DNA of 64,000 nucleotides from Geodermatophilus obscurus (GTDB taxonomy: Bacteria > Actinomycetota > Actinomycetes > Mycobacteriales > Geodermatophilaceae): positions 1 through 64,000 of the forward strand of contig NZ_FRDM01000013.1 in NCBI RefSeq assembly GCF_900143215.1, in the 5' to 3' direction. A program made the position numbers and the translations under genes. The stretch's first letter is position 1, and every line of letters begins with the position of its first letter. Below are positions 1-64,000 of the stretch, piece by piece. The notes beneath the pieces were generated by a model. That model saw only the letters and a list, made by a program, of their open reading frames with translations. It was not told the origin of the DNA and made no database searches.

Positions 1-307
1 CCGTCGCCGGCGACACCTCGATGCCGGTGGCGGCGGTGAACGCCGCGGCGTGCTCGGCCAGCGTCGCCTCCGGGCACTGCGCCAGTCGGCCGGGCAGCCA
101 GGCGCGCACCGCCTCGGTCTTGACCGCCGCCGGACCGGGCTTGATCGCCCGCCGTGGCGCCAAGCTGCCGGTCTGGCGGCGCAACCGCACGTACCGCTCG
201 ATGCTGGGCACCGACACACCGAACACCGATGACGCCTGCTCCCGGCTCATTCCGGCGTCCACTGCCGCCAGCAGCTTCTCCCGAAGATCCACCGAATACG
301 CCCGCAT
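1..307 (-). CDS. IS630-family transposase, N-terminal part (cut by window edge)
   Basis: The visible 102 residues begin MRAYSVDLREKLLAAVDAGMS and continue with a helix-turn-helix (residues about 16-45, including EQASSVFGVSVPSIERYVRL), followed by a basic linker and a second predicted HTH region. This is the standard N-terminal HTH of IS630/Tc1-type transposases. The DDE catalytic domain would lie left of the window. The ATG is the first plausible start and no upstream coding sequence competes. I could not define a terminal inverted repeat in the 43 bases before the next gene, so the element's end and whether it is intact are unknown. Confidence 0.75.
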   Translation of the reverse strand, partial: MRAYSVDLREKLLAAVDAGMSREQASSVFGVSVPSIERYVRLRRQTGSLAPRRAIKPGPAAVKTEAVRAWLPGRLAQCPEATLAEHAAAFTAATGIEVSPAT

Positions 308-350
308 GGCCCGGGCCGTACCCACCCATCAATTCACCCGACCACCGCTG

Positions 351-1313
351 TCAGTAGGCGTCCACCACGTTGACCAACGGCTCGTCGGCCAGCACGCGGG
401 CCAGCTGCGCGGTGAGGGCGGCCGCGGCACGCGCGTCGGTTCCCGGGACCTCCCCGGCCACGTGCGGGGTGAGCAGCAGTCCGGGCGCCGACCAGAGCGG
501 GTGGCCCGGCGGCAGCGGCTCCGGGTCGGTGACGTCCAGGGCGGCGCGCAGCCGGCCCGCCGTCAGTTCGGCGAGGAGTGCATCGGTGTCGACGACGGCG
601 CCGCGGGCCGCGTTGACCAGCAGCGCGCCGTCGGGCATGGCGGCGAGGAAGGCGGCGTCCACCATGCCGGTCGTGGCCGGGGTGAGCGGCACGACGACGA
701 TCACCACGTCGGCCACCGGCAGCAGCCGGGGCAGCTCGTCGGTGCCGTGGACCCCCTCCCGTGGCCTGCGTGCGACCGAGGTCAGCTCGACGTCGAAGCC
801 CGCGAGCATCCGGCCGATCGTGCGGCCGATGTCGCCGGCGCCCAGGACGAGCACGCGGGCACCGACCAGGGAGGAGTGGGTGGCGAACGACCAGCGGCCG
901 GCGTCCTGCTCCCGGACGAAGAACGGGATGCCGCGCTGGGCCGCCAGCGTCGCGGTGACCGCCCACTCCGCGGTCGAGGGCGTGTGGGCACCACGGGCGT
1001 TGCAGAGCAGCACGCCCCGGGGCAGGCGCCCGACGAACCGCTCGGCGCCGGCGCTGAGCAGCTGCACCAGGCGCAGCCGGGGCAGCGCGTCGAGGAACCC
1101 GTTCCCGGGCAGGGTCGCGCGGTTGACGCGCGGCACCCAGACCTGCGCCCGGGTGGCCTCGCCGGTGGGGAGGCCGGCGTCGGCGTCCACCGGGTACGCG
1201 CGCACCCGTGGGGACAGTCGCTCGACCTCCTCGGCCAGCGCCGGGGTGGGGACGAGGACGTGCAGCGTCTCGTCGGGGCCGACGACGGAGGAACCACGGA
1301 ACTCGGTGGGCAC
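351..1313 (-). CDS. D-isomer specific 2-hydroxyacid dehydrogenase family protein
   Basis: 320-residue NAD(P)-dependent oxidoreductase. The Rossmann signature VLVLGAGDIGRTIGRML lies at about residues 145-161, and the C-terminal family motifs VNAARGAVVDTDALL and LLLTPHVAGEVPG follow; the His in TPHVAG is the expected catalytic acid/base. It is shorter than a SerA phosphoglycerate dehydrogenase and lacks a C-terminal ACT domain, so it is more likely a general 2-hydroxyacid dehydrogenase or glyoxylate/hydroxypyruvate reductase; the substrate cannot be read from sequence. The GTG start was chosen because the open frame upstream is arginine/proline-rich, not family-like, and overlaps the promoter and start of the divergent lipoprotein gene. 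Confidence 0.82.
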   Translation of the reverse strand: MPTEFRGSSVVGPDETLHVLVPTPALAEEVERLSPRVRAYPVDADAGLPTGEATRAQVWVPRVNRATLPGNGFLDALPRLRLVQLLSAGAERFVGRLPRGVLLCNARGAHTPSTAEWAVTATLAAQRGIPFFVREQDAGRWSFATHSSLVGARVLVLGAGDIGRTIGRMLAGFDVELTSVARRPREGVHGTDELPRLLPVADVVIVVVPLTPATTGMVDAAFLAAMPDGALLVNAARGAVVDTDALLAELTAGRLRAALDVTDPEPLPPGHPLWSAPGLLLTPHVAGEVPGTDARAAAALTAQLARVLADEPLVNVVDAY

Positions 1314-1326
1314 GGCCCCCGACCCT

Positions 1327-1383
1327 AGGAGGACCCCGTCCTCCCCACCCTCGCGGGCTCGGTGCGGGACCCGGGACGGGGCC
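1327..1383. repeat. Intergenic hairpin repeat, copy 1
   Basis: Shows the AGGAGGACCCCGTCC and GGGACCCGGGACGGGGCC modules of the dispersed intergenic repeat family. Unlike most copies it lies between two divergent start codons rather than after a stop codon. Confidence 0.6.
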
Positions 1384-1408
1384 GTCGGGCGCACGTACTG
1401 TTCGAGGA

Positions 1409-2572
1409 GTGAGCCGGCAGCACACGCGAGGGGGACGGGGCCTGGCCGCCGCCGCCCTGCTCGCCGTCGTCCTGGCCGGCTGCGGCAGCGACGGCTACGA
1501 GCCGGCCGGCCCCTTCCGGCCGCAGCCGGAGGGCCCGCCGCCCCAGGTGGGGCCGCCCACGGAGTCCCCGCAGGCACCCGGCCCGGGGGACCCGGCCGAC
1601 CCGGAGGGCGAGGAGGACGGCGGCGACCCGAACGTGGTGGCCTCCGGCCTCACCGTCCCCACCGGCCTGGTCGTGCTGCCCGACGGCACCGCGGTCGTCG
1701 GCGAGCGGGAGACCGGGCGGCTGCTGCAGGTCTTCCCGGACCGCTCCCCCGCCCGCGAGCTCATGACCGTCGGCGGCATCGACGCCGCCGGCGACGGCGG
1801 GCTGCTGGGGCTGGCGCTCTCGCCCACCTTTTCCGAGGACGGGCTGTTCTACGCCTACGTCTCGACGGCCACCGACAACCGGGTGGTCCGCTTCCCGATG
1901 GGCGGCATCCCGAACCCGGTGCTCACCGGCATCCCGCGCGGCGAGACGCACAACGGCGGTGGGCTGGTCTTCGCCGCCGACGGCACGCTGTTCGTGGGCA
2001 CCGGCGACACCGGGAACGCAGGCCTGGCCCAGGACCCCGCGTCGCTGGCCGGCAAGGTGCTGCACGTCGACGTGTTCGGCCGCCCGGTGGGCGCGGACCC
2101 CGTGCACAGCACCGGCCACGCCGACGTCACCGCGCTGTGCGTGGGCGGCGAGGCATCGCTGTACGCCACCGACGACGCCGCGTCCGGGCCCGACGAGCTC
2201 AACGCCGTCGTCGAGGGCGGCGACGCCGGCTGGCCGACGGCGGGCCCGGCGAGCACCGGCCCGGTCGTGCAGTTCCCGACGGAGGGAGGCGGGCTCGGCG
2301 GCTGCGCGGTCGCCGGCCGCACCGTGTTCCTCGGCTCCCTGGACGGCCGGCGGGTGCACACGGTGCAGCTCGACGGCGGCGGCGTGCTGGCCGAGGAGCC
2401 GGGCGCGTTCCTCACCGACCGGTACGGCCGGCTGCGGACCGTCGTCCTCGACGGCGAGGGCGCGCTGTGGGTCACGACGTCGAACAAGGACGGCATCGGT
2501 ACCCCGGCCGAGGACGACGACCGGGTGCTGCGCGTCTTCCCGCCGGGCGGGGCGTCCGACTCGCCGCTGTAG
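1409..2572 (+). CDS. LppZ-like lipoprotein, glucose/sorbosone (PQQ-type) dehydrogenase fold
   Basis: 387-residue predicted secreted lipoprotein. The N-terminus has an Arg-rich start, a hydrophobic stretch and the lipobox LAGC. A Pro/Glu-rich linker (about residues 30-75) leads into a six-bladed beta-propeller of the glucose/sorbosone dehydrogenase family: SGLTVPTGLVVLPDG, GDGGLLGLALSP, THNGGGLVFAADGTLFVGTGD, and LAGKVLHVDVFG. The THNGGG motif matches the catalytic/PQQ-site region of the family, but whether PQQ is bound is unknown. Mycobacterial LppZ has the same architecture and also neighbours gatB, so this is probably its ortholog. The GTG start has GAGGAG immediately upstream. It converges on gatB, with a strong hairpin between them. 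Confidence 0.82.
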   Translation: MSRQHTRGGRGLAAAALLAVVLAGCGSDGYEPAGPFRPQPEGPPPQVGPPTESPQAPGPGDPADPEGEEDGGDPNVVASGLTVPTGLVVLPDGTAVVGERETGRLLQVFPDRSPARELMTVGGIDAAGDGGLLGLALSPTFSEDGLFYAYVSTATDNRVVRFPMGGIPNPVLTGIPRGETHNGGGLVFAADGTLFVGTGDTGNAGLAQDPASLAGKVLHVDVFGRPVGADPVHSTGHADVTALCVGGEASLYATDDAASGPDELNAVVEGGDAGWPTAGPASTGPVVQFPTEGGGLGGCAVAGRTVFLGSLDGRRVHTVQLDGGGVLAEEPGAFLTDRYGRLRTVVLDGEGALWVTTSNKDGIGTPAEDDDRVLRVFPPGGASDSPL

Positions 2573-2584
2573 CAGCCCCTCGAT

Positions 2585-2640
2585 GATCATGGCGCTGCGA
2601 CCACCCTCGCGGTGGACGAGGTGGTCACGGCGCCATGATC
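2585..2640. terminator. Bidirectional hairpin between convergent lipoprotein and gatB genes
   Basis: Two 21-base arms (2585-2605 and 2620-2640) pair with only two mismatches around a 14-base loop. The outer part reads GATCATGGCGC against GCGCCATGATC. There is no U-tract, as is common in high-GC actinobacteria. Position 12 bases after one stop codon and 7 bases from the other supports a terminator for both genes. Confidence 0.75.
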
Positions 2641-2647
2641 GCGGGAG

Positions 2648-4147
2648 TCAGCTCCCGACCACGCGCTCCTCGAGCATGCGCTTCACCGTCGCGGCGTCGG
2701 CCTTGCCGCGGGTGGCCTTCATCACCGCGCCGACGAGCGCGCCGAGGGCCTGCACCTTGCCGCCCTGCACCTTGGCGACGACGTCGGGCGCTCCGGCGAT
2801 CGCGGCCTCCACCGCGGCGACCAGCTCGTCGGACTCCCCCAGCACCGCCAGGCCGCGGGCCTCGACCACCTGCGCCGGGTCGCCCTCGCCGGCGAGCACG
2901 CCGTCGAGCGCCTGCCGGGCCAGCTGGTCGTTGATCGTGCCCTCCGCGACCAGGCGGGTCAGCTCGGCGACCTGCCGCGGGGTGACGGCGAGCTCGGCGA
3001 GCTCCGCGCCGGCGTCGTTGGCGCGACGGGCCAGCTCGCCGAGCCACCACTTGCGGGCGTCGGCCGGGGTGGCGCCGGCGGCCACGGTGGCGTCGACCAG
3101 TCCGAGCGCACCCGCGTTGACCAGCCAGGCCATCTCCGTCACCGACAGGCCCCACTCCTGCTGCAGCCGCGCGCGGCGGGCGACCGGCAGCTCCGGCAGC
3201 TCGGCGGCGAGCTCGTCCACCCACTCGGCGTCCGGGGCGATCGGCACCAGGTCGGGCTCGGGGAAGTACCGGTAGTCGGTGGCCTCCTCCTTGCTCCGTC
3301 CCGGCGAGGTGCTGCCGGTGTCCTCGTGGAAGTGCCGGGTCTCCTGCAGCACCCGGCCGCCCGCGTCGAGGACGGCGGCCTGGCGGCGCATCTCGTACCG
3401 GACGGCCCGCTCGACGCTGCGCAGCGAGTTGACGTTCTTGGTCTCGGTGCGGGTACCCCACTCGAGGCTGCCGACCGGAGCCAGGGAGGTGTTCACGTCG
3501 CAGCGGAGGCTGCCCTGCTCCATCCGGACGTCGGAGGCGCCGAGGGTCTGGATGATGTCGCGCAGCTCGCTGACGTAGGCGCGGGCGACCTCCGGGGCCT
3601 TGGCGCCCGCGCCGGGGATCGGCCGGGTGACGATCTCGACCAGCGGGATGCCGGCCCGGTTGAAGTCGACCAGCGAGTGCGAGGCGCCGTGGATGCGGCC
3701 GGTGGCCCCGCCGACGTGCAGGTTCTTGCCGGTGTCCTCCTCCAGGTGCACCCGCTCGATCTCCACCCGGTAGGTCTCGCCGTCGACCTCGACGTCGAGG
3801 TGGCCGGCGGTGCACAGCGGCTCGTCGTACTGGCTGGTCTGGAAGCCCTTGGGGATGTCCGGGTAGAAGTAGTTCTTCCGGGCGAAGCGGCACCACGAGG
3901 CGATCCGGCAGCCCAGCGCCAGCCCGATGCGGATGGTCGCCTCGATGGCGGCGGCGTTGGCCACCGGCAGCGAGCCGGGCAGGCCCAGGCAGACCGGGCA
4001 CGTCTGGGTGTTGGGCTCGGCGCCGAAGGTGGTGGCGCAGCCGCAGAACATCTTCGACGCGGTGCCCAGCTCGACGTGGGTCTCCAGGCCGATGACCGGC
4101 TCGTAGCGGGTGAGGGTCTCGTCGTAGTCGACGAGGGTGTCGCTCAT
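2648..4147 (-). CDS. gatB: Asp-tRNA(Asn)/Glu-tRNA(Gln) amidotransferase subunit B
   Basis: 499-residue GatB. It activates the misacylated aminoacyl group and, with GatA and GatC, forms Gln-tRNA(Gln) or Asn-tRNA(Asn) in the cytoplasm. Clear family motifs: [21 protein letters not shown] near the N-terminus, the Cys pattern CGC...[12 protein letters not shown] (zinc site), [20 protein letters not shown], and [13 protein letters not shown]. The C-terminal YqeY-like tRNA-binding domain ends with [23 protein letters not shown]. Length is normal. Its ATG overlaps the stop of the small membrane protein gene by ATGA, so it should be translationally coupled as last gene of gatC-gatA-orf-gatB. Confidence 0.97.
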
Positions 4148-4326
4148 CTGGAGTTGGTCTCCTTCGGACCGGTGCTGCGGCCGCTCAGCCAGGCCCCGAC
4201 GGCGGTGAGCAGACCCAGGACGATGAAGACGGCGAAGAACACCTCGCCGGTGACGATCCAGCCGACCAGGCCCACGAGGACGACGAACGCGGTGAGGGCC
4301 CAGGCGGCCTTGAGCGCGCCGTTCAT
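4144..4326 (-). CDS. Small two-helix membrane protein between gatA and gatB
   Basis: 60-residue protein with two predicted transmembrane helices (about residues 8-24 and 27-46) and a polar tail [10 protein letters not shown]. It overlaps gatA upstream and gatB downstream, each through an ATGA junction, which supports real translation and tight coupling. I do not recognise a named family; short actinobacterial DUF-type membrane proteins look similar. No function is implied beyond membrane location and co-expression with the amidotransferase subunits. Confidence 0.7.
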
Positions 4327-5855
4327 GCCGCGGTCCGCTGGGTGAGCTCGTCGAGGAACCGGGAGCCGCGGGTGGCGTCCAGCGCCGCCTCGACCGCGGC
4401 GGCGACCCGGTAGCAGCGGTCGTCGGCCAGCGCCGGGGCCATGACCTGGAAGCCGACCGGCAGCCCCTCGGACAGCCCGCACGGCACCGAGATCGCCGGC
4501 AGCCCGGCGAGGCTGGCCGGCAGCGTGCACAGGTCGGCGGCGTACATCGCCAGCGGGTCGTCGACGCGCGCGCCGATCGGCCAGGCCACCGTCGGGCTGG
4601 TCGGGCTGACCAGCACGTCGACGTCGTCGAACGCGCTGGTGAAGTCCCGGGTGATCAGCGTGCGGACCTTCTGCGCCTGCCCGTAGTAGGCGTCGTAGTA
4701 CCCGGCGGACAGGGCGTAGGTGCCGAGCACGATCCGCCGCTTCACCTCCGGGCCGAAGCCCTGCTCGCGGGTCAGCGACATGACCTCCTCGAGGGAGTGG
4801 CTGCCGTCGTCCCCCACCCGCAGGCCGAAACGCATGCCCTCGAAGCGGGCCAGGTTGGACGACGCCTCGCTCGGCGCGATCAGGTAGTAGGCCGGCAGCG
4901 CCAGGTCGAACGCCGGACAGGACACCTCGCGGACCTCGGCGCCCATGCCGGCCAGCAGCTCGACGGTCTCCCGCACGCGGTCCAGGACGCCGGGGTCGTA
5001 GCCGTCGGTGTGCCCGTCGCCGCCGAGCTCGCGGACGACGCCGACCCGCAGGCCGGCCAGCTCACCGCGGGCGCCCTCCTGCGTGGACCGCACCAGGGCC
5101 GGCACGGGGGCGTCGATGCTGGTGGAGTCGCGGGGGTCGTGCCCGCCGATCGCCTCGTGCAGCACGGCCGCGTCGAGCACGGTGCGCGCCATCGGGCCGG
5201 CCTGGTCGAGGCTGGAGGAGAACGCGATCAGCCCGTACCGGGACACCGAGCCGTAGGTGGGCTTGTGCCCGACCAGGCCGGTCATCGCGGCCGGCTGGCG
5301 GATCGAGCCGCCGGTGTCGGTGCCCAGCGCCCAGGGGGCCAGCCCGCCGGCGACCGCGGTCGACGATCCGCCGGAGGAGCCGCCGGGGATCCGGTCGGGG
5401 TCCCACGGGTTCCGCGTCGGGCGGTAGGCGGAGTTCTCGGTGGAGGAGCCCATGGCGAACTCGTCCATGTTGGTCTTGCCCAGCAGCACCGTGCCGGCGG
5501 CCTTGAGCCGCGCGGCGACGGTCGCGTCGTACGGCGGCCGCCAGCCCTCGAGGATCCTCGAGCCGCTGGTCGTCGGCACGCCCTCGGTGACGAAGACGTC
5601 CTTGAGCGCGACCGGCAGGCCGGCCAGCGGGCCGAGCTCCGCACCTGCGGCGCGGGCGGCGTCGACCTCGCCGGCGCGGGCGAGTGCGGCCTCGGCGTCG
5701 ACGTGCAGGTAGGCGCCGAGGACGTCGTCCTGCGCGGCGATCCGGTCGAGGTAGGCCTGGGTCAGCTCGACCGAGCCGGTCTCCCCGGCCGCGAGCCGGC
5801 GGCCGAGCTCGGCGGCGTCCAGCTGCGTCAGGTCGGTGTTCACGGGGGCGGTCAC
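4323..5855 (-). CDS. gatA: Asp-tRNA(Asn)/Glu-tRNA(Gln) amidotransferase subunit A
   Basis: 510-residue amidase-signature enzyme that hydrolyses glutamine and channels ammonia to GatB. The Ser-cisSer-Lys triad is intact: Lys85 (LPVALKDVF), Ser160 (PGGSSGGSS) and Ser184 ([10 protein letters not shown]). The C-terminal region ends with [22 protein letters not shown], as expected. The GTG start overlaps the gatC stop (GTGA), and its own stop overlaps the next gene's ATG, so the whole gat cluster is one coupled operon. Length is slightly above the usual 485-495 residues, with no disrupted motif. Confidence 0.97.
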
Positions 5856-6241
5856 TCCTCCTCCCCGAGGATCTGCGGCACGCGGAAGCGGTCGTCCTCG
5901 GCCGCCGGCGCCTGCGCGAGGACGACGTCGCGCGGCAGGCTCGGGGTGACGACGTCCTCGCGGGTGACGTTGGTCAGCGGTACCGCGTGGGTCATCGGCG
6001 GGACGTCGCCGGCGTCGGCCTTCCCGACCGCGGCCACGGCGTCGAGCACCGCGGACAGCTGCCCGGCGAAGTGGTCGAGCTCCTCGTCGGTGAGGGCGAG
6101 GCGGGCCAGCCGGGCCAGCTGCGCGACGTCCTCACGCCCGAGTCCGGCGACGGCATCACGCCCGGGTCCGGCGACGTCCTCGCGGCCGAGCGCGGCGGAC
6201 GCCTGCGACTCGGCCGTCTCCTGCGGGGAGGGGGTGCTCAT
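5852..6241 (-). CDS. gatC: Asp-tRNA(Asn)/Glu-tRNA(Gln) amidotransferase subunit C, with N-terminal octapeptide repeat
   Basis: 129-residue GatC; typical members are about 95-100 residues. The canonical core starts at [28 protein letters not shown] and runs through [17 protein letters not shown] to a VPQIL-type end, which wraps around GatA. The extra N-terminal 30 residues contain three near-copies of an eight-residue unit ([24 protein letters not shown]), encoded by three 24-bp tandem units; the last copy is the normal family N-terminus. First gene of the gat operon, read away from the divergent ACT-domain gene. Confidence 0.93.
6123..6194. repeat. Three 24-bp tandem units inside gatC
   Basis: Units at 6123-6146, 6147-6170 and 6171-6194 differ at a few positions each and keep frame, adding 16 residues to the N-terminus of GatC. 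Confidence 0.85.
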
Positions 6242-6423
6242 GCGGGGGCGGGACTCTCCTCGGTCGGCGCCCGACGGGCGCTCGTCACCACGTTCGGAAC
6301 CTCGCCACTGTACGTGCCGCGCCTGTCGCGCCGGTCGGCCGGAGGCGGTCCGCGCCAGGTCGCTCGACCGGCGGGCCGTCGATGGGGGAAGCTGTCGCCG
6401 CCCGCGATCGACGGAGATCGAAG

Positions 6424-6479
6424 AAGGACCCCCTGCCCCCCACCGCTCGCGAGCTCGCGGCGGGACCCTGCAGGGGGCC
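6424..6479. repeat. Intergenic hairpin repeat, copy 2
   Basis: Full-length unit: AGGACCCCCTGCC arm, CACCGCTCGCGAGCTCGCGG centre, CCCTGCAGGGGGCC arm. It lies between the divergent gatC and ACT-domain genes, only 17 bases before the ACT start, so here it is not a 3' element. Confidence 0.8.
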
Positions 6480-6496
6480 GCTGACCCGGAGGCACC

Positions 6497-7165
6497 GTGT
6501 CCTATCTCCTTCGGCTGGTCGTGCCCGACCGCCCCGGCATCCTCGGCGCGGTGGCCACCGCGCTCGGCGAGGCGGGCGTGGACATCGTCTCCGTCGACGT
6601 CCTGGAGCGCGGTGGCGGCGTAGCCGTCGACGACATCCTCGTGGACCTGCCCACGGGCCGGGTGCCGGACAGCCTGATCACCGCCGCGCGGTCGGTGCCG
6701 GGGGTGCAGGTCGAGTCGCTGCGCCCCTTCGCCGGCCCCCTCGACATGCACCGCGAGCTCGAGCTGCTGGAGGCGCTCGCCCGGGCGGCCGAGGACACCG
6801 CCGCGAAACTGCTCGCCGCCGAACTCCCTCGGGTCTTCCACAGCGGCTGGGCCGTCGTCCTCCGGGGCGCGCAGCGGTGTCCCTGCGAGGTGCTCGCCGC
6901 CTCCGAGGCCGCGCCCACCTTCGACGAGATGACCCTGCCCTGGCTGCCCATGTCCGCGCCGCAGCTCCTGCCGAGCGAGGCGGAGTGGCTTCCCGAGCGG
7001 TGGCGGGAGATGGCCATCGAGATGATGGCCACCCCCTTCGGCGACCCCGGGACGGCCGTCGTCATCGGCCGCTCCGGCGGGCCGGCGTTCCGCCGCTCGG
7101 AGCTGCTGCGGCTGGTCCACCTCGCCGGCATCGCGGCCAGCGTCGCCCACCTGCCCCCGGCCTGA
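6497..7165 (+). CDS. ACT-domain protein (Rv3013-like)
   Basis: 222-residue cytoplasmic protein. Residues about 3-70 form one ACT domain (LLRLVVPDRPGILGAVATALGEAGVDIVSVDVLERG), typical of amino-acid-binding regulatory modules. The C-terminal half has a GAF-like alternating hydrophobic pattern with the conserved-looking segments LPWLPMSAPQLLPSEAEWLPERW and GTAVVIGRSGGPAFRRSEL. Mycobacteria carry an ACT-domain gene in the same place between ligA and gatC, also divergent from gatC, so this is likely its ortholog. GTG start with GGAGG five bases upstream. Ligand and partner are unknown. Confidence 0.8.
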   Translation: MSYLLRLVVPDRPGILGAVATALGEAGVDIVSVDVLERGGGVAVDDILVDLPTGRVPDSLITAARSVPGVQVESLRPFAGPLDMHRELELLEALARAAEDTAAKLLAAELPRVFHSGWAVVLRGAQRCPCEVLAASEAAPTFDEMTLPWLPMSAPQLLPSEAEWLPERWREMAIEMMATPFGDPGTAVVIGRSGGPAFRRSELLRLVHLAGIAASVAHLPPA

Positions 7166-7246
7166 GCTCTCACCTCGCCGGCTAACCGGCCGCTCGCGCG
7201 CTCGGTCGACCGCCACCACTTCTCCTTCCTGAGCTGGGCTTTCCGC

Positions 7247-7276
7247 TTGCAGCAGCACCCTGTTCGAACGTATGAT
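7247..7276 (+). promoter_or_regulatory. Predicted promoter of the DUF222-HNH gene
   Basis: TTGCAG (7247-7252), 18-base spacer, then TATGAT (7271-7276). The downstream ATG at 7284 is 7 bases past the -10 box, so the transcript is probably leaderless. The -10 lies inside the LexA-type box. Confidence 0.5.
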
Positions 7277-7279
7277 CGA
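7264..7279 (+). promoter_or_regulatory. LexA (SOS) box
   Basis: TCGAACGTATGATCGA matches the actinobacterial SOS consensus TCGAAC-N4-GTTCGA at 11 of the 12 defined positions. It covers the -10 element, so LexA binding would block transcription. In mycobacteria several 13E12/DUF222 repeat-family genes are SOS controlled, which supports the reading. Confidence 0.72.
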
Positions 7280-7283
7280 TTGC

Positions 7284-9500
7284 ATGGGCGACGGCGGGCG
7301 GACCAGCACCCCGGGTGCCGAAGCTGCGCCCACCGTGGGGTGGGCGTCCGGTCCGCTGGGGGTGGTGCAGGCCGCGGACCGGGAGATCGCCCGGCAGGTC
7401 GCGGTGCGGGCGCGGGCGGTGGCGGCGTTCGCCGCGTCGCGGCCGGCGTGGACGGACCGGCAGCAGGGCGAGCGGGGCGCGATGAGCGCCGAACGCTGGG
7501 CGGCCCGCCCGGAGGTGCTGCGGTCGGTGTCGGAGTGGGCCACGCCGGAGCTGGCGATCGCGGTGAACCTGACCCAGCAGGCCGCGCAGGACCTGCTGCA
7601 GGAGTCCTTGACGCTGGTGACCCGGCTGCCGGGCACGCTGGCGGCGCTGGAGTCCGGGCTGCTGCACCGGGGGCACCTGTGGCACCTGCTCGACAAGGTC
7701 GCCCCGATCGCCGATGACCGGCTGCGCGCCGAGGTCGAGGCCGACCTGCTGGCCTGGGTCGGTCGGCGGCAGACGGTAACCTCCCCGGCGCAGCTAGGCG
7801 ACAAGGCCCGCAGGGTGGTCGCTCGGCGTGATGCCGCGGCGGCCGGGCGGCGGCTGGCCCGGGCGCTGAAGGAGCGCGGCATCTCGATCCGGCCGGAGCG
7901 GGCCGACGGGATGGCGGCGGTGACGGTGGTGTGCACGCTGCCGGAGGCCAGGGCCTTCTACGCCGCGCTGGTGCAGTGCGCCGAGGCGCTCGTCGACGAG
8001 CCCGGCGGGCCGGTGCGCACCCGCGGGCAGAAGATGGTCGACGCCCTCGTGGACTTGGTGCTGCGCCCCGGGAAGACCGACCTCCCACCGGTACAGGCGC
8101 TGCTGACCATCGTGGCCTCGGTGCACACCGCCCTGGGTGGCGACCAGCTCGGTGAGGTGGACGGCATGGCGGTCCCGGCGGAGATGGCCCGCCAGCTGGC
8201 CCGCGCGTTCGCCGGCCTGGACACCACCCCGTCCGGTGCTGAGGACATCACCACAGACCGCACCGCCAGGGACGGCACCGCGGCTGACGGCATCGTCACC
8301 GAAGCGGCCGGATCGCCGGAGGACAGCGCGACCACCGACGACTCAGCGGTCACCACGGGCAGCACCGTCGGCACCGACATGGAGACCCGACCGGTCGACA
8401 CGGAGCCGAACGACACCGCGTCGTCGGCCGGGGGCACATCCTGGCCCGACGATGTCGAGGGCGGCCCGGTCGAGCGGGCCGCCCAGGAGTTGAGCGGCTT
8501 CGACTTCGACCAGTGGCTGCAGGAGCTGGTGCGCTCCGGCTTCGGCGATGACCCCGCCCCCGATGACCCTGGCTGGCTCCCCGGTGGGCCACCGGACCCC
8601 AGCGAGTGGGACGCCGGTCCCTGGCACGACCCCTGTGAGTGGCTCGACGACCACGACCACGACCACGACAACGGCCACGACCAGCACCTGCCCGCACCCG
8701 ATCCCGATAGCGATGCCGATGCCGATGCCGATGCCGATGGTTCGGCGTCGCCGGACGGTGATCCGCCCGGCGGTGGCTGGTGGGCGGCCGCCGACTGCGC
8801 GGTGGACCAGGCAGGTGCGACGGTGCACGCCGCCCGGCTGGCGCTGGGCGCGGCCAGGCGGATGGTGCGCACCGCGCAGAAGGCCGACGCCGCCGACGAG
8901 GCCGTCTGGGAGGTGAGCACCGCCGGGCGGGTCACCGCCGCCGACGACGCCCTCGCCGCCCTCGCGGTGGCCGCCGACACCCAGCGTGAGGAGTTGGCCG
9001 CGCTGCTGATGGCCACAGGCGGGGGTGGGCTGGCCGACCAGCCCCGCATCGCGGTCACCGACGCGATCACCGGCGCCCTGCTGACGCTGACCGACCTGCC
9101 TCAGCTTCGGCGCACCGGCACCTGTGGGCGACCGGCGTGCCGGCGCCGGCCGGAAGCCTGCGGCCACGACCTGACCGGCCGCCCTGGTCTCGGCCGGCCC
9201 GGCCCCACCGACGCCTACGCGCCGGGTGCGGCGCTGGACCGGTTCGTCCGCGCCCGCGACCGGCGCTGCCGCTTTCCCGGCTGCCGCCGCCGCGTGCCCA
9301 AGGCCGGCGAACTGGACCACCACCGGCCGCACGCCGAGGGTGGGGGGACCGCCGCAGCCAACCTGGCCGGCTACTGCACCGGCGACCACCGCGGCAAACA
9401 CCAGGCCCCCGGCTGGCGACACGACCTGGCCCCCGACGGCAGCCTCACCGTCACTACCCCCACCGGCCTGACCGCCACCACCCAACCCCCGCCCTACTGA
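7284..9500 (+). CDS. DUF222 / 13E12-repeat family protein with C-terminal HNH nuclease domain
   Basis: 738 residues. The N-terminal half (about 25-285) is the DUF222 region: MSAERWAARPEVLRSVSEWAT, LLHRGHLWHLLDK and RRVVARRDAAAAGRRLARAL. A low-complexity acidic, His/Asp-rich stretch follows (around residue 450), including DDHDHDHDNGHDQH and a DADADADAD run. The C-terminal HNH endonuclease domain reads CRFPGC...LDHHRPHAEGG...N...GDHRGKHQ, with the Cys pair and His residues intact, so nuclease activity is plausible. Such genes are multicopy in actinobacteria and often considered mobile; true substrates are unknown. The start at 7284 is preferred over an ATG 12 bases upstream because that ATG lies within the -10 hexamer. 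Confidence 0.9.
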   Translation: MGDGGRTSTPGAEAAPTVGWASGPLGVVQAADREIARQVAVRARAVAAFAASRPAWTDRQQGERGAMSAERWAARPEVLRSVSEWATPELAIAVNLTQQAAQDLLQESLTLVTRLPGTLAALESGLLHRGHLWHLLDKVAPIADDRLRAEVEADLLAWVGRRQTVTSPAQLGDKARRVVARRDAAAAGRRLARALKERGISIRPERADGMAAVTVVCTLPEARAFYAALVQCAEALVDEPGGPVRTRGQKMVDALVDLVLRPGKTDLPPVQALLTIVASVHTALGGDQLGEVDGMAVPAEMARQLARAFAGLDTTPSGAEDITTDRTARDGTAADGIVTEAAGSPEDSATTDDSAVTTGSTVGTDMETRPVDTEPNDTASSAGGTSWPDDVEGGPVERAAQELSGFDFDQWLQELVRSGFGDDPAPDDPGWLPGGPPDPSEWDAGPWHDPCEWLDDHDHDHDNGHDQHLPAPDPDSDADADADADGSASPDGDPPGGGWWAAADCAVDQAGATVHAARLALGAARRMVRTAQKADAADEAVWEVSTAGRVTAADDALAALAVAADTQREELAALLMATGGGGLADQPRIAVTDAITGALLTLTDLPQLRRTGTCGRPACRRRPEACGHDLTGRPGLGRPGPTDAYAPGAALDRFVRARDRRCRFPGCRRRVPKAGELDHHRPHAEGGGTAAANLAGYCTGDHRGKHQAPGWRHDLAPDGSLTVTTPTGLTATTQPPPY
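8645..8669 (+). repeat. Hexanucleotide repeat (GACCAC) in HNH gene
   Basis: About four tandem GACCAC-type units encoding Asp-His pairs; length changes by whole units keep frame. Confidence 0.8.
8711..8738 (+). repeat. Hexanucleotide repeat (CGATGC) in HNH gene
   Basis: More than four tandem CGATGC units encoding Asp-Ala pairs, near-perfect and therefore prone to slippage. Confidence 0.85.
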
Positions 9501-9579
9501 GCGACCCGCGGCCCGAGGCGAACTCTCGAGGGTCCGGTGCCGATGCGCCCCCTCAAGGCGCCGCCGCACGGCGACTTCG

Positions 9580-14056
<4,477 letters not shown>

Positions 14057-14058
14057 GG

Positions 14059-15264
14059 TCACCGCCGCCCCATCCCGGCCCGCCGGGCTCGCTCCACGAC
14101 CGGGCCGATCACGTCGAGCACCGCGTCGACGTCGGCGTCGGTCGAGGTGTGCCCGAGGCTGAAGCGCAGCGAGCTGCGCGCGCGGTCGGGATCGGCGCCG
14201 GCGGCCAGCAGCACGTGGCTCGGCCGCGCAACGCCGGCGCTGCAGGCCGACCCGGTGGAGCACTCCACGCCGCGGGCGTCGAGCAGCATGAGCAGCGCGT
14301 CGCCCTCCGCACCGGGGAAGGACAGGTGCGCGTTGCCCGGCAGCCGCCCCGGCCCACCGGCGACGACGTCGTCCAGCGGGGCGCCGTTGAGCTGGGCGTC
14401 GGGCACCTGCGCCACCACGCCGGCCACCAGCCGGTCGCGCAGGGTGGCCAGCCGCGCGGCGCGGTCCTCCCGTTCGGCGACGGCCAGAGTGGTGGCCACC
14501 TGCAGGCCGACGATCGCCGCGACGTCGAGGGTGCCGGAGCGCACGTCGCGCTCCTGGCCGCCGCCGTGCAGCAGCGGGGTGCACTCGGCCTCACGGCGCA
14601 GCAGCAGGACACCGGCGCCCATCGGCCCACCGAGCTTGTGCCCGGTCATGGTCAGCGCGTCGACGCCGCTGGAGGCGAAGTCGACCGGCACCTGCCCGAC
14701 CGCCTGGACCGCGTCGGTGTGCACCGGGACGCCGACGTCGTGCGCGACGTCGGCGAGCGCGGCCAGGTCGCTGACCGTGCCGATCTCGTTGTTGGCCCAC
14801 ATGACGCTGACCAGGGCGACGTCCTCACCGGTGCCCAGCGCAGCGTGCAGCGCCTCGGGGGTGACCCGGCCGGTCGGCTCGACGGGTAGCCAGGTGACGT
14901 CGGCGCCGTCGTGCTTGGCCAGCCACTCGACGCTGTCGAGCACCGCGTGGTGCTCGGCGGGGCTGATCACGATGCGCCGGCGGCGGGAGTCTGCGTCGCG
15001 CCGGGCCCAGAACAGGCCCTTGACGGCGAGGTTGTCGCTCTCGGTGCCGCCGCCGGTGAACAGCACCTCCGACGGGCGCGCACCCAGCGCCTCGGCCAGC
15101 CGTTCGCGCGACTGCTCGGCGACCCGGCGGGCGGCCCGGCCGCTGGCGTGCAACGAGGAGGCGTTGCCCACGCGGCCCAGCTGCTCGGTCATCGCGGCCA
15201 GCACCGCGGGCAACAGCGGCGTGGTCGCCGCGTGGTCCAGGTAGACCGCCTCGGAGCTGCTCAT
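14059..15264 (-). CDS. Cysteine desulfurase (NifS/IscS family)
   Basis: 401-residue PLP enzyme that strips sulfur from cysteine as a persulfide. The N-terminus [15 protein letters not shown], the PLP lysine Lys210 in [12 protein letters not shown], and the persulfide-forming Cys341 in [17 protein letters not shown] are all present. Position directly before mnmA (2-base gap) implies it feeds the tRNA thiolation step, as iscS does in mycobacteria; it may also serve Fe-S cluster assembly. Its ATG overlaps the MFS gene stop (ATGA). Confidence 0.95.
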
Positions 15265-16655
15265 GACGCCGCCAGGGTAGTCCCGGCGCCGGGGACCGCC
15301 TCCCGCGGCGGAACAGCCGCCCGTCCGGCCAGCCGCGCGCCCAGCAGCGCGAGGGCGGTGCAGACGGCGACGGACGCCGCCACCGCCGCAGGCAGGCCGA
15401 GCAGCCCCTCCGTGGCCGCCGCGACGAGGACGCCGGCCAGCCCGATGCACAGGGCCGACATGGTCACGTCGGCGATCTGCAGCGCGGCCGAGTCCGCACC
15501 CCTGCGGTGCTCCGGGGACTGCTCCAGCAGCAGCACGCCGACGCTGGGCATGCCGAACCCCATGCCCAGACCGGCGACCGCCCAGGTCAGGTACGCCGGC
15601 CAGCCGCTCAGCGCGGGGACCGCGGCCAGCACGGTCGCGGCCAACCCCGCGGCGAGCAGCACGAACCCGAGGCGCAGCAGCCGCTCCCGCGGCACCTGCG
15701 GAAAACGGCCCTGCAGCTGCGAGGCCAGCGCCCAGCCCACCGCGCCGGCGGTCAGCGGGAGGCCTGCGGCGGTGGGGCTGTGGCCGTGCACGCTGGTCAG
15801 CAGCAGCGGGATCAACGCGTCCATGCCGAAGAAGGCGCCGGCCAGGAGCCCGCGGGACGCGACCACCGCCGGCAGGCCCCGCGCGACACGGGCGGTTCCG
15901 CGTGGGAGCAGCGGGCGCAGGCCGGCGACCAGGGCCGCCGCGCCGAGGACGGCGACGGGCACCGCCGGCAGGTCCAGGCGCTGGCCGGCGTACTGCAGCG
16001 CCGCGATCCCGAGACCGGCGAGGACCGCCCACCAGCGCCGTCCCCGCGCCGGGGGTGGCGGGGAGTCCGGCGCGGTCAGCGACCGGCCGGCCGAGAGCAC
16101 CAGGACGGCGCCGAGGACGATCAGCGGCAGCAGGCCGAGGAAGACCAGCCGCCAGCTGGCGTGCGTGGTCACGAGCCCGGCCAGGACGGGACCCACCAGG
16201 GCCGGGAGCACCCACGCCGCGGAGATGGCGCCGAACAGGCGGGGCCGCAGCGACGACTCGTAGGCCTGTCCCGCGATGACGTACAGCAGGACCACCATGA
16301 CGCCGGCGCCGAGCCCCTGCAACGCCCGTCCGGCGACGAAGACCGCCATGCTCCCGGCCAACCCGGCGACCAGCAGTCCCGCCGCGAAGGCCGCGACCCC
16401 CCAGGGCAGCGCGATCCGGGGACCGCGGCGGTCGCCGGCGTCCCCGCCGACGACCATGCCGACGACCGAGGCCACGAGGAAGGCGCTGAACGGCCAGGCG
16501 TACCAGGCCAGCCCGTCGAGCTCGACGACCGCGGTGGGCATCGCCGTCCCGACGGCCATGGCCTCGAACGCGACGAAGGTGACGAGCATGAGCAGGCCCG
16601 CGGTCGTCCGCCGGTGTGCCTGGTCGAGGATCCCCGGCACCACGCTTCCGCCCAC
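15261..16655 (-). CDS. Major facilitator superfamily transporter
   Basis: 464 residues with about 14 hydrophobic segments, typical of the DHA2-like drug/proton antiporter group. Motif A-like [10 protein letters not shown] follows helix 2, and [13 protein letters not shown] is present in helix 4. Substrate cannot be assigned. The GTG start yields a short cytoplasmic tail before the first helix. It overlaps the desulfurase start by four bases, an odd partner functionally, so co-transcription may reflect gene packing rather than shared function. Confidence 0.85.
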
Positions 16656-16701
16656 CTCTCCGCCAACCCGGTCGGCCCCCGGACGCTTCCCGCCGGACAG
16701 C

Positions 16702-16740
16702 CGTCGAGCGCCGGCCCCCGGAGGGAACCGGCGCTCGACG
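16702..16740. terminator. Perfect hairpin downstream of etfA
   Basis: 13-bp perfect inverted repeat CGTCGAGCGCCGG / CCGGCGCTCGACG with a 13-base loop between the MFS start and the etfA end; probably terminates the etfBA transcript. Confidence 0.7.
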
Positions 16741-16745
16741 CGGCG

Positions 16746-16824
16746 ACCTACTGGAACGGCCTCGCTGTGGCCCCCTGCAGGGCCCCACCGCGAGCCTGCG
16801 AGCGGTGGGGGGCAGGGGGGTCCT
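16746..16824. repeat. Intergenic hairpin repeat, copy 3
   Basis: Best-folded copy. Inner 9-bp helix CCCCACCGC (16783-16791) with GCGGTGGGG (16802-16810), loop GAGCCTGCGA, then an outer helix GGCCCCCTGC with GCAGGGGGGTCC. It abuts the etfA stop codon. The side module CTACTGGAACGGCC precedes it. Confidence 0.85.
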
Positions 16825-17787
16825 CTATCTGCGGGCGGTGATGGCCTCGGTGGCCTGCGGGACGACGGTGTTCAGGTCGCCCACGACGCCGAAGTCGGCG
16901 AGCTCGAAGATCGGCGCCTCGGGGTCCTTGTTGACCGCGACGATGGTCTTGGAGGTCTGCATGCCGGCCCGGTGCTGGATGGCGCCGGAGATGCCGACGG
17001 CGATGTACAGCTGCGGGCTGACGGTCTTCCCGGTCTGCCCGACTTGGAAGGTGTGCGGGTAGTAGCCGGAGTCGACCGCGGCACGGGAGGCGCCGACCGC
17101 CGCACCGAGGGAGTCGGCGAGCGCCTCGATGATGGAGAAGTTCTCCGCCGAGGCGACGCCGCGACCACCGGAGACGACGATGGAGGCCTCGGTCAGCTCC
17201 GGGCGGGAGGACTTCTGCTCCACGACCCGGTCGACGACGCGGGTGGCGCGGGCCGCGTCGGACAGCTGCACCGCCACCTGCTCCTCCTCGGCCGCGCCGG
17301 GCGCGGGCTCGGGGGTGACCGAGTTGCCGCGCACGGTGTAGATCGGGGTGCCGACGGTGACCTTGGAGTGCACGATCGTCGCCCCGGCGAAGGCGACCTG
17401 CGTCGCGGTGCCGTCGGGCGCGATCTCGGTGACGTCGGTCAGGAACCCGCTGCCGGTCTTGATGGCCAGCCGGCCGGCGACCTCCTTGCCTTCCGGCGAG
17501 GACGGGATGACCACCGCGGCCGGCGACTTCTCGGCCACCAGCCGCGCGAGCACCTCGGCCTTGGGGGCGACGAGGAAGGAGTCGACCTCCTCGGACTCGG
17601 CGACGTAGACCTTCTGCGCGCCGAACTCGGCCAGCTGCGCCTTGGCGGCGGCGGCCGAGCCGGGGCCGCCGACGACGACCGCCGCGGGCTCACCCAGCGC
17701 ACGGGCGGCGGTCAGCGCCTCCAGCGTGGTCTTGCGCACCCCCTCACCGGTCGGGTTGAGCTCGACGAGGACCAGGACCTCAGCCAT
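16825..17787 (-). CDS. etfA: Electron transfer flavoprotein alpha subunit
   Basis: 320-residue FAD-binding EtfA; with EtfB it carries electrons from acyl-CoA dehydrogenases to the respiratory chain. The C-terminal FAD domain is clear: [41 protein letters not shown], then [30 protein letters not shown] and [23 protein letters not shown]. Normal length. The ATG has AGAGAGG upstream. Transcribed after etfB with a 34-base gap, and linked through it to the shared acyl-CoA operator. Confidence 0.97.
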
Positions 17788-17821
17788 GGGAACTACCTCT
17801 CTCCTTCGAATCCGGTCCGGG

Positions 17822-18601
17822 TCAGACGATCTTCTGGGCGGCCAGGAAGTCGACCAGCTGGGCGGCACCGTCGCCCTCGTCGTTGACCTTGACCCCGGCG
17901 CCCTTGGGCGGGCGGCCGGCGAAGTCGATGACCTGGCTGGTCGCCGTCGCCAGGCCCACGGTCGCCGGGTCGATGCCGAGATCGGCCAGCGACTTCTTCT
18001 CCACCGGCTTCTTCTTGGCGGCCATGATCCCCTTGAAGGAGGGGTAGCGCGGCTCGTTGATGGTGTCCCAGGTGGACACGACCGCCGGCAGCGGCGCCTC
18101 CAGCGCCCAGAAGCCGCCGTCGGTCTGCCGCTCGACCCGGGCCACGCCGCCCTCGACGGTGAGCTTGCGGGCGCCCGACAGCTGCGGGATGCCCAGCCGC
18201 TCGGCCAGCAGCGCCGGCATCACCGACAGCTGGCCGTCGGTGGACTCGGCACCGCACAGCACGATGTCGAACGGCATCTGCTGCAGTGCCGCGGCCAGGA
18301 TGGCGCTCGTCTGCGGGGCGCAGGCGCCGTGGATGGCGTCGTCCACCACGTGCACGGCCTTGTCCGCGCCCATCGACAGGGCCTTGCGGATCGCGTCGGC
18401 CGCCGAGTCCGGGCCGACGGTGAGCACGGTGACCTCGCCGCCGTGGGCCTCCTTGAGGACGAGGGCCTCCTCGATGGCGTACTCGTCGATCTCGTTGACG
18501 ACGTTGTCCGCGCTCCCCCGGGCGACGGTGTTGTCCGCCGGGTCCAGGTTGCGCTCGCTCCCGGAGTCGGGGACCTGCTTGACCAGAACGACGATGTCCA
18601 T
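17822..18601 (-). CDS. etfB: Electron transfer flavoprotein beta subunit
   Basis: 259-residue EtfB. Starts MDIVVLVKQVPDSGSERNLD and contains the family segments NEIDEYAIEEALVLKE, SMGADKAVHV and GAESTDGQLSVMPALLAERLGIPQL, followed by the C-terminal recognition arm with GIMAAKKKPVEKKSLADLGID. Strong GGAGGTGGG ribosome site 5' of the ATG. A perfect GTTACCGGCCGGTAAC palindrome lies 62 bases upstream, and the enoyl-CoA hydratase gene precedes it on the same strand; the 130-base gap and operator suggest its own promoter. Confidence 0.97.
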   Translation of the reverse strand: MDIVVLVKQVPDSGSERNLDPADNTVARGSADNVVNEIDEYAIEEALVLKEAHGGEVTVLTVGPDSAADAIRKALSMGADKAVHVVDDAIHGACAPQTSAILAAALQQMPFDIVLCGAESTDGQLSVMPALLAERLGIPQLSGARKLTVEGGVARVERQTDGGFWALEAPLPAVVSTWDTINEPRYPSFKGIMAAKKKPVEKKSLADLGIDPATVGLATATSQVIDFAGRPPKGAGVKVNDEGDGAAQLVDFLAAQKIV

Positions 18602-18662
18602 CGTCAACCCACCTCCACGCACAAAGGGCGCGGGCTGTCGCCCGCCTGCTCCGATAGTGGAC

Positions 18663-18678
18663 GTTACCGGCCGGTAAC
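18663..18678. promoter_or_regulatory. Operator-like palindrome upstream of etfBA
   Basis: GTTACCGGCCGGTAAC, a perfect 16-bp palindrome, the best of four copies in the window (others ahead of ccr, the 3-hydroxybutyryl-CoA dehydrogenase gene and ecm). The size and symmetry suit a TetR-type repressor; the regulator is not identified here. Confidence 0.7.
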
Positions 18679-18731
18679 GACCCTGCTGCCGGGGGCCTGG
18701 GTGAGCTGGGTCACCTCGGCCCGGGGATGGC

Positions 18732-19517
18732 TCAGCGCCCGGTGAAGGTCGCCTTGCCGGGACCGTTCTCGAGGAACGAGCGCATGCCGGTCGCCTGGTC
18801 CTCGGTGTCGAACAGCTCGGCGAACAGCCGGCTCTCCAGGACCAGTCCCTCGCGCAGCGGCCGGTCCAGGCCCTCGTCGATCGCCTTCTTGGCAGCGGCG
18901 AGCGCCAGCGGCGGCCCGGCGGCGAACTTGCGCGCCATGGCCACCGCCGTCTCGTACACCTCGGCGTCGGGGACGACGGCGTCGGCCAGCCCGATCTCCA
19001 TCGCCTCCTCCGCCCCGACGTGCCGGCCGGTGAAGACCAGGTCCTTCGCCTTGGCCGGGCCGACCAGCCGGGCCAGCCGCTGGGTACCGCCCGCGCCGGG
19101 GATGACGCCGAGGAGGATCTCGGGCTGGCCGATCTTCGCGCCGGCACCCATGACCCGGAAGTCGGCGCACAGGGCCAGCTCGTAGCCGCCGCCGAGCGCG
19201 TAGCCGGTGATCGCGGCGATCACCGGCTTGGGGATCTCCTGGACGGCGGTGAACGAGTCGGTGAGCTCGCGGCCCCAGGCGACCATGCTGCGGCCGTCGA
19301 GCTGGGACATCGCCTTGATGTCGGCGCCGGCGGCGAACACCCGCTGGCCGCCGTAGACCACGACGGTCCGCACGTCCTCGCGCTTCCCGGCCTCCAGGGC
19401 CGCGGCGCGGACCTCCATGTGCAGCTGCTCGTTGATCGCGTTCATCTTGGGCCGGTCCAGGCGGATGGTCCCCACCCCGTCCTCGACCTGCAGCGTCACG
19501 AACTCCGGCTCTGCCAC
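18732..19517 (-). CDS. Enoyl-CoA hydratase (crotonase family)
   Basis: 261-residue crotonase, likely hydrating 2-enoyl-CoA in fatty-acid or related acyl-CoA oxidation. Oxyanion-hole segment AAGADIKAM (about 62-70) and both catalytic glutamates are present, in GGGYELALCADF and in IGQPEILLGVIPGAGGTQRL. Normal length. It precedes etfBA on the same strand, consistent with beta-oxidation. Crotonyl-CoA hydration in the ethylmalonyl-CoA route is possible but not demonstrable from sequence. Confidence 0.92.
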   Translation of the reverse strand: MAEPEFVTLQVEDGVGTIRLDRPKMNAINEQLHMEVRAAALEAGKREDVRTVVVYGGQRVFAAGADIKAMSQLDGRSMVAWGRELTDSFTAVQEIPKPVIAAITGYALGGGYELALCADFRVMGAGAKIGQPEILLGVIPGAGGTQRLARLVGPAKAKDLVFTGRHVGAEEAMEIGLADAVVPDAEVYETAVAMARKFAAGPPLALAAAKKAIDEGLDRPLREGLVLESRLFAELFDTEDQATGMRSFLENGPGKATFTGR

Positions 19518-19596
19518 GGGGACCTCCTGGCGGTGGGCGACGTCGTCGTCCGCACCCTAGCCAGCGGCCCGCCGCCGTCCCCCCGCCGGGCGGCCC

Positions 19597-19727
19597 GGTG
19601 ACGTACGGGAAGGGCCCCTCTGCAGGGCCCCTCTGCAGGGCCCCCCGCCGGCCACGTTCGGAGGCTCGCGCCGAGCCTGTGCGGCGTGAGGGGAACGGGG
19701 TCCTCCCATGGTGGGGGGCAGGGGTCC
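19597..19727. repeat. Intergenic hairpin repeat, copy 4 (compound)
   Basis: Begins with GGTGACGTACGGGAAGGGCCC, then a duplicated CCCCTCTGCAGGG, a degenerate centre and GGGGGGCAGGGGTCC. It ends five bases before the stop of the leftward GT39 gene. Confidence 0.75.
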
Positions 19728-19731
19728 GCTC

Positions 19732-21366
19732 TCAGGCGACCGGCGGCAGGTACTGCAGCCGGCTGTCCTCGAAGATGCGGCGCTCGGGCGTGACGACGAG
19801 CTCGGCCGGCCCGCGGGCGGCCTCCAGACCGTCGACGAGGCTGCCGCAGCGCTGCGCCGAGGGCACGCGGTATCCAGGCCCGGTCACGACCCAGACGGCC
19901 GATCCGGCGCCGGCGCGCTGCAGCACGTCGGCGGCGACGACGGCCGACGGTGTGCTCGTCATGCGGGCCTCGTAGTCGGTCCAGTCGACCCGGTCGGCCG
20001 GGCGCAGGTCCGGGTAGACGACCAGCTCCAGCCCGGCCTCCGGCGGGATCAGCCGGGACACCGAGGGCCCGAGCTGGTCGGGGCAGAAGACGACGACGTC
20101 GCCGGGGCTGGCGTCGTCGAGCGCCTGGGCCACCTCCCCCGCCTGGGTGCGCGGATCGGCCAGCTGCGGCAGTGCGGTGACCAGCCCGAGCCCGGCGACG
20201 ACGACGAGCCCGGTGGCGCGCACGCCGGTCCCGGGCAGGGCTGCCACGCCCAGGGCGGCCAGCGCGAGGAACCCGAACACGGCGACGCTGGTGTAGCGGT
20301 CGGCGACCGCGGTGCCCGTCAGCCCGCTCACCGCGCCGGCCACCAGCAGGGTGCCCAGCGACAGCGCCAACAGGACCGCACGCGAGGGCCGCGGCCGCAG
20401 CGCCAGGAGCACCGTGCGCTCGCCGGGTCGCCGGGCGGCGGCCGCGGCGAGCAGACCCAGGGCGGCCAGCAGCAGCAGCGCCGTCCCGAGGACGTGCGCG
20501 CGCACCTGGGACCCGCCCTGCCAGGCCTCCAGTGCCAGGGGCAGCACGGCGAAAGCGGGCGGTGCGGCCCACGGCGTCCCGGTGTGGGCCAGCTGGATCA
20601 GCAGCGAGAGCACCCAGGGGGTGAACAGCAGCCCGCCCACGGCCAGCCCGGCGAGCAGGCGCAGCGCCGGGCCGCGGCGGACCGGCAGCGTCGCGAGCGC
20701 GAGCAGCCCGGTGACCGCGACGACGTGGAAGGCCCACACGTGCGTGAGCAGCAGGGCGCCGACGACCACACCGAGGCGGAGGACAGGCCCCGGACCGGGA
20801 CGGCGCACCACCGCGGCGGCCGCGCCCACGCCGAGCACGACCAGCAGCACCAGCAGCGTGTACATGCGTGTCTCGCTGGCGTAGCGGATCAGGAACGGCG
20901 AGGTGGCGAGCAGGACGACCAGGGCGACCGCGACGCGGCGCCCGGCCAGCCGGCGGGCGACGTGCCAGGCCAGCGGCAGCGTCAGGACGCTCATCCCCGC
21001 CGACAGGGCGCGCACCGCGGTGGCGCTGTCCCCGAACACCGCGATCCAGGCGTGCAGCAGCAGGTAGTACAGCGGCGGCGAGCCGTCCTGCTCCAGCGCG
21101 GCGAAGAGCTCCGGCAGCGGCAGCCGGGCGATCGCGACGCTCTGCGCCTCGTCGAGCCACAGCTCGGGGGGCGCGACGAAGCGGGCGACGACCCCGGCGG
21201 TGACGAGGCCGCCGAGGACGACGGCGAGCACGGCGACCGGCCACGGCTGGCCCGGGCGCTCCCCGAGACGGGGCCAGGCTGCCGACCGGCGGACCTGTCG
21301 CGCCGGCGCCGGGCGCTGGAGGGCGATGGGAGGAGCGGCCTGCGTGCCGCCGGGCCTAGGCGACAC
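19732..21366 (-). CDS. GT39-like polytopic glycosyltransferase / mannosyltransferase family membrane protein
   Basis: About 544 residues with roughly 11-13 hydrophobic helices and a periplasmic-type C-terminal domain. The first extracytoplasmic loop holds LWLDEAQSVAIARLPLPELFAALEQDGSPPLYYLLLH; the acidic DE pair and the PPLYY motif are hallmarks of PMT/ArnT-like polyprenyl-phosphate-sugar transferases (GT-C fold). Acceptor and sugar are unknown. No ribosome site is evident, so the start is uncertain: a GTG at 21573 would add 69 Pro/Arg-rich residues. Downstream of the similar-size membrane gene, same strand. Confidence 0.75.
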   Translation of the reverse strand: MSPRPGGTQAAPPIALQRPAPARQVRRSAAWPRLGERPGQPWPVAVLAVVLGGLVTAGVVARFVAPPELWLDEAQSVAIARLPLPELFAALEQDGSPPLYYLLLHAWIAVFGDSATAVRALSAGMSVLTLPLAWHVARRLAGRRVAVALVVLLATSPFLIRYASETRMYTLLVLLVVLGVGAAAAVVRRPGPGPVLRLGVVVGALLLTHVWAFHVVAVTGLLALATLPVRRGPALRLLAGLAVGGLLFTPWVLSLLIQLAHTGTPWAAPPAFAVLPLALEAWQGGSQVRAHVLGTALLLLAALGLLAAAAARRPGERTVLLALRPRPSRAVLLALSLGTLLVAGAVSGLTGTAVADRYTSVAVFGFLALAALGVAALPGTGVRATGLVVVAGLGLVTALPQLADPRTQAGEVAQALDDASPGDVVVFCPDQLGPSVSRLIPPEAGLELVVYPDLRPADRVDWTDYEARMTSTPSAVVAADVLQRAGAGSAVWVVTGPGYRVPSAQRCGSLVDGLEAARGPAELVVTPERRIFEDSRLQYLPPVA

Positions 21367-21603
21367 GCGTACGACGGTCGAGCGGCCACCCGGCGGACCC
21401 GGTCGCGCCGACGACGGTGCCGGCCCCGGCGACCGGGACGCGGACGTCCTCTCCGAGCACCCCGGGGACGGCGGATCCCCTGGGTCCGACGTCGGCGGGA
21501 GAGCCGGTTCCCGGCTGTGGCCTGCGCACGCGTCCTCCGCAACTCTCCCGGCGTCCCGGGACCTGGTCGCCACGCCGTCGTCTCGGCCGTGGCGGAACCG
21601 GCT

Positions 21604-23280
21604 CTACCCCGATGGTCCGGAACCGGAACCTGTGGGTCTCCCCTGGGGGGCGGCCGCGCTGCCACCGGCCGCAGTGTGACCGGACGGCGGGTCGGCGCGC
21701 CACAGCACCGCCAGGCCGGACGGCGAAGTCGCCACCTGTGCGTAGTGGGTCCGGAGCTCTGCGGTGACCGCGCGGGTGCTCCCGGCCCGCCGCACGTCCT
21801 TGCCGGCCCGGTCCAGGCCCAGTACCACGACCGCGTCGAGGTCGCCGCGGACGGCGGGGAGGTCGACCACCGGCGGGATGCGCTCCAGTCCGTGCAGCTC
21901 CGGATCGGCGTCCAGCCGCTGGCGCAGGTACGGCGGCCCGTCGAACCGCACCTGGAAGTAGTCGTGCACCGCCTCGTAGTGGCCGACGTCGACGCCCCCA
22001 GCGCGGACCGCCAGTCGGCTGGACTCGTGGCGCAGCGGGTCCGGCGATCCCGCGCCGGGCCAGACGACCGACCGGTCGTACTGCAGGACGGCGACGGTGG
22101 AGCCGGGCGGGATCTGCTCGGCCAGCGCCAGCAGCTCGCGGACCTCGTCGGCCGCGGCGGTCTGCGCGGGCAGCCGGCCCAGCGCGGCGGCCGAGGCCGC
22201 GGCCACCAGGAGCACGGCCGCGGCGGCGCCGACCCGCGGCGCCGGCGGTCGCGTGGCCGCCCACAGCACCAGCAGCAGCGGCGGGAACCAGGCCAGCCGG
22301 GCGGCGAGGAAGCCGAAGTCCTCGCCCAGCCGATCGGGCGTGAGCCAGTAGGCCGCCGTGACGCCGGCCAGCAGCAGCCCGAGCGCGACCCGCTCGGCCC
22401 GCAGTCCGGGAGCGTCCGGGCGCACCCGCCGCAGCGCGAGGGCGCCGAGGACGGCCAGCACGGCGACGGTGGCCAGTGCCGGCAGGCGCTCGTCCCCCCA
22501 GCCGGTGACGAACGGCCGCAGTCCGGTGAGCAGCTCCCCGAGCCGTGCCGCCGAGGGTGCGACCTCCCCCTGGGCCGGTGGCCCCTCCCCCGTGGCGAGG
22601 TAGCGGGTGGTCAGCGCTCCCGAGGGCAGGACGGCGAGCAGCACCGGGACGGCGTGCTGCCGGACGGCGGCGGGGACCGGCCGGCCGTCGCGGGCGGCGC
22701 CGACGGTGCGGACCCCGGCCAGCACCAGCACGCTGCCCGCCGCGAACACCCAGGGCAGCAGGTGCGCGCTCCAGGTCAGCACGAGGAGGGCGGCCAGGCC
22801 CGCCGCCCCGGGGACCCGCCACCCGTCGCGGCGGCGCAGCGCCACCGCGAGGACCAGCAACGCCCCGACCACCCCGAGCACGAAGTTGTAGAAGCCGTAG
22901 GCCACCAGGTGGCTGCCGGCGAGGGGCAGCGCGGCCGCGGCGAGCCACCAGGCGCGCCGGTCCAGGGCGCTCGCCGCGCAGGCCAGCGCGGCGACCAGGC
23001 CGACGACGAGTCCGGCGACCAGCAGCGCCTCCGCGCCGTCGGGGCCGGCCAGGGGCAGCAGGGCGGTCAGCAGCAGCGTGGCCAGCATGTTGGGCACCGG
23101 TGTCAGGTCGCTGCGGTAGTGCGCGCGCAGCAGCGCGCCGGTGGCGTCGTCGTCCCCGGAGTGGAGCAGGACCCAGGCGCCGGCCACGTGTGCCGGGCCG
23201 TCCTGGCTGAGCACCGTGGGGAACAGCACCAGCGGCAGCAGCTGGACGACGACCCCGAGGACCAGCGCGCCGCCGGCCAC
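21604..23280 (-). CDS. Polytopic membrane protein, probable glycosyltransferase-like
   Basis: About 558 residues with ten or more predicted helices and a soluble C-terminal region (from roughly residue 400: ADEVRELLALAEQIPPGSTVAVLQYDRSVVWPG...). An early loop has TVLSQDGPAHVAGAWVLLHSGD, where the Asp plus downstream His pattern resembles GT-C enzymes, but no signature is decisive. The start is uncertain: the GTG chosen lies just before helix 1, and an upstream frame would run through an intergenic repeat. It sits between the GT39-like gene and an ABC ATPase, all leftward, and ends with a Gly/Ser/Pro tail. Confidence 0.65.
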   Translation of the reverse strand: MAGGALVLGVVVQLLPLVLFPTVLSQDGPAHVAGAWVLLHSGDDDATGALLRAHYRSDLTPVPNMLATLLLTALLPLAGPDGAEALLVAGLVVGLVAALACAASALDRRAWWLAAAALPLAGSHLVAYGFYNFVLGVVGALLVLAVALRRRDGWRVPGAAGLAALLVLTWSAHLLPWVFAAGSVLVLAGVRTVGAARDGRPVPAAVRQHAVPVLLAVLPSGALTTRYLATGEGPPAQGEVAPSAARLGELLTGLRPFVTGWGDERLPALATVAVLAVLGALALRRVRPDAPGLRAERVALGLLLAGVTAAYWLTPDRLGEDFGFLAARLAWFPPLLLVLWAATRPPAPRVGAAAAVLLVAAASAAALGRLPAQTAAADEVRELLALAEQIPPGSTVAVLQYDRSVVWPGAGSPDPLRHESSRLAVRAGGVDVGHYEAVHDYFQVRFDGPPYLRQRLDADPELHGLERIPPVVDLPAVRGDLDAVVVLGLDRAGKDVRRAGSTRAVTAELRTHYAQVATSPSGLAVLWRADPPSGHTAAGGSAAAPQGRPTGSGSGPSG

Positions 23281-23346
23281 GACCGCGGACGCCGACGGGC
23301 GGCGGCGCGGGCGGACCGGCGCGGCCCCGCTCCGAGCTCGCGAGGT

Positions 23347-23462
23347 GGCCCCCTGCAGGGCCCCCGGCCCCGTCCCGGGTCCCGCCCTGAGCCTGCGAAG
23401 GGTGGGGAGGACGGGGTCCTTCACCGAGTGGCGGGGGGCAGGGGGTCCTCCGGGGGGTCCTC
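23347..23462. repeat. Intergenic hairpin repeat, copy 5 (compound)
   Basis: GGCCCCCTGCAGGGCC, then GTCCCGGGTCCCGCC, GAGCCTGCGAAGGGTGGGG and two GGGGTCCT ends. Lies 9 bases from the stop of the leftward ABC ATPase gene. Confidence 0.8.
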
Positions 23463-23471
23463 CCACCTCTG

Positions 23472-24263
23472 TCAGGCGGCCCGGCGGGCGGTCCAGCGCC
23501 CGTCGGAGCGCTGCACCTGCAGCGCCAGCCCGAAGGTCTCCGACAGCGCCTCCTGGGTGACCACCTGGTCCATCGGCCCGGCCGCCACGACCTGCCCGCT
23601 GCGCAGCAGCAGCGCGTGGGTGTAGCCCGGCGGGATCTCCTCGACGTGGTGGGTCACCAGCACCTGGGCCGGGGCGTGCAGGTGGCGGGCCAGGTCGGTC
23701 AGCCGGGTGACCAGGTCCTCGCGGCCGCCGAGGTCCAGGCCCGCGCCCGGCTCGTCGAGCAGCAGCAGCTCCGGGTCGGGCATGAGCGCGCGGGCGATCT
23801 GCACCCGCTTGCGCTCGCCCTCGCTGAGCGTGCCGAACGGGCGGTGCGCCATCGGGGTCACGCCCCACTGCTGCATGAGCATCGCCGCGCGGGTGAGGTC
23901 GTGGACGTCGTAGCGCTCCCGCCAGCGGCCGAGCACGGCGTACCCGGCGGAGAGGACGACGTCGCCGGTGCGCTCGCCGGGCTCGATGCGCTGGGCCAGC
24001 GCGGCGCTGGTCAGCCCGATCCGCGGCCGCAGCTCGAAGACGTCGACCGCGCCGAGGGTCTCCCCCAGCAGCGTGACCACGCCGCGGGTGGGGTGCATCT
24101 GCGCGGCGGCCAGCTGCAGCAGCGTCGTCTTGCCCGCACCGTTGGGCCCGAGGACCACCCAGCGCTGGTCGGCCTCGACCGTCCAGTCGACCCCGCGCAG
24201 CAGGTGGGTCTGCCCCCGGACGACGTCCACACCCTGCATCTCGACGACCGGATCGCTCGACAC
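23472..24263 (-). CDS. ABC transporter ATP-binding protein (solo ATPase)
   Basis: 263-residue nucleotide-binding domain. Walker A VLGPNGAGKTTLLQLAAAQ at about 38-56, Q-loop region near RIGLTSAALAQRI, signature LSEGERKRVQIARAL, Walker B PELLLLDEPGAGLD and the H-loop His in VLVTHHVEEIP. No membrane subunit or binding protein is adjacent, and it resembles the single-ATPase YlmA/ModF-like group. Its role may be regulatory or export with an unlinked permease. GTG start chosen because the eight residues before it add nothing conserved; 78 bases separate it from the divergent glgX. Confidence 0.88.
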   Translation of the reverse strand: MSSDPVVEMQGVDVVRGQTHLLRGVDWTVEADQRWVVLGPNGAGKTTLLQLAAAQMHPTRGVVTLLGETLGAVDVFELRPRIGLTSAALAQRIEPGERTGDVVLSAGYAVLGRWRERYDVHDLTRAAMLMQQWGVTPMAHRPFGTLSEGERKRVQIARALMPDPELLLLDEPGAGLDLGGREDLVTRLTDLARHLHAPAQVLVTHHVEEIPPGYTHALLLRSGQVVAAGPMDQVVTQEALSETFGLALQVQRSDGRWTARRAA

Positions 24264-24340
24264 GCCCCCCATCCAACCAACCCGCACCGCACCCGCGCCG
24301 CTGCGACCCCGGGTCGGCCGGTGCTGTCAGGATCGCTGCC

Positions 24341-26473
<2,133 letters not shown>

Positions 26474-26627
26474 CCCCGCGGTCCCGCCGACGGCACCCGG
26501 TCCCGGTGCCGTCCCCGGCTCCCCGCCCGGGCGACTCCCGCGCGGTTACTGCCGCTCCCGCGCCGCTGCACCGGCGCGAGAGCAGGCGGATCAGCGCGAG
26601 TCGGTGGGCCCGGTCCGGCTGGAACGC

Positions 26628-26661
26628 CGAGAGCCCCGGTCCGCACGGACCGGGGCTCTCG
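26628..26661. terminator. Perfect hairpin between convergent glgX and FHA genes
   Basis: 15-bp perfect stem CGAGAGCCCCGGTCC / GGACCGGGGCTCTCG with loop GCAC. It serves both converging genes and is directly followed by an intergenic repeat copy. Confidence 0.8.
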
Positions 26662-26662
26662 T

Positions 26663-26719
26663 GGCCCCCTTGCAGGGTCCCGCCGCGAGCCTGCGAGTGG
26701 CGGGGAGCAAGGGGCCCTT
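26663..26719. repeat. Intergenic hairpin repeat, copy 6
   Basis: GGCCCCCTTGCAGGGTCCCGCC, GAGCCTGCGAG core and GGCGGGGAGCAAGGGGCCC; arms pair with compensating T/A in both (CCCTTGC with GCAAGGGG). Two bases from the FHA gene stop. Confidence 0.85.
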
Positions 26720-26721
26720 GA

Positions 26722-27711
26722 TCAGTCGGGTTGCTGCTCGAAGGTGATGACCGTCCAGCCCAGCAGGAGCCGGTCGCCGTCGGCGAGCGGGTGGGCCACG
26801 CCGGGCTCGAGCTGGGTCCACTCGGTGGCCTCGGGGCCGGCGACGTGCGTGCCGTTGAGCGATCCGAGGTCGACCAGCGACACCTCGCGGCCGTTGCGCT
26901 GGATCGCGGCGTGCGCCGAGGAGAGCACGTTCTGGGTGTCGGCGATCGGCACCGGCCGCGCCGAGCCGGCGGTGACCAGCTCGTGGTTGTCCGGCCGGCG
27001 GCCGAGCACGAGGTCCTCGTCCACGGTCACGACCAGGCCGTCGTCGAAGCGCAGCACCGGGGCGGGCGCGGTCTCCGGCTTCCAGAAGGCGGTCGCCTCG
27101 CCCTCGTCGTCCTGCTGGCGCGCGGGGGCGGCCGTCGCGCCGTAACCGGAGGATCCGGCGCTGCCGAAGCCCGCGTCGGAGCCGGCGGTGAACGACGACG
27201 CCTGCGTCGGTGCCGCCTGCGGGGCAGCAGCCGCCGACGGGTGCGCGACCGCGGCGAGCTGCAGCATCGCCCCGGAGCCGGGGACGGTGCCCTCGACCAG
27301 GTCGTAGGCGACCCCCGGCGGCATGGTGGGCACCGGCTGGCCGGGGCCGACGTAGAGGGTCTGCCCGAGCTGGAAGCCGCTGGCGAGGGTGCAGCCGTCG
27401 ACCGACGTGCCCGACACCGGGACGCCGTCCACGGCCGGCTGGCCCTTGCCGCACCACAGCGCGACGCCGTTGCCCGAGCCGCCCGCGGTGTCGACGAGGA
27501 CCAGCGCGAAGGACGCCGAGCTACCGCCGAGGACGGAGACCTGACCGGCGACCGCCGCCAGGACGCGCTCCGCGCCGAGGCCGGACACCCCCAGGCAGGC
27601 GTGCAGCGCGGCGACCAGGGCCGGCGAGCCGGGGGCGTCCACCCACAGCAGGCCGCCTCCACGTCGGGCGACGACGGAGTCGCCTGGCAGGACTTCACAG
27701 CGGTCGGGCAT
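26722..27711 (-). CDS. FHA-domain protein
   Basis: 329 residues. The C-terminal forkhead-associated domain (about 230-320) has the phosphothreonine-binding pattern LVLGRRPDN...VLSSAHAAIQRNGREVSLVDLGSLNGTHV, so it should bind phospho-Thr peptides made by Ser/Thr kinases. The N-terminal region (about 1-125, GLLWVDAPGSPALVAALHACL...FALVLVDTAGGSGNGVALWCGKGQPAVDG) is a compact hydrophobic domain I do not recognise; a Gln/Ala/Ser-rich linker joins the two. No membrane segment. The position between glgX and glgP hints at phospho-signalling near glycogen turnover, but that is only context. Confidence 0.85.
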   Translation of the reverse strand: MPDRCEVLPGDSVVARRGGGLLWVDAPGSPALVAALHACLGVSGLGAERVLAAVAGQVSVLGGSSASFALVLVDTAGGSGNGVALWCGKGQPAVDGVPVSGTSVDGCTLASGFQLGQTLYVGPGQPVPTMPPGVAYDLVEGTVPGSGAMLQLAAVAHPSAAAAPQAAPTQASSFTAGSDAGFGSAGSSGYGATAAPARQQDDEGEATAFWKPETAPAPVLRFDDGLVVTVDEDLVLGRRPDNHELVTAGSARPVPIADTQNVLSSAHAAIQRNGREVSLVDLGSLNGTHVAGPEATEWTQLEPGVAHPLADGDRLLLGWTVITFEQQPD

Positions 27712-27757
27712 GGCATCCAGCGTAGAGGCGACTCACCCGACTGGGTGATCCGTCCTC

Positions 27758-27813
27758 CCCGCCACGCCGAGCCGGTCGCACCGGCCGGAGACCGGTGCGA
27801 CCCGCGTGGCGGG
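27758..27813. terminator. Nested inverted repeat downstream of glgP
   Basis: Inner 11-bp perfect stem GGTCGCACCGG / CCGGTGCGACC with a 7-base loop, plus an outer 10-bp perfect stem CCCGCCACGC / GCGTGGCGGG. Lies between the FHA start and glgP end; likely a terminator or processing structure for the glgP mRNA. Confidence 0.7.
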
Positions 27814-27830
27814 TGTGCCTCCCGTGAGCG

Positions 27831-27885
27831 AGGACCCCCTGCCCCCACTGCTCGCAGGCTCGCAGCGGGCCCCTGCAGGGAGGCC
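27831..27885. repeat. Intergenic hairpin repeat, copy 7
   Basis: AGGACCCCCTGCCCCC, core CTCGCAGGCTCGC, GGGCCCCTGCAGGG. Ends two bases from the glgP stop codon. Confidence 0.85.
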
Positions 27886-27887
27886 GT

Positions 27888-30437
27888 TCAGGCGCTCGCG
27901 ACGACCCCCAGCTCGGCCGGGTCCGCCAGGTGCTCCGAGTGCGGCAGCACGCGCACCGTGTAGCCGAAGGCACCGGTGCGCTCCAGCGGCAGCGTGGCGG
28001 TGAACCAGTGCCGCGACCCGTCGGTGTGCTCGTGCGTCATCGGCAGCGTGGTCACCTCGTGCAGGCCGTCGGCGTCGTCGACCCGCCCGTAGGCGGCCTG
28101 CACCTGGACGTCGGACGGCGTGAGCCCCGGCAGCTCCACCTCCGCCCGCAGTGCCAGCGTCGAGCCGATCTCCGGGGTGTCGCCGGCGCCGGTGGCCTCG
28201 ACGTGCGCGACCCGCACGGTGCTCCAGCGGTCGAGCAGCCGGGCACGCCAGCCCGCCTCGGTCCGGGCCGCGCCGTACCCGGACTCGGCCATGGCCCGGG
28301 ACGAGCCGACCGCCGGCACGTACAGCTGCTGCACGTAGTCGCGCACCATCCGGGTCGCCTGCACCTTGGGGCCGGTCTCGCGCAGCGTGTGCCGCACCAT
28401 CTCGACCCACCGGCTGGGGACGCCGTCGCGATCGGTCTCGTAGAAGCGCGGGATCACCTGGCTGCTGAGCAGCTCGTAGATGGCCCGCGCCTCGATGTCG
28501 TCGCGGCGCTCGGGGTCGGCGATCCCGTCGGCGGTGGGGATGGCCCACCCGTTCTGGCCGTCGAACCACTCGTCCCACCAGCCGTCGCGGATGGAGAGGT
28601 TCAGCCCGCCGTTGAGCGCGGCCTTCATGCCCGAGGTGCCGCACGCCTCCAGCGGGCGCAGCGGGTTGTTCAGCCAGACGTCGCAGCCCCAGTAGAGGTA
28701 GCGCGCCATGCCGATGTCGTAGCCGGGGAGGAAGGCGATGCGGTGCCGGATCGCGGGATCGTCGGCGAACTTCACCATCTGCTGGATCAGCTGCTTGCCG
28801 CCGTCGTCGGCCGGGTGGCTCTTGCCGGCGATGACCAGCTGCACCGGGCGCTCGGGGTCCAGCAGCAGTGCCCGCAGCCGCTCGGGGTCGCGCAGCATGA
28901 GGGTCAGCCGCTTGTACGAGGGGACCCGGCGGGCGAAGCCGATCGTGAGGACGTCGGGGTCGAACGCGCTGTCGGTCCACCCCACCTCGGACTCCGCGGC
29001 GCCGCGGGAGAGCGCCGTGTCCCGCAGCCGGCGGCGCACCTCCTCGACCAGCCGGCCGCGCAGCATCCGGCGGGTGCTCCACAGCTCGCCGGAGGAGATG
29101 CGGTCCACGCCGTCGAAGTGCACCGGGCCCTCGACGTCGACCGGGTCGCCCTGGCTGCTGACCTGGGAGCCCATCTCGACCAGCTCGCGCGCGGTCCAGG
29201 TGGGCGCGTGCACGCCGTTGGTGATCGAGCTGATCGGCACGTCGCCCTCGTCGAAGCCCGGCCACAGGCCGCGGAACATCGACCGGCTGACGTGCCCGTG
29301 CAGCCGGCTGACGCCGTTGGCGCGCTGGCCCAGCCGCAGGCCCATGTGCGCCATGTTGAACTTCGTCGGGTCCTCCTCGGCGCCCAGCGGGATCAGCTGG
29401 TCCAGGGGGACGCCGAAGCCGGCGAAGTAGCGCTCGATCAGCGCCCGCGGGAAGCGGTCGATGCCGGCCGGCACCGGCGTGTGGGTGGTGAACACCGTGC
29501 CGGCGCGCACCGCCTGCAGCGCCTCGGGGAACGACAGCCCGTGCGACTCGGTGAGCTCGCGGATCCGCTCGACGCCGAGGAAGCCCGCGTGCCCCTCGTT
29601 GGCGTGGTAGACCTCCGGCGCCGGCGTCCCGGTGAGCTGGCAGTAGGCGCGCAGCGCCCGCACGCCGCCGATGCCGAGCAGCATCTCCTGGCGCAGCCGG
29701 TGGTCCTCGTCGCCGCCGTAGAGGCGGTCGGTGACCCCGCGCTCGGCCGGCGTGTTCTCCTCGATGTCGCTGTCGAGCAGCAGCAGCGACACCCGGCCGA
29801 CCTGGGCCCGCCACACGTGCGCGAACAGCGTGCGCCCCTCGGGCAGCGGGACGTTGATGACGACGGCGGTGCCGTCGGGCTGGCGCAGCAGCTTCAGCGG
29901 CAGGCCGTGCGGGTCCAGCGACGGGTAGTGCTCCAGTTGCCAGCCGTCGGCCGACAGGCCCTGCTCGAAGTAACCGGCCCGGTACAGCAGCCCCACGCCG
30001 ATCAGCGGGACGCCGAGGTCGGAGGCGGCCTTGAGGTGGTCGCCGGCGAGGATGCCCAGCCCACCGGAGTACTGCGGCAGGACCTCGGTGATGCCGAACT
30101 CAGCGGAGAAGTAGGCGACCGTCGCCGGCGCGCCCTCCCCCAGCGACTGGTACCAGTGCGGCGCCGACAGGTACTCCTGCAGGTCGTCGACCGCGTCCTG
30201 CAGCCGGCGCACGAACCGCCGGTCCCTGGCGAGGGTGGCCAGCCGCTCGGCCGAGACCTCACCGAGGACCTGCACCGGGTCGCCGTTGCAGGTCCGCCAC
30301 AGCTCGGGGTCGAGCGCCTCGAAGAGGTCACGGGTCTCGGCGTGCCAGGACCACCGGAGGTTGATGACCAGCTGGGACAGCGGCAGCAGCTCCTCGGGGA
30401 GCGATGCCCGGACGGTGAACCGACGGAGTGCGCGCAC
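27888..30437 (-). CDS. glgP: Alpha-glucan (maltodextrin/glycogen) phosphorylase, GT35
   Basis: 849 residues, the long actinobacterial GlgP type with an N-terminal DUF3417 region (LPLSQLVINLRWSWHAETRDLFEALDP). It releases glucose-1-phosphate from alpha-1,4-glucan ends. Family motifs: AYFSAEFGITEVLPQYSGGLGILAGDHLKAASDLG, NEGHAGFLGVERI, and the PLP-site region EACGTSGMKAALNGGLNLSIRDGWWDE with the Schiff-base lysine. It diverges from glgE with 68 bases between starts; the GTG start is preceded by a TAGTCT that could be a -10. GlgE-generated glucans are likely substrates. Confidence 0.95.
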   Translation of the reverse strand: MRALRRFTVRASLPEELLPLSQLVINLRWSWHAETRDLFEALDPELWRTCNGDPVQVLGEVSAERLATLARDRRFVRRLQDAVDDLQEYLSAPHWYQSLGEGAPATVAYFSAEFGITEVLPQYSGGLGILAGDHLKAASDLGVPLIGVGLLYRAGYFEQGLSADGWQLEHYPSLDPHGLPLKLLRQPDGTAVVINVPLPEGRTLFAHVWRAQVGRVSLLLLDSDIEENTPAERGVTDRLYGGDEDHRLRQEMLLGIGGVRALRAYCQLTGTPAPEVYHANEGHAGFLGVERIRELTESHGLSFPEALQAVRAGTVFTTHTPVPAGIDRFPRALIERYFAGFGVPLDQLIPLGAEEDPTKFNMAHMGLRLGQRANGVSRLHGHVSRSMFRGLWPGFDEGDVPISSITNGVHAPTWTARELVEMGSQVSSQGDPVDVEGPVHFDGVDRISSGELWSTRRMLRGRLVEEVRRRLRDTALSRGAAESEVGWTDSAFDPDVLTIGFARRVPSYKRLTLMLRDPERLRALLLDPERPVQLVIAGKSHPADDGGKQLIQQMVKFADDPAIRHRIAFLPGYDIGMARYLYWGCDVWLNNPLRPLEACGTSGMKAALNGGLNLSIRDGWWDEWFDGQNGWAIPTADGIADPERRDDIEARAIYELLSSQVIPRFYETDRDGVPSRWVEMVRHTLRETGPKVQATRMVRDYVQQLYVPAVGSSRAMAESGYGAARTEAGWRARLLDRWSTVRVAHVEATGAGDTPEIGSTLALRAEVELPGLTPSDVQVQAAYGRVDDADGLHEVTTLPMTHEHTDGSRHWFTATLPLERTGAFGYTVRVLPHSEHLADPAELGVVASA

Positions 30438-30505
30438 GGAGCGAGACTAACGACGGCCGCTGGGGCCGCCAGAGCGGCGCAGCGATCGACGCGCGAGGAT
30501 GAGCC

Positions 30506-32650
30506 ATGGCCAGCCGACGCCCCGGTCACCCCTCCGTCCCACCCGTCCCGCACCGCGAGCGCCAGGCCACGGCGGCCGATGTGCTCACCCGGCGCGCCCT
30601 GGATAGCGTGGCCGGGATGACTGGCCGCGCTGACCTCCGTCTCGGCATCACCGATGTCGCCCCCGTCGTGTCCTGCGGCGCGTTCTCCGCGCGCGCCGTG
30701 GTCGGCGAGCACCTCCCGATCACCGCCACCGTCTTCCGCGAGGGTCACGACGCCGTCGCCGCGAACGTCGTCTGGACCCCACCGGCTGGGGACGGCGCGG
30801 CACCGTCCCGGCACCGGATGGAGCGCTTCGGCGACCAGCCCGACCGCTGGCTGACCACCGTCGTCCCGGACCGCGAGGGCCGGTGGACCTACCGCGTGGA
30901 GGCCTGGAGCGACCCGCTCGCGACCTGGCACCACGCCGTCGAGGTCAAGATCGCCGCCGGTCAGGGGCCCGAGGAGCTGGCCAACGACCTGGAGGAGGGC
31001 GCCCGGCTGCTCGACCGGGTGGCCGCCGAGGCCGACGCCGACTGGCGGGAACGCGTCTCCGAGGCCGCCGCGGCGCTGCGCGATCCCTCCCGGGAGCTCG
31101 CCGCGCGGGTCGCCCCGGCGCTGGCGGAGGCGGTGCAGCGGTACCTGCACGACCACCCAGTGCGCGAGCTGGTCACCCCCGGGCCGGAGTACGAGGTCTG
31201 GGTCGACCGGCCCCGCGCGCTGTTCGGCTCCTGGTACGAGTTCTTCCCCCGGTCCACCGGCCCGGTCGTCGACGGCCGCCCCACGCACGGCACGTTCGCC
31301 ACCTCGGCCGAACGGCTGCCCGCCATCGCCGACATGGGCTTCGACGTGGTCTACCTGCCGCCGATCCACCCGATCGGCACGGTCAACCGCAAGGGCCCGA
31401 ACACCTCGCAGTTCCCGGGCGGCAACCCCTTCGAGATCGGGCCGGACGACCCGGGCTCACCGTGGGCCATCGGCAGCGCCGAGGGCGGGCACGACGCCGT
31501 CCACCCGCAACTGGGCACGATGGAGGACTTCCGGGCCTTCGTCGAGCGCACCCGCGAGCTGGGCATGGAGGTGGCGCTGGACTTCGCGCTGCAGGCCGCG
31601 CCCGACCACCCCTGGGTGAAGGAGCACCCGGAGTGGTTCACCACCAAGCCCGACGGCACGATCGCCTACGCGGAGAACCCGCCGAAGAAGTACCAGGACA
31701 TCTACCCGGTCAACTTCGACAACGACCCCGAGGGCATCTACGCCGAGTGCCTGCGGGTTCTCCGGGTGTGGATGGAGGCCGGGGTGCGGGTCTTCCGCGT
31801 CGACAACCCGCACACCAAGCCGCTGAACTTCTGGCACTGGCTCATCTGGACGGTCAAGGAGACCGACCCGGACGTGCTCTTCCTCGCCGAGGCCTTCACC
31901 CGGCCGGCCATGATGCACCAGCTGGCCCGCATCGGGTACACGCAGTCCTACACGTACTTCACGTGGCGCACCGGGCGCGAGGAGCTCGAGGAGTACGGCC
32001 GCGAGCTGGCCGTCAACAGCCACTACATGCGGCCGAACTTCTTCGTGAACACCCCGGACATCCTGCACGCGTCGCTGCAGCTCGGCGGCCCGCCGATGTT
32101 CAAGGTCCGCGCCGTCCTGGCGGCCATGATGAGCCCGACGTGGGGTGTCTACTCGGGCTTCGAGCTCTTCGAGCACGTCGCGGTGCGCCCCGGCAGCGAG
32201 GAGTACCTCGACAGCGAGAAGTACCAGCTGCGGCCGCGCGACTGGGCCGCTGCGGAGTCCTCCGGGCGCAGCCTCGCGCCCTACCTCCGCCGGCTCAACG
32301 AGATCCGCCGCGCCCACCCGGCCCTGCAGCAGCTGCGCACGCTGCGGTTCCACTCCGTGGACAACCCGAACCTGATCTGCTTCACCAAGACCGACCCCGG
32401 CTCGCAGGACGCCGTCCTGGTGGTGGTGAACCTCTCCAGCCACCACACCCAGATCGGGACGACGTCCCTGGACCTGCCGGCGCTCGGGCTGGACTGGCAC
32501 GAGCGGTTCACCGTGACCGACGAGCTGACCGGCAACAGCTGGGACTGGGGCCAGTTCAACTACGTCGAGCTCGACCCCTACCGGGAGCCGGCGCACGTCT
32601 TCTCGATCACCTACCCCCGGCACGTCCAGGTACCGCCGCCGGTGGCGTGA
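30506..32650 (+). CDS. glgE: Alpha-1,4-glucan:maltose-1-phosphate maltosyltransferase
   Basis: 714-residue GH13_3 enzyme extending alpha-glucan with maltose-1-phosphate from Mak. N-terminal domain ITDVAPVVSCGAFSARAVVGE matches GlgE; catalytic barrel with PPIHPIGTVNRKGPNT, nucleophile Asp433 in VFRVDNPHTKP and acid Glu462 in FLAEAFTRP. The ATG at 30506 has GAGGA about 8 bases upstream; an in-frame ATG at 30617 would remove 37 unconserved residues and give the usual GlgE N-terminus, so the start is open. First gene of glgE-treS-mak-glgB. Confidence 0.95.
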   Translation: MASRRPGHPSVPPVPHRERQATAADVLTRRALDSVAGMTGRADLRLGITDVAPVVSCGAFSARAVVGEHLPITATVFREGHDAVAANVVWTPPAGDGAAPSRHRMERFGDQPDRWLTTVVPDREGRWTYRVEAWSDPLATWHHAVEVKIAAGQGPEELANDLEEGARLLDRVAAEADADWRERVSEAAAALRDPSRELAARVAPALAEAVQRYLHDHPVRELVTPGPEYEVWVDRPRALFGSWYEFFPRSTGPVVDGRPTHGTFATSAERLPAIADMGFDVVYLPPIHPIGTVNRKGPNTSQFPGGNPFEIGPDDPGSPWAIGSAEGGHDAVHPQLGTMEDFRAFVERTRELGMEVALDFALQAAPDHPWVKEHPEWFTTKPDGTIAYAENPPKKYQDIYPVNFDNDPEGIYAECLRVLRVWMEAGVRVFRVDNPHTKPLNFWHWLIWTVKETDPDVLFLAEAFTRPAMMHQLARIGYTQSYTYFTWRTGREELEEYGRELAVNSHYMRPNFFVNTPDILHASLQLGGPPMFKVRAVLAAMMSPTWGVYSGFELFEHVAVRPGSEEYLDSEKYQLRPRDWAAAESSGRSLAPYLRRLNEIRRAHPALQQLRTLRFHSVDNPNLICFTKTDPGSQDAVLVVVNLSSHHTQIGTTSLDLPALGLDWHERFTVTDELTGNSWDWGQFNYVELDPYREPAHVFSITYPRHVQVPPPVA

Positions 32651-32654
32651 ACGA

Positions 32655-32740
32655 GGCCCCCTTGCCCTACCGCTGCCACCACCGGCCTCGTCCAGAGGCT
32701 CACCCCGAGCTTGCCAGGGGTGAGGAGGACGAGGTCCTTC
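32655..32740. repeat. Intergenic hairpin repeat, copy 8 (degenerate)
   Basis: GGCCCCCTTGCC start after the glgE stop, a degenerate centre and GGGGTGAGGAGGACGAGGTCC end, in the glgE-treS gap. Confidence 0.65.
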
Positions 32741-32762
32741 TACCGAGGGGCCAATCCTCCCG

Positions 32763-34595
32763 ATGACCGTTCCCGTCCCCGACCTCCCCGTCAGCCGCCC
32801 CGAGGCGCCGGCGTCGGCGCTGCCCGCACCCGGCACCGACCCCGAGTGGTACAAGCGCGCCGTCTTCTACGAGGTGCTCGTCCGCGGGTTCGCCGACAGC
32901 AACGCCGACGGCGTCGGCGACCTGCGCGGCATGATCGACAAGCTGGACTACCTGCAGTGGCTCGGCGTCGACTGCCTGTGGCTGCCGCCGTTCTTCGCCT
33001 CGCCGCTGCGCGACGGCGGTTACGACGTCAGCGACTACACCGCCGTGCTGCCCGAGTTCGGCGACATCGACGACTTCACGGAGTTCCTCGGCGCGGCCCA
33101 CGCCCGTGGCATCCGCGTGATCATCGACTTCGTCATGAACCACACCTCGGACCAGCACCCCTGGTTCCAGGCCAGCCGCAGCGACCCCGAGGGCCCGTAC
33201 GGCGACTTCTACGTGTGGCGCGACGACGACACCGGCTACGCCGACGCGCGGATCATCTTCGTCGACACCGAGAGCTCGAACTGGACCTTCGACCCGGTCC
33301 GCAAGCAGTACTTCTGGCACCGGTTCTTCTCCCACCAGCCCGACCTCAACTTCGAGAACCCGAGGGTGATCGAGGCGATCCTGGACGCCTTGCGGTTCTG
33401 GCTGGACCTGGGCATCGACGGCTTCCGGCTGGACGCCGTGCCCTACCTGATCGAGGAGGAGGGCACCAACTGCGAGAACCTGCCGGGGACCCACGAGATC
33501 CTCAAGCAGGTCCGCAAGGTCGTCGAGGCCGACTACCCCGACCGGGTCCTGCTGTGCGAGGCCAACCAGTGGCCGGCCGACGTCGTGGAGTACTTCGGCG
33601 AGGACGGCGACGAGTGCCAGATGGCCTTCCACTTCCCGGTGATGCCGCGCCTGTTCATGGGCGTGCGGCGGGAGCAGCGGTTCCCGATCTCGGAGATCAT
33701 GGCGCAGACCCCGGAGATCCCGGACAACTGCCAGTGGGGCATCTTCCTGCGCAACCACGACGAGCTGACCCTGGAGATGGTCACCGACGAGGAACGCGAC
33801 TACATGTGGGCGGAGTACGCCAAGGACCCCCGCATGAAGGCCAACATCGGCATCCGCCGCCGGCTGGCGCCGCTGCTGGACAACGACATGGACACCCTCG
33901 AGCTGTTCAACGCGCTGCTGCTGTCGCTGCCCGGCTCGCCGGTCCTCTACTACGGCGACGAGATCGCCATGGGCGACAACATCTGGCTCGGTGACCGCGA
34001 CGGCGTGCGCACCCCGATGCAGTGGACGCCGGACCGCAACGGCGGCTTCTCCACCGCCGACCCGCAGCGGATGTACCTGCCGCTGAACCAGGACCCGGTC
34101 TACGGCTACCAGGTCACCAACGTCGAGTCGCAGCTGCGCAACACCAACTCGATGCTGCACTGGCTGCGGCAGATGATCCACGTGCGCAAGCAGCACCCGA
34201 CCTTCGGCCGGGGCAGCTACGCCGAGATCGGCTCCCGCAACCCGACGGTGCTCTCCTTCGTCCGCGAGTTCGGCGACGACGTGGTGCTATGCGTCAACAA
34301 CCTCTCCCGGTTCCCGCAGCCGGTGGAGCTGGACCTGCGCCGCTTCGAGGGCTACACCCCGATCGAGCTGACCGGCCGGGTGGAGTTCCCGCAGATCGGG
34401 GTCCTGCCCTACATGCTCACCCTGTCCGGGCACGGCTTCTACTGGTTCGAGCTGGCCAAGCCCGCCGAGCCGGTGGAGGAGCCCACCGAGACCGACGACA
34501 CCGCGGTGGCCGACTCCCTGCTGGCGGCGGGCCTCGTCGGCTCCGGCGAGGAACCACCTGCGGGCGACACGGCCGACACGGGAGGAGCCCGATGA
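32763..34595 (+). CDS. treS: Trehalose synthase (maltose alpha-D-glucosyltransferase)
   Basis: 610-residue GH13_16 enzyme interconverting trehalose and maltose. Active-site residues: Asp224 in [12 protein letters not shown], Glu266 in LLCEANQWP, Asp333 in [11 protein letters not shown]. Also [32 protein letters not shown] and [15 protein letters not shown]. The C-terminal beta domain is followed by an acidic unconserved tail. No maltokinase domain is fused; the kinase is a separate gene overlapping by ATGA, so maltose is passed to Mak. Preceded by an intergenic repeat. Confidence 0.97.
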
Positions 34596-35986
34596 ACGCC
34601 CTGACCGGACTGTTCCGGGAGTGGATGCCGTCCCAGCGCTGGTTCGGCGGCAAGGGCCGGGAGTGGGCCGGCGTGGAGGAGGAGAGCTTCTTCCTCGACC
34701 GCTCGCACCCCGTCCTGTCCATCCACCGGGTGACGGTGACCTACACCGACGGCGCGACGGAGACCTACCTGGTGCCGCTGTCGTGGCGTGACCGCGCCGT
34801 GGAGGAGCTGGCCGCGGCGCTCGTCGGCACCGTGGCGCACGAGAACGGCGAGAACCACGCCTACGACGCGATGCGCGACCGCGAGGCCACCGCCAGCTGG
34901 CTGACCCACCTCGCCGAGGGCGCCACGGTGGGCCCGATGCGGTTCGTGCCGGGCGAGGGTGCCGAGATCCCGGCCGGGCTCCCCGGCGACATCGTCTCCA
35001 CCGAGCAGAGCAACACCTCGCTGGTGTACGGGCAGGAGGCGATCCTCAAGCTGTTCCGGCGGCTCGAGCCCGGCCTCAATCCGGACGTCGAGGTCCACAG
35101 CGCCCTGCGCCGGACCGACAACCCGCACATCGCGCCGCTGCTCGGCCACGCCGAGATCGACCACGACCGGGACGCCGACACCCCGCCGGCGACGGTCCTC
35201 ATGCTGCAGCGGTTCGTGCCCAACGCCAGCGACGGGTGGCGGCTGGCCACCGCGAGCGTGCGCGACCTCTACGCCGAGGCCGACCTGCACGCCGACGAGG
35301 TGGGCGGGGACTTCGCCGCTGACAGCGAGCGGCTCGGCGCGGCCACCGCCTCGGTGCACGCCGACATGGCGCAGGTGCTGCCGACCGAGGAGGCCGACCG
35401 CGACTGGTTCACCACCGTCGCCCGGCAGATGACCGAGCGGCTCGACGCCGCGATCGAGGTCGTCCCGCAGCTGGCCGACCACGCCGACGGGCTGCGTGCG
35501 GTCTACGCGGCCGTGGCGGAGAACCCCGAGCCCGTCGTCCGCCAGCGGGTGCACGGGGACCTGCACCTGGGCCAGGTGCTGCGCACCGCCACCGGGTGGA
35601 TCGTGCTCGACTTCGAGGGCGAGCCCGCCCGCCCGCTGGCCGCGCGCCGCGAGCTGGACAGCCCGATGCGCGACGTGGCCGGGATGCTGCGGAGCTTCGA
35701 CTACGCCGCCCGCCACATGCTCGTGGAGCAGCCGGGTGATCAACAGCGCGCTTACCGCGCGCAGGAGTGGGCAGAGCGCAACCGGAGCGCGTTCTGCGCG
35801 GGCTACGCGGCCGCGAGCGGGATGGACGCCTGCGGCAACAGCCCGTTGTTGCGTGCGTTCGAGGCGGACAAGGCCGTCTACGAGTGCGTCTACGAGGCGC
35901 GCAACCGCCCGCACTGGCTGATGATCCCGCTGCAGTCGCTGTCCCGGCTCACTGCCGCGGGCCAGCGCGGCGAGCCACGACCCTGA
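34592..35986 (+). CDS. mak: Maltokinase
   Basis: 464-residue Mak/Pep2. Phosphorylates maltose to maltose-1-phosphate with ATP, linking TreS to GlgE. N-terminal cap domain starts [19 protein letters not shown]; the kinase-like core has [33 protein letters not shown], the catalytic loop [13 protein letters not shown] and the metal-binding [12 protein letters not shown]. Overlaps the treS stop by ATGA with GGAGGAG upstream, so it is translationally coupled. glgB follows after 28 bases. Confidence 0.96.
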
Positions 35987-36014
35987 ACACCGCACCGAAG
36001 AGGACGGCGACGCG

Positions 36015-38867
36015 ATGACATCCCCGGACGAGACCGACCGCACCACCGATTCCCCGCTGACCGGCGGGCGGCCTCCCGCGAGCCGCGAGGAGCTGCAGGC
36101 GGCCGTCGAGGAGATGACCGCCGAGGCCGAGGCGGCCGAGGCGGAGCCGGTCGTCAACGCCACCCCGGCCCGCAAGCGGGCCACGGCGAAGAAGGCCCCG
36201 GCGAAGAAAGCGACCGCGAGGAAGGCCACCGCGGCGTCCGGGAGCGAGGCCCCGGCGAAGAAGGCGACCAAGCGTGCGCCGCGGAAGCGGGCGGCCCAGG
36301 CCGACGCGCCCCAGGGCGAGGTCGTCGCCGAGCAGGGCGGCACCGCCGCGCCCGTGGTCGCCCCGGCGCCGATCGCCGAACCGGGCAGCCCGAGCGGCGC
36401 CCCGGCCGGCCAGCCGGAGCCGCCGAGCCCGGACCCGGCGGAGCCGAGCACCCCGCAGGCCCCGGACGAGGACGGCGGCGCGGGTCCGGCGGCGACCCCA
36501 GCCGCGGCCACCCCGCCCGCCGGGACCCAGCCGTCGCAGACCCAGCCGTCGCAGACCCGGCCCGCCGAGGGCGCCACGGCCGGCACCGGGCCGCAGGTGG
36601 CGGCGGCGACCGTCCCCGAGGGGCAGGCCCCCGCCGAGGAGGGCCTCGCCCAGCAGGAGGCGCCCGCCGAGGTGAGCGAGGAGCAGCTGCGCGCCGTCGT
36701 CGACGGCTGGTCCTACGCCCCGCACAGCGTGCTCGGCGCGCACCCGGCCCGCGACGGCTGGGTGGTCCGCACGCTGCGGCCGAACGCGGTCTCGGTGACC
36801 GTCGTCGACGAGGACGACGCCCGCTACGACGCCCGGCAGCTGCACGGCGGCGGCATCTACGAGGCCCACCTGCCCGGGCAGCCCGGCGACTACCGGGTCG
36901 AGGTGACCTACGGCGACGGCGAGGGCGGCACCAACACCTTCGTCGTCGACGACCCCTACCGCTGGCTGCCGACCGTCGGCGAGCTGGACCAGCACCTCAT
37001 CCGCGAGGGGCGGCACGAGCAGCTGTGGGAGGTGCTCGGCTCGCACGTGCGGCGCTACGACACCCCGCGTGGGCTGGTCGAGGGCGTCTCCTTCGCGGTC
37101 TGGGCGCCCAACGCCCAGGGCGTGCGGGTGACCGGCGACTTCGACTACTGGGAGGCCCGGGCCTACCCCATGCGGTCGCTGGGCTCCTCGGGCGTGTGGG
37201 AGGTCTTCATCCCCGGCGTCCCGGTCGGCACGCGGTACCGCTACCAGGTGCTGGGCCGCGACGGCGTCTGGCGGCACAAGTCCGACCCGCTGGCCTTCGA
37301 GACCGAGGTCCCGCCGCTCAACGCCTCGGTGGTCACCGAGTCGGCCTACGAGTGGAGCGACGAGCAGTGGCTGACCGACCGCGCGCAGAGCGGCTGGCAC
37401 CAGCGCCCGATGAGCATCTACGAGGTGCACATCGGCTCCTGGCGGCAGGGGCTGTCCTACCGCGAGCTGGCCGACGAGCTGGTCGACTACGTCGTCGAGC
37501 ACGGGTTCACCCACATCGAGTTCATGCCGGTCGCCGAGCACCCCTTCGGCGGCTCCTGGGGCTACCAGGTCACCTCCTACTACGCGCCCACCTCCCGGTA
37601 CGGCAGCCCGGACGACTTCCGTTACCTGGTCGACCGCGCGCACCAGGCCGGCATCGGCGTTCTCGTCGACTGGGTCCCCGCGCACTTCCCCAAGGACGAC
37701 TGGGCGCTGGCCCGCTTCGACGGCACCGCGCTGTACGAGCACGGCGACCCGCGCCGCGGCGAACAGCTGGACTGGGGCACCTACGTCTTCGACTTCGGCC
37801 GCTCCGAGGTCCGCAACTTCCTCGTCGCCAACGCGCTGTTCTGGTGCAAGGAGTTCCACGTCGACGGCATCCGGGTCGACGCGGTTGCCTCGATGCTCTA
37901 CCTGGACTACTCCCGCGACGACTGGGTGCCCAACGTGCACGGCGGCCGGGAGAACCTGGAGGCGATGGCGTTCCTGCAGGAGATGAACGCCACCGTCTAC
38001 CGCGAGGTCCCCGGCGTCGTCACCATCGCCGAGGAGTCGACCGCCTGGCCCGGCGTCACCCGGCCCACCCACCTCGGCGGCCTGGGCTTCGGCTTCAAGT
38101 GGAACATGGGCTGGATGCACGACTCGCTGGCCTACATGTCCAAGGAGCCGGTGTACCGCGGCTACCACCACGGCCAGCTGACGTTCTCGATGATCTACGC
38201 CTACTCCGAGAACTACGTGCTGCCCATCAGCCACGACGAGGTCGTCTACGGCAAGGGGTCGCTGCTGCGGAAGATGCCCGGTGACCGGTGGCAGCAGCTG
38301 GCCAACCTGCGCGGCTACCTCGCCTACATGTGGGCCCACCCCGGCAAGCAGCTGCTGTTCATGGGGTCGGAGTTCGCCCAGGACGCCGAGTGGGCCGAGA
38401 GCCGCTCGCTGGACTGGTGGCACCTCGACGACCCGGCGCACCGCGGCGTCCTGCAGCTGGTGACCGACCTCAACGCCCGGTACAAGGAGACCGCCGCGCT
38501 GTGGTCCCAGGACGTCGACCCCGCCGGTTTCCAGTGGATCGACGCCAACGACGCCTCGGGGAACGTGCTGTCCTTCCTGCGCTACGGCCGCCCGGAGGCC
38601 ACCGGGGACGGCTCGGACGGCGCCGGCGGCGAAGTGCTGGCCTGCGTCGCGAACTTCTCGGGCGCCCCGCACCACGGCTACCGCATCGGCCTGCCGCGGC
38701 CGGGCACCTGGCGCGAGGTGCTCAACACCGACGCCGAGGGCTACGGTGGCTCGGGCGTCGGCAACCACGGCTCCGTCGAGGCGGTCGAGCAGCCCTGGCA
38801 CGGCCAGCCCTGGTCGGCGACCCTCGCCGTCCCGCCCCTGGGCACCGTCTGGTTCGTGCACGGGTAA
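36015..38867 (+). CDS. glgB: 1,4-alpha-glucan branching enzyme with long basic N-terminal tail
   Basis: 950 residues; a typical GlgB is 700-740. The enzyme proper starts at about residue 223: N-terminal and CBM48 modules ([33 protein letters not shown]), then the GH13_9 barrel with nucleophile Asp622 ([18 protein letters not shown]), acid Glu673 ([12 protein letters not shown]) and [12 protein letters not shown]. Residues 1-222 are extra: an acidic segment, a Lys/Ala-rich stretch at about 52-93 with repeated AKKA units like histone-H1 or HupB tails, then a Pro/Ala/Gln linker with [14 protein letters not shown] start has GAGGA upstream; no in-frame break between tail and enzyme. Forms alpha-1,6 branches in GlgE glucan. 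Confidence 0.95.
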
Positions 38868-39052
38868 GGACCCCCCTGCCGCCCACCACTCGATGGACGA
38901 CCCCGTCCTCCCCACCCGTCGGGGAAGGACCCCTGGCCCCCGCCCACTCGCGAGCTCGCGGCGGGGACCCTGCAGGGGGCCGGCGGGACCCGGGACGGAG
39001 CCGGCGGGGCTCTGCGGAAGGGCGGTTCCAGCACGTCACCGGGCTCGGGACG
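38868..39052. repeat. Intergenic hairpin repeat, copy 9 (compound, several units)
   Basis: Starts immediately after the glgB stop: GGACCCCCCTGCC, ACCCCGTCCTCCCCACCC, AAGGACCCCTGGCCCCC, CTCGCGAGCTCGCGG, CCCTGCAGGGGGCC, GGGACCCGGGACGGAGCC. Ends with GGTTCCAGCACGTCACCGGG (39024-39043), the reverse complement of a module also seen at 52507-52536. Confidence 0.85.
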
Positions 39053-39159
39053 GGCCCGGTGAACGGGGGCCTCCCGAGTGCGTCCGGGGGCCGCACCGGC
39101 GTCCGTCGCTGCAGCTACGGGGGGCGACAGGGCCGCCGCGATGGGACGATCCGAGGGAC

Positions 39160-40557
39160 ATGCCTGACTCCTCCGTGTGCCGCGTGGCCGTGGCCCTGCT
39201 CGCCACGGCCACGCTGCTGCTGGTGTCCGGCTGCTCGGTCGCCGTCGTCGGCCTGCCCAGTGCAGCCCGGCCCCCGGCCTCCGACATCCCCTCCGCCGAG
39301 CTGCAGGTCGTCGGCGCCACCGGCGGCCCGACCGACACCCTGGCGCGCAACGCCCTGGCCGACCTCGAGGCCTACTGGACGCAGCAGTTCCCCGACGTCT
39401 TCGGGCAGGACTTCGTGCCGCTCCAGGGCGGCTACTTCAGCGCCGACCCCGATGACGTCGACCCCCGCGCGTACCCGCAGGGCATCGGCTGCGGATCCGA
39501 CCCCCGCGACGTGGAGGGCAACGCCTTCTACTGCCAGGCCCCCGACGCGCCGAACTCCGACTCGATCAGCTACGACCGCGCCTTCCTGCAGGAGCTCGCC
39601 GAGCAGTACGGCCGCTTCATCCCCGCGCTGGTGATGGCCCACGAGTTCGGCCACGCGGTGCAGGGCCGGGTCGGCTACCCCGACTACTCGATCTCGGTGG
39701 AGACCCAGGCCGACTGCTTCGCCGGCGCCTGGACGGCGTGGGTGGCCGACGGGCAGAGCGAGCACACGCAGATCCGCGCACCCGAGCTCGACGAGGTGCT
39801 GCGCGGCTACCTGCTGCTGCGCGACCCGGTGGGCACCAGCATCAACACCGAGGCCGCACACGGGTCCTACTTCGACCGCATCTCGGCGTTCCAGGAGGGC
39901 TTCCGGGCCGGACCGACCGCGTGCCGCGACAACTTCTCCGCCCAGCGCCCGTACACGCAGGGCGCCTTCTCCTCCGCCAGCGAGGCAGCGAGCGGCGGGA
40001 ACGCGCCCTTCGGCGAGGCGCAGCAGATCGCGGCCGAGGCCCTCCCGGAGTTCTGGGGCCTCGCCTTCGACCAGGTCTTCGGTGAGACGTTCAGCACGCC
40101 GCAGCTGGAGCCGTTCGAGGGCAACCCGCCGACCTGCGCTGCCGACGACCTGGACCTGGTGTTCTGCGCCGACGACGACCTCGTGGGTTACGACGTCGAG
40201 GACCTGGTGGGTCCGGCCTACCAGGAGCTCGGCGGCGCCGACTACGCCGTCATCACCGCCGCCTCGCTGCCCTACGCGCTGGCCGCGCGCGACCAACTGG
40301 GGCTGTCCACCGACGACGAGGCGGCCATCCGGTCGGCGGTCTGCCTCACCGGCTGGTTCTCGTCGGCCTTCTTCGACGAACGGCTGACGGCCGCCGTCAT
40401 CTCCCCTGGCGACATCGACGAGGCCGTGCAGTTCCTGCTGACCTACGGCACCGACCCGTCGGTCGTGCCCGAGGTCGCGCTGACCGGCTTCCAGCTGGTC
40501 GACCTGTTCCGCAACGGCTTCTTCCAGGGCGCCGCCGCCTGCGACGTCGGCGTCTGA
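39160..40557 (+). CDS. Zinc metallopeptidase lipoprotein (YpfJ/KPN_02809-like)
   Basis: 465-residue predicted extracytoplasmic lipoprotein: hydrophobic leader and lipobox VSGC (Cys25). The zinc-binding HEFGH is at 161-165 inside ALVMAHEFGHAVQGR, and SVETQADCFAGAW (Glu181) supplies the third ligand pattern of the neutral zinc metallopeptidase family PF04228. The central and C-terminal parts (Asp-rich, with ITAASLPYALAARDQLGL) resemble longer actinobacterial members. Substrate unknown. Follows glgB after a 292-base gap filled by repeats, so probably separately transcribed; converges on the thioredoxin-like gene 18 bases away. Confidence 0.85.
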   Translation: MPDSSVCRVAVALLATATLLLVSGCSVAVVGLPSAARPPASDIPSAELQVVGATGGPTDTLARNALADLEAYWTQQFPDVFGQDFVPLQGGYFSADPDDVDPRAYPQGIGCGSDPRDVEGNAFYCQAPDAPNSDSISYDRAFLQELAEQYGRFIPALVMAHEFGHAVQGRVGYPDYSISVETQADCFAGAWTAWVADGQSEHTQIRAPELDEVLRGYLLLRDPVGTSINTEAAHGSYFDRISAFQEGFRAGPTACRDNFSAQRPYTQGAFSSASEAASGGNAPFGEAQQIAAEALPEFWGLAFDQVFGETFSTPQLEPFEGNPPTCAADDLDLVFCADDDLVGYDVEDLVGPAYQELGGADYAVITAASLPYALAARDQLGLSTDDEAAIRSAVCLTGWFSSAFFDERLTAAVISPGDIDEAVQFLLTYGTDPSVVPEVALTGFQLVDLFRNGFFQGAAACDVGV

Positions 40558-40575
40558 GGTCCCCTGCCGGGAGCC

Positions 40576-41544
40576 TCAGTAGAGCGCGAGGGTGAGCTGG
40601 CGGCGGGCCGCGGCGACCCTCGGGTCCTGGTCACCGACGACGCCGAAGAGCTCAACCAGGTGCCGGCGCGCCTGGTCGCGGTCGTCCCCGGCGGTCCGGC
40701 GGACCACGTCCAGCAGCCGCTCGAAGGCACCCTCGACGTTCCCGGTGCCGAGCAGGAAGTCCGCGGCCCGGGCCTGTGCGGCGACGTCGTCCGGAGCGGC
40801 GTCCGCGGCGGCGAGCGCATCCGGTCCGGCCTCGTCGGCGCGGCGGAACAGCTGCACCTGGCGCAGCGCGAGGCCCGCAACGGGGTGGTCGGGCTCGGCG
40901 TCGAGGATCGACTGGTAGGCGGCCTCGGCGGCGGTCAGGTCACCGCGCTCGAGGGCGGCCTCGGCGGCGTCCAGCCGAGGGTCCTCGGCCTCGCCGGCCT
41001 CGTCGTTCCCGGCCTCGGGGACGGCGCCACCGGTGGTCGCCCGCACCAGCTCGGTGACGAACTGCCGCGCCTGCTCCTCGGGGATGGCACCGGTGAACTC
41101 GGCGACCAGCTGCCCCTGCCAGACCGCCTTGACCGCGGGGATGCCCTGCACCCGCAGGCCCTGGGCGAGTGCCGGGTTGGCGTCGACGTCGACCTTGGCC
41201 AGCACCCAGGAGCCGCCGCCCTCCGCGGCCAGCCGCTCGAGCACCGGGGAGAGCTGCTTGCACGGCCCGCACCACTCGGCCCACAGGTCGAGCACGACCG
41301 GGACCTGGAAGGAGCGGTCGAGCACCTCGGCCTGGAAGGTCTCCTCGGTGACGTCGACGACCGCGGCACCTGGGGCGCCGGTCGGCGCGGCGGCACTGGG
41401 CGGCGGCGCCGACTGGGCCCGTGCCGCGGCCTCGGAGCGGGCCTTGACGGCAGCGAGGTCGACCGCGCCGGCGAGGGAGGCGGCCAGCTGAGCCTGCTGG
41501 GCCTGCGCGCGCGGGTCGGGGCGTCCGGGACGGGTGGGCTGCAT
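40576..41544 (-). CDS. Thioredoxin-TPR co-chaperone-like protein (YbbN/CnoX type)
   Basis: 322 residues. Low-complexity N-terminus (to about 60), a thioredoxin domain with intact WCGPC at 91-95 (LDLWAEWCGPCKQLSPVLERLA), then a helical tetratricopeptide region (about 205-320) starting RLDAAEAALERGDLTAAEAAYQSILDAEPDHPVAGLAL. This matches the YbbN/CnoX family, which protects proteins from oxidation and hands them to chaperones; some members have redox-inactive sites, but here both Cys are present. A start four codons upstream (41556) is equally possible. Confidence 0.9.
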   Translation of the reverse strand: MQPTRPGRPDPRAQAQQAQLAASLAGAVDLAAVKARSEAAARAQSAPPPSAAAPTGAPGAAVVDVTEETFQAEVLDRSFQVPVVLDLWAEWCGPCKQLSPVLERLAAEGGGSWVLAKVDVDANPALAQGLRVQGIPAVKAVWQGQLVAEFTGAIPEEQARQFVTELVRATTGGAVPEAGNDEAGEAEDPRLDAAEAALERGDLTAAEAAYQSILDAEPDHPVAGLALRQVQLFRRADEAGPDALAAADAAPDDVAAQARAADFLLGTGNVEGAFERLLDVVRRTAGDDRDQARRHLVELFGVVGDQDPRVAAARRQLTLALY

Positions 41545-41593
41545 GACCTCGATCATCCCACCGCGGCGGAGGCGGTGTCGGAGGTGCCGGGGC

Positions 41594-42118
41594 TCAGGCG
41601 CCCGCCGTCCCGTCGTCCGCCACGTCACCGGCCCCGCGGCGGACCCGCTCGAGGATGGCGAACAGCGCGTCCAACTCGGCGTCGGGCACGTCGCCGAGGC
41701 CGAAGTCCAGTGCGGTCAGGGCGGCGGTCGCCTCCTCGACGACGCCCCGCCCGCGGTCGGTGATCGCAGCGAGCACGCCCCGCCCGTCGGCGGGGTTGGG
41801 ACGCCGGTCGACGTAGCCGGCCGCGACCAAGCGGTCGATGGCGTTGGTGACGCTGGTCGGGTGGACCATCAGCCGGCTGCCGATCACCTTCAACGGCAGC
41901 TCGCCGGTGCGGCTGAAGGTGAGCAGCACCAGCACCTCGTAGCGGGCGAAGGTCAGCGCGTGCGGCCGCAGCGCCTCGTCGAAGCGGGCGAGCAGGATCT
42001 GCTGCACCCGGAAGACCGAGGTCGCGGCGCGCATCGCTGCGGCGGGCCCGAAGCGCTGCTCCCAGGACTCCCCGGCGCGCGCGATGGGATCGAACGGCAA
42101 CCCCAGCGGACGGACCAT
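41594..42118 (-). CDS. MarR-family transcriptional regulator
   Basis: 174-residue winged-helix protein. Helices include ATSVFRVQQILLARFDEALRPHALTFARYEVLVLL, then recognition helix MVHPTSVTNAIDRLVAAGYVDRRPNPADGRGVLAAITDRGR; the DR..NP.DGR wing is diagnostic of MarR. Likely a dimeric repressor or activator responding to small aromatic or lipid ligands. No clear palindrome was found just upstream. It lies between the FAD oxidoreductase and thioredoxin genes on the same strand; its target is unknown. Confidence 0.92.
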   Translation of the reverse strand: MVRPLGLPFDPIARAGESWEQRFGPAAAMRAATSVFRVQQILLARFDEALRPHALTFARYEVLVLLTFSRTGELPLKVIGSRLMVHPTSVTNAIDRLVAAGYVDRRPNPADGRGVLAAITDRGRGVVEEATAALTALDFGLGDVPDAELDALFAILERVRRGAGDVADDGTAGA

Positions 42119-42183
42119 GGCCCCAGAGGTTACGGGGGTCCACCCCAGCACCGAGTGGCGACTTGATGTGGTCGCCGTCCACA

Positions 42184-42243
42184 GGAGGCCGCCTCCAGGG
42201 GCCCGCCCCGAGCCTGCGAGGGGTGGGGAGGAGGTGGTCCTTC
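42184..42243. repeat. Intergenic hairpin repeat, copy 10
   Basis: GCCTCCAGGGGCCCGCCCC, core GAGCCTGCGAG, GGGTGGGGAGGAGGTGGTCC. Ends one base before the oxidoreductase stop codon. Confidence 0.8.
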
Positions 42244-42244
42244 A

Positions 42245-43729
42245 TCAGGCGGCCGGCGGGGCGGGGCGCAGCCGGGGGACGTGCCGCAGCCCGAACACCT
42301 CGCGCAGCGCCACCTGCGCGGCGTTGTCGCCGCAGGCACCGTGCACGGCCGGCCCGGGCGGCGTCGCGGACGAGGCGAGGTAGACCCCCGCCACCGGCGT
42401 CTTGTAGGTGTTCCAGCGCGGCACCGGCCGGGCCAGCATCTGCCGCAGCGTCGCCTGGCCGTTGGAGATGTCCCCGCCGAGGTAGGTCGGGTTCCACGCC
42501 TCCATCTGGACGGCGTCCTTCGTGGCCCGCTCGACGATCGTGTCCTTGAAGCCCGGTGCGAAGCGCTCGATCTGGTTCTCGATGGCCGCGGTCATGTCGA
42601 TGTCCGAGCCGTGCGGCACGTGCACGTAGGCCCAGAAGACGTGCCCGCCCTCGGGAGCGCGCGTCGGGTCCGGCACGGTCGGCTGGACGGCCAGCACGTA
42701 CGGGCGGTCGGTGGACCTCCGCTCGTTGGGGGCCCGCTCGCCGTCGATCGTCTCCTCGAGGGTCCCGGCGACGTGGATGGTCCCGGCCCGCCGCACGTCG
42801 GGGTTGGTCCAGGGCACCGGCTCGGACAGGATCCAGTCGATCTTGAAGACGCCCGCACCGTGCTCGTACCGGTCCACCCAGCGGCGGTAGCCCTCGTGCA
42901 CCCGGTCGCCGGCCATCGACACGAAGGCCTCCGGCGTGGTGTCCAGCAGCACGGCCGGGACGCCGTCGAACTCGCGCAGGTCGGTGACCAGGTGGTCGGT
43001 CTCCACCTCGCCGCCCTGCTGCTCCAGGGCGGTCACCATCGCGTCGGCGAGGTTCTGCGACCCGCCCTCGACCAGCGGCCAGCCGACGTGGTGGCCGAGC
43101 ATCGTCAGCAGCATCCCGAGCGCGGAGGTGAGCGGCCGGGTCAGGTCGAGCATCCCGTGCGCGGCCGCCCCGCCGAGCAGCGCGCGGGCACCCTCGGTCT
43201 CGAAGTAGCGGTGCGCCAGCCAGCGCACGTTGGGCAGCCCGTTGAGCCCGAAGTGCGCGATCTGCGGCACGCTGCGGGTCGGCAACCGGCGCAGCCTGCT
43301 GGTCAGGAAGAAGTCGACGACGTCCTGCCCGTGCTCGACCAGCGGCTCGAACAGGCGGCGGTAGGCCGGCCCGTCGGGCCCGAGGCCGGCCGCGGTCTCC
43401 GCCAGCGAGTGGTACGCGACCGAGGCACCCCCGCCGTCGAGAGGGTGCGCGAAGTTGACCTCCGGCTGGACCAGGCGCACACCTCGGCCGGCCAGGTCGA
43501 ACTCGCGGAAGAACGGCGCCGCGGCGGCCATCGGCTGCACGATCGAGCAGACGTCGTGCCGGTACCCCGGCCGCATGAGCTCCTCGGTGCGCATCCCCCC
43601 GCCCGGGCGCCCGGCCGCCTCGACGACCTGCACCCGCAACCCGGCGGCGGACAGCCGGAGGGCCGCCGCCAGCCCGTTCGGCCCGCTCCCGACGACGACG
43701 GCGTCCGGCTTCCCGTTCACCCGGGCCAT
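42245..43729 (-). CDS. Phytoene-dehydrogenase-like FAD/NAD(P) oxidoreductase (PYROXD2-like)
   Basis: 494 residues. N-terminal dinucleotide-binding motif VVVGSGPNGLAAALRLSAAGLRVQVVEAAGRPGG at about 11-44, and a C-terminal FAD motif with TYKTPVAGVYLASSATPPGPAVHGACGDNAAQVALREVFG. This is the PYROXD2/CrtI-like amine-oxidase superfamily. No carotenoid genes are nearby, so a carotenoid role is unsupported; the substrate is unknown. Directly followed by an intergenic repeat; meaB lies 15 bases upstream, read in the same direction. Confidence 0.85.
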   Translation of the reverse strand: MARVNGKPDAVVVGSGPNGLAAALRLSAAGLRVQVVEAAGRPGGGMRTEELMRPGYRHDVCSIVQPMAAAAPFFREFDLAGRGVRLVQPEVNFAHPLDGGGASVAYHSLAETAAGLGPDGPAYRRLFEPLVEHGQDVVDFFLTSRLRRLPTRSVPQIAHFGLNGLPNVRWLAHRYFETEGARALLGGAAAHGMLDLTRPLTSALGMLLTMLGHHVGWPLVEGGSQNLADAMVTALEQQGGEVETDHLVTDLREFDGVPAVLLDTTPEAFVSMAGDRVHEGYRRWVDRYEHGAGVFKIDWILSEPVPWTNPDVRRAGTIHVAGTLEETIDGERAPNERRSTDRPYVLAVQPTVPDPTRAPEGGHVFWAYVHVPHGSDIDMTAAIENQIERFAPGFKDTIVERATKDAVQMEAWNPTYLGGDISNGQATLRQMLARPVPRWNTYKTPVAGVYLASSATPPGPAVHGACGDNAAQVALREVFGLRHVPRLRPAPPAA

Positions 43730-43744
43730 CCTGCCCTCAGCGGG

Positions 43745-44791
43745 TCAGAGCTGCGCGATCAGCGTGTCGGCGGCGCGGAACGGGTCGCTCTCCCCCGCCA
43801 CCACCTGCTCGGCCAGGGTGCCGAGCGCCGCCGAGCCGCGGACGTCGCCCATCCGCTCCCGCAGCCCGGCCAGTGCGATCACCTCGACCTCCCGCGCCGC
43901 GCGGACCAGCCGGCGGCGGTAGCCCTCGCCCGAGGAGTCCAGCCACGCGCGGTGCTCCCCGATCGTCTCGGCGAGCTCGTCGATGCCGGTGTCGGAGGCG
44001 GCAACCGTGCGGCGGATCGGCGGCCGCCAGGCGCCGGGGAGGTCGTGCCGGCCGCCGAGCGAGAGCGCGTAGCGCAGGTCGCGCACCGTCTGGTCGGCGC
44101 CGTCCCGGTCGGCCTTGTTCACCACCAGGACGTCGGCGACCTCGAGGATCCCGGCCTTCGCCGCCTGGATGCCGTCGCCCATGCCCGGCGCGAGCAGCAC
44201 CAGCGTGGTGTCGGCGAGCGAGGCCACCTCCAGCTCGGACTGCCCGACGCCGACGGTCTCGACCAGCACGACGTCGCACCCGGCGGCGTCCAGCACCCGC
44301 ATCGCCTGCGGCGTGGCCCAGGCCAGCCCGCCGAGATGGCCGCGCGAGGCCATGGAGCGGATGTAGACGCCGGCGTCCCCGGCGTGGTCCTGCATGCGCA
44401 CCCGGTCGCCGAGCAGCGCACCACCCGAGAAGGGGGACGACGGGTCGACCGCGAGGACGCCGACCCGCAGTCCGCGCTCGCGGTAGGCGCGGACCAGCGC
44501 GGTCGTCGTCGTGGACTTGCCGACGCCGGGCGAGCCGGTGAGGCCGACGACCTGCGCGTGCCCGGTGTGCGGGGCCAGTGCCGCGGCGACCTCGCGCAGC
44601 GCCGGGCTGGCCTCCTCGACCAGCGTGATCAGCCGCGCCACCGCGCGCGCCTCGCCGTCCCGTGCCCGCGCGACCAGGTCCGGGACGTCGACCGCGCGAC
44701 GGCCCCGCCTCCTCCCGGGGGAGACGGGGCCGGGCGCCTGGACCGCAGTGTCCACCGCGTCAGCGGGAATCGCAGGGCCCTCCGAGGTCAC
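43745..44791 (-). CDS. meaB: Methylmalonyl/ethylmalonyl-CoA mutase-associated GTPase
   Basis: 348-residue G3E GTPase (ArgK/MeaB) that loads and protects the B12 cofactor of acyl-CoA mutases. P-loop GSPGVGKST at 86-94, [21 protein letters not shown] with the switch region, [10 protein letters not shown], and the base-recognition motif NKAD in [15 protein letters not shown]. The first 30 residues are unconserved. GTG start overlaps the thiolase stop (GTGA). No mutase is adjacent; the ethylmalonyl-CoA mutase at 61276-63303 is the only candidate client in the window, and an unlinked methylmalonyl-CoA mutase is possible. Confidence 0.95.
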
Positions 44792-45978
44792 GCCGTCGCG
44801 GGCACGTGCAGGATCAGCGCGTCGCCCTGCCCGCCGCCACCGCACAGCGCGGCGGCGCCGACACCGCCGCCGCGGCGGCGCAGCTCCAGCGCCACGTCCA
44901 GCACGATCCGCGCGCCGCTCATGCCGATCGGGTGGCCCAGCGCGATGGCGCCGCCGTTGGGGTTCACCTTCTCGGGGTCGATCCCGAGCTCCTTGGTGGA
45001 GACGAGTGCGACGGCGGCGAAGGCCTCGTTGAACTCGACCAGGTCGAGGTCGGCAGGCTCGATGCCCTCGCGCTCGCAGGCCTTCTGGACGGCGCGCGAC
45101 GGCTGGCTCTGCAGCGTGGCGTCCGGGCCGGCGACGACCCCGTGCGCGCCGATCTCGGCGATCGGGGGAATGCCGAGCTCGGCGGCCTTCTCCGCACTCA
45201 TGACGACGACCGCGCAGGCGCCGTCGGAGATCTGCGACGCGGTGCCGGCGGTGATCGTGCCGTCCTCGGCGAAGGCCGGCTTCAGCCGCGACAGGCTCTC
45301 CGCCGTGGTGTCGGCACGGACACCCTCGTCGTCGCGGAACTCGATCGGGTCGCCCTTGCGCTGCGGGATCAGCACCGGGGTGATCGCCTCCTCGAAGATG
45401 CCGTTCTTGCCCGCGCGAGCGGCCTTCTGGTGGCTCTCCGCGGCGAACGCGTCCTGCTCCTCGCGGGTCAGGTCGTAACGGCTGTTCGCCTGCTCGGTCA
45501 GGGCGCCCATCGCCACCTGGTCGAAGGTGTCCGAGAGCCCGTCGTGCGCCATGGCGTCGACGAGTTTGGTGTCCCCGTACTTGGTACCGGTGCGGGAGCT
45601 GGGCAGCAGGTGCGGCGCCTGGGTCATCGACTCCTGGCCGCCGGCCACGACGATGTCGAACTCGCCGGCGCGGATGAGCTGGTCGGCCAGTGCGATGGCG
45701 CTCAGGCCGGAGAGGCACACCTTGTTGACGGTGATGGCCGGCACCGTCATGGGGATGCCCGCGGCGACGGCCGCGGGGCGGGCCGGGTTCTGGCCGGCGC
45801 CGGCCTGCAGCACCTGCCCCATGATCACGTACTCGACCTGGTCGCCGGCGATGCCGGCCCGCTCGAGCGCGGCCTTGATGGCTACGCCGCCGAGGTCGGC
45901 GGCGGAGAAGTCCTTGAGCGAGCCGAGCAGCCGACCCATCGGGGTGCGGGCGCCGCTGACGATGACCGAACGGGACAT
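44788..45978 (-). CDS. Acetyl-CoA C-acetyltransferase (thiolase)
   Basis: 396 residues. Condenses two acetyl-CoA to acetoacetyl-CoA or the reverse. All thiolase residues are present: Cys88 in [24 protein letters not shown], His349 in [11 protein letters not shown] and Cys379 in CGGGGQGDA. Length and motifs fit biosynthetic PhaA/AtoB type. In context it would start the ethylmalonyl-CoA route, and Streptomyces pairs a thiolase gene with an epimerase near a coiled-coil gene similarly. The ATG is chosen over an upstream frame that adds unconserved residues. Confidence 0.94.
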
Positions 45979-46179
45979 GACTGCCTCCAGGGGCGGGCCG
46001 CCGACGCCGGCGACCGCGGGGTCGGTAGCGCCGCGCCACGGGGACACGGCGCCGGTCCCTCGCAGGATAGGACGCGGGCCGCGGCGTGGTCACCGGCGTG
46101 ACGAGCGTCTCAGCGCATCCGATGGTGGGCCACCGGGTAGGACGCCAGCGACCGAGCACCCGAGACGAGGGAGACCCCC

Positions 46180-47028
46180 ATGCCCCGCCTGCACGTCGGC
46201 GACGAGAACGGACACCCGGTCGAGCTGCACCACGAGGACGTCGGTGCCGGCCGCCCGGTCGTGCTGATCCACGGGTGGCCGCTGTCCGGCCGCTCCTGGG
46301 AGGCACAGGTCGGCCCGCTGGTCGAGGCCGGCCACCGCGTCGTCACCTACGACCGCCGCGGCTTCGGCGACTCGTCGCAGCCGTGGCACGGCTACGACTA
46401 CGACACCTTCACCGCCGACCTGCACGCGCTGCTCGAGCACCTGGACCTGCGCGACGTCGCGCTCGTCGGCTTCTCCATGGGCGGCGGCGAGGTCGTCCGC
46501 TACCTGTCCCGCCACGGCACCGAGCGGGTCAGCCGCGCCGTCCTGGCCGCCGCCGTGCCGCCCTACCTGTACAAGAGCGCCGACAACCCCGACGGCGGCC
46601 TCGACGACGCCACCATCGAGGGGTTCCAGCAGGGCGTGCGCACCGACCGCCCGGCCTTCCTCGACGGTTTCACCAAGGACTTCTTCACTCCCGGTGGCTC
46701 GAGCCTCCTCAGGAGCCCCGCGGTCAGCGAGCAGCAGCGGCAGTACGCGCTGCACCTCGCCGAGTCCGCCTCGCCGAAGGGCACGCTCGACTGCATCACC
46801 GCCTTCGGCCGCACCGACTTCCGCGGCGACGTCGCCGCGATCACCGTGCCGACCCTGGTCGTCCACGGCGACTCGGACGCGATCGTGCCGTTCGAGGTCA
46901 GCGGCAGGCGCTCGCACGAGCTGATCCCGGGCAGCGAGCTGGTCGTCATCGAGGGCGGGCCACACGGGATCAACGCCTCGCACCCGGAGCAGTTCAACGC
47001 GGCGCTGATCGACTTCCTGCGTCGCTGA
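46180..47028 (+). CDS. Alpha/beta hydrolase (non-heme haloperoxidase-like)
   Basis: 282 residues. Oxyanion motif VVLIHGWPLSG, nucleophile elbow GFSMGGGEVVRYL (catalytic Ser), LVVHGDSDAIVPF (Asp) and a His in IEGGPHGINASHPEQF; all three catalytic residues are visible. The YDRRGFGDSSQPWHGYDYDTFTADL segment is typical of bacterial cofactor-free chloroperoxidases/esterases. Natural substrate unknown. Divergent from the thiolase with a 201-base gap in which I see no repeat or clear operator. Confidence 0.92.
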   Translation: MPRLHVGDENGHPVELHHEDVGAGRPVVLIHGWPLSGRSWEAQVGPLVEAGHRVVTYDRRGFGDSSQPWHGYDYDTFTADLHALLEHLDLRDVALVGFSMGGGEVVRYLSRHGTERVSRAVLAAAVPPYLYKSADNPDGGLDDATIEGFQQGVRTDRPAFLDGFTKDFFTPGGSSLLRSPAVSEQQRQYALHLAESASPKGTLDCITAFGRTDFRGDVAAITVPTLVVHGDSDAIVPFEVSGRRSHELIPGSELVVIEGGPHGINASHPEQFNAALIDFLRR

Positions 47029-47030
47029 CG

Positions 47031-47160
47031 GAGGACCTGGCTGCCCCCACCGTAGGAGGACCCCGTCCCCCACCCCTCGTGGCAGGACCCCCTGCCCCAT
47101 CGCTCGCAGGCTCGCGGCGGGACCCTGCAGGGAGGCCGGCGGAGCCGGGCCGGAGCCGGC
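47031..47160. repeat. Intergenic hairpin repeat, copy 11 (compound)
   Basis: Begins two bases after the hydrolase stop. GAGGACCTGG, AGGAGGACCCCGTCCCCCACCC, CAGGACCCCCTGCCCC, CTCGCAGGCTCGCGG, GACCCTGCAGGGAGGCC and a GGAGCCGGGCCGGAGCC tail. Confidence 0.85.
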
Positions 47161-47278
47161 GGCGAACCCCGGCAGCCAGGCCTCCAGGGCCCGCCGTGGA
47201 CCTGTGTGCGGCGGGCCCTCCCCTGTGTGTGGTCCACCCACCTGTCGTCTCAGACGTCTGGTCCGGGAGGATGCCGCG

Positions 47279-47734
47279 ATGAGCACCGATCCGCGTACCG
47301 GCCTGCCGGCCGAGCTGTTCACCACGATCGATCACGTCGGCATCGCCGTCCCGGACCTGCGCGAGGCGATCGCCTTCTACGAGCTGGCCTTCGGCATCAC
47401 CTCCGTGCACGAGGAGGTCAACGAGGAACAGGGCGTCCACGAGGCGATGCTCGCCGTCGGGGACGGCGACACCCGCATCCAGCTGCTGGCCCCGCTGACC
47501 CCCGAGTCGACGATCGCGAAGTTCATCGGCCGTTCCGGCCCGGGCCTGCAGCAGCTGGCCTTCCGCGTGACCGACGTCGAGGCGGTCAGCGCGACGCTGC
47601 GCGAGCGCGGCCTGCGGCTGCTCTACGACACCCCGAGGCGGGGGACGTCGGACAGCCGGGTCAACTTCGTCCACCCCAAGGACGCCGGCGGCGTCCTCGT
47701 CGAGCTCGTCGAGCCGGCGGCGTCGCCGCACTGA
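47279..47734 (+). CDS. mce: Methylmalonyl-CoA / ethylmalonyl-CoA epimerase
   Basis: 151-residue glyoxalase-fold protein. TTIDHVGIAVPDLREAIAFYELAFGI is the epimerase N-terminal module, with metal-binding His at about residue 19 and Gln in IQLLAPL; the second module has LQQLAFRVTDVEAVSATL and VLVELVE with the last metal Glu. It racemises the 2-position of methylmalonyl-CoA, and in the ethylmalonyl-CoA route also ethylmalonyl-CoA made by Ccr, encoded 105 bases downstream. GGGAGG ribosome site upstream of the ATG. Confidence 0.94.
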   Translation: MSTDPRTGLPAELFTTIDHVGIAVPDLREAIAFYELAFGITSVHEEVNEEQGVHEAMLAVGDGDTRIQLLAPLTPESTIAKFIGRSGPGLQQLAFRVTDVEAVSATLRERGLRLLYDTPRRGTSDSRVNFVHPKDAGGVLVELVEPAASPH

Positions 47735-47760
47735 CCGCCCGACCGGTGGACCGACAGCTG

Positions 47761-47776
47761 TCTACCGGCCGGTAAC
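47761..47776. promoter_or_regulatory. Operator-like palindrome upstream of ccr
   Basis: TCTACCGGCCGGTAAC, 14 of 16 matches to GTTACCGGCCGGTAAC, 63 bases before the ccr start and 26 bases after the mce stop. Confidence 0.7.
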
Positions 47777-47839
47777 ATCTCGCGCCACCGCACGGCCGCT
47801 GCACCGACTCACGAGCCGACGAAGACCCGGGAGACTCAC

Positions 47840-49171
47840 GTGTTCGACATCAGGGACGCCATCCTCGCCGACCGACTGGACGCCCTCGCCGGGCTGCCGG
47901 TTCCGGAGTCCTACCGCGCCGTGCTGGTCCGCAAGGACGAGCAGGACATGTTCGAGGGTCTGGCCACCAAGGACAAGGACCCCCGCAAGTCGCTGCACGT
48001 CGAGGAGGTGGCCACACCGGAGCTGGGGCCGGGCGAGGCGATCGTCGCGGTGATGGCCTCGAGCGTGAACTACAACACCGTCTGGACGTCGATCTTCGAG
48101 CCGGTGTCGACCTTCGGGTTCCTGGAGCGCTACGGGAGGCTGCACGACCTGGCCAAGCGGCACGACCTGCCCTACCATGTGGTCGGCTCGGACCTGGCCG
48201 GCGTGGTGCTGCGGGTGGGCCCGGGGGTGAACCGGTGGAAGCCGGGTGACGAGGTGGTCGCGCACTGCCTGTCCGTCGAGCTGGAGGACCCGGCCGGCCA
48301 CGACGACACGATGATGGACCCGCAGCAGCGGATCTGGGGTTTCGAGACCAACTTCGGCGGCCTGGCCGAACTGGCGCTGGTCAAGAGCAACCAGCTGCTG
48401 CCCAAGCCCGCACACCTGACCTGGGAGGAGGCCGCCGCCCCCGGGTTGGTCAACTCCACCGCCTACCGGCAGCTGGTCAGCCGCAACGGCGCGGGCATGA
48501 AGCAGGGCGACGTCGTGCTGATCTGGGGCGCCTCCGGTGGGCTGGGCTCCTATGCCACCCAGATGGCGCTCAACGGTGGCGCGATCCCGGTGTGCGTGGT
48601 CTCGAGTCCGGAGAAGGCCGAGATCGTCCGGAAGATGGGCGCGGACCTGGTCATCGACCGCTCCGCCGAGGGCTACCGGTTCTGGAAGGACGAGGACACC
48701 CAGGACCCCCGGGAGTGGCAGCGGTTCGGCAAGCGCATCCGCGAGCTCACCGGCGGCGACGACGTCGACATCGTCTTCGAGCACCCTGGCCGGGAGACCT
48801 TCGGCGCGAGCGTCTACGTCGCCAAGAAGGGCGGCACGATCGTCACCTGCGCCTCCACCAGCGGCTTCCTGCACCAGTACGACAACCGCTACCTGTGGAT
48901 GAACCTCAAGCGGATCGTCGGCTCCCACTTCGCCAACTACAAGGAGGCCTGGGAGGCCAACCGGCTCATCGACCGCGGCCTGATCCACCCCACCCTGTCC
49001 AAGGTCTACCCGATGGAACAGGTCGGCCAGGCCGCCTGCGACGTCAAGAACAACTGCCACCAGGGCAAGGTCGGCGTGCTCACCCTCGCCCCGGAGGGGG
49101 GCCTCGGGGTCAAGGACACCGCCAAGCGGGAGCAGCACCTTCCCGCGATCAACCGTTTCCGGGGCGTGTGA
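47840..49171 (+). CDS. ccr: Crotonyl-CoA carboxylase/reductase
   Basis: 443-residue medium-chain dehydrogenase that reductively carboxylates crotonyl-CoA with NADPH and CO2 to (2S)-ethylmalonyl-CoA, the key step of the ethylmalonyl-CoA pathway. Diagnostic segments: MFDIRDAILADRLDALAGLPVPESYRAVLVRKDEQDMFEG, ASSVNYNTVWTSIFEPVSTFGFL, LIWGASGGLGSYATQMALNGGAIPVCVVSS (nucleotide site), IVFEHPGRETFGASVYVAKKGGTIVTCASTSGF. The Asn, Phe, Glu and His groups typical of CO2 binding appear conserved (NYNT, FEH). Normal length. GTG start; operator 63 bases upstream. Confidence 0.96.
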   Translation: MFDIRDAILADRLDALAGLPVPESYRAVLVRKDEQDMFEGLATKDKDPRKSLHVEEVATPELGPGEAIVAVMASSVNYNTVWTSIFEPVSTFGFLERYGRLHDLAKRHDLPYHVVGSDLAGVVLRVGPGVNRWKPGDEVVAHCLSVELEDPAGHDDTMMDPQQRIWGFETNFGGLAELALVKSNQLLPKPAHLTWEEAAAPGLVNSTAYRQLVSRNGAGMKQGDVVLIWGASGGLGSYATQMALNGGAIPVCVVSSPEKAEIVRKMGADLVIDRSAEGYRFWKDEDTQDPREWQRFGKRIRELTGGDDVDIVFEHPGRETFGASVYVAKKGGTIVTCASTSGFLHQYDNRYLWMNLKRIVGSHFANYKEAWEANRLIDRGLIHPTLSKVYPMEQVGQAACDVKNNCHQGKVGVLTLAPEGGLGVKDTAKREQHLPAINRFRGV

Positions 49172-49326
49172 GGAAGGACCCCGGAAGGCCCCCTGCTCCC
49201 CCCCGCTCGCCGGCTCGCGGCGGAGCCATGCAGGCGGCCATCGGGACCCGGGACGGAGTCGGCGGGGCCGTGCAGGGTGCCGGCACGTGGCGCGGCCGCG
49301 TGCGGTGCTGGCACCCTGCAGGGAGG
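49172..49326. repeat. Intergenic hairpin repeat, copy 12 (compound)
   Basis: Begins right after the ccr stop: GGAAGGACCCCGGAAGGCCCCC, CGCTCGCCGGCTCGCGGCGG, GGGACCCGGGACGGAG, then the hairpin at 49271-49320. Confidence 0.8.
49271..49320. terminator. Hairpin downstream of ccr
   Basis: 16-base arms TGCAGGGTGCCGGCAC and GTGCTGGCACCCTGCA pair with one mismatch around an 18-base loop; likely terminates ccr before the coiled-coil gene. Confidence 0.7.
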
Positions 49327-49374
49327 GCCTGACGACACGCCAGACCCGCCCACCGACTCTGCGAGGATGACTGC

Positions 49375-50643
49375 ATGACCGATCCCCGCCGCGACATGCT
49401 GCCGATGCGCGAGGCCCAGCACTCGTTCGACGTGGTGCTCCGGGGCTACGACCGGCACCAGGTGGCCGAGACGATCGAGCGCCTCGAGGCCGACATCCAG
49501 GTCGCCCTGGCCGACCGCGACGCGGCGCTGAGCCGCTCGTCCGACCTCGCCGGCCAGCTCTCGGCGCTGCACGGGGAGATCGACCAGCTGCGGCGCAAAG
49601 CAGCGTCTTCCGGACCGGCCACCTTCGAGAACATCAGCGAGCGCATCCAGCACATGCTGCGGCTCGCCGAGGAGGAGGCGGCGGAGATCCGCCGGTCCGC
49701 CGAGCAGGAGGCCCAGGCGCTGCGGGAGCACACCGCCGCCGAGGAGCGGGCGATGCACGAGCGGCACGCCGCCGGGCAGGCCGAGGTCGACCGGATGATC
49801 GCCGAGGCCCGGCAGAACGCCGAGCAGATCGCCAGCAAGGCGCAGATCCGCGCCGACGAGCTGGTCGCCAAGGCCCAGGAGAAGGTGGCCCGGCTCGACG
49901 CCGAGTCCCAGGCCCGGCGGGCGAAGGTCGAGGAGGACTTCGAGATCGCCCAGCGGGCCCGCCGGCAGGAGACGGCCAGGCTGGAGGAGGAGCGCGACCG
50001 CTCGTCGGCCGAGGCCGCCGCCCAGCGGGTGTCCGGAGCCGAGAAGCACGCCGCCCAACTGGTCAGCGACGCCGAGGCTGCCGCGGCGGCCATCCGCGCC
50101 GTACGCGACGAGCTCGCCGGTCGGCTGGTCGAGGCCCGCCGGCTGCTCGAGCGACTGCCCGACCTCGGCGACCGGCGACCCGAGCCCCAGGCCGGTCCCC
50201 GGCCGCCCGCGCCGGCTCCGCTCCGCCCGCAGCCGACCCCCCGCTCCCAGCAGGCCCAGCCCGAGCCGGTCCGCGGCGAGCAGCCGCGCCAGGCACCGAT
50301 CGGCCCGGTGACCACCGAGCAGCCGGTGGTGCGGCCCACCACCGCTCCCCAGCCGGCGCAGCGCCCTGAGCCGCCTGCGGGCAACGGTGAGGCGGCCGCG
50401 GCACGTCAGCCCACCCGGCCCCCGGCCCCGCCGACGCAACCCGCCGTCACCCCGGTGGCCGACGCACCGACCCAGCAGGTGACGCCGGACTCGCAGACGA
50501 CCCAGCAGCTGCGTTCGGTGACCACGGGCGGCACCGGGGCCCCGGCGCCGCCGAGGGTCGACCCGCCGACCCTCGTCCAGCCGGCGGTCGAGCCCGACGG
50601 CGCCGACACCGGCAGCCAGTCCGTCACCCCCGGCCGGCGCTGA
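49375..50643 (+). CDS. DivIVA-domain coiled-coil protein (Scy/FilP-like context)
   Basis: 422 residues. N-terminal DivIVA-like segment (about 14-50, HSFDVVLRGYDRHQVAETIERLEADI), then an almost continuous coiled coil to about residue 265, rich in Ala, Glu, Arg and Gln with heptad spacing, followed by a Pro/Gln/Thr-rich disordered tail of about 150 residues. Such proteins organise polar growth, division or an intermediate-filament-like cytoskeleton. In Streptomyces the coiled-coil genes scy/filP also lie beside epimerase and thiolase genes, so the placement next to mce-ccr looks ancestral. ATG chosen at the first family residue. Confidence 0.85.
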   Translation: MTDPRRDMLPMREAQHSFDVVLRGYDRHQVAETIERLEADIQVALADRDAALSRSSDLAGQLSALHGEIDQLRRKAASSGPATFENISERIQHMLRLAEEEAAEIRRSAEQEAQALREHTAAEERAMHERHAAGQAEVDRMIAEARQNAEQIASKAQIRADELVAKAQEKVARLDAESQARRAKVEEDFEIAQRARRQETARLEEERDRSSAEAAAQRVSGAEKHAAQLVSDAEAAAAAIRAVRDELAGRLVEARRLLERLPDLGDRRPEPQAGPRPPAPAPLRPQPTPRSQQAQPEPVRGEQPRQAPIGPVTTEQPVVRPTTAPQPAQRPEPPAGNGEAAAARQPTRPPAPPTQPAVTPVADAPTQQVTPDSQTTQQLRSVTTGGTGAPAPPRVDPPTLVQPAVEPDGADTGSQSVTPGRR

Positions 50644-50644
50644 C

Positions 50645-50707
50645 GAGAGGACCGTCCTTCCACCCACCGTGAGAGGACCTCGTCCTCCTCACCGCTCGCA
50701 AGCCCGG
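50645..50707. repeat. Intergenic hairpin repeat, copy 13
   Basis: GAGAGGACCGTCC, CACCCACCGTGAGAGGACCTCGTCCTCC, CACCGCTCGCAAGCCCGG; begins two bases after the coiled-coil gene stop. Confidence 0.7.
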
Positions 50708-50995
50708 AGACCCCCGCCTGGGCGCTGCCGGGACCAGGCCGACCGCGAGCTGCCGGACGGCGCGCGGCTGCGCCCCGCGGACGACGTCCGCGGCGACCTG
50801 CTCACCCCCGGCGCCCCCGACGACCTGGTGGCACCGAGGAGCCGGCCTGACCGGGCGCGACCTCGTCCGCACCGGCACGGACGGCCGGCCGCGTCGCCGA
50901 GGTCTCCCCGTGACGGTCGTTGGACGAGAGTCGCGAGGAGTGCGCGAATGGCCGCCAGGACCGGCGCCGGGTCCCCCGAGACCTTTGGAGGAACC
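50708..50995. other. Intergenic stretch with no recognised gene
   Basis: The gap from 50644 to 50995 holds only a repeat copy at its left end. The rest has no convincing coding frame, palindrome or RNA fold that I can see; the promoter of the DUF4397-sortase gene must lie here. GGAGGA at 50987-50992 is that gene's ribosome site. Confidence 0.5.
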
Positions 50996-52480
50996 GTGCA
51001 CCGCTGGACCCGCGTGCTGGCCGTCACGGTCGTGACCGCCGGGACGGTGCTCGTCGCCCCCTCCACGGCCGGCGCCGCCGGTACCGGGCTGGTGCGTCTG
51101 GCCCACCTGTCCCCCGACACCCCGGCGGTCGACGTGTACGTCGACTCGGTCGCCGATCCCGGCGACGGGACGGCGCTGCTCACCGTGCCCGGCGTCGGCT
51201 ACGGGACCATCACCGACTACCAGGACGTGCCCGGGGGGGTCTACACCGTCAGCATGCGCGCGGCCGGGGCCGACCCGGCCACCCCACCGGTGCTCTCCAC
51301 CACCGTGCAGGTCGGCAGCGACAGCGCACGCACCGTCGCCGGGGTGGGCCGCTTCGCCGACCTGGGCCTGGCGGTGCTCGAGGACGACCTCGCGCTCCCG
51401 CCGTCCGGGCAGGCGCGGGTGCGGGTGGTGTCCGCCGCGGCCGGCGCGCCGACGCTCCACGCCGCGGCCGGCGGCACCGGGATCGCCGGGGACCTGGCCT
51501 TCGCCGAGGCCGGGAGGTACACCGCCGTGTCCGGCAACGCGGACCGGCTGCAACTGGCGGTGGACGGCGAGCAGACCGAGCTGCCGCTCGACCTGGCCGC
51601 GGGCTCGGTCTACAGCTTGTTCGTCCTCGACCGGCCCGAGGGCGGGCTGACCCTGCGCACCGTGCTGGACGCCGCGGGCTCCGGGGTGGTCCCGACCGGC
51701 GGCGTGGAAACCGGCGCCGGCGGCACCGCGGCCGGGGAGCTGGAGCCGGGCCTCGTCGGCGGTGCCGTCGGGCTCACGCTGCTGACCGGCCTGGTCCTGA
51801 CCCGGCGGTCGCGGGCGGGGGTCCCGCGCGGCACGCCGCCGCATTCCGAGGTCCGGCCGGTGAGCGGGCACCGGGAGTCGCGGCGACGACTGCTGCCGCT
51901 GGTCCGGGGGCTGCTCGCCGGCACCGCGGTGGTCGCCGGCACGGTGGCGGTGGTCCTCCCTGGCGGCGCCGGAACCGCCGGGGCGGCGCCGGCCGCGGAA
52001 TCCCCCGTCCCCGTGGTCGCCGAACGCGGCTCGGAGCGGACGGCGGCGCCGATCCGCGTACGCGTGCCGGCCATCGGCGTGGACAGCGAGCTGCGGCGGC
52101 TCGGCACCGACGCCACCGGCGTGCTGGTGCCACCGGACGACCACGACCGGGCCGGGTGGTTCGCCGGCAGCGCCGTCCCGGGCGACGTCGGCCCGGCGGT
52201 GGTCGCCGGCCACGTCGACTCGGTCGACGGGCCGGCGGTCTTCTCCCGCCTGGGCGAGCTCGGGCCCGGGAACGAGGTGCTCGTCGACCGCGCGGACGGG
52301 ACGACGGCGCGGTTCGCCGTCACCGGGGTCGACCGGTACCCCAAGAGCGACTTCCCGACCGAGTCGGTCTACGGGCCCACCCCGCGGGCGGAGCTGCGGC
52401 TGGTCACCTGCGGCGGCGAGTTCGACCGCGCCGCGCGCAGCTACGAGGACAACGTCGTCGTCTTCGCCCGCGCGAGGTGA
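50996..52480 (+). CDS. DUF4397 protein fused to class E/F sortase
   Basis: 494 residues in one uninterrupted frame. Signal peptide (HRWTRVLAVTVVTAGTVLVAPSTAGAAG), then a DUF4397 surface domain (about 30-250: LVRLAHLSPDTPAVDVYVDS, DVPGGVYTVSMRAAG), a transmembrane helix near residue 265 followed by Arg-rich residues, a second membrane segment near 310 and a sortase domain to the end. Sortase residues visible: His in VVAGHVDS, Cys in LRLVTCGG and Arg in RAARSYEDN. Usually such surface proteins and sortases are separate neighbouring genes. A GTG at 51860 (VSGHRESRRR) could be the old sortase start. GTG start with GGAGGA upstream. Confidence 0.85.
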   Translation: MHRWTRVLAVTVVTAGTVLVAPSTAGAAGTGLVRLAHLSPDTPAVDVYVDSVADPGDGTALLTVPGVGYGTITDYQDVPGGVYTVSMRAAGADPATPPVLSTTVQVGSDSARTVAGVGRFADLGLAVLEDDLALPPSGQARVRVVSAAAGAPTLHAAAGGTGIAGDLAFAEAGRYTAVSGNADRLQLAVDGEQTELPLDLAAGSVYSLFVLDRPEGGLTLRTVLDAAGSGVVPTGGVETGAGGTAAGELEPGLVGGAVGLTLLTGLVLTRRSRAGVPRGTPPHSEVRPVSGHRESRRRLLPLVRGLLAGTAVVAGTVAVVLPGGAGTAGAAPAAESPVPVVAERGSERTAAPIRVRVPAIGVDSELRRLGTDATGVLVPPDDHDRAGWFAGSAVPGDVGPAVVAGHVDSVDGPAVFSRLGELGPGNEVLVDRADGTTARFAVTGVDRYPKSDFPTESVYGPTPRAELRLVTCGGEFDRAARSYEDNVVVFARAR

Positions 52481-52588
52481 TGGAACGGCCCCGCTGCAAG
52501 GTCCCGCGCCGAGCCCGGTGACGTACTGGAACGGCCCCGTCCAGGGCACCGTCCTGAGCCTGCGAAGGGCGGGGAGGACGGGGTCCTT
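52481..52588. repeat. Intergenic hairpin repeat, copy 14 (compound)
   Basis: GGAACGGCCCCGCTGCAAGGTCCCG, module CGAGCCCGGTGACGTACTGG (52510-52529), CCCCGTCCAGGGCACCGTCC, GAGCCTGCGAAGGGCGGGG, AGGACGGGGTCCTT. Fills the gap between convergent genes. Confidence 0.85.
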
Positions 52589-52590
52589 GC

Positions 52591-52896
52591 TCAGCGGCGG
52601 TGACCCCGGGACTGCCAGCAGGTCGCGTGCCAGTGCCGGCGCAGGTCGGCGGCCGAGTCGGTGTCCCAGGGGTCGAGGTCGGAGTCGCGCGGATAGGCCG
52701 GCCAGGTCACCAGGTGCGGCGTTCCCAGGCGGATCTCCTGGTCGCAGCCCGGGCAGCGGTAGGTCTTGCCGCTCGCGGCCCCGGTGAGCCGGCGCACCAC
52801 CCAGTCCCCGTCGGCCGCCTCCTCCACCGTCTCGGTACGGCGCAGGGGGTCACGGCCCGCAGGCCGTGACCCCCTCCGACCGCTGCGCCGGGGCAC
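52591..52896 (-). CDS. Small zinc-ribbon-like protein (conserved actinobacterial hypothetical)
   Basis: 101 residues. The conserved core is WVVRRLTGAASGKTYRCPGC, then DQEIRLGTPHLVTWP, ending RHWHATCWQSRG; the CPGC pair with later His and Cys suggests one zinc site. Similar short proteins are widespread in Streptomyces and relatives, often mislabelled ATP/GTP-binding. Function unknown. The GTG chosen gives a basic PRRSGRRGSRP N-terminus and avoids overlap with the upstream dehydrogenase stop; GTG at 52827 (78 residues) is an alternative because a perfect hairpin lies between the two starts. Confidence 0.7.
   Translation of the reverse strand: MPRRSGRRGSRPAGRDPLRRTETVEEAADGDWVVRRLTGAASGKTYRCPGCDQEIRLGTPHLVTWPAYPRDSDLDPWDTDSAADLRRHWHATCWQSRGHRR
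52845..52874. terminator. Perfect 13-bp hairpin just downstream of the 3-hydroxybutyryl-CoA dehydrogenase gene
   Basis: GGGGGTCACGGCC / GGCCGTGACCCCC with tetraloop CGCA, 27 bases after the dehydrogenase stop. It may end that transcript, yet it overlaps the possible first codons of the zinc-ribbon gene, so read-through or a later start must be considered. Confidence 0.65.
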
Positions 52897-52900
52897 CGGG

Positions 52901-54697
52901 TCAGCGGCGCGCCAGGTCACGGTTGGCGTGGTCCCGGAACCCGCGGCCGGTCTTGCGGCCCAGGTACCCGGCGGTGACCAGGTGCTCGAGCAGCGGGGCC
53001 GGCGCGAAGCCGGGCTCGCGGAACTCGGTGTAGAGCTCCCGCTCGATGGCCAGGGACACGTCGAGGCCGACGACGTCCAGCAGCTCGAAGGGGCCCATCG
53101 GGTAGCCGCAGCCGACCTTCATGGCGGCGTCGATGTCGTCGGCGGTCGCGTAGTGCGCCTCGAGCATCTTGACCGCGTCGTTGAGGTAGGGGAACAGCAG
53201 CGCGTTGACGATGAAGCCGGCCCGGTCGCTGCAGGACACCGCGTGCTTGCCCAGCCGCTGCGACACGGCGTGCGCGGTCGCCGCGACGTCGGGCGCGGTG
53301 GAGATGGTCGAGACGACCTCCACGAGCTTCATCACCTGCGCCGGGTTGAAGAAGTGCATGCCGACGACGTCCTCCGGCCGGCCGCTGGCCTGGGCGCACT
53401 CGATGACCGGGAGGCTGGAGGTCGTGGTGGCCAGCACGGCGCCGGGCCTGGCGATCTCGCCGAGGTTGGCGAACAGCGCCTCCTTGACCGGCAGCGACTC
53501 GACGACGGCCTCGATGACCAGGTCGCGGTCGGCGAGCTCGTCGAGGACCGTCGTCCCGCTGACCCGGACGAGCGCCTCGTCGCGCGCGGCCTCGTCGAGC
53601 CGGCCGCGCTGCACCTGCTTCTCCAGCGACTTCGCCAGCGCGGTGCGGACGGCCTCGACCTTCTCCGGCGACCGGGCGACGAAGCGGACGTCGTAGCCGC
53701 CCTTGGCGACGACCTCGATGATCCCGGTGGCCATCGTCCCCGAGCCGACGACGCCGACCGTGCGGACCTCGCGGGCGCCCTCGGCGGCCCTGCCCTCGGC
53801 CGGGGTCTGGGCGTCGGGCACCACCTCGGCGGAGTCGCGGCCGGCGTAGGTGTAGAAGCCGCGGCCGGACTTCCGGCCGAGCAGGCCCGCGGTCATCATC
53901 TGCTTGATGATCGGGTTGGGCGCGTGCAGCCGGTCGCGGGACTGCCGGTACATCGTCTCGAGGATCTCGAAGGCGGTGTCGATGCCGATGAGGTCCATGA
54001 GCGCCAGCGGGCCCATCGGCAGGCCGCAGCCCAGCCGCATGGCCGCGTCGATGTCCTCACGGCTGGCGTAGCGGTTCTCGTACATGGAGACCGCGTGGTT
54101 CAGGTAGCCGAACAGCAGCGCGTTGGCGATGAAGCCGGCCTTGTCGCCGATGGTGACGTCGACCTTGCCCAGCCGCGCGGCCAGCGCCTCGACGTCCTCG
54201 ACCACCGGTTGTTCGGTCACCACCGTGCGCACCACCTCGACCAGCTTCATGACCGGCGCCGGGTTGAAGAAGTGCATGCCGATGACCTTGCCCGGCCGCC
54301 CCGTGGCCACCGAGATCTCGGTGACCGACAGGCTCGAGGTGTTGGTGGCCAGGATGGTGTCCGGCGGGCAGATCTTGTCGAGCGCGGCGAAGATCTCGCG
54401 CTTGAGCTCCAGCCGTTCGGGCACGGCCTCGACGACGAGCTCGGCCTGGGTGAGGTCCTCCAGCGAGGTGCCGAACCGGATGCGGCCGAGGATCGCGTCG
54501 CGCTCGGCGGCGTCGAGCTTGCCGCGCGTGACCGCCCGCCCGGTGGAGTGCTCCAGGTGCTCACGGCCGCGGGCCACGGCCGCCTCGTCGACGTCCACGG
54601 CGGTCACCGACAGGCCCGCCCGGGCGAGCACCTCGGCGATGCCGGCACCCATCGTGCCCAGCCCCACCACGCCGACCTCGGTCAGTTCTCTGGCCAC
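52901..54697 (-). CDS. 3-hydroxybutyryl-CoA dehydrogenase, tandem two-domain form
   Basis: 598 residues made of two complete 3-hydroxyacyl-CoA dehydrogenase units. Unit 1 (about 5-285) has VGVVGLGTMGAGIAEVLARAG and GMHFFNPAPVMKLVEVV; unit 2 (about 310-590) has VGVVGSGTMATGIIEVVAKGG and GMHFFNPAQVMKLVEVV. Catalytic His and Glu and the NAD glycine motif are kept in both, so both may be active. Doubled forms of about 590 residues occur in other actinobacteria. Reduces acetoacetyl-CoA (or oxidises 3-hydroxybutyryl-CoA). GTG start; a copy of the shared operator lies 94 bases upstream. Confidence 0.94.
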   Translation of the reverse strand: MARELTEVGVVGLGTMGAGIAEVLARAGLSVTAVDVDEAAVARGREHLEHSTGRAVTRGKLDAAERDAILGRIRFGTSLEDLTQAELVVEAVPERLELKREIFAALDKICPPDTILATNTSSLSVTEISVATGRPGKVIGMHFFNPAPVMKLVEVVRTVVTEQPVVEDVEALAARLGKVDVTIGDKAGFIANALLFGYLNHAVSMYENRYASREDIDAAMRLGCGLPMGPLALMDLIGIDTAFEILETMYRQSRDRLHAPNPIIKQMMTAGLLGRKSGRGFYTYAGRDSAEVVPDAQTPAEGRAAEGAREVRTVGVVGSGTMATGIIEVVAKGGYDVRFVARSPEKVEAVRTALAKSLEKQVQRGRLDEAARDEALVRVSGTTVLDELADRDLVIEAVVESLPVKEALFANLGEIARPGAVLATTTSSLPVIECAQASGRPEDVVGMHFFNPAQVMKLVEVVSTISTAPDVAATAHAVSQRLGKHAVSCSDRAGFIVNALLFPYLNDAVKMLEAHYATADDIDAAMKVGCGYPMGPFELLDVVGLDVSLAIERELYTEFREPGFAPAPLLEHLVTAGYLGRKTGRGFRDHANRDLARR

Positions 54698-54790
54698 GCT
54701 GCCATCTCCTCTGCGCCGGCACCCGGCCCCGGGCACCCCGTCCGCGATCGGGGGCAGTCTCGCACCCGCGGGCGACCGCGCGGACGCCGG

Positions 54791-54806
54791 GCTACCGTCC
54801 GGTAAC
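54791..54806. promoter_or_regulatory. Operator-like palindrome upstream of the 3-hydroxybutyryl-CoA dehydrogenase gene
   Basis: GCTACCGTCCGGTAAC, 14 of 16 matches to GTTACCGGCCGGTAAC, in the gap after the nucS stop. Confidence 0.65.
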
Positions 54807-54808
54807 GC

Positions 54809-55480
54809 TCAGAACAGCCGCTGCGAGGGGTCGTCGGTGCCCTTGAGGACGGCGTAGTCGACCGTCACGCAGTCGATGCCGCGGTCCTGCGCGAGCACCT
54901 TCGCCTGCGGCTTGATCTCCTGTGCCGCGAAGACCCCGCGCACCGGCGCCAGCAGCGGGTCGCGGTTGAGCAGCTCGAGGTAGCGGGTCAGCTGCTCCAC
55001 GCCGTCGATCTCGCCGCGGCGCTTGACCTCGACGGCCACGGTGGCGCCGGCGGCGTCGCGGCAGAGCAGGTCCACCGGGCCGATCGCGGTCGGGTACTCG
55101 CGGCGGACCAGCGACCAGCCGGCCCCGAAGGTCTCCACGTGCAGCGCGAGCAGCCGCTGCAGCTCGGCCTCCACGCCGTCCTTCTGCAGGCCCGGGTCGA
55201 CCCCGAGCTCGTGGGAGCTGTCGTGCTCGACCGACTCGATGGTGATGATCAGCTGCTCGCCGGCCTTGTTGGTGACCGTCCAGGTGCCCGCACCGTCGAC
55301 CAGCTCGTCCGTGAACGAGCACGGCGGGGTCATCCAGTTCAGCGGCTTGTAGGCGCGGTCGTCGGCGTGCACCGACACCGACCCGTCCGCCTTGACCAGC
55401 AGCAGCCGCGGCGCCATGGGCAGGTGGGCGGTCAGCCGCCCCACGTAGTCGACCGAGCAGCGGGCGATGACCAGACGCAC
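54809..55480 (-). CDS. nucS: Mismatch-specific endonuclease NucS (EndoMS)
   Basis: 223 residues, the same length as mycobacterial NucS. N-terminal DNA-binding/dimer domain: [50 protein letters not shown]-terminal PD-(D/E)XK nuclease: [51 protein letters not shown], with the catalytic Asp, Glu and Lys in PVDLL and VEVKRR. It cuts both strands at mismatches and provides the non-canonical mismatch repair of actinobacteria lacking MutS/MutL. The GTG start reproduces the family N-terminus exactly. Confidence 0.97.
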
Positions 55481-55557
55481 GGGGACCGACGGTACCGAAC
55501 CGGCAACGACCGGCCCGGAGCGACGGGGTGCCCACCGGAGCACGGCATCCTGACCAG

Positions 55558-56415
55558 GTGAGACGCGCCCCGCTGCCCGCCGTCCTGGTCCTGCTCGCGC
55601 TGGTGACCGGCTGCGCCGGCAACGGCGGCGAGGCCGCGGCTCCCCGGCCGACGCCCGTCTCCGACGGGCCGGGCCGGTTGGTGCTGGAGGTCGAGCACGT
55701 CCGCGGCTTCACCACGCCGGAGGCCCTGGCCACGCGGGTGCCGCTGGTCGCCGTGTACGGCGACGGCCGGGTCGTGGCCCCCGGAGCGCAGATCGAGGTC
55801 CACCCGCCACCGGCATTGCCGTCCCTGCAGGTGTGGCGGCTGGACGCCGACGGCGTGCAGTCGGTCGTCGACCGCGCCGTCGCGGCCGGCGTGACCGGCA
55901 CCGCCGACCTGGGCACCCCACCGGTCGCCGACGCCCCGGCGACCCGGTTCACCCTCGTCACCGACGAGGGGACGGCGGTGCGCGAGGTCGAGGCGCTGTT
56001 CGAGATGCCCGGGGACAGCGGGCTCACCCTGGAGCAGCAGGCGGCGCGCGGGGAGCTGCTCGGCCTGCTGGAGGTGCTGAGGTCGCCGGAGCCGCTGGGC
56101 GCCACCCGCCCGGAGCCCTACGAGGCCGAGGCGGTGGCCGCGGTCGTCGCGCCGTGGACGCCGCCCGCGGACCCCGCGCTGGTCCAGCCGGAGGCTCCCT
56201 GGCCCGGCCCGGCGCTGCCCGGCGAGCCGCTGCCGGGTGGGCTGGGCCTGTGCTGCGTCGTCGCCCGCGGCACCCAGGCCGGGGCCGTGCTCGCCGCCGC
56301 GGCGTCGGCCACCACCCTGACGCCGTGGGTCGCGGGCGACGGCAGCCGGTGGACGCTCACGCTGCGCCCGCTGCTCCCGCACGAGACCGGCTGCGCGGAC
56401 CTCAGCGGCGGCTGA
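55558..56415 (+). CDS. Predicted lipoprotein of unknown function
   Basis: 285 residues. Starts [24 protein letters not shown]: a short signal sequence with lipobox VTGC. The mature part is mostly beta-like with no motif I recognise: [35 protein letters not shown] and a C-terminal [11 protein letters not shown]. The first part resembles secreted actinobacterial proteins annotated only as hypothetical. Two late Cys (LGLCCVV, ETGC) might form a disulfide. The GTG lies 77 bases from the divergent nucS start. Confidence 0.75.
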
Positions 56416-56421
56416 GACGAC

Positions 56422-56457
56422 GCAGGCCCGGCCCTCCAGGTGGAGGACCGGGCCTGC
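56422..56457. terminator. Bidirectional hairpin between the lipoprotein and dicarboxylate-carrier genes
   Basis: 16-base arms GCAGGCCCGGCCCTCC and GGAGGACCGGGCCTGC with a single mismatch and an AGGT loop; six bases after one stop and 13 from the other. Confidence 0.8.
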
Positions 56458-56470
56458 GGAGGTCGGACGG

Positions 56471-57805
56471 CTAGACCGTCACCGGCCGGCGCAGGTCGTC
56501 GTCCACCTCGACCCGGACCACCGGGTCCACCGTGGAGGTCGACCGGTACCGGTCCACGTCGAGGATGCCCTCGCGCTTGGCGACGATCGTCGGGACCAGC
56601 GCCTGGCCGGCGACGTTCACCGCGGTCCGGCCCATGTCCAGGATCGGGTCGATCGCCAGCAGCAGGCCGACGCCGGCCAGCGGAAGGCCCAGCGTGGAGA
56701 GGGTCAGCGTCAGCATGACCACCGCGCCGGTGACCCCGGCCGTGGCCGCCGAGCCGACGACCGAGACCAGCGCGATCAGCAGGTAGTCGGTGAGCGACAG
56801 GTCCACGCCGAAGAACTGGGCCACGAAGATCGCGGCCAGGGCCGGGTAGATCGCCGCGCAGCCGTCCATCTTCGTCGTCGCACCGAGCGGCACGGCGAAG
56901 GAGGCGTAGGACCGCGGCACCCCGAGGTTCTGCTCGGCCACCCGCTCGGTCACCGGCAGGGTGCCGATCGAGGAGCGGGAGACGAAGGCCAGCTGGATGG
57001 CCGGCCAGGCGCCGGCGAAGTACCGCAGCGGCGAGAGGCCGTGCAGCCGCAGCAGCACCGGGTAGACGACGAACAGCACGAGCGCGAGACCGGCGTAGAC
57101 GGACCCGGCGAAGACGCCGAGCGAGCCGAGGGACTCCCAGCCGTAGCTGGCCACGGCGTTGCCGATCAGGCCGACGGTGCCGAGCGGGGCCAGCAGGATG
57201 ACCCACCACAGCAGCTTCTGCACGATCGCCAGCGCCGAGCGGGTCAGCGCCAGGAACGGCTCGGCCGGCTCGCCGACCTTGAGCGCGGCGACGCCGATCG
57301 CCACGGCCAGCACGATCAGCTGCAGCACGTTGAAGGACAGCCCGCCGTCGGCCGAGGACTGCAGGCCGAGGATGTTGACGGGCACCAGGCCGGTGAGGAA
57401 GTCCCACCAGGAACCGGTGGTCTCGGGCGCGGCCTGGGCGGTGGCGTCGACGGAGCTGTTGCGGCCCGGCTGGGTGAGCAGGCCCAGGCCGATGCCGAGG
57501 GAGACCGCGATGAGTGCGGTGATCGCGAACCACAGCAGCGTCTGTCCGGCGAGCCGGGCGGCGTTGGAGACCTGCCGGAGGTTGGCGATGCTCACGATCA
57601 CCGCGGTGACGATCAGCGGCGGGACGAGGACCTTCAACAGCGTGACGAAGGTGCTGCCGATGGTCTGCAGGGTGCTGGTCAGCCAGTTCGGCGTCCCGTC
57701 GGCGACGGGACCCATGTCCCGGGCGACGAGGCCGAGGGCGACGCCCAGCACGAGGGCGAGGAGGACCTGCGCCGCGAACGGGACGCGGCGGAGACGAGCG
57801 AGCAC
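56471..57805 (-). CDS. Dicarboxylate/amino acid:cation symporter (DAACS, GltP/DctA family)
   Basis: 444 residues with eight helices and the re-entrant hairpins of the GltPh fold. Helical-hairpin 1 region AFVSRSSIGTLPVTERVAEQNLGVP has the serine-rich SRSS motif; ATTKMDGCAAIYPALAAIF is the NMDG-like cation-site motif (here KMDG), and LLAIDPILDMGRTAVNVAGQAL is the conserved helix-8 substrate motif with Asp, Arg-Thr and Asn. Transports C4-dicarboxylates or acidic amino acids with Na+ or H+. A succinate/malate role would fit the C4 acid metabolism nearby, but is inferred only. Confidence 0.9.
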   Translation of the reverse strand: MLARLRRVPFAAQVLLALVLGVALGLVARDMGPVADGTPNWLTSTLQTIGSTFVTLLKVLVPPLIVTAVIVSIANLRQVSNAARLAGQTLLWFAITALIAVSLGIGLGLLTQPGRNSSVDATAQAAPETTGSWWDFLTGLVPVNILGLQSSADGGLSFNVLQLIVLAVAIGVAALKVGEPAEPFLALTRSALAIVQKLLWWVILLAPLGTVGLIGNAVASYGWESLGSLGVFAGSVYAGLALVLFVVYPVLLRLHGLSPLRYFAGAWPAIQLAFVSRSSIGTLPVTERVAEQNLGVPRSYASFAVPLGATTKMDGCAAIYPALAAIFVAQFFGVDLSLTDYLLIALVSVVGSAATAGVTGAVVMLTLTLSTLGLPLAGVGLLLAIDPILDMGRTAVNVAGQALVPTIVAKREGILDVDRYRSTSTVDPVVRVEVDDDLRRPVTV

Positions 57806-57999
57806 GGGGGTGCCTTTCCGGGAACGGCGCGGAGGGACGACGGAGCGCGGGCGCTCAGGAGTCGGCCGTCATCCGCCCGAAGTCGAGCGCACGCCGCCGG
57901 GTCAGGCCCCAGAGGTTCTCCACATGGGAGGCAAGGCGGCGCGCGGCGTGTTGCATCCCGCTGTGCGGAGGATCACCGCGCCGACGGGCGGCGGTGGGG

Positions 58000-58380
58000 T
58001 CAGCGGCGGGCGTCCCGAGCGGGGACGGCGTAGTCGCCGAAGGCCGGGTCTGCCGTGAGCACGGTGAGCGCCTCCGCCTGGGCCTGGGCGATCAGCAGCC
58101 GGTCGAACGGGTCCCGGTGGTGCCAGGGCAGCGACTCCAGCCGCCGGAGGTGCTCGTCCTCGATGCCGAGACGGCGGACCCCGGACTCCGCCAGCACTGC
58201 GGGCAGTCCGGGCAGCGCAGCGAGCTTGCCGACCGAGACCTTGATCGCGATCTCCCACAGCGAGGCCGCGGAGACGACCAGCTCGGCAGCGGCCTCCACC
58301 TCATGGCGCGCCTGGGCCCCCAACCTGGGGTCGCCGGCCAGCAGCCAGAGCAGCGCGTTCGTGTCCAGCAGCAGGCGCAC
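58000..58380 (-). CDS. PIN-domain toxin (VapC-type)
   Basis: 126 residues. Three acidic groups of the PIN ribonuclease fold: Asp in RLLLDTNALLWL, Glu in SAASLWEIAIK, and Asp in HHRDPFDRLLIAQA. This SLWEIAIK...DPFDRLLIAQ subtype is the common VapC partnered with Phd/YefM antitoxins. Likely cleaves RNA when released. GTG start three bases after the antitoxin stop. All catalytic acids are present, so the toxin is probably functional. Confidence 0.93.
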   Translation of the reverse strand: MRLLLDTNALLWLLAGDPRLGAQARHEVEAAAELVVSAASLWEIAIKVSVGKLAALPGLPAVLAESGVRRLGIEDEHLRRLESLPWHHRDPFDRLLIAQAQAEALTVLTADPAFGDYAVPARDARR

Positions 58381-58383
58381 GGG

Positions 58384-58632
58384 TCAGCCGTCGAGGTGCC
58401 GGTCGAAGGCCGCGGTGATCTCGGCGTCGGCCGTGTCGTAGTCCGGCGAGAACACGACCTGCCCGGCGAGGCGACCGAAGAGTGCCCGCCTCGCCGACGG
58501 CGCCACGGGGACCAACCGGAACTCCGTGACGCCGCCCCCGCGCCGCGTGATGATGACCTCCTCGCCGCGCTCGGCGGCGTCCAGCAGCTTCGACAGGTTC
58601 GTCTTGGCCTGGTGGACGTTGGCGACGGTCAT
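58384..58632 (-). CDS. Phd/YefM-family antitoxin (VapB-type)
   Basis: 82 residues. N-terminal DNA-binding/dimer part TVANVHQAKTNLSKLLDAAERGEEVIITRRGGGVTEFRLVPV is the classic Phd/YefM pattern; the C-terminal FSPDYDTADAEITAAFDRHLDG would wrap and block the PIN toxin. Normally represses its own operon. First gene of the pair; the ATG overlaps an AT-rich palindrome likely to be the operator. Confidence 0.93.
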   Translation of the reverse strand: MTVANVHQAKTNLSKLLDAAERGEEVIITRRGGGVTEFRLVPVAPSARRALFGRLAGQVVFSPDYDTADAEITAAFDRHLDG

Positions 58633-58642
58633 CTAGCTAGAT
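58631..58642. promoter_or_regulatory. Palindrome at the antitoxin start
   Basis: ATCTAGCTAGAT, a perfect 12-bp palindrome, AT-rich in a GC-rich region. It shares two bases with the antitoxin ATG. Sequence on the gene strand (CTAATCTAGCTAGATG) also contains TAATCT, a possible -10 of a near-leaderless transcript; autorepression is the likely purpose. Confidence 0.55.
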
Positions 58643-58656
58643 TAGCCCCGCAGCTG

Positions 58657-59430
58657 TCAGTCGGCCCAGACCGGGCGCCGCTTCTCCAGGAACGCCGACA
58701 TGCCCTCGACCGCCCCGGGGAGCTGGCTGGCGGCGGCCATCACCTCGACCGCGGTCGTGTAGGCGTCCCGCTCGGGCCGGCCCAGCTGGGCGTGCATCGT
58801 CTGCTTGCCCCACGCCTTGCTCGCCCGGGAACCGCGGGTCGCCCGGGCCATGAGGTCGGCGACGGCGGCGTCCAGCTCGGCGTCGGGCACCACCCGGTTG
58901 ACCAGGCCCCAGTCCAGCGCGGTCGCCGCGTCGATGACGTCCCCGGTCAGCGCGAGCTCCATGGCGCGCTTGCGGCCGACGTCGCGGGCGATGGCCACCA
59001 TCGGCGTGTGGCAGAACCAGCCGCCCTTGCCGCCGGGGGCGGCGAAGCCGGCCGACTCGGCGGCGACGGCCAGGTCGCAGGATGCCACCAGCTGGCAGCC
59101 GGCCGCGGTGGCCAGGGCGTGCACGCGGGCCAGCACCACCTGCGGGACGTCGTGCAGGGCCTGCATCAGCTCGGTGCACAGCTGCAGCAGGCTGCGCACC
59201 TCGGGAACCGGCCGGCCGGCGACGTCGGCGAAGTCGTGGCCGGCGCTGAACACCGGCCCCTCCGCGGCGATCACCAGGCCGGCCGCGTCGCTCTCCCCCA
59301 CCTCCGTCACGGCGGCCAGCAGCTGGGTCAGGTGGTCGCGGGAGAGCGCGTTGCGCTTCGCCGGCCGGCACATCGTGAGGGTGACGACGTCGCCGTCGCG
59401 TTCGACCCGGGGTGCGCCCTCTGCAGTCAT
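58657..59430 (-). CDS. ECHDC3-like crotonase-fold protein lacking catalytic glutamates
   Basis: 257 residues. Closest in pattern to enoyl-CoA hydratase domain-containing protein 3: ATAAGCQLVASCDLAVAAESAGFAAPGG, WFCHTPMVAIARDVGRKRAMELALTGD and the C-terminal GMSAFLEKRRPVW. The oxyanion-hole segment FSAGHDFADV is kept, but the two hydratase glutamates are replaced (Gln in GCQLVAS; no Glu in the GGKGGWF segment). It is therefore unlikely to be a normal enoyl-CoA hydratase; CoA-ester binding or another crotonase reaction is possible. Confidence 0.85.
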   Translation of the reverse strand: MTAEGAPRVERDGDVVTLTMCRPAKRNALSRDHLTQLLAAVTEVGESDAAGLVIAAEGPVFSAGHDFADVAGRPVPEVRSLLQLCTELMQALHDVPQVVLARVHALATAAGCQLVASCDLAVAAESAGFAAPGGKGGWFCHTPMVAIARDVGRKRAMELALTGDVIDAATALDWGLVNRVVPDAELDAAVADLMARATRGSRASKAWGKQTMHAQLGRPERDAYTTAVEVMAAASQLPGAVEGMSAFLEKRRPVWAD

Positions 59431-59486
59431 GCAGCGACCACACCACGGGGAGGCCGGTGCGGGCAACGGGCTGGCAGGCTCGGGGC

Positions 59487-60215
59487 GTGGAACCCGAGCC
59501 GGTCACCGGCACCGCGCCCCGGCCGGCCGGGCGCACCGTGTTCACGCAGGGCTGGCGCGACGTCGCCTTCCTGCACTGGGCGGTGGACCCGGCCCTGGTC
59601 GCCCCACTGCTCCCGGCGGACACCCGGCCCGACGTGCTGGACGGCGCCACGTACGTCGGGTTGATCCCCTTCCGGATGCGCCGGATCGGTCTGCTCGGCG
59701 CGCCCGGCCTGCCGTGGGCCGGGTCCTTCGCCGAGACCAACGTCCGGCTGTACTCGGTCGACGACCGGGGACGGCGCGGTGTGGTGTTCCGGTCGCTGGA
59801 CGCCGACCGGGTGCTGCCCGTGCTCGCGGCCCGCTGGGTCGCCGGGCTGCCCTACTGCTGGGCGCGGATGCGCGTGCGCCGCGACGGCGACCTGGTCACC
59901 TACACCTCCCGGCGGCGCTGGCCCGGTCCACGCGGAACGGGCGGGCGGATCGTCGTCCGGGTGGGCGCCCGGCTGGCGGACCCCGGGCCCCTGGCCGGCT
60001 TCCTCACCGGCCGCTGGGGGCTGCACCAGACGGCGTCCGGCCGGCTGGCCTACTGGCCCAACGAGCACCGGGCCTGGCCGCTGCACGCCGCCGAGCTCGT
60101 CACGTGCGAGGAGGACCTGCTGGCGGCCGGCGGCCTGCCCACCGTCCGCGGCGCACCCGACAGCGTGCTGTTCTCCCCGGGCGTCGACGTCCGCTTCGGC
60201 CCCCGCCTGCGGTGA
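59487..60215 (+). CDS. DUF2071 (YqjF-like) protein
   Basis: 242 residues matching the YqjF/DUF2071 family: TQGWRDVAFLHWAVDPALVAPLLPADTRPDVLDGATYVGLIPFRMR at the start, FAETNVRLYSVD and GVVFRSLDADRVLPVLAAR in the middle, then AELVTCEEDLLAAGGL. Cytoplasmic, beta-rich, acetoacetate-decarboxylase-like fold; no catalytic role established. GTG chosen to match the family start; adjacent divergent to the ECHDC3-like gene and followed by the oxidoreductase after 23 bases. Confidence 0.85.
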   Translation: MEPEPVTGTAPRPAGRTVFTQGWRDVAFLHWAVDPALVAPLLPADTRPDVLDGATYVGLIPFRMRRIGLLGAPGLPWAGSFAETNVRLYSVDDRGRRGVVFRSLDADRVLPVLAARWVAGLPYCWARMRVRRDGDLVTYTSRRRWPGPRGTGGRIVVRVGARLADPGPLAGFLTGRWGLHQTASGRLAYWPNEHRAWPLHAAELVTCEEDLLAAGGLPTVRGAPDSVLFSPGVDVRFGPRLR

Positions 60216-60238
60216 TCCGGGCAGGGCATGATCGCGGC

Positions 60239-61264
60239 ATGGACCCCGTGCGCTTCGGACTGGTCGGGTACGGCTTCGGCGGCCGGTACTTCCACGCCCC
60301 CCTGCTGGCCGCCGCACCGGAGGTCGACCTCCTCGGCGTGGTGACGACGTCGGCCGAGAGGCGGGCGCAGGTGACCGCCGAGCACCCCGGCCTGCGCACG
60401 TTCGGCTCGCTCGAGGAGCTGGCCGACGCCGGCGCCGAGGCGGTGGCGATCTCCACCCCGGCGGACACGCACACCCCGCTGACCGAGCAGGCACTCCGCC
60501 TGGACCTCGCGGTGGTCTGCGACAAGCCCTTCGCGCTGGACGCCCCGGCCGCCGAGGGGACGGTGCAGCTGGCCGCGGCCCGCCGGCTGCCGCTGGCGCC
60601 GTACCAGAACCGCCGCTGGGACTCCGACTTCCGCACCGTCCGCGCGCTGGTCGACGCCGGCCGGCTCGGCACGGTGACCCGGTTCGAGTCGCGCTTCGAG
60701 CGGTTCGAGCCCGAGCCCGGCCCGCCGGCCGCGGGCGGCGGCACCCTGCTGGACTTCGGCAGCCACCTGGTCGACCAGGCCCTCGTGCTGCTCGGCCCGG
60801 TGACGGGCGTCTACGCCGAGTGGCGGCTGCGCGAGAACGGCCTGGACGACGACGTCTTCGTCGCGCTCAGCCACGCCGGCGGCGCCTCCTCGCACCTGTG
60901 GGGCAGCTGGAGCCAGGGCGCGCCCGGCGACCGCTTCCGGGTGAGCGGCACGGAGGGCGCCTACGTCGTCGGCGGGCCGATGGACGGGCAGGAGGCCGCG
61001 CTGCTGGCCGGGCAGACGCCGGCCACGCTGGGCGAGCGCTGGGGCGCCGAGCCCGGGGAGCGCTGGGGGCGGCTGCGCCGCGGCGACGACGGCATCGTGG
61101 TGCCCACCGAGCGCGGCCGCTGGGACACCTTCCACCCGGCCTTCGCCGCCGCCGTCCGCGGGGAGGGGCCGGTGCCGGTCGACCCGCGGGACGCCGTCGC
61201 CACCGCCACGGTGCTCGACGCCGCCCGCCGCAGCGCCACCGAGGGCGTCGTCGTCGCGCTGTAG
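60239..61264 (+). CDS. Gfo/Idh/MocA family oxidoreductase
   Basis: 341 residues. N-terminal NAD(P) Rossmann domain FGLVGYGFGGRYFHAPLLAAAPEVDLLGVVT; the segment VVCDKPFALDAPAAEG carries the family Lys-Pro dyad (CDKPFA), and DFGSHLVDQALVLLGPV the conserved Asp and His. Resembles scyllo-inositol dehydrogenase-like enzymes; sugar or inositol substrate is not determinable. Same direction as the DUF2071 gene 23 bases upstream, so a two-gene operon is likely; converges on ecm 11 bases away. Confidence 0.9.
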   Translation: MDPVRFGLVGYGFGGRYFHAPLLAAAPEVDLLGVVTTSAERRAQVTAEHPGLRTFGSLEELADAGAEAVAISTPADTHTPLTEQALRLDLAVVCDKPFALDAPAAEGTVQLAAARRLPLAPYQNRRWDSDFRTVRALVDAGRLGTVTRFESRFERFEPEPGPPAAGGGTLLDFGSHLVDQALVLLGPVTGVYAEWRLRENGLDDDVFVALSHAGGASSHLWGSWSQGAPGDRFRVSGTEGAYVVGGPMDGQEAALLAGQTPATLGERWGAEPGERWGRLRRGDDGIVVPTERGRWDTFHPAFAAAVRGEGPVPVDPRDAVATATVLDAARRSATEGVVVAL

Positions 61265-61275
61265 CGCCTGGCCTC

Positions 61276-63303
61276 CTACCGGTCGTCGAGACCGTTGGCC
61301 TCGCGGACCACGTCGACGATCTGGCCCATGATCTCGGTCAGCCCGAAGTCCTTGGGTGTGAAGACCCGCGCCACGCCCTGTTCCCGCAGCCGACGGGCGT
61401 CGCCGTCGGGGACGATCCCGCCGACGACCACGGGGACGTCGTCGAGGCCGGCCTCCCGCAGCCCGCGCAGCACCGCCGGCACCACCTGCAGGTGCGAGCC
61501 GGAGAGCACCGACAGGCCGACGACGTGCACGTCCTCCTCGACCGCGGCGCTCACGATCTGCGCCGGGGTCAGCCGGATGCCCTGGTAGACCACCTCGAAG
61601 CCGGCGTCGCGCGCGCGGACGGCGATCTGCTCGGCACCGTTGGAGTGCCCGTCGAGGCCGGGCTTGCCGACCAGGAAACGCAGCCGCCCGCCGAGCTCCG
61701 CACCGGTGGCGCGGACCCGCTCCCGGACGTCGGCCAGCGTCCGGTCGGCCTCGCCGCCCCCGGCGGCCGCGGCGACCCCGGTGGGCGCCCGGTACTCACC
61801 GAACACCTCGCGCAGCACGCCGGCCCACTCCCCCGTCGTCACGCCGGCGCGGGCGCAGTCGAGGGTGGCCTCCATGAGGTTCTCCTCGGTGGCGGCGACC
61901 GCGCGCAGCCGCTCGAGCGCCTTCCGCACCGGCTCCGGGTCGCGCTCGGCGCGCCACGTCCGCACCGACGCGCACGCCGCGGCCTCCACCGCCGGGTCGA
62001 CGACCTGGATCGCCGCGTCGAGGTCGGCCAGCAGCGGGTTGGGCTCGGTGGCCTCGAACCGGTTCACGCCGACGACGACGTCGTCCCCGTTCTCCATCCG
62101 GCGGCGCCGTTCGGCGAGCGAGGCGACCAGCTGACCCTTCATGTAGCCGGACTCGACGGCGGCGACCGCGCCGCCCATCTCCTGCACCCGGGCGATCTCC
62201 CCACGGGCACCCTCGACCAGCTCGGCGACCTTCCGCTCCACCACGACCGACCCGTTGAACAGGTCGTCGTACTCCAGCAGGTCGGTCTCGTAGGCCAGCA
62301 CCTGCTGCAGCCGCAGCGACCACTGCTGGTCCCACGGCCGGGGCAGGCCCAGCGCCTCGTTCCACGCCGGCAGCTGCACGGCGCGGGCGCGGGCGTCGCG
62401 GGACAGCGTCACCGCGAGCATCTCCAGCACGATCCGCTGGACGTTGTTCTCCGGCTGCGCCTCGGTGAGGCCCAGCGAGTTGACCTGCACGCCGTAGCGG
62501 AACCGGCGGTGCTCGGGGCGCTGGACACCGTAGCGCTCGCGGGTCAGCTCGTCCCACAGCTGCGTGAACGCGCGCATCTTGCACATCTCCTCGACGAAGC
62601 GGACGCCCGCGTTGACGAAGAAGGAGATGCGCGCGACCACCTCACCGAAGCGCTCCGGCGGCACCTGGCCGGAGTCGCGCACCGAGTCCAGGACGGCGAT
62701 CGCGGTGCTCATCGCGTAGGCGATCTCCTGCACCGGCGTCGCCCCGGCCTCCTGCAGGTGGTAGCTGCAGATGTTGATCGGGTTCCACCTCGGCATCGCC
62801 GTCACCGTGTAGGCGACCATGTCGGTGATCAGCCGCATCGAGGGCCCGGGCGGGAAGACGTACGTCCCCCGCGACAGGTACTCCTTGATGATGTCGTTCT
62901 GCGTGGTCCCGGCGAGCTCGCGCAGGACTTCGTCCGGAGCGGAGCCCTGCGCCTCTGCTTGCTCGATGGCGACCGCCTGGTAGAGCGCCAGCAGCCACAT
63001 CGCGGTGGCGTTGATCGTCATCGACGTGTTCATCTCGTCGAGCGGGATGCCGTCGAACAACGCCCGGACGTCGCCGATGTGGGTCACCGGCACGCCGACC
63101 TTGCCGACCTCACCGACCGACAGCTCGTCGTCGGGGTCGTAGCCGGTCTGCGTCGGCAGGTCGAACGCCACGGACAGCCCGGTCTGCCCCTTGGCGAGGT
63201 TGCGCCGGTACAGCGCGTTGGACTCGGCCGGCGACGAGTGGCCGGCGTAGGTGCGCATGACCCAGGGGCGGTCGCGCTCCCTCGACGTGTGCGGGGACGG
63301 CAT
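61276..63303 (-). CDS. ecm: Ethylmalonyl-CoA mutase (MeaA-type, B12-dependent)
   Basis: 675 residues in a single chain: N-terminal acyl-CoA mutase barrel (RPWVMRTYAGHSSPAESNALYRRNLAKGQTGLSVAFDLPTQTGYDPDD...; TSMTINATAMWLLALYQ; PPGPSMRLITDMVAY) and C-terminal B12-binding domain with the DGHSNG motif at about 551-556, whose His is the lower cobalt ligand. The size and the MRTYAGHSS start fit MeaA/Ecm rather than the longer methylmalonyl-CoA mutase alpha chain. Converts ethylmalonyl-CoA to methylsuccinyl-CoA. ATG start; an operator copy begins 20 bases upstream. Needs MeaB and epimerase, both encoded in the window. Confidence 0.93.
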   Translation of the reverse strand: MPSPHTSRERDRPWVMRTYAGHSSPAESNALYRRNLAKGQTGLSVAFDLPTQTGYDPDDELSVGEVGKVGVPVTHIGDVRALFDGIPLDEMNTSMTINATAMWLLALYQAVAIEQAEAQGSAPDEVLRELAGTTQNDIIKEYLSRGTYVFPPGPSMRLITDMVAYTVTAMPRWNPINICSYHLQEAGATPVQEIAYAMSTAIAVLDSVRDSGQVPPERFGEVVARISFFVNAGVRFVEEMCKMRAFTQLWDELTRERYGVQRPEHRRFRYGVQVNSLGLTEAQPENNVQRIVLEMLAVTLSRDARARAVQLPAWNEALGLPRPWDQQWSLRLQQVLAYETDLLEYDDLFNGSVVVERKVAELVEGARGEIARVQEMGGAVAAVESGYMKGQLVASLAERRRRMENGDDVVVGVNRFEATEPNPLLADLDAAIQVVDPAVEAAACASVRTWRAERDPEPVRKALERLRAVAATEENLMEATLDCARAGVTTGEWAGVLREVFGEYRAPTGVAAAAGGGEADRTLADVRERVRATGAELGGRLRFLVGKPGLDGHSNGAEQIAVRARDAGFEVVYQGIRLTPAQIVSAAVEEDVHVVGLSVLSGSHLQVVPAVLRGLREAGLDDVPVVVGGIVPDGDARRLREQGVARVFTPKDFGLTEIMGQIVDVVREANGLDDR

Positions 63304-63322
63304 GACCGCGGAGTGTAGGGGT

Positions 63323-63338
63323 GTTACCGGCCAGTAGC
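63323..63338. promoter_or_regulatory. Operator-like palindrome upstream of ecm
   Basis: GTTACCGGCCAGTAGC, 14 of 16 matches to GTTACCGGCCGGTAAC, in the gap between divergent ecm and the small membrane gene; it could overlap promoters of both. Confidence 0.65.
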
Positions 63339-63397
63339 GAGGACACCTCCAGGTGTCCCCCGGTGGCACACTCGCAGGCGCGGAGAGGAGGGCCGGG

Positions 63398-63712
63398 ATG
63401 GCACCCGTGGCCGGTACGCACTACTTGGCGGGCCCGGTGATCGCGTTCGCCGTGATCGCCGGGCTGGCGCTGTTCCTGCGGTGGGCGTTCCGCGGTGAGC
63501 CGCGCCGTCGCCCCCCGGTGGACGACGGTCTGCTCACCCGCGTCGCCACGCTGTCCGGCCGGGAGTCGGCCCTGGCGCTGCGCGCGGTGCTCTCCGACGC
63601 GGGGATCCGTTCCACGGTGCGCGCCACCGGCGCCCACCGCGCGGAGGTGCTGGTCTTCCCCGAGGACGTCGACCGCGCCCGGGTCCTGGCCGCGTCGTTC
63701 CCCGCCGGCTGA
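63398..63712 (+). CDS. Small membrane protein with DUF2007-like C-terminus
   Basis: 104 residues. One transmembrane helix (about 9-28, PVIAFAVIAGLALFLRWAF), an Arg-rich inner segment, then a soluble domain resembling the signal-transducing-subunit/DUF2007 fold: VATLSGRESALALRAVLSDAGIRSTVRATGAHRAEVLVFPEDVDRARVLAASF. Strong GGAGAGGAGG ribosome site before the ATG. Function unknown; it diverges from ecm and shares its upstream region. Confidence 0.75.
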   Translation: MAPVAGTHYLAGPVIAFAVIAGLALFLRWAFRGEPRRRPPVDDGLLTRVATLSGRESALALRAVLSDAGIRSTVRATGAHRAEVLVFPEDVDRARVLAASFPAG

Positions 63713-63782
63713 GGGAGGACCCTCGTGTCCCCCGCCGCTCGGAGGAGGACCCCGTCCCCCTCCACCCCTCGCGAGCTCGGGC
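63713..63782. repeat. Intergenic hairpin repeat, copy 15
   Basis: Begins directly after the small membrane gene stop: GGGAGGACCCTCGTGTCCCCC, CCGCTCGG, AGGAGGACCCCGTCCCCC, CCTCGCGAGCTCGGG. Confidence 0.75.
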
Positions 63783-63824
63783 CGAGTCTCCGGACGCGGC
63801 CTGCGAACCCCCGTACGAGGGCCG

Positions 63825-64000
63825 TCAGCCGGACCGCTCGGGTGGGTCCGGGACGTCGTCCGCGCCGCACCGGCTGACCAGCCACGGCTGCAGGTCGTCG
63901 AAGCCGCGGACCGAGCGGCGCTGGAGCGGCTCGATGCGGTAACCGGGGTGCTGCCGCAGTCGGGCGGCCAGCTCCCGGTCGACGAGCACACTCCCGGCGC
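63825..64000 (-). CDS. C-terminal end of a class III adenylate/guanylate cyclase-like protein (cut by window edge)
   Basis: The visible 58 residues include GSVLVDRELAARLRQHPGYR and the segment PLQRRSVRGFDDLQPWLVSR before the stop. This is the usual C-terminal end of the nucleotide cyclase catalytic domain, where the Val-Leu-Val strand is followed by a helix and the RxVRGF...PW tail. The metal and substrate residues would lie right of the window, so activity cannot be judged. Confidence 0.6.
   Translation of the reverse strand, partial: AGSVLVDRELAARLRQHPGYRIEPLQRRSVRGFDDLQPWLVSRCGADDVPDPPERSG

Follow-up and report, generated by a model that had tools for sequence, protein, structure and literature searches.

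A predicted LexA operator enclosing the -10 element of a probably leaderless DUF222-HNH gene in Geodermatophilus obscurus

The window gene, its promoter and its protein

The stretch of DNA analysed here (the window, 64,000 nucleotides of a Geodermatophilus obscurus genome) contains on its forward strand a DUF222-HNH gene of 738 amino acids (7284-9500), which is probably leaderless and translated from the ATG at 7284. Its 5' neighbour on the same strand (6497-7165) gave only weak ACT-type matches, and its 3' neighbour on the opposite strand (9580-11838) was read from its translation as ligA, the gene of the NAD-dependent ligase. Between the upstream gene and the DUF222-HNH gene lies an SOS box, TCGAACGTATGATCGA (7264-7279, no strand assigned), the predicted LexA-type operator, which differs from TCGAACNNNNGTTCGA at a single position (A replacing T at box position 12) and is the sole site in the 64-kb window with at most one mismatch. 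Sites with up to three mismatches numbered 62 against 20.2 in shuffled sequences, and since this class is itself about three times as frequent as chance, only tight matches to the box are informative. Direct reading places a -35-like hexamer, TTGCAG (7247-7252, forward strand), 18 nt upstream of a -10 element, TATGAT (7271-7276, forward strand), which is followed after 7 nt by the ATG at 7284-7286; the operator-like box therefore encloses the -10 and ends 4 nt 5' of the start codon. An earlier note on this DNA had described the one-mismatch box, its position and these promoter spacings, all of which are correct to the base. A second in-frame ATG, at 7272, lies within the box. No Shine-Dalgarno sequence was found before the ATG at 7284 on reading of the sequence, which, together with the gap of roughly 7 nt between the -10 and the start codon, is the geometry of a leaderless gene. 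Further upstream, a conserved TGASCTGCGG-like element, here TGAGCTGGGCTTTCC (7230-7244, forward strand), resembles an element found before many DUF222 promoters of the genus.

The same note had assigned a DUF222-HNH protein to the gene behind the box, and profile searches agree: DUF222 (PF02720) was detected with 41.2 bits against a cut-off of 24.4 (Pfam E 1.6e-10), and the C-terminal HNH domain matched the PHROG HNH profile (E 3.3e-6), while Pfam HNH stayed under its cut-off (E 0.0013; 19.3 bits against 21.4). The HNH nuclease motif spans residues 654-708 (9243-9407, forward strand), and its residues C662, C667, H679, N693 and H702 are invariant across 13 diverse family members, the profile of which matches the HNH of IscB (8e-7). 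NCBIfam returned nothing for the DUF222 protein except a chance match at 0.086, and PADLOC gave no match. Values of pN/pS between 0.48 and 0.63 against seven relatives, not all of them from the window locus, indicate that protein changes are constrained.

For the N-terminal helical domain (residues 34-184; 7383-7835, forward strand) a ParB/Noc-like DNA-binding fold is tentatively suggested by structural models. The full-length model was poor (pLDDT 60.8) with a confident N-terminal part, and the domain modelled alone reached a pLDDT of 88. The first 14 rows of a Foldseek search with this model were all ParB/Noc chains, at non-significant E values of 0.68-3.1. A structure aligner likewise placed ParB/Noc domains at ranks 1-11, with Z scores of 6.3-8.4 (a range that might reflect a common helical arrangement), unrelated rows following at 5.0; the ParB/Noc superpositions had an rmsd of 2.5-3.3 Å over 95-105 residues. 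Sequence profiles gave fainter signals: the profile of the 13 diverse members (A1, hmmsearch) had a weak N-terminal match to Spo0J (E 0.02), a subfamily profile (A4) had no ParB match, its best being LptE at only 0.017, and single hhalign comparisons with the ParB helix-turn-helix gave E values of 0.0077 and 0.051 at probabilities of only 5% and 1%, over the stretch LP..AL..G.l..GH. One sequence in the ParB alignment (A5), the divergent ParB-like protein L313, was ruled out as a DUF222 protein. The N-terminal domain differs from ParB/Noc domains in being fused to an HNH domain.

The box in the host genome, at the same locus and in the subfamily

The window operator matches the host's own LexA-type boxes. 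Three boxes precede lexA (two perfect, one with a single mismatch), recA has a box with one mismatch, and perfect boxes lie before dnaB, a Pol IV gene and the probable dnaE2, a gene with a PHP domain. Genome-wide, 416 sites with up to two mismatches were counted against 199 for the reversed pattern, each site of this palindromic pattern being counted on both strands; of the 50 listed sites that have no more than one mismatch, 11 belong to DUF222 genes or to copies of a DUF222 promoter at contig ends. The perfect box ahead of the replicative helicase gene dnaB (L003) is at G000 C17:7376-7391. A second nuclease-like family has the same kind of site: at locus L088 the SOS box TCGAACGTGTGTTCGG (1518-1533) directly precedes the start of a LAGLIDADG_3 open reading frame (1534-2895). 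Near-identical DUF222 promoters occur at the ends of contigs C21, C67, C51, C59 and C83 of the window genome (G000), which suggests that several almost identical copies are present and have broken the assembly.

The ACT-type upstream gene was found in all 26 genus genomes, and a box with at most one mismatch lies right behind it in ten of them, the window genome included. These ten boxes agree at all 12 defined positions, including the non-consensus A, and their columns have a mean identity of 0.96, where the two flanks reach 0.55 and 0.57, calculated over the ten genomes with an intact box (G016, G006 and G019 left out). As these genomes were chosen for a box with at most one mismatch, the agreement is partly a product of selection, and the fair evidence is the common odd base, the common -10 and the lower identity of the flanks. 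The -35 is less uniform: TTG stands one base nearer, with a 17-nt spacer, in eight of the ten boxed genomes, so that the window's 18-nt spacer exceeds that of most relatives at this locus by one base, and G001 has CTG.

Among the ten boxed genomes, some copies look incomplete: G023 has the box but only fragments of the gene, and G010 and G009 give partial matches only. Outside the ten, the box of G016 is split by an insertion and the gene contains stop codons; the insertion, at locus L133, is IS-like, with inverted ends seen by eye. The last 23 residues of the gene remain in G024, and G006 retains the first codons and an apparently damaged box (judged by eye). In G019, also G. obscurus, the DUF222 copy at this locus is preceded by a PafBC-type promoter. 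Twelve genus genomes have no box within 400 nt behind the upstream gene, and in the five of these twelve that were checked (G025, G015, G022, G018 and G021) tblastn found no DUF222 at the locus and ligA was present there. In G025 the neighbouring ACT protein is 98% identical, yet ligA occupies the locus without a DUF222 match.

In a tree of N-terminal parts, for which seven same-locus copies were long enough, these copies mostly group with other copies of their own species and not by locus (clearly so in G. nigrescens, G. obscurus and strain DF01-2; the window and TF02-6 copies are near each other), and strict orthology of the same-locus copies was therefore rejected. Judging from these sequences, the copies may either have spread recently within genomes or have been homogenised by conversion, and the species-wise clustering makes the same-locus boxes less independent of each other. 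With regard to a homing or mobile element, the gene is multi-copy, has near-identical copies and is present or absent at one locus, and no ends or target duplications of the gene unit were established; a mobile element carried by plasmids or phages was rejected, as neither collection yielded a tblastn match to the window protein at E 1e-5.

Relatives of the window gene were examined as a subfamily of 79 loci. They come from 94 matches, of which the best 80 were listed, and most belong to Geodermatophilus or Blastococcus, with a few in other Geodermatophilaceae and two in records marked unverified. Promoters were counted at 62 of the 79, leaving aside 17 in which the match started after residue 24. 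A box precedes 57 of the 62 genes (1 in the reversed control) and has no more than one mismatch in 54 (0 in the control), and an in-frame start follows at a fixed distance from the first box base, +20 in 44 and +19 in 8, i.e. in 52 of the 57 boxed genes. TANNNT occurs at the window's position in 52, and GATCGA is common to 48. Of the five boxless genes, three have TGTCR-N11-TANNNT; in L247 TGTCGGTGG continues into TCGAACAT on the border of the examined stretch, and L239 has neither box nor TGTCR-N11-TANNNT. Because in M. tuberculosis the centre of TANNNT reportedly lies 7-12 nt ahead of the transcription start, this fixed distance amounts to a leaderless geometry, and the leaderless arrangement proposed in the earlier note is in this respect well founded. 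The gene might instead carry a leader, being translated from the ATG at 7272 or transcribed from further upstream, with the box serving only as a roadblock. The ATG at 7272 is indeed in frame inside the box, and other family members in the window genome have a Shine-Dalgarno-like stretch and starts about 10-17 nt behind the box. For the window gene we nevertheless consider a leader unlikely: no Shine-Dalgarno sequence precedes 7284, and the 19-20 nt offset is kept also where the box reads ...CATACGATCGA, without an ATG, which favours 7284 as the start.

The family across the phylum and a second type of promoter

Of 119 genomes sampled across the phylum, 48 contain DUF222, and 21 genus genomes have 3-21 DUF222-HNH copies each. 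We assembled 128 DUF222 genes, 14 from the window genome, 47 from 20 genus genomes and 67 from the phylum sample (37 genomes); this set was hand-picked among the matches listed, which stop short of the weakest ones, and is not random, includes several copies from some genomes and two identical copies (L005 and L006), and was reduced from 131 by dropping L008, L020 and L110, with less than 100 nt of upstream DNA (L201, the same gene as L100, was not used). A box with at most two mismatches precedes 100 of the 128 genes (12 in the window genome, 37 in the genus, 51 in the phylum), where the reversed pattern gives 2 and shuffled sequences 2.65, and one with at most one mismatch precedes 62, compared with 0 and 0.15. 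Beside unrelated genes the box was found at 0 of 26 loci in each of three stretches next to two genes; these controls cover genus and family genomes only, one stretch lies inside the ParB coding sequence, and in the ACT control the stretch at one locus (L053, at a contig end) was misplaced by about 245 nt.

Across DUF222 genes the -10 abuts the box or falls inside it. In the 97 of the 100 boxed genes with 45 nt of upstream sequence, TANNNT begins at -6 from the box start in 37, at -5 in 20, at +7, the position in the window, in 26 and at +16 in 10; these classes may overlap, and the mean at the remaining offsets, with +16 included among them, was 0.34. Many DUF222 promoters of the genus are preceded by a longer module, in the order GTCAAG, TCTGTGGACARGC, CTGASCTGCGGATTC, -10 and box, as at the type A loci, L007 and L009 among them (one instance is G000 C83:127401-127426). 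Its TGTGGACAR part resembles a DnaA box and, when one mismatch is allowed, was found in 19 of 33 type A genes (0.37 in shuffles), 7 of 50 phylum genes (0.93) and 1 of 14 others (0.07). The joined module pattern has seven matches in the window genome, five of them at DUF222 genes or contig-end copies.

A second damage-responsive type of promoter, that of PafBC (RecA-NDp) with the motif TGTCRGTG-N8-TANNNT, also occurs in the family. The shorter pattern TGTCR-N11-TANNNT precedes 42 of the 128 genes against 0.25 in shuffles, and its spacing is nearly exclusive, with no matches at neighbouring spacings and four at spacings of 13, 16 and 17. It is present in 18 of the 28 boxless genes; the other ten have neither element, so that 118 of the 128 genes carry a box, TGTCR-N11-TANNNT or both. 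The full RecA-NDp motif was matched exactly by 11 of the 128 and within one mismatch by 16. Among the 18 boxless genes with TGTCR, five are close to RecA-NDp, whereas most, 13, have TGTCRNACC or nearly so, a variant in which they differ from the RecA-NDp promoters. TGTCRNACC-N7-TANNNT has seven matches in the window genome and none in the reversed control; DUF222 genes account for four of them, and another precedes what we read as an alkylguanine methyltransferase gene. SiwR was considered as the reader of TGTCRNACC and rejected, as its described site is a 19-bp palindrome with GGA at -26 and a text search of the source found no TGTC.

The two switches alternate even among copies of one species that are 87-94% identical. 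In G. nigrescens two of five copies are of the PafBC type and 87-92% identical in nucleotide sequence to the three copies with a LexA box, and in G. obscurus one of four is of the PafBC type and 90-94% identical to the others (identities over about 750-900 nt). The 28 boxless genes among the 128 and the PafBC-type promoter of G019 at the same locus indicate that LexA control is replaceable. A palindrome, TCACCCGATCGGGTGA, was seen before the PafBC-type promoters of L221, L241 and L271 (G. obscurus and G. nigrescens).

These promoters raise the alternative that PafBC-type activation is the main damage input to the window gene, with LexA merely trimming its expression. Besides the frequency of TGTCR-N11-TANNNT in the family, above all in boxless genes, and its use in G019 at the same locus, the window genome encodes two WYL domains, candidates for PafBC, on the same strand and separated by about 1 kb. 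The window promoter, however, has no TGTCR 16 nt upstream of its -10 but carries the -35-like TTGCAG, TGTCRGTG-N8-TANNNT is absent ahead of its -10, and the gene is outside the set within one mismatch of RecA-NDp among the 128 scanned, which makes a leading role of PafBC here very improbable.

LexA control and the possible role of the family

LexA control of this family has been published for M. tuberculosis, where it is known as 13E12. The SOS box of that species is TCGAAC(N)4GTTCGA, and 13E12-family HNH genes have been placed in a proposed LexA-controlled repair system (PMC4181829), Rv0515, Rv1702c, Rv3074 and Rv3776 are probable 13E12 members of the LexA regulon (PMC5005354), and mitomycin C switches on five putative HNH endonucleases through RecA (PMC8151990). 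The likeness to the window gene thus comprises HNH-domain genes, an SOS box and the LexA regulon, the link being drawn through the common REP13E12/HNH/DUF222 naming; the window gene differs in its occurrence in Geodermatophilaceae, its -10 inside the operator, its leaderless geometry and the 3-21 copies per genus genome. Genes bearing both RecA-NDp and an SOS box have also been described (PMC8223512); the DUF222 family resembles RecA-NDp/PafBC promoters in its exact matches and differs in that the motif is missing at the window promoter and that the switches swap between close copies. A further HNH nuclease, MSMEG_1275, cuts chromosomal DNA and inhibits the growth of M. smegmatis when overexpressed (PMC9416677); it is similar in being an HNH nuclease raised along with DNA repair genes, but is controlled by an ArsR-type regulator. 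A word search of the main text of the Streptomyces venezuelae LexA regulon paper found neither HNH nor DUF222.

We conclude, with a probability of about 0.85, that the window gene is an actinobacterial DUF222-HNH (13E12-type) member which is held off by LexA, leaderless and induced by DNA damage. The sequence side of what the earlier note had claimed, an SOS-type operator on the -10 of a DUF222-HNH gene in leaderless geometry, is strongly supported by the comparisons across locus, subfamily and phylum, and the box itself is real and conserved, being very probably a LexA operator on a leaderless promoter; LexA binding, tight repression, damage induction and the RNA start of the window gene are predicted. 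That the box might be a chance palindrome-like match in GC-rich DNA, without LexA binding, is hardly credible, for although loose sites are frequent in the window (62 against 20 expected), the box stands at a fixed place in 57 of 62 subfamily genes, precedes 100 of the 128 family genes (2 with the pattern reversed) but is found at 0 of 26 loci in each of the three stretches by two unrelated genes, and is kept in ten same-locus genomes despite diverged flanks.

Under LexA control, the repressor bound at the box would keep RNA polymerase off the promoter core. Upon DNA damage, RecA on single-stranded DNA would lead to self-cleavage of LexA, the -35/-10 promoter would fire, and transcription would start at or within 1-2 bases of the ATG at 7284. 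The leaderless mRNA would then yield a protein that probably binds DNA by its N-terminal domain and cuts it by its HNH domain. The cutting may serve repair, host killing or self-spread of the gene.

The damage-type promoters of 118 of the 128 genes, and a switch that differs between recent duplicates, suggest that selection preserves damage-licensed expression. A broader and rather speculative view, which we regard as possible but doubtful, is that DUF222-HNH proteins are phylum-wide damage-licensed DNA cutters that combine a ParB/Noc-like site reader with an HNH nuclease, the copies of which multiply and are nearly all under a LexA or PafBC-type switch because unlicensed expression is harmful, with the TGTCRNACC form marking an undescribed sub-regulon. 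Within the openly licensed literature, the phylum-wide reach, the operator-embedded leaderless promoter, the exchange of switches and the tentative ParB/Noc-like fold appear to be new, part of which could be in print elsewhere. DUF222-HNH genes are both widespread and repeated, and the recurrence of these promoters in most sampled relatives of the phylum predicts that the family is off until DNA is damaged. Geodermatophilus is a desert genus that tolerates radiation and drying and, with 3-21 copies per genome, may permit a direct test of whether these proteins are repair enzymes, suicide nucleases or self-spreading elements.
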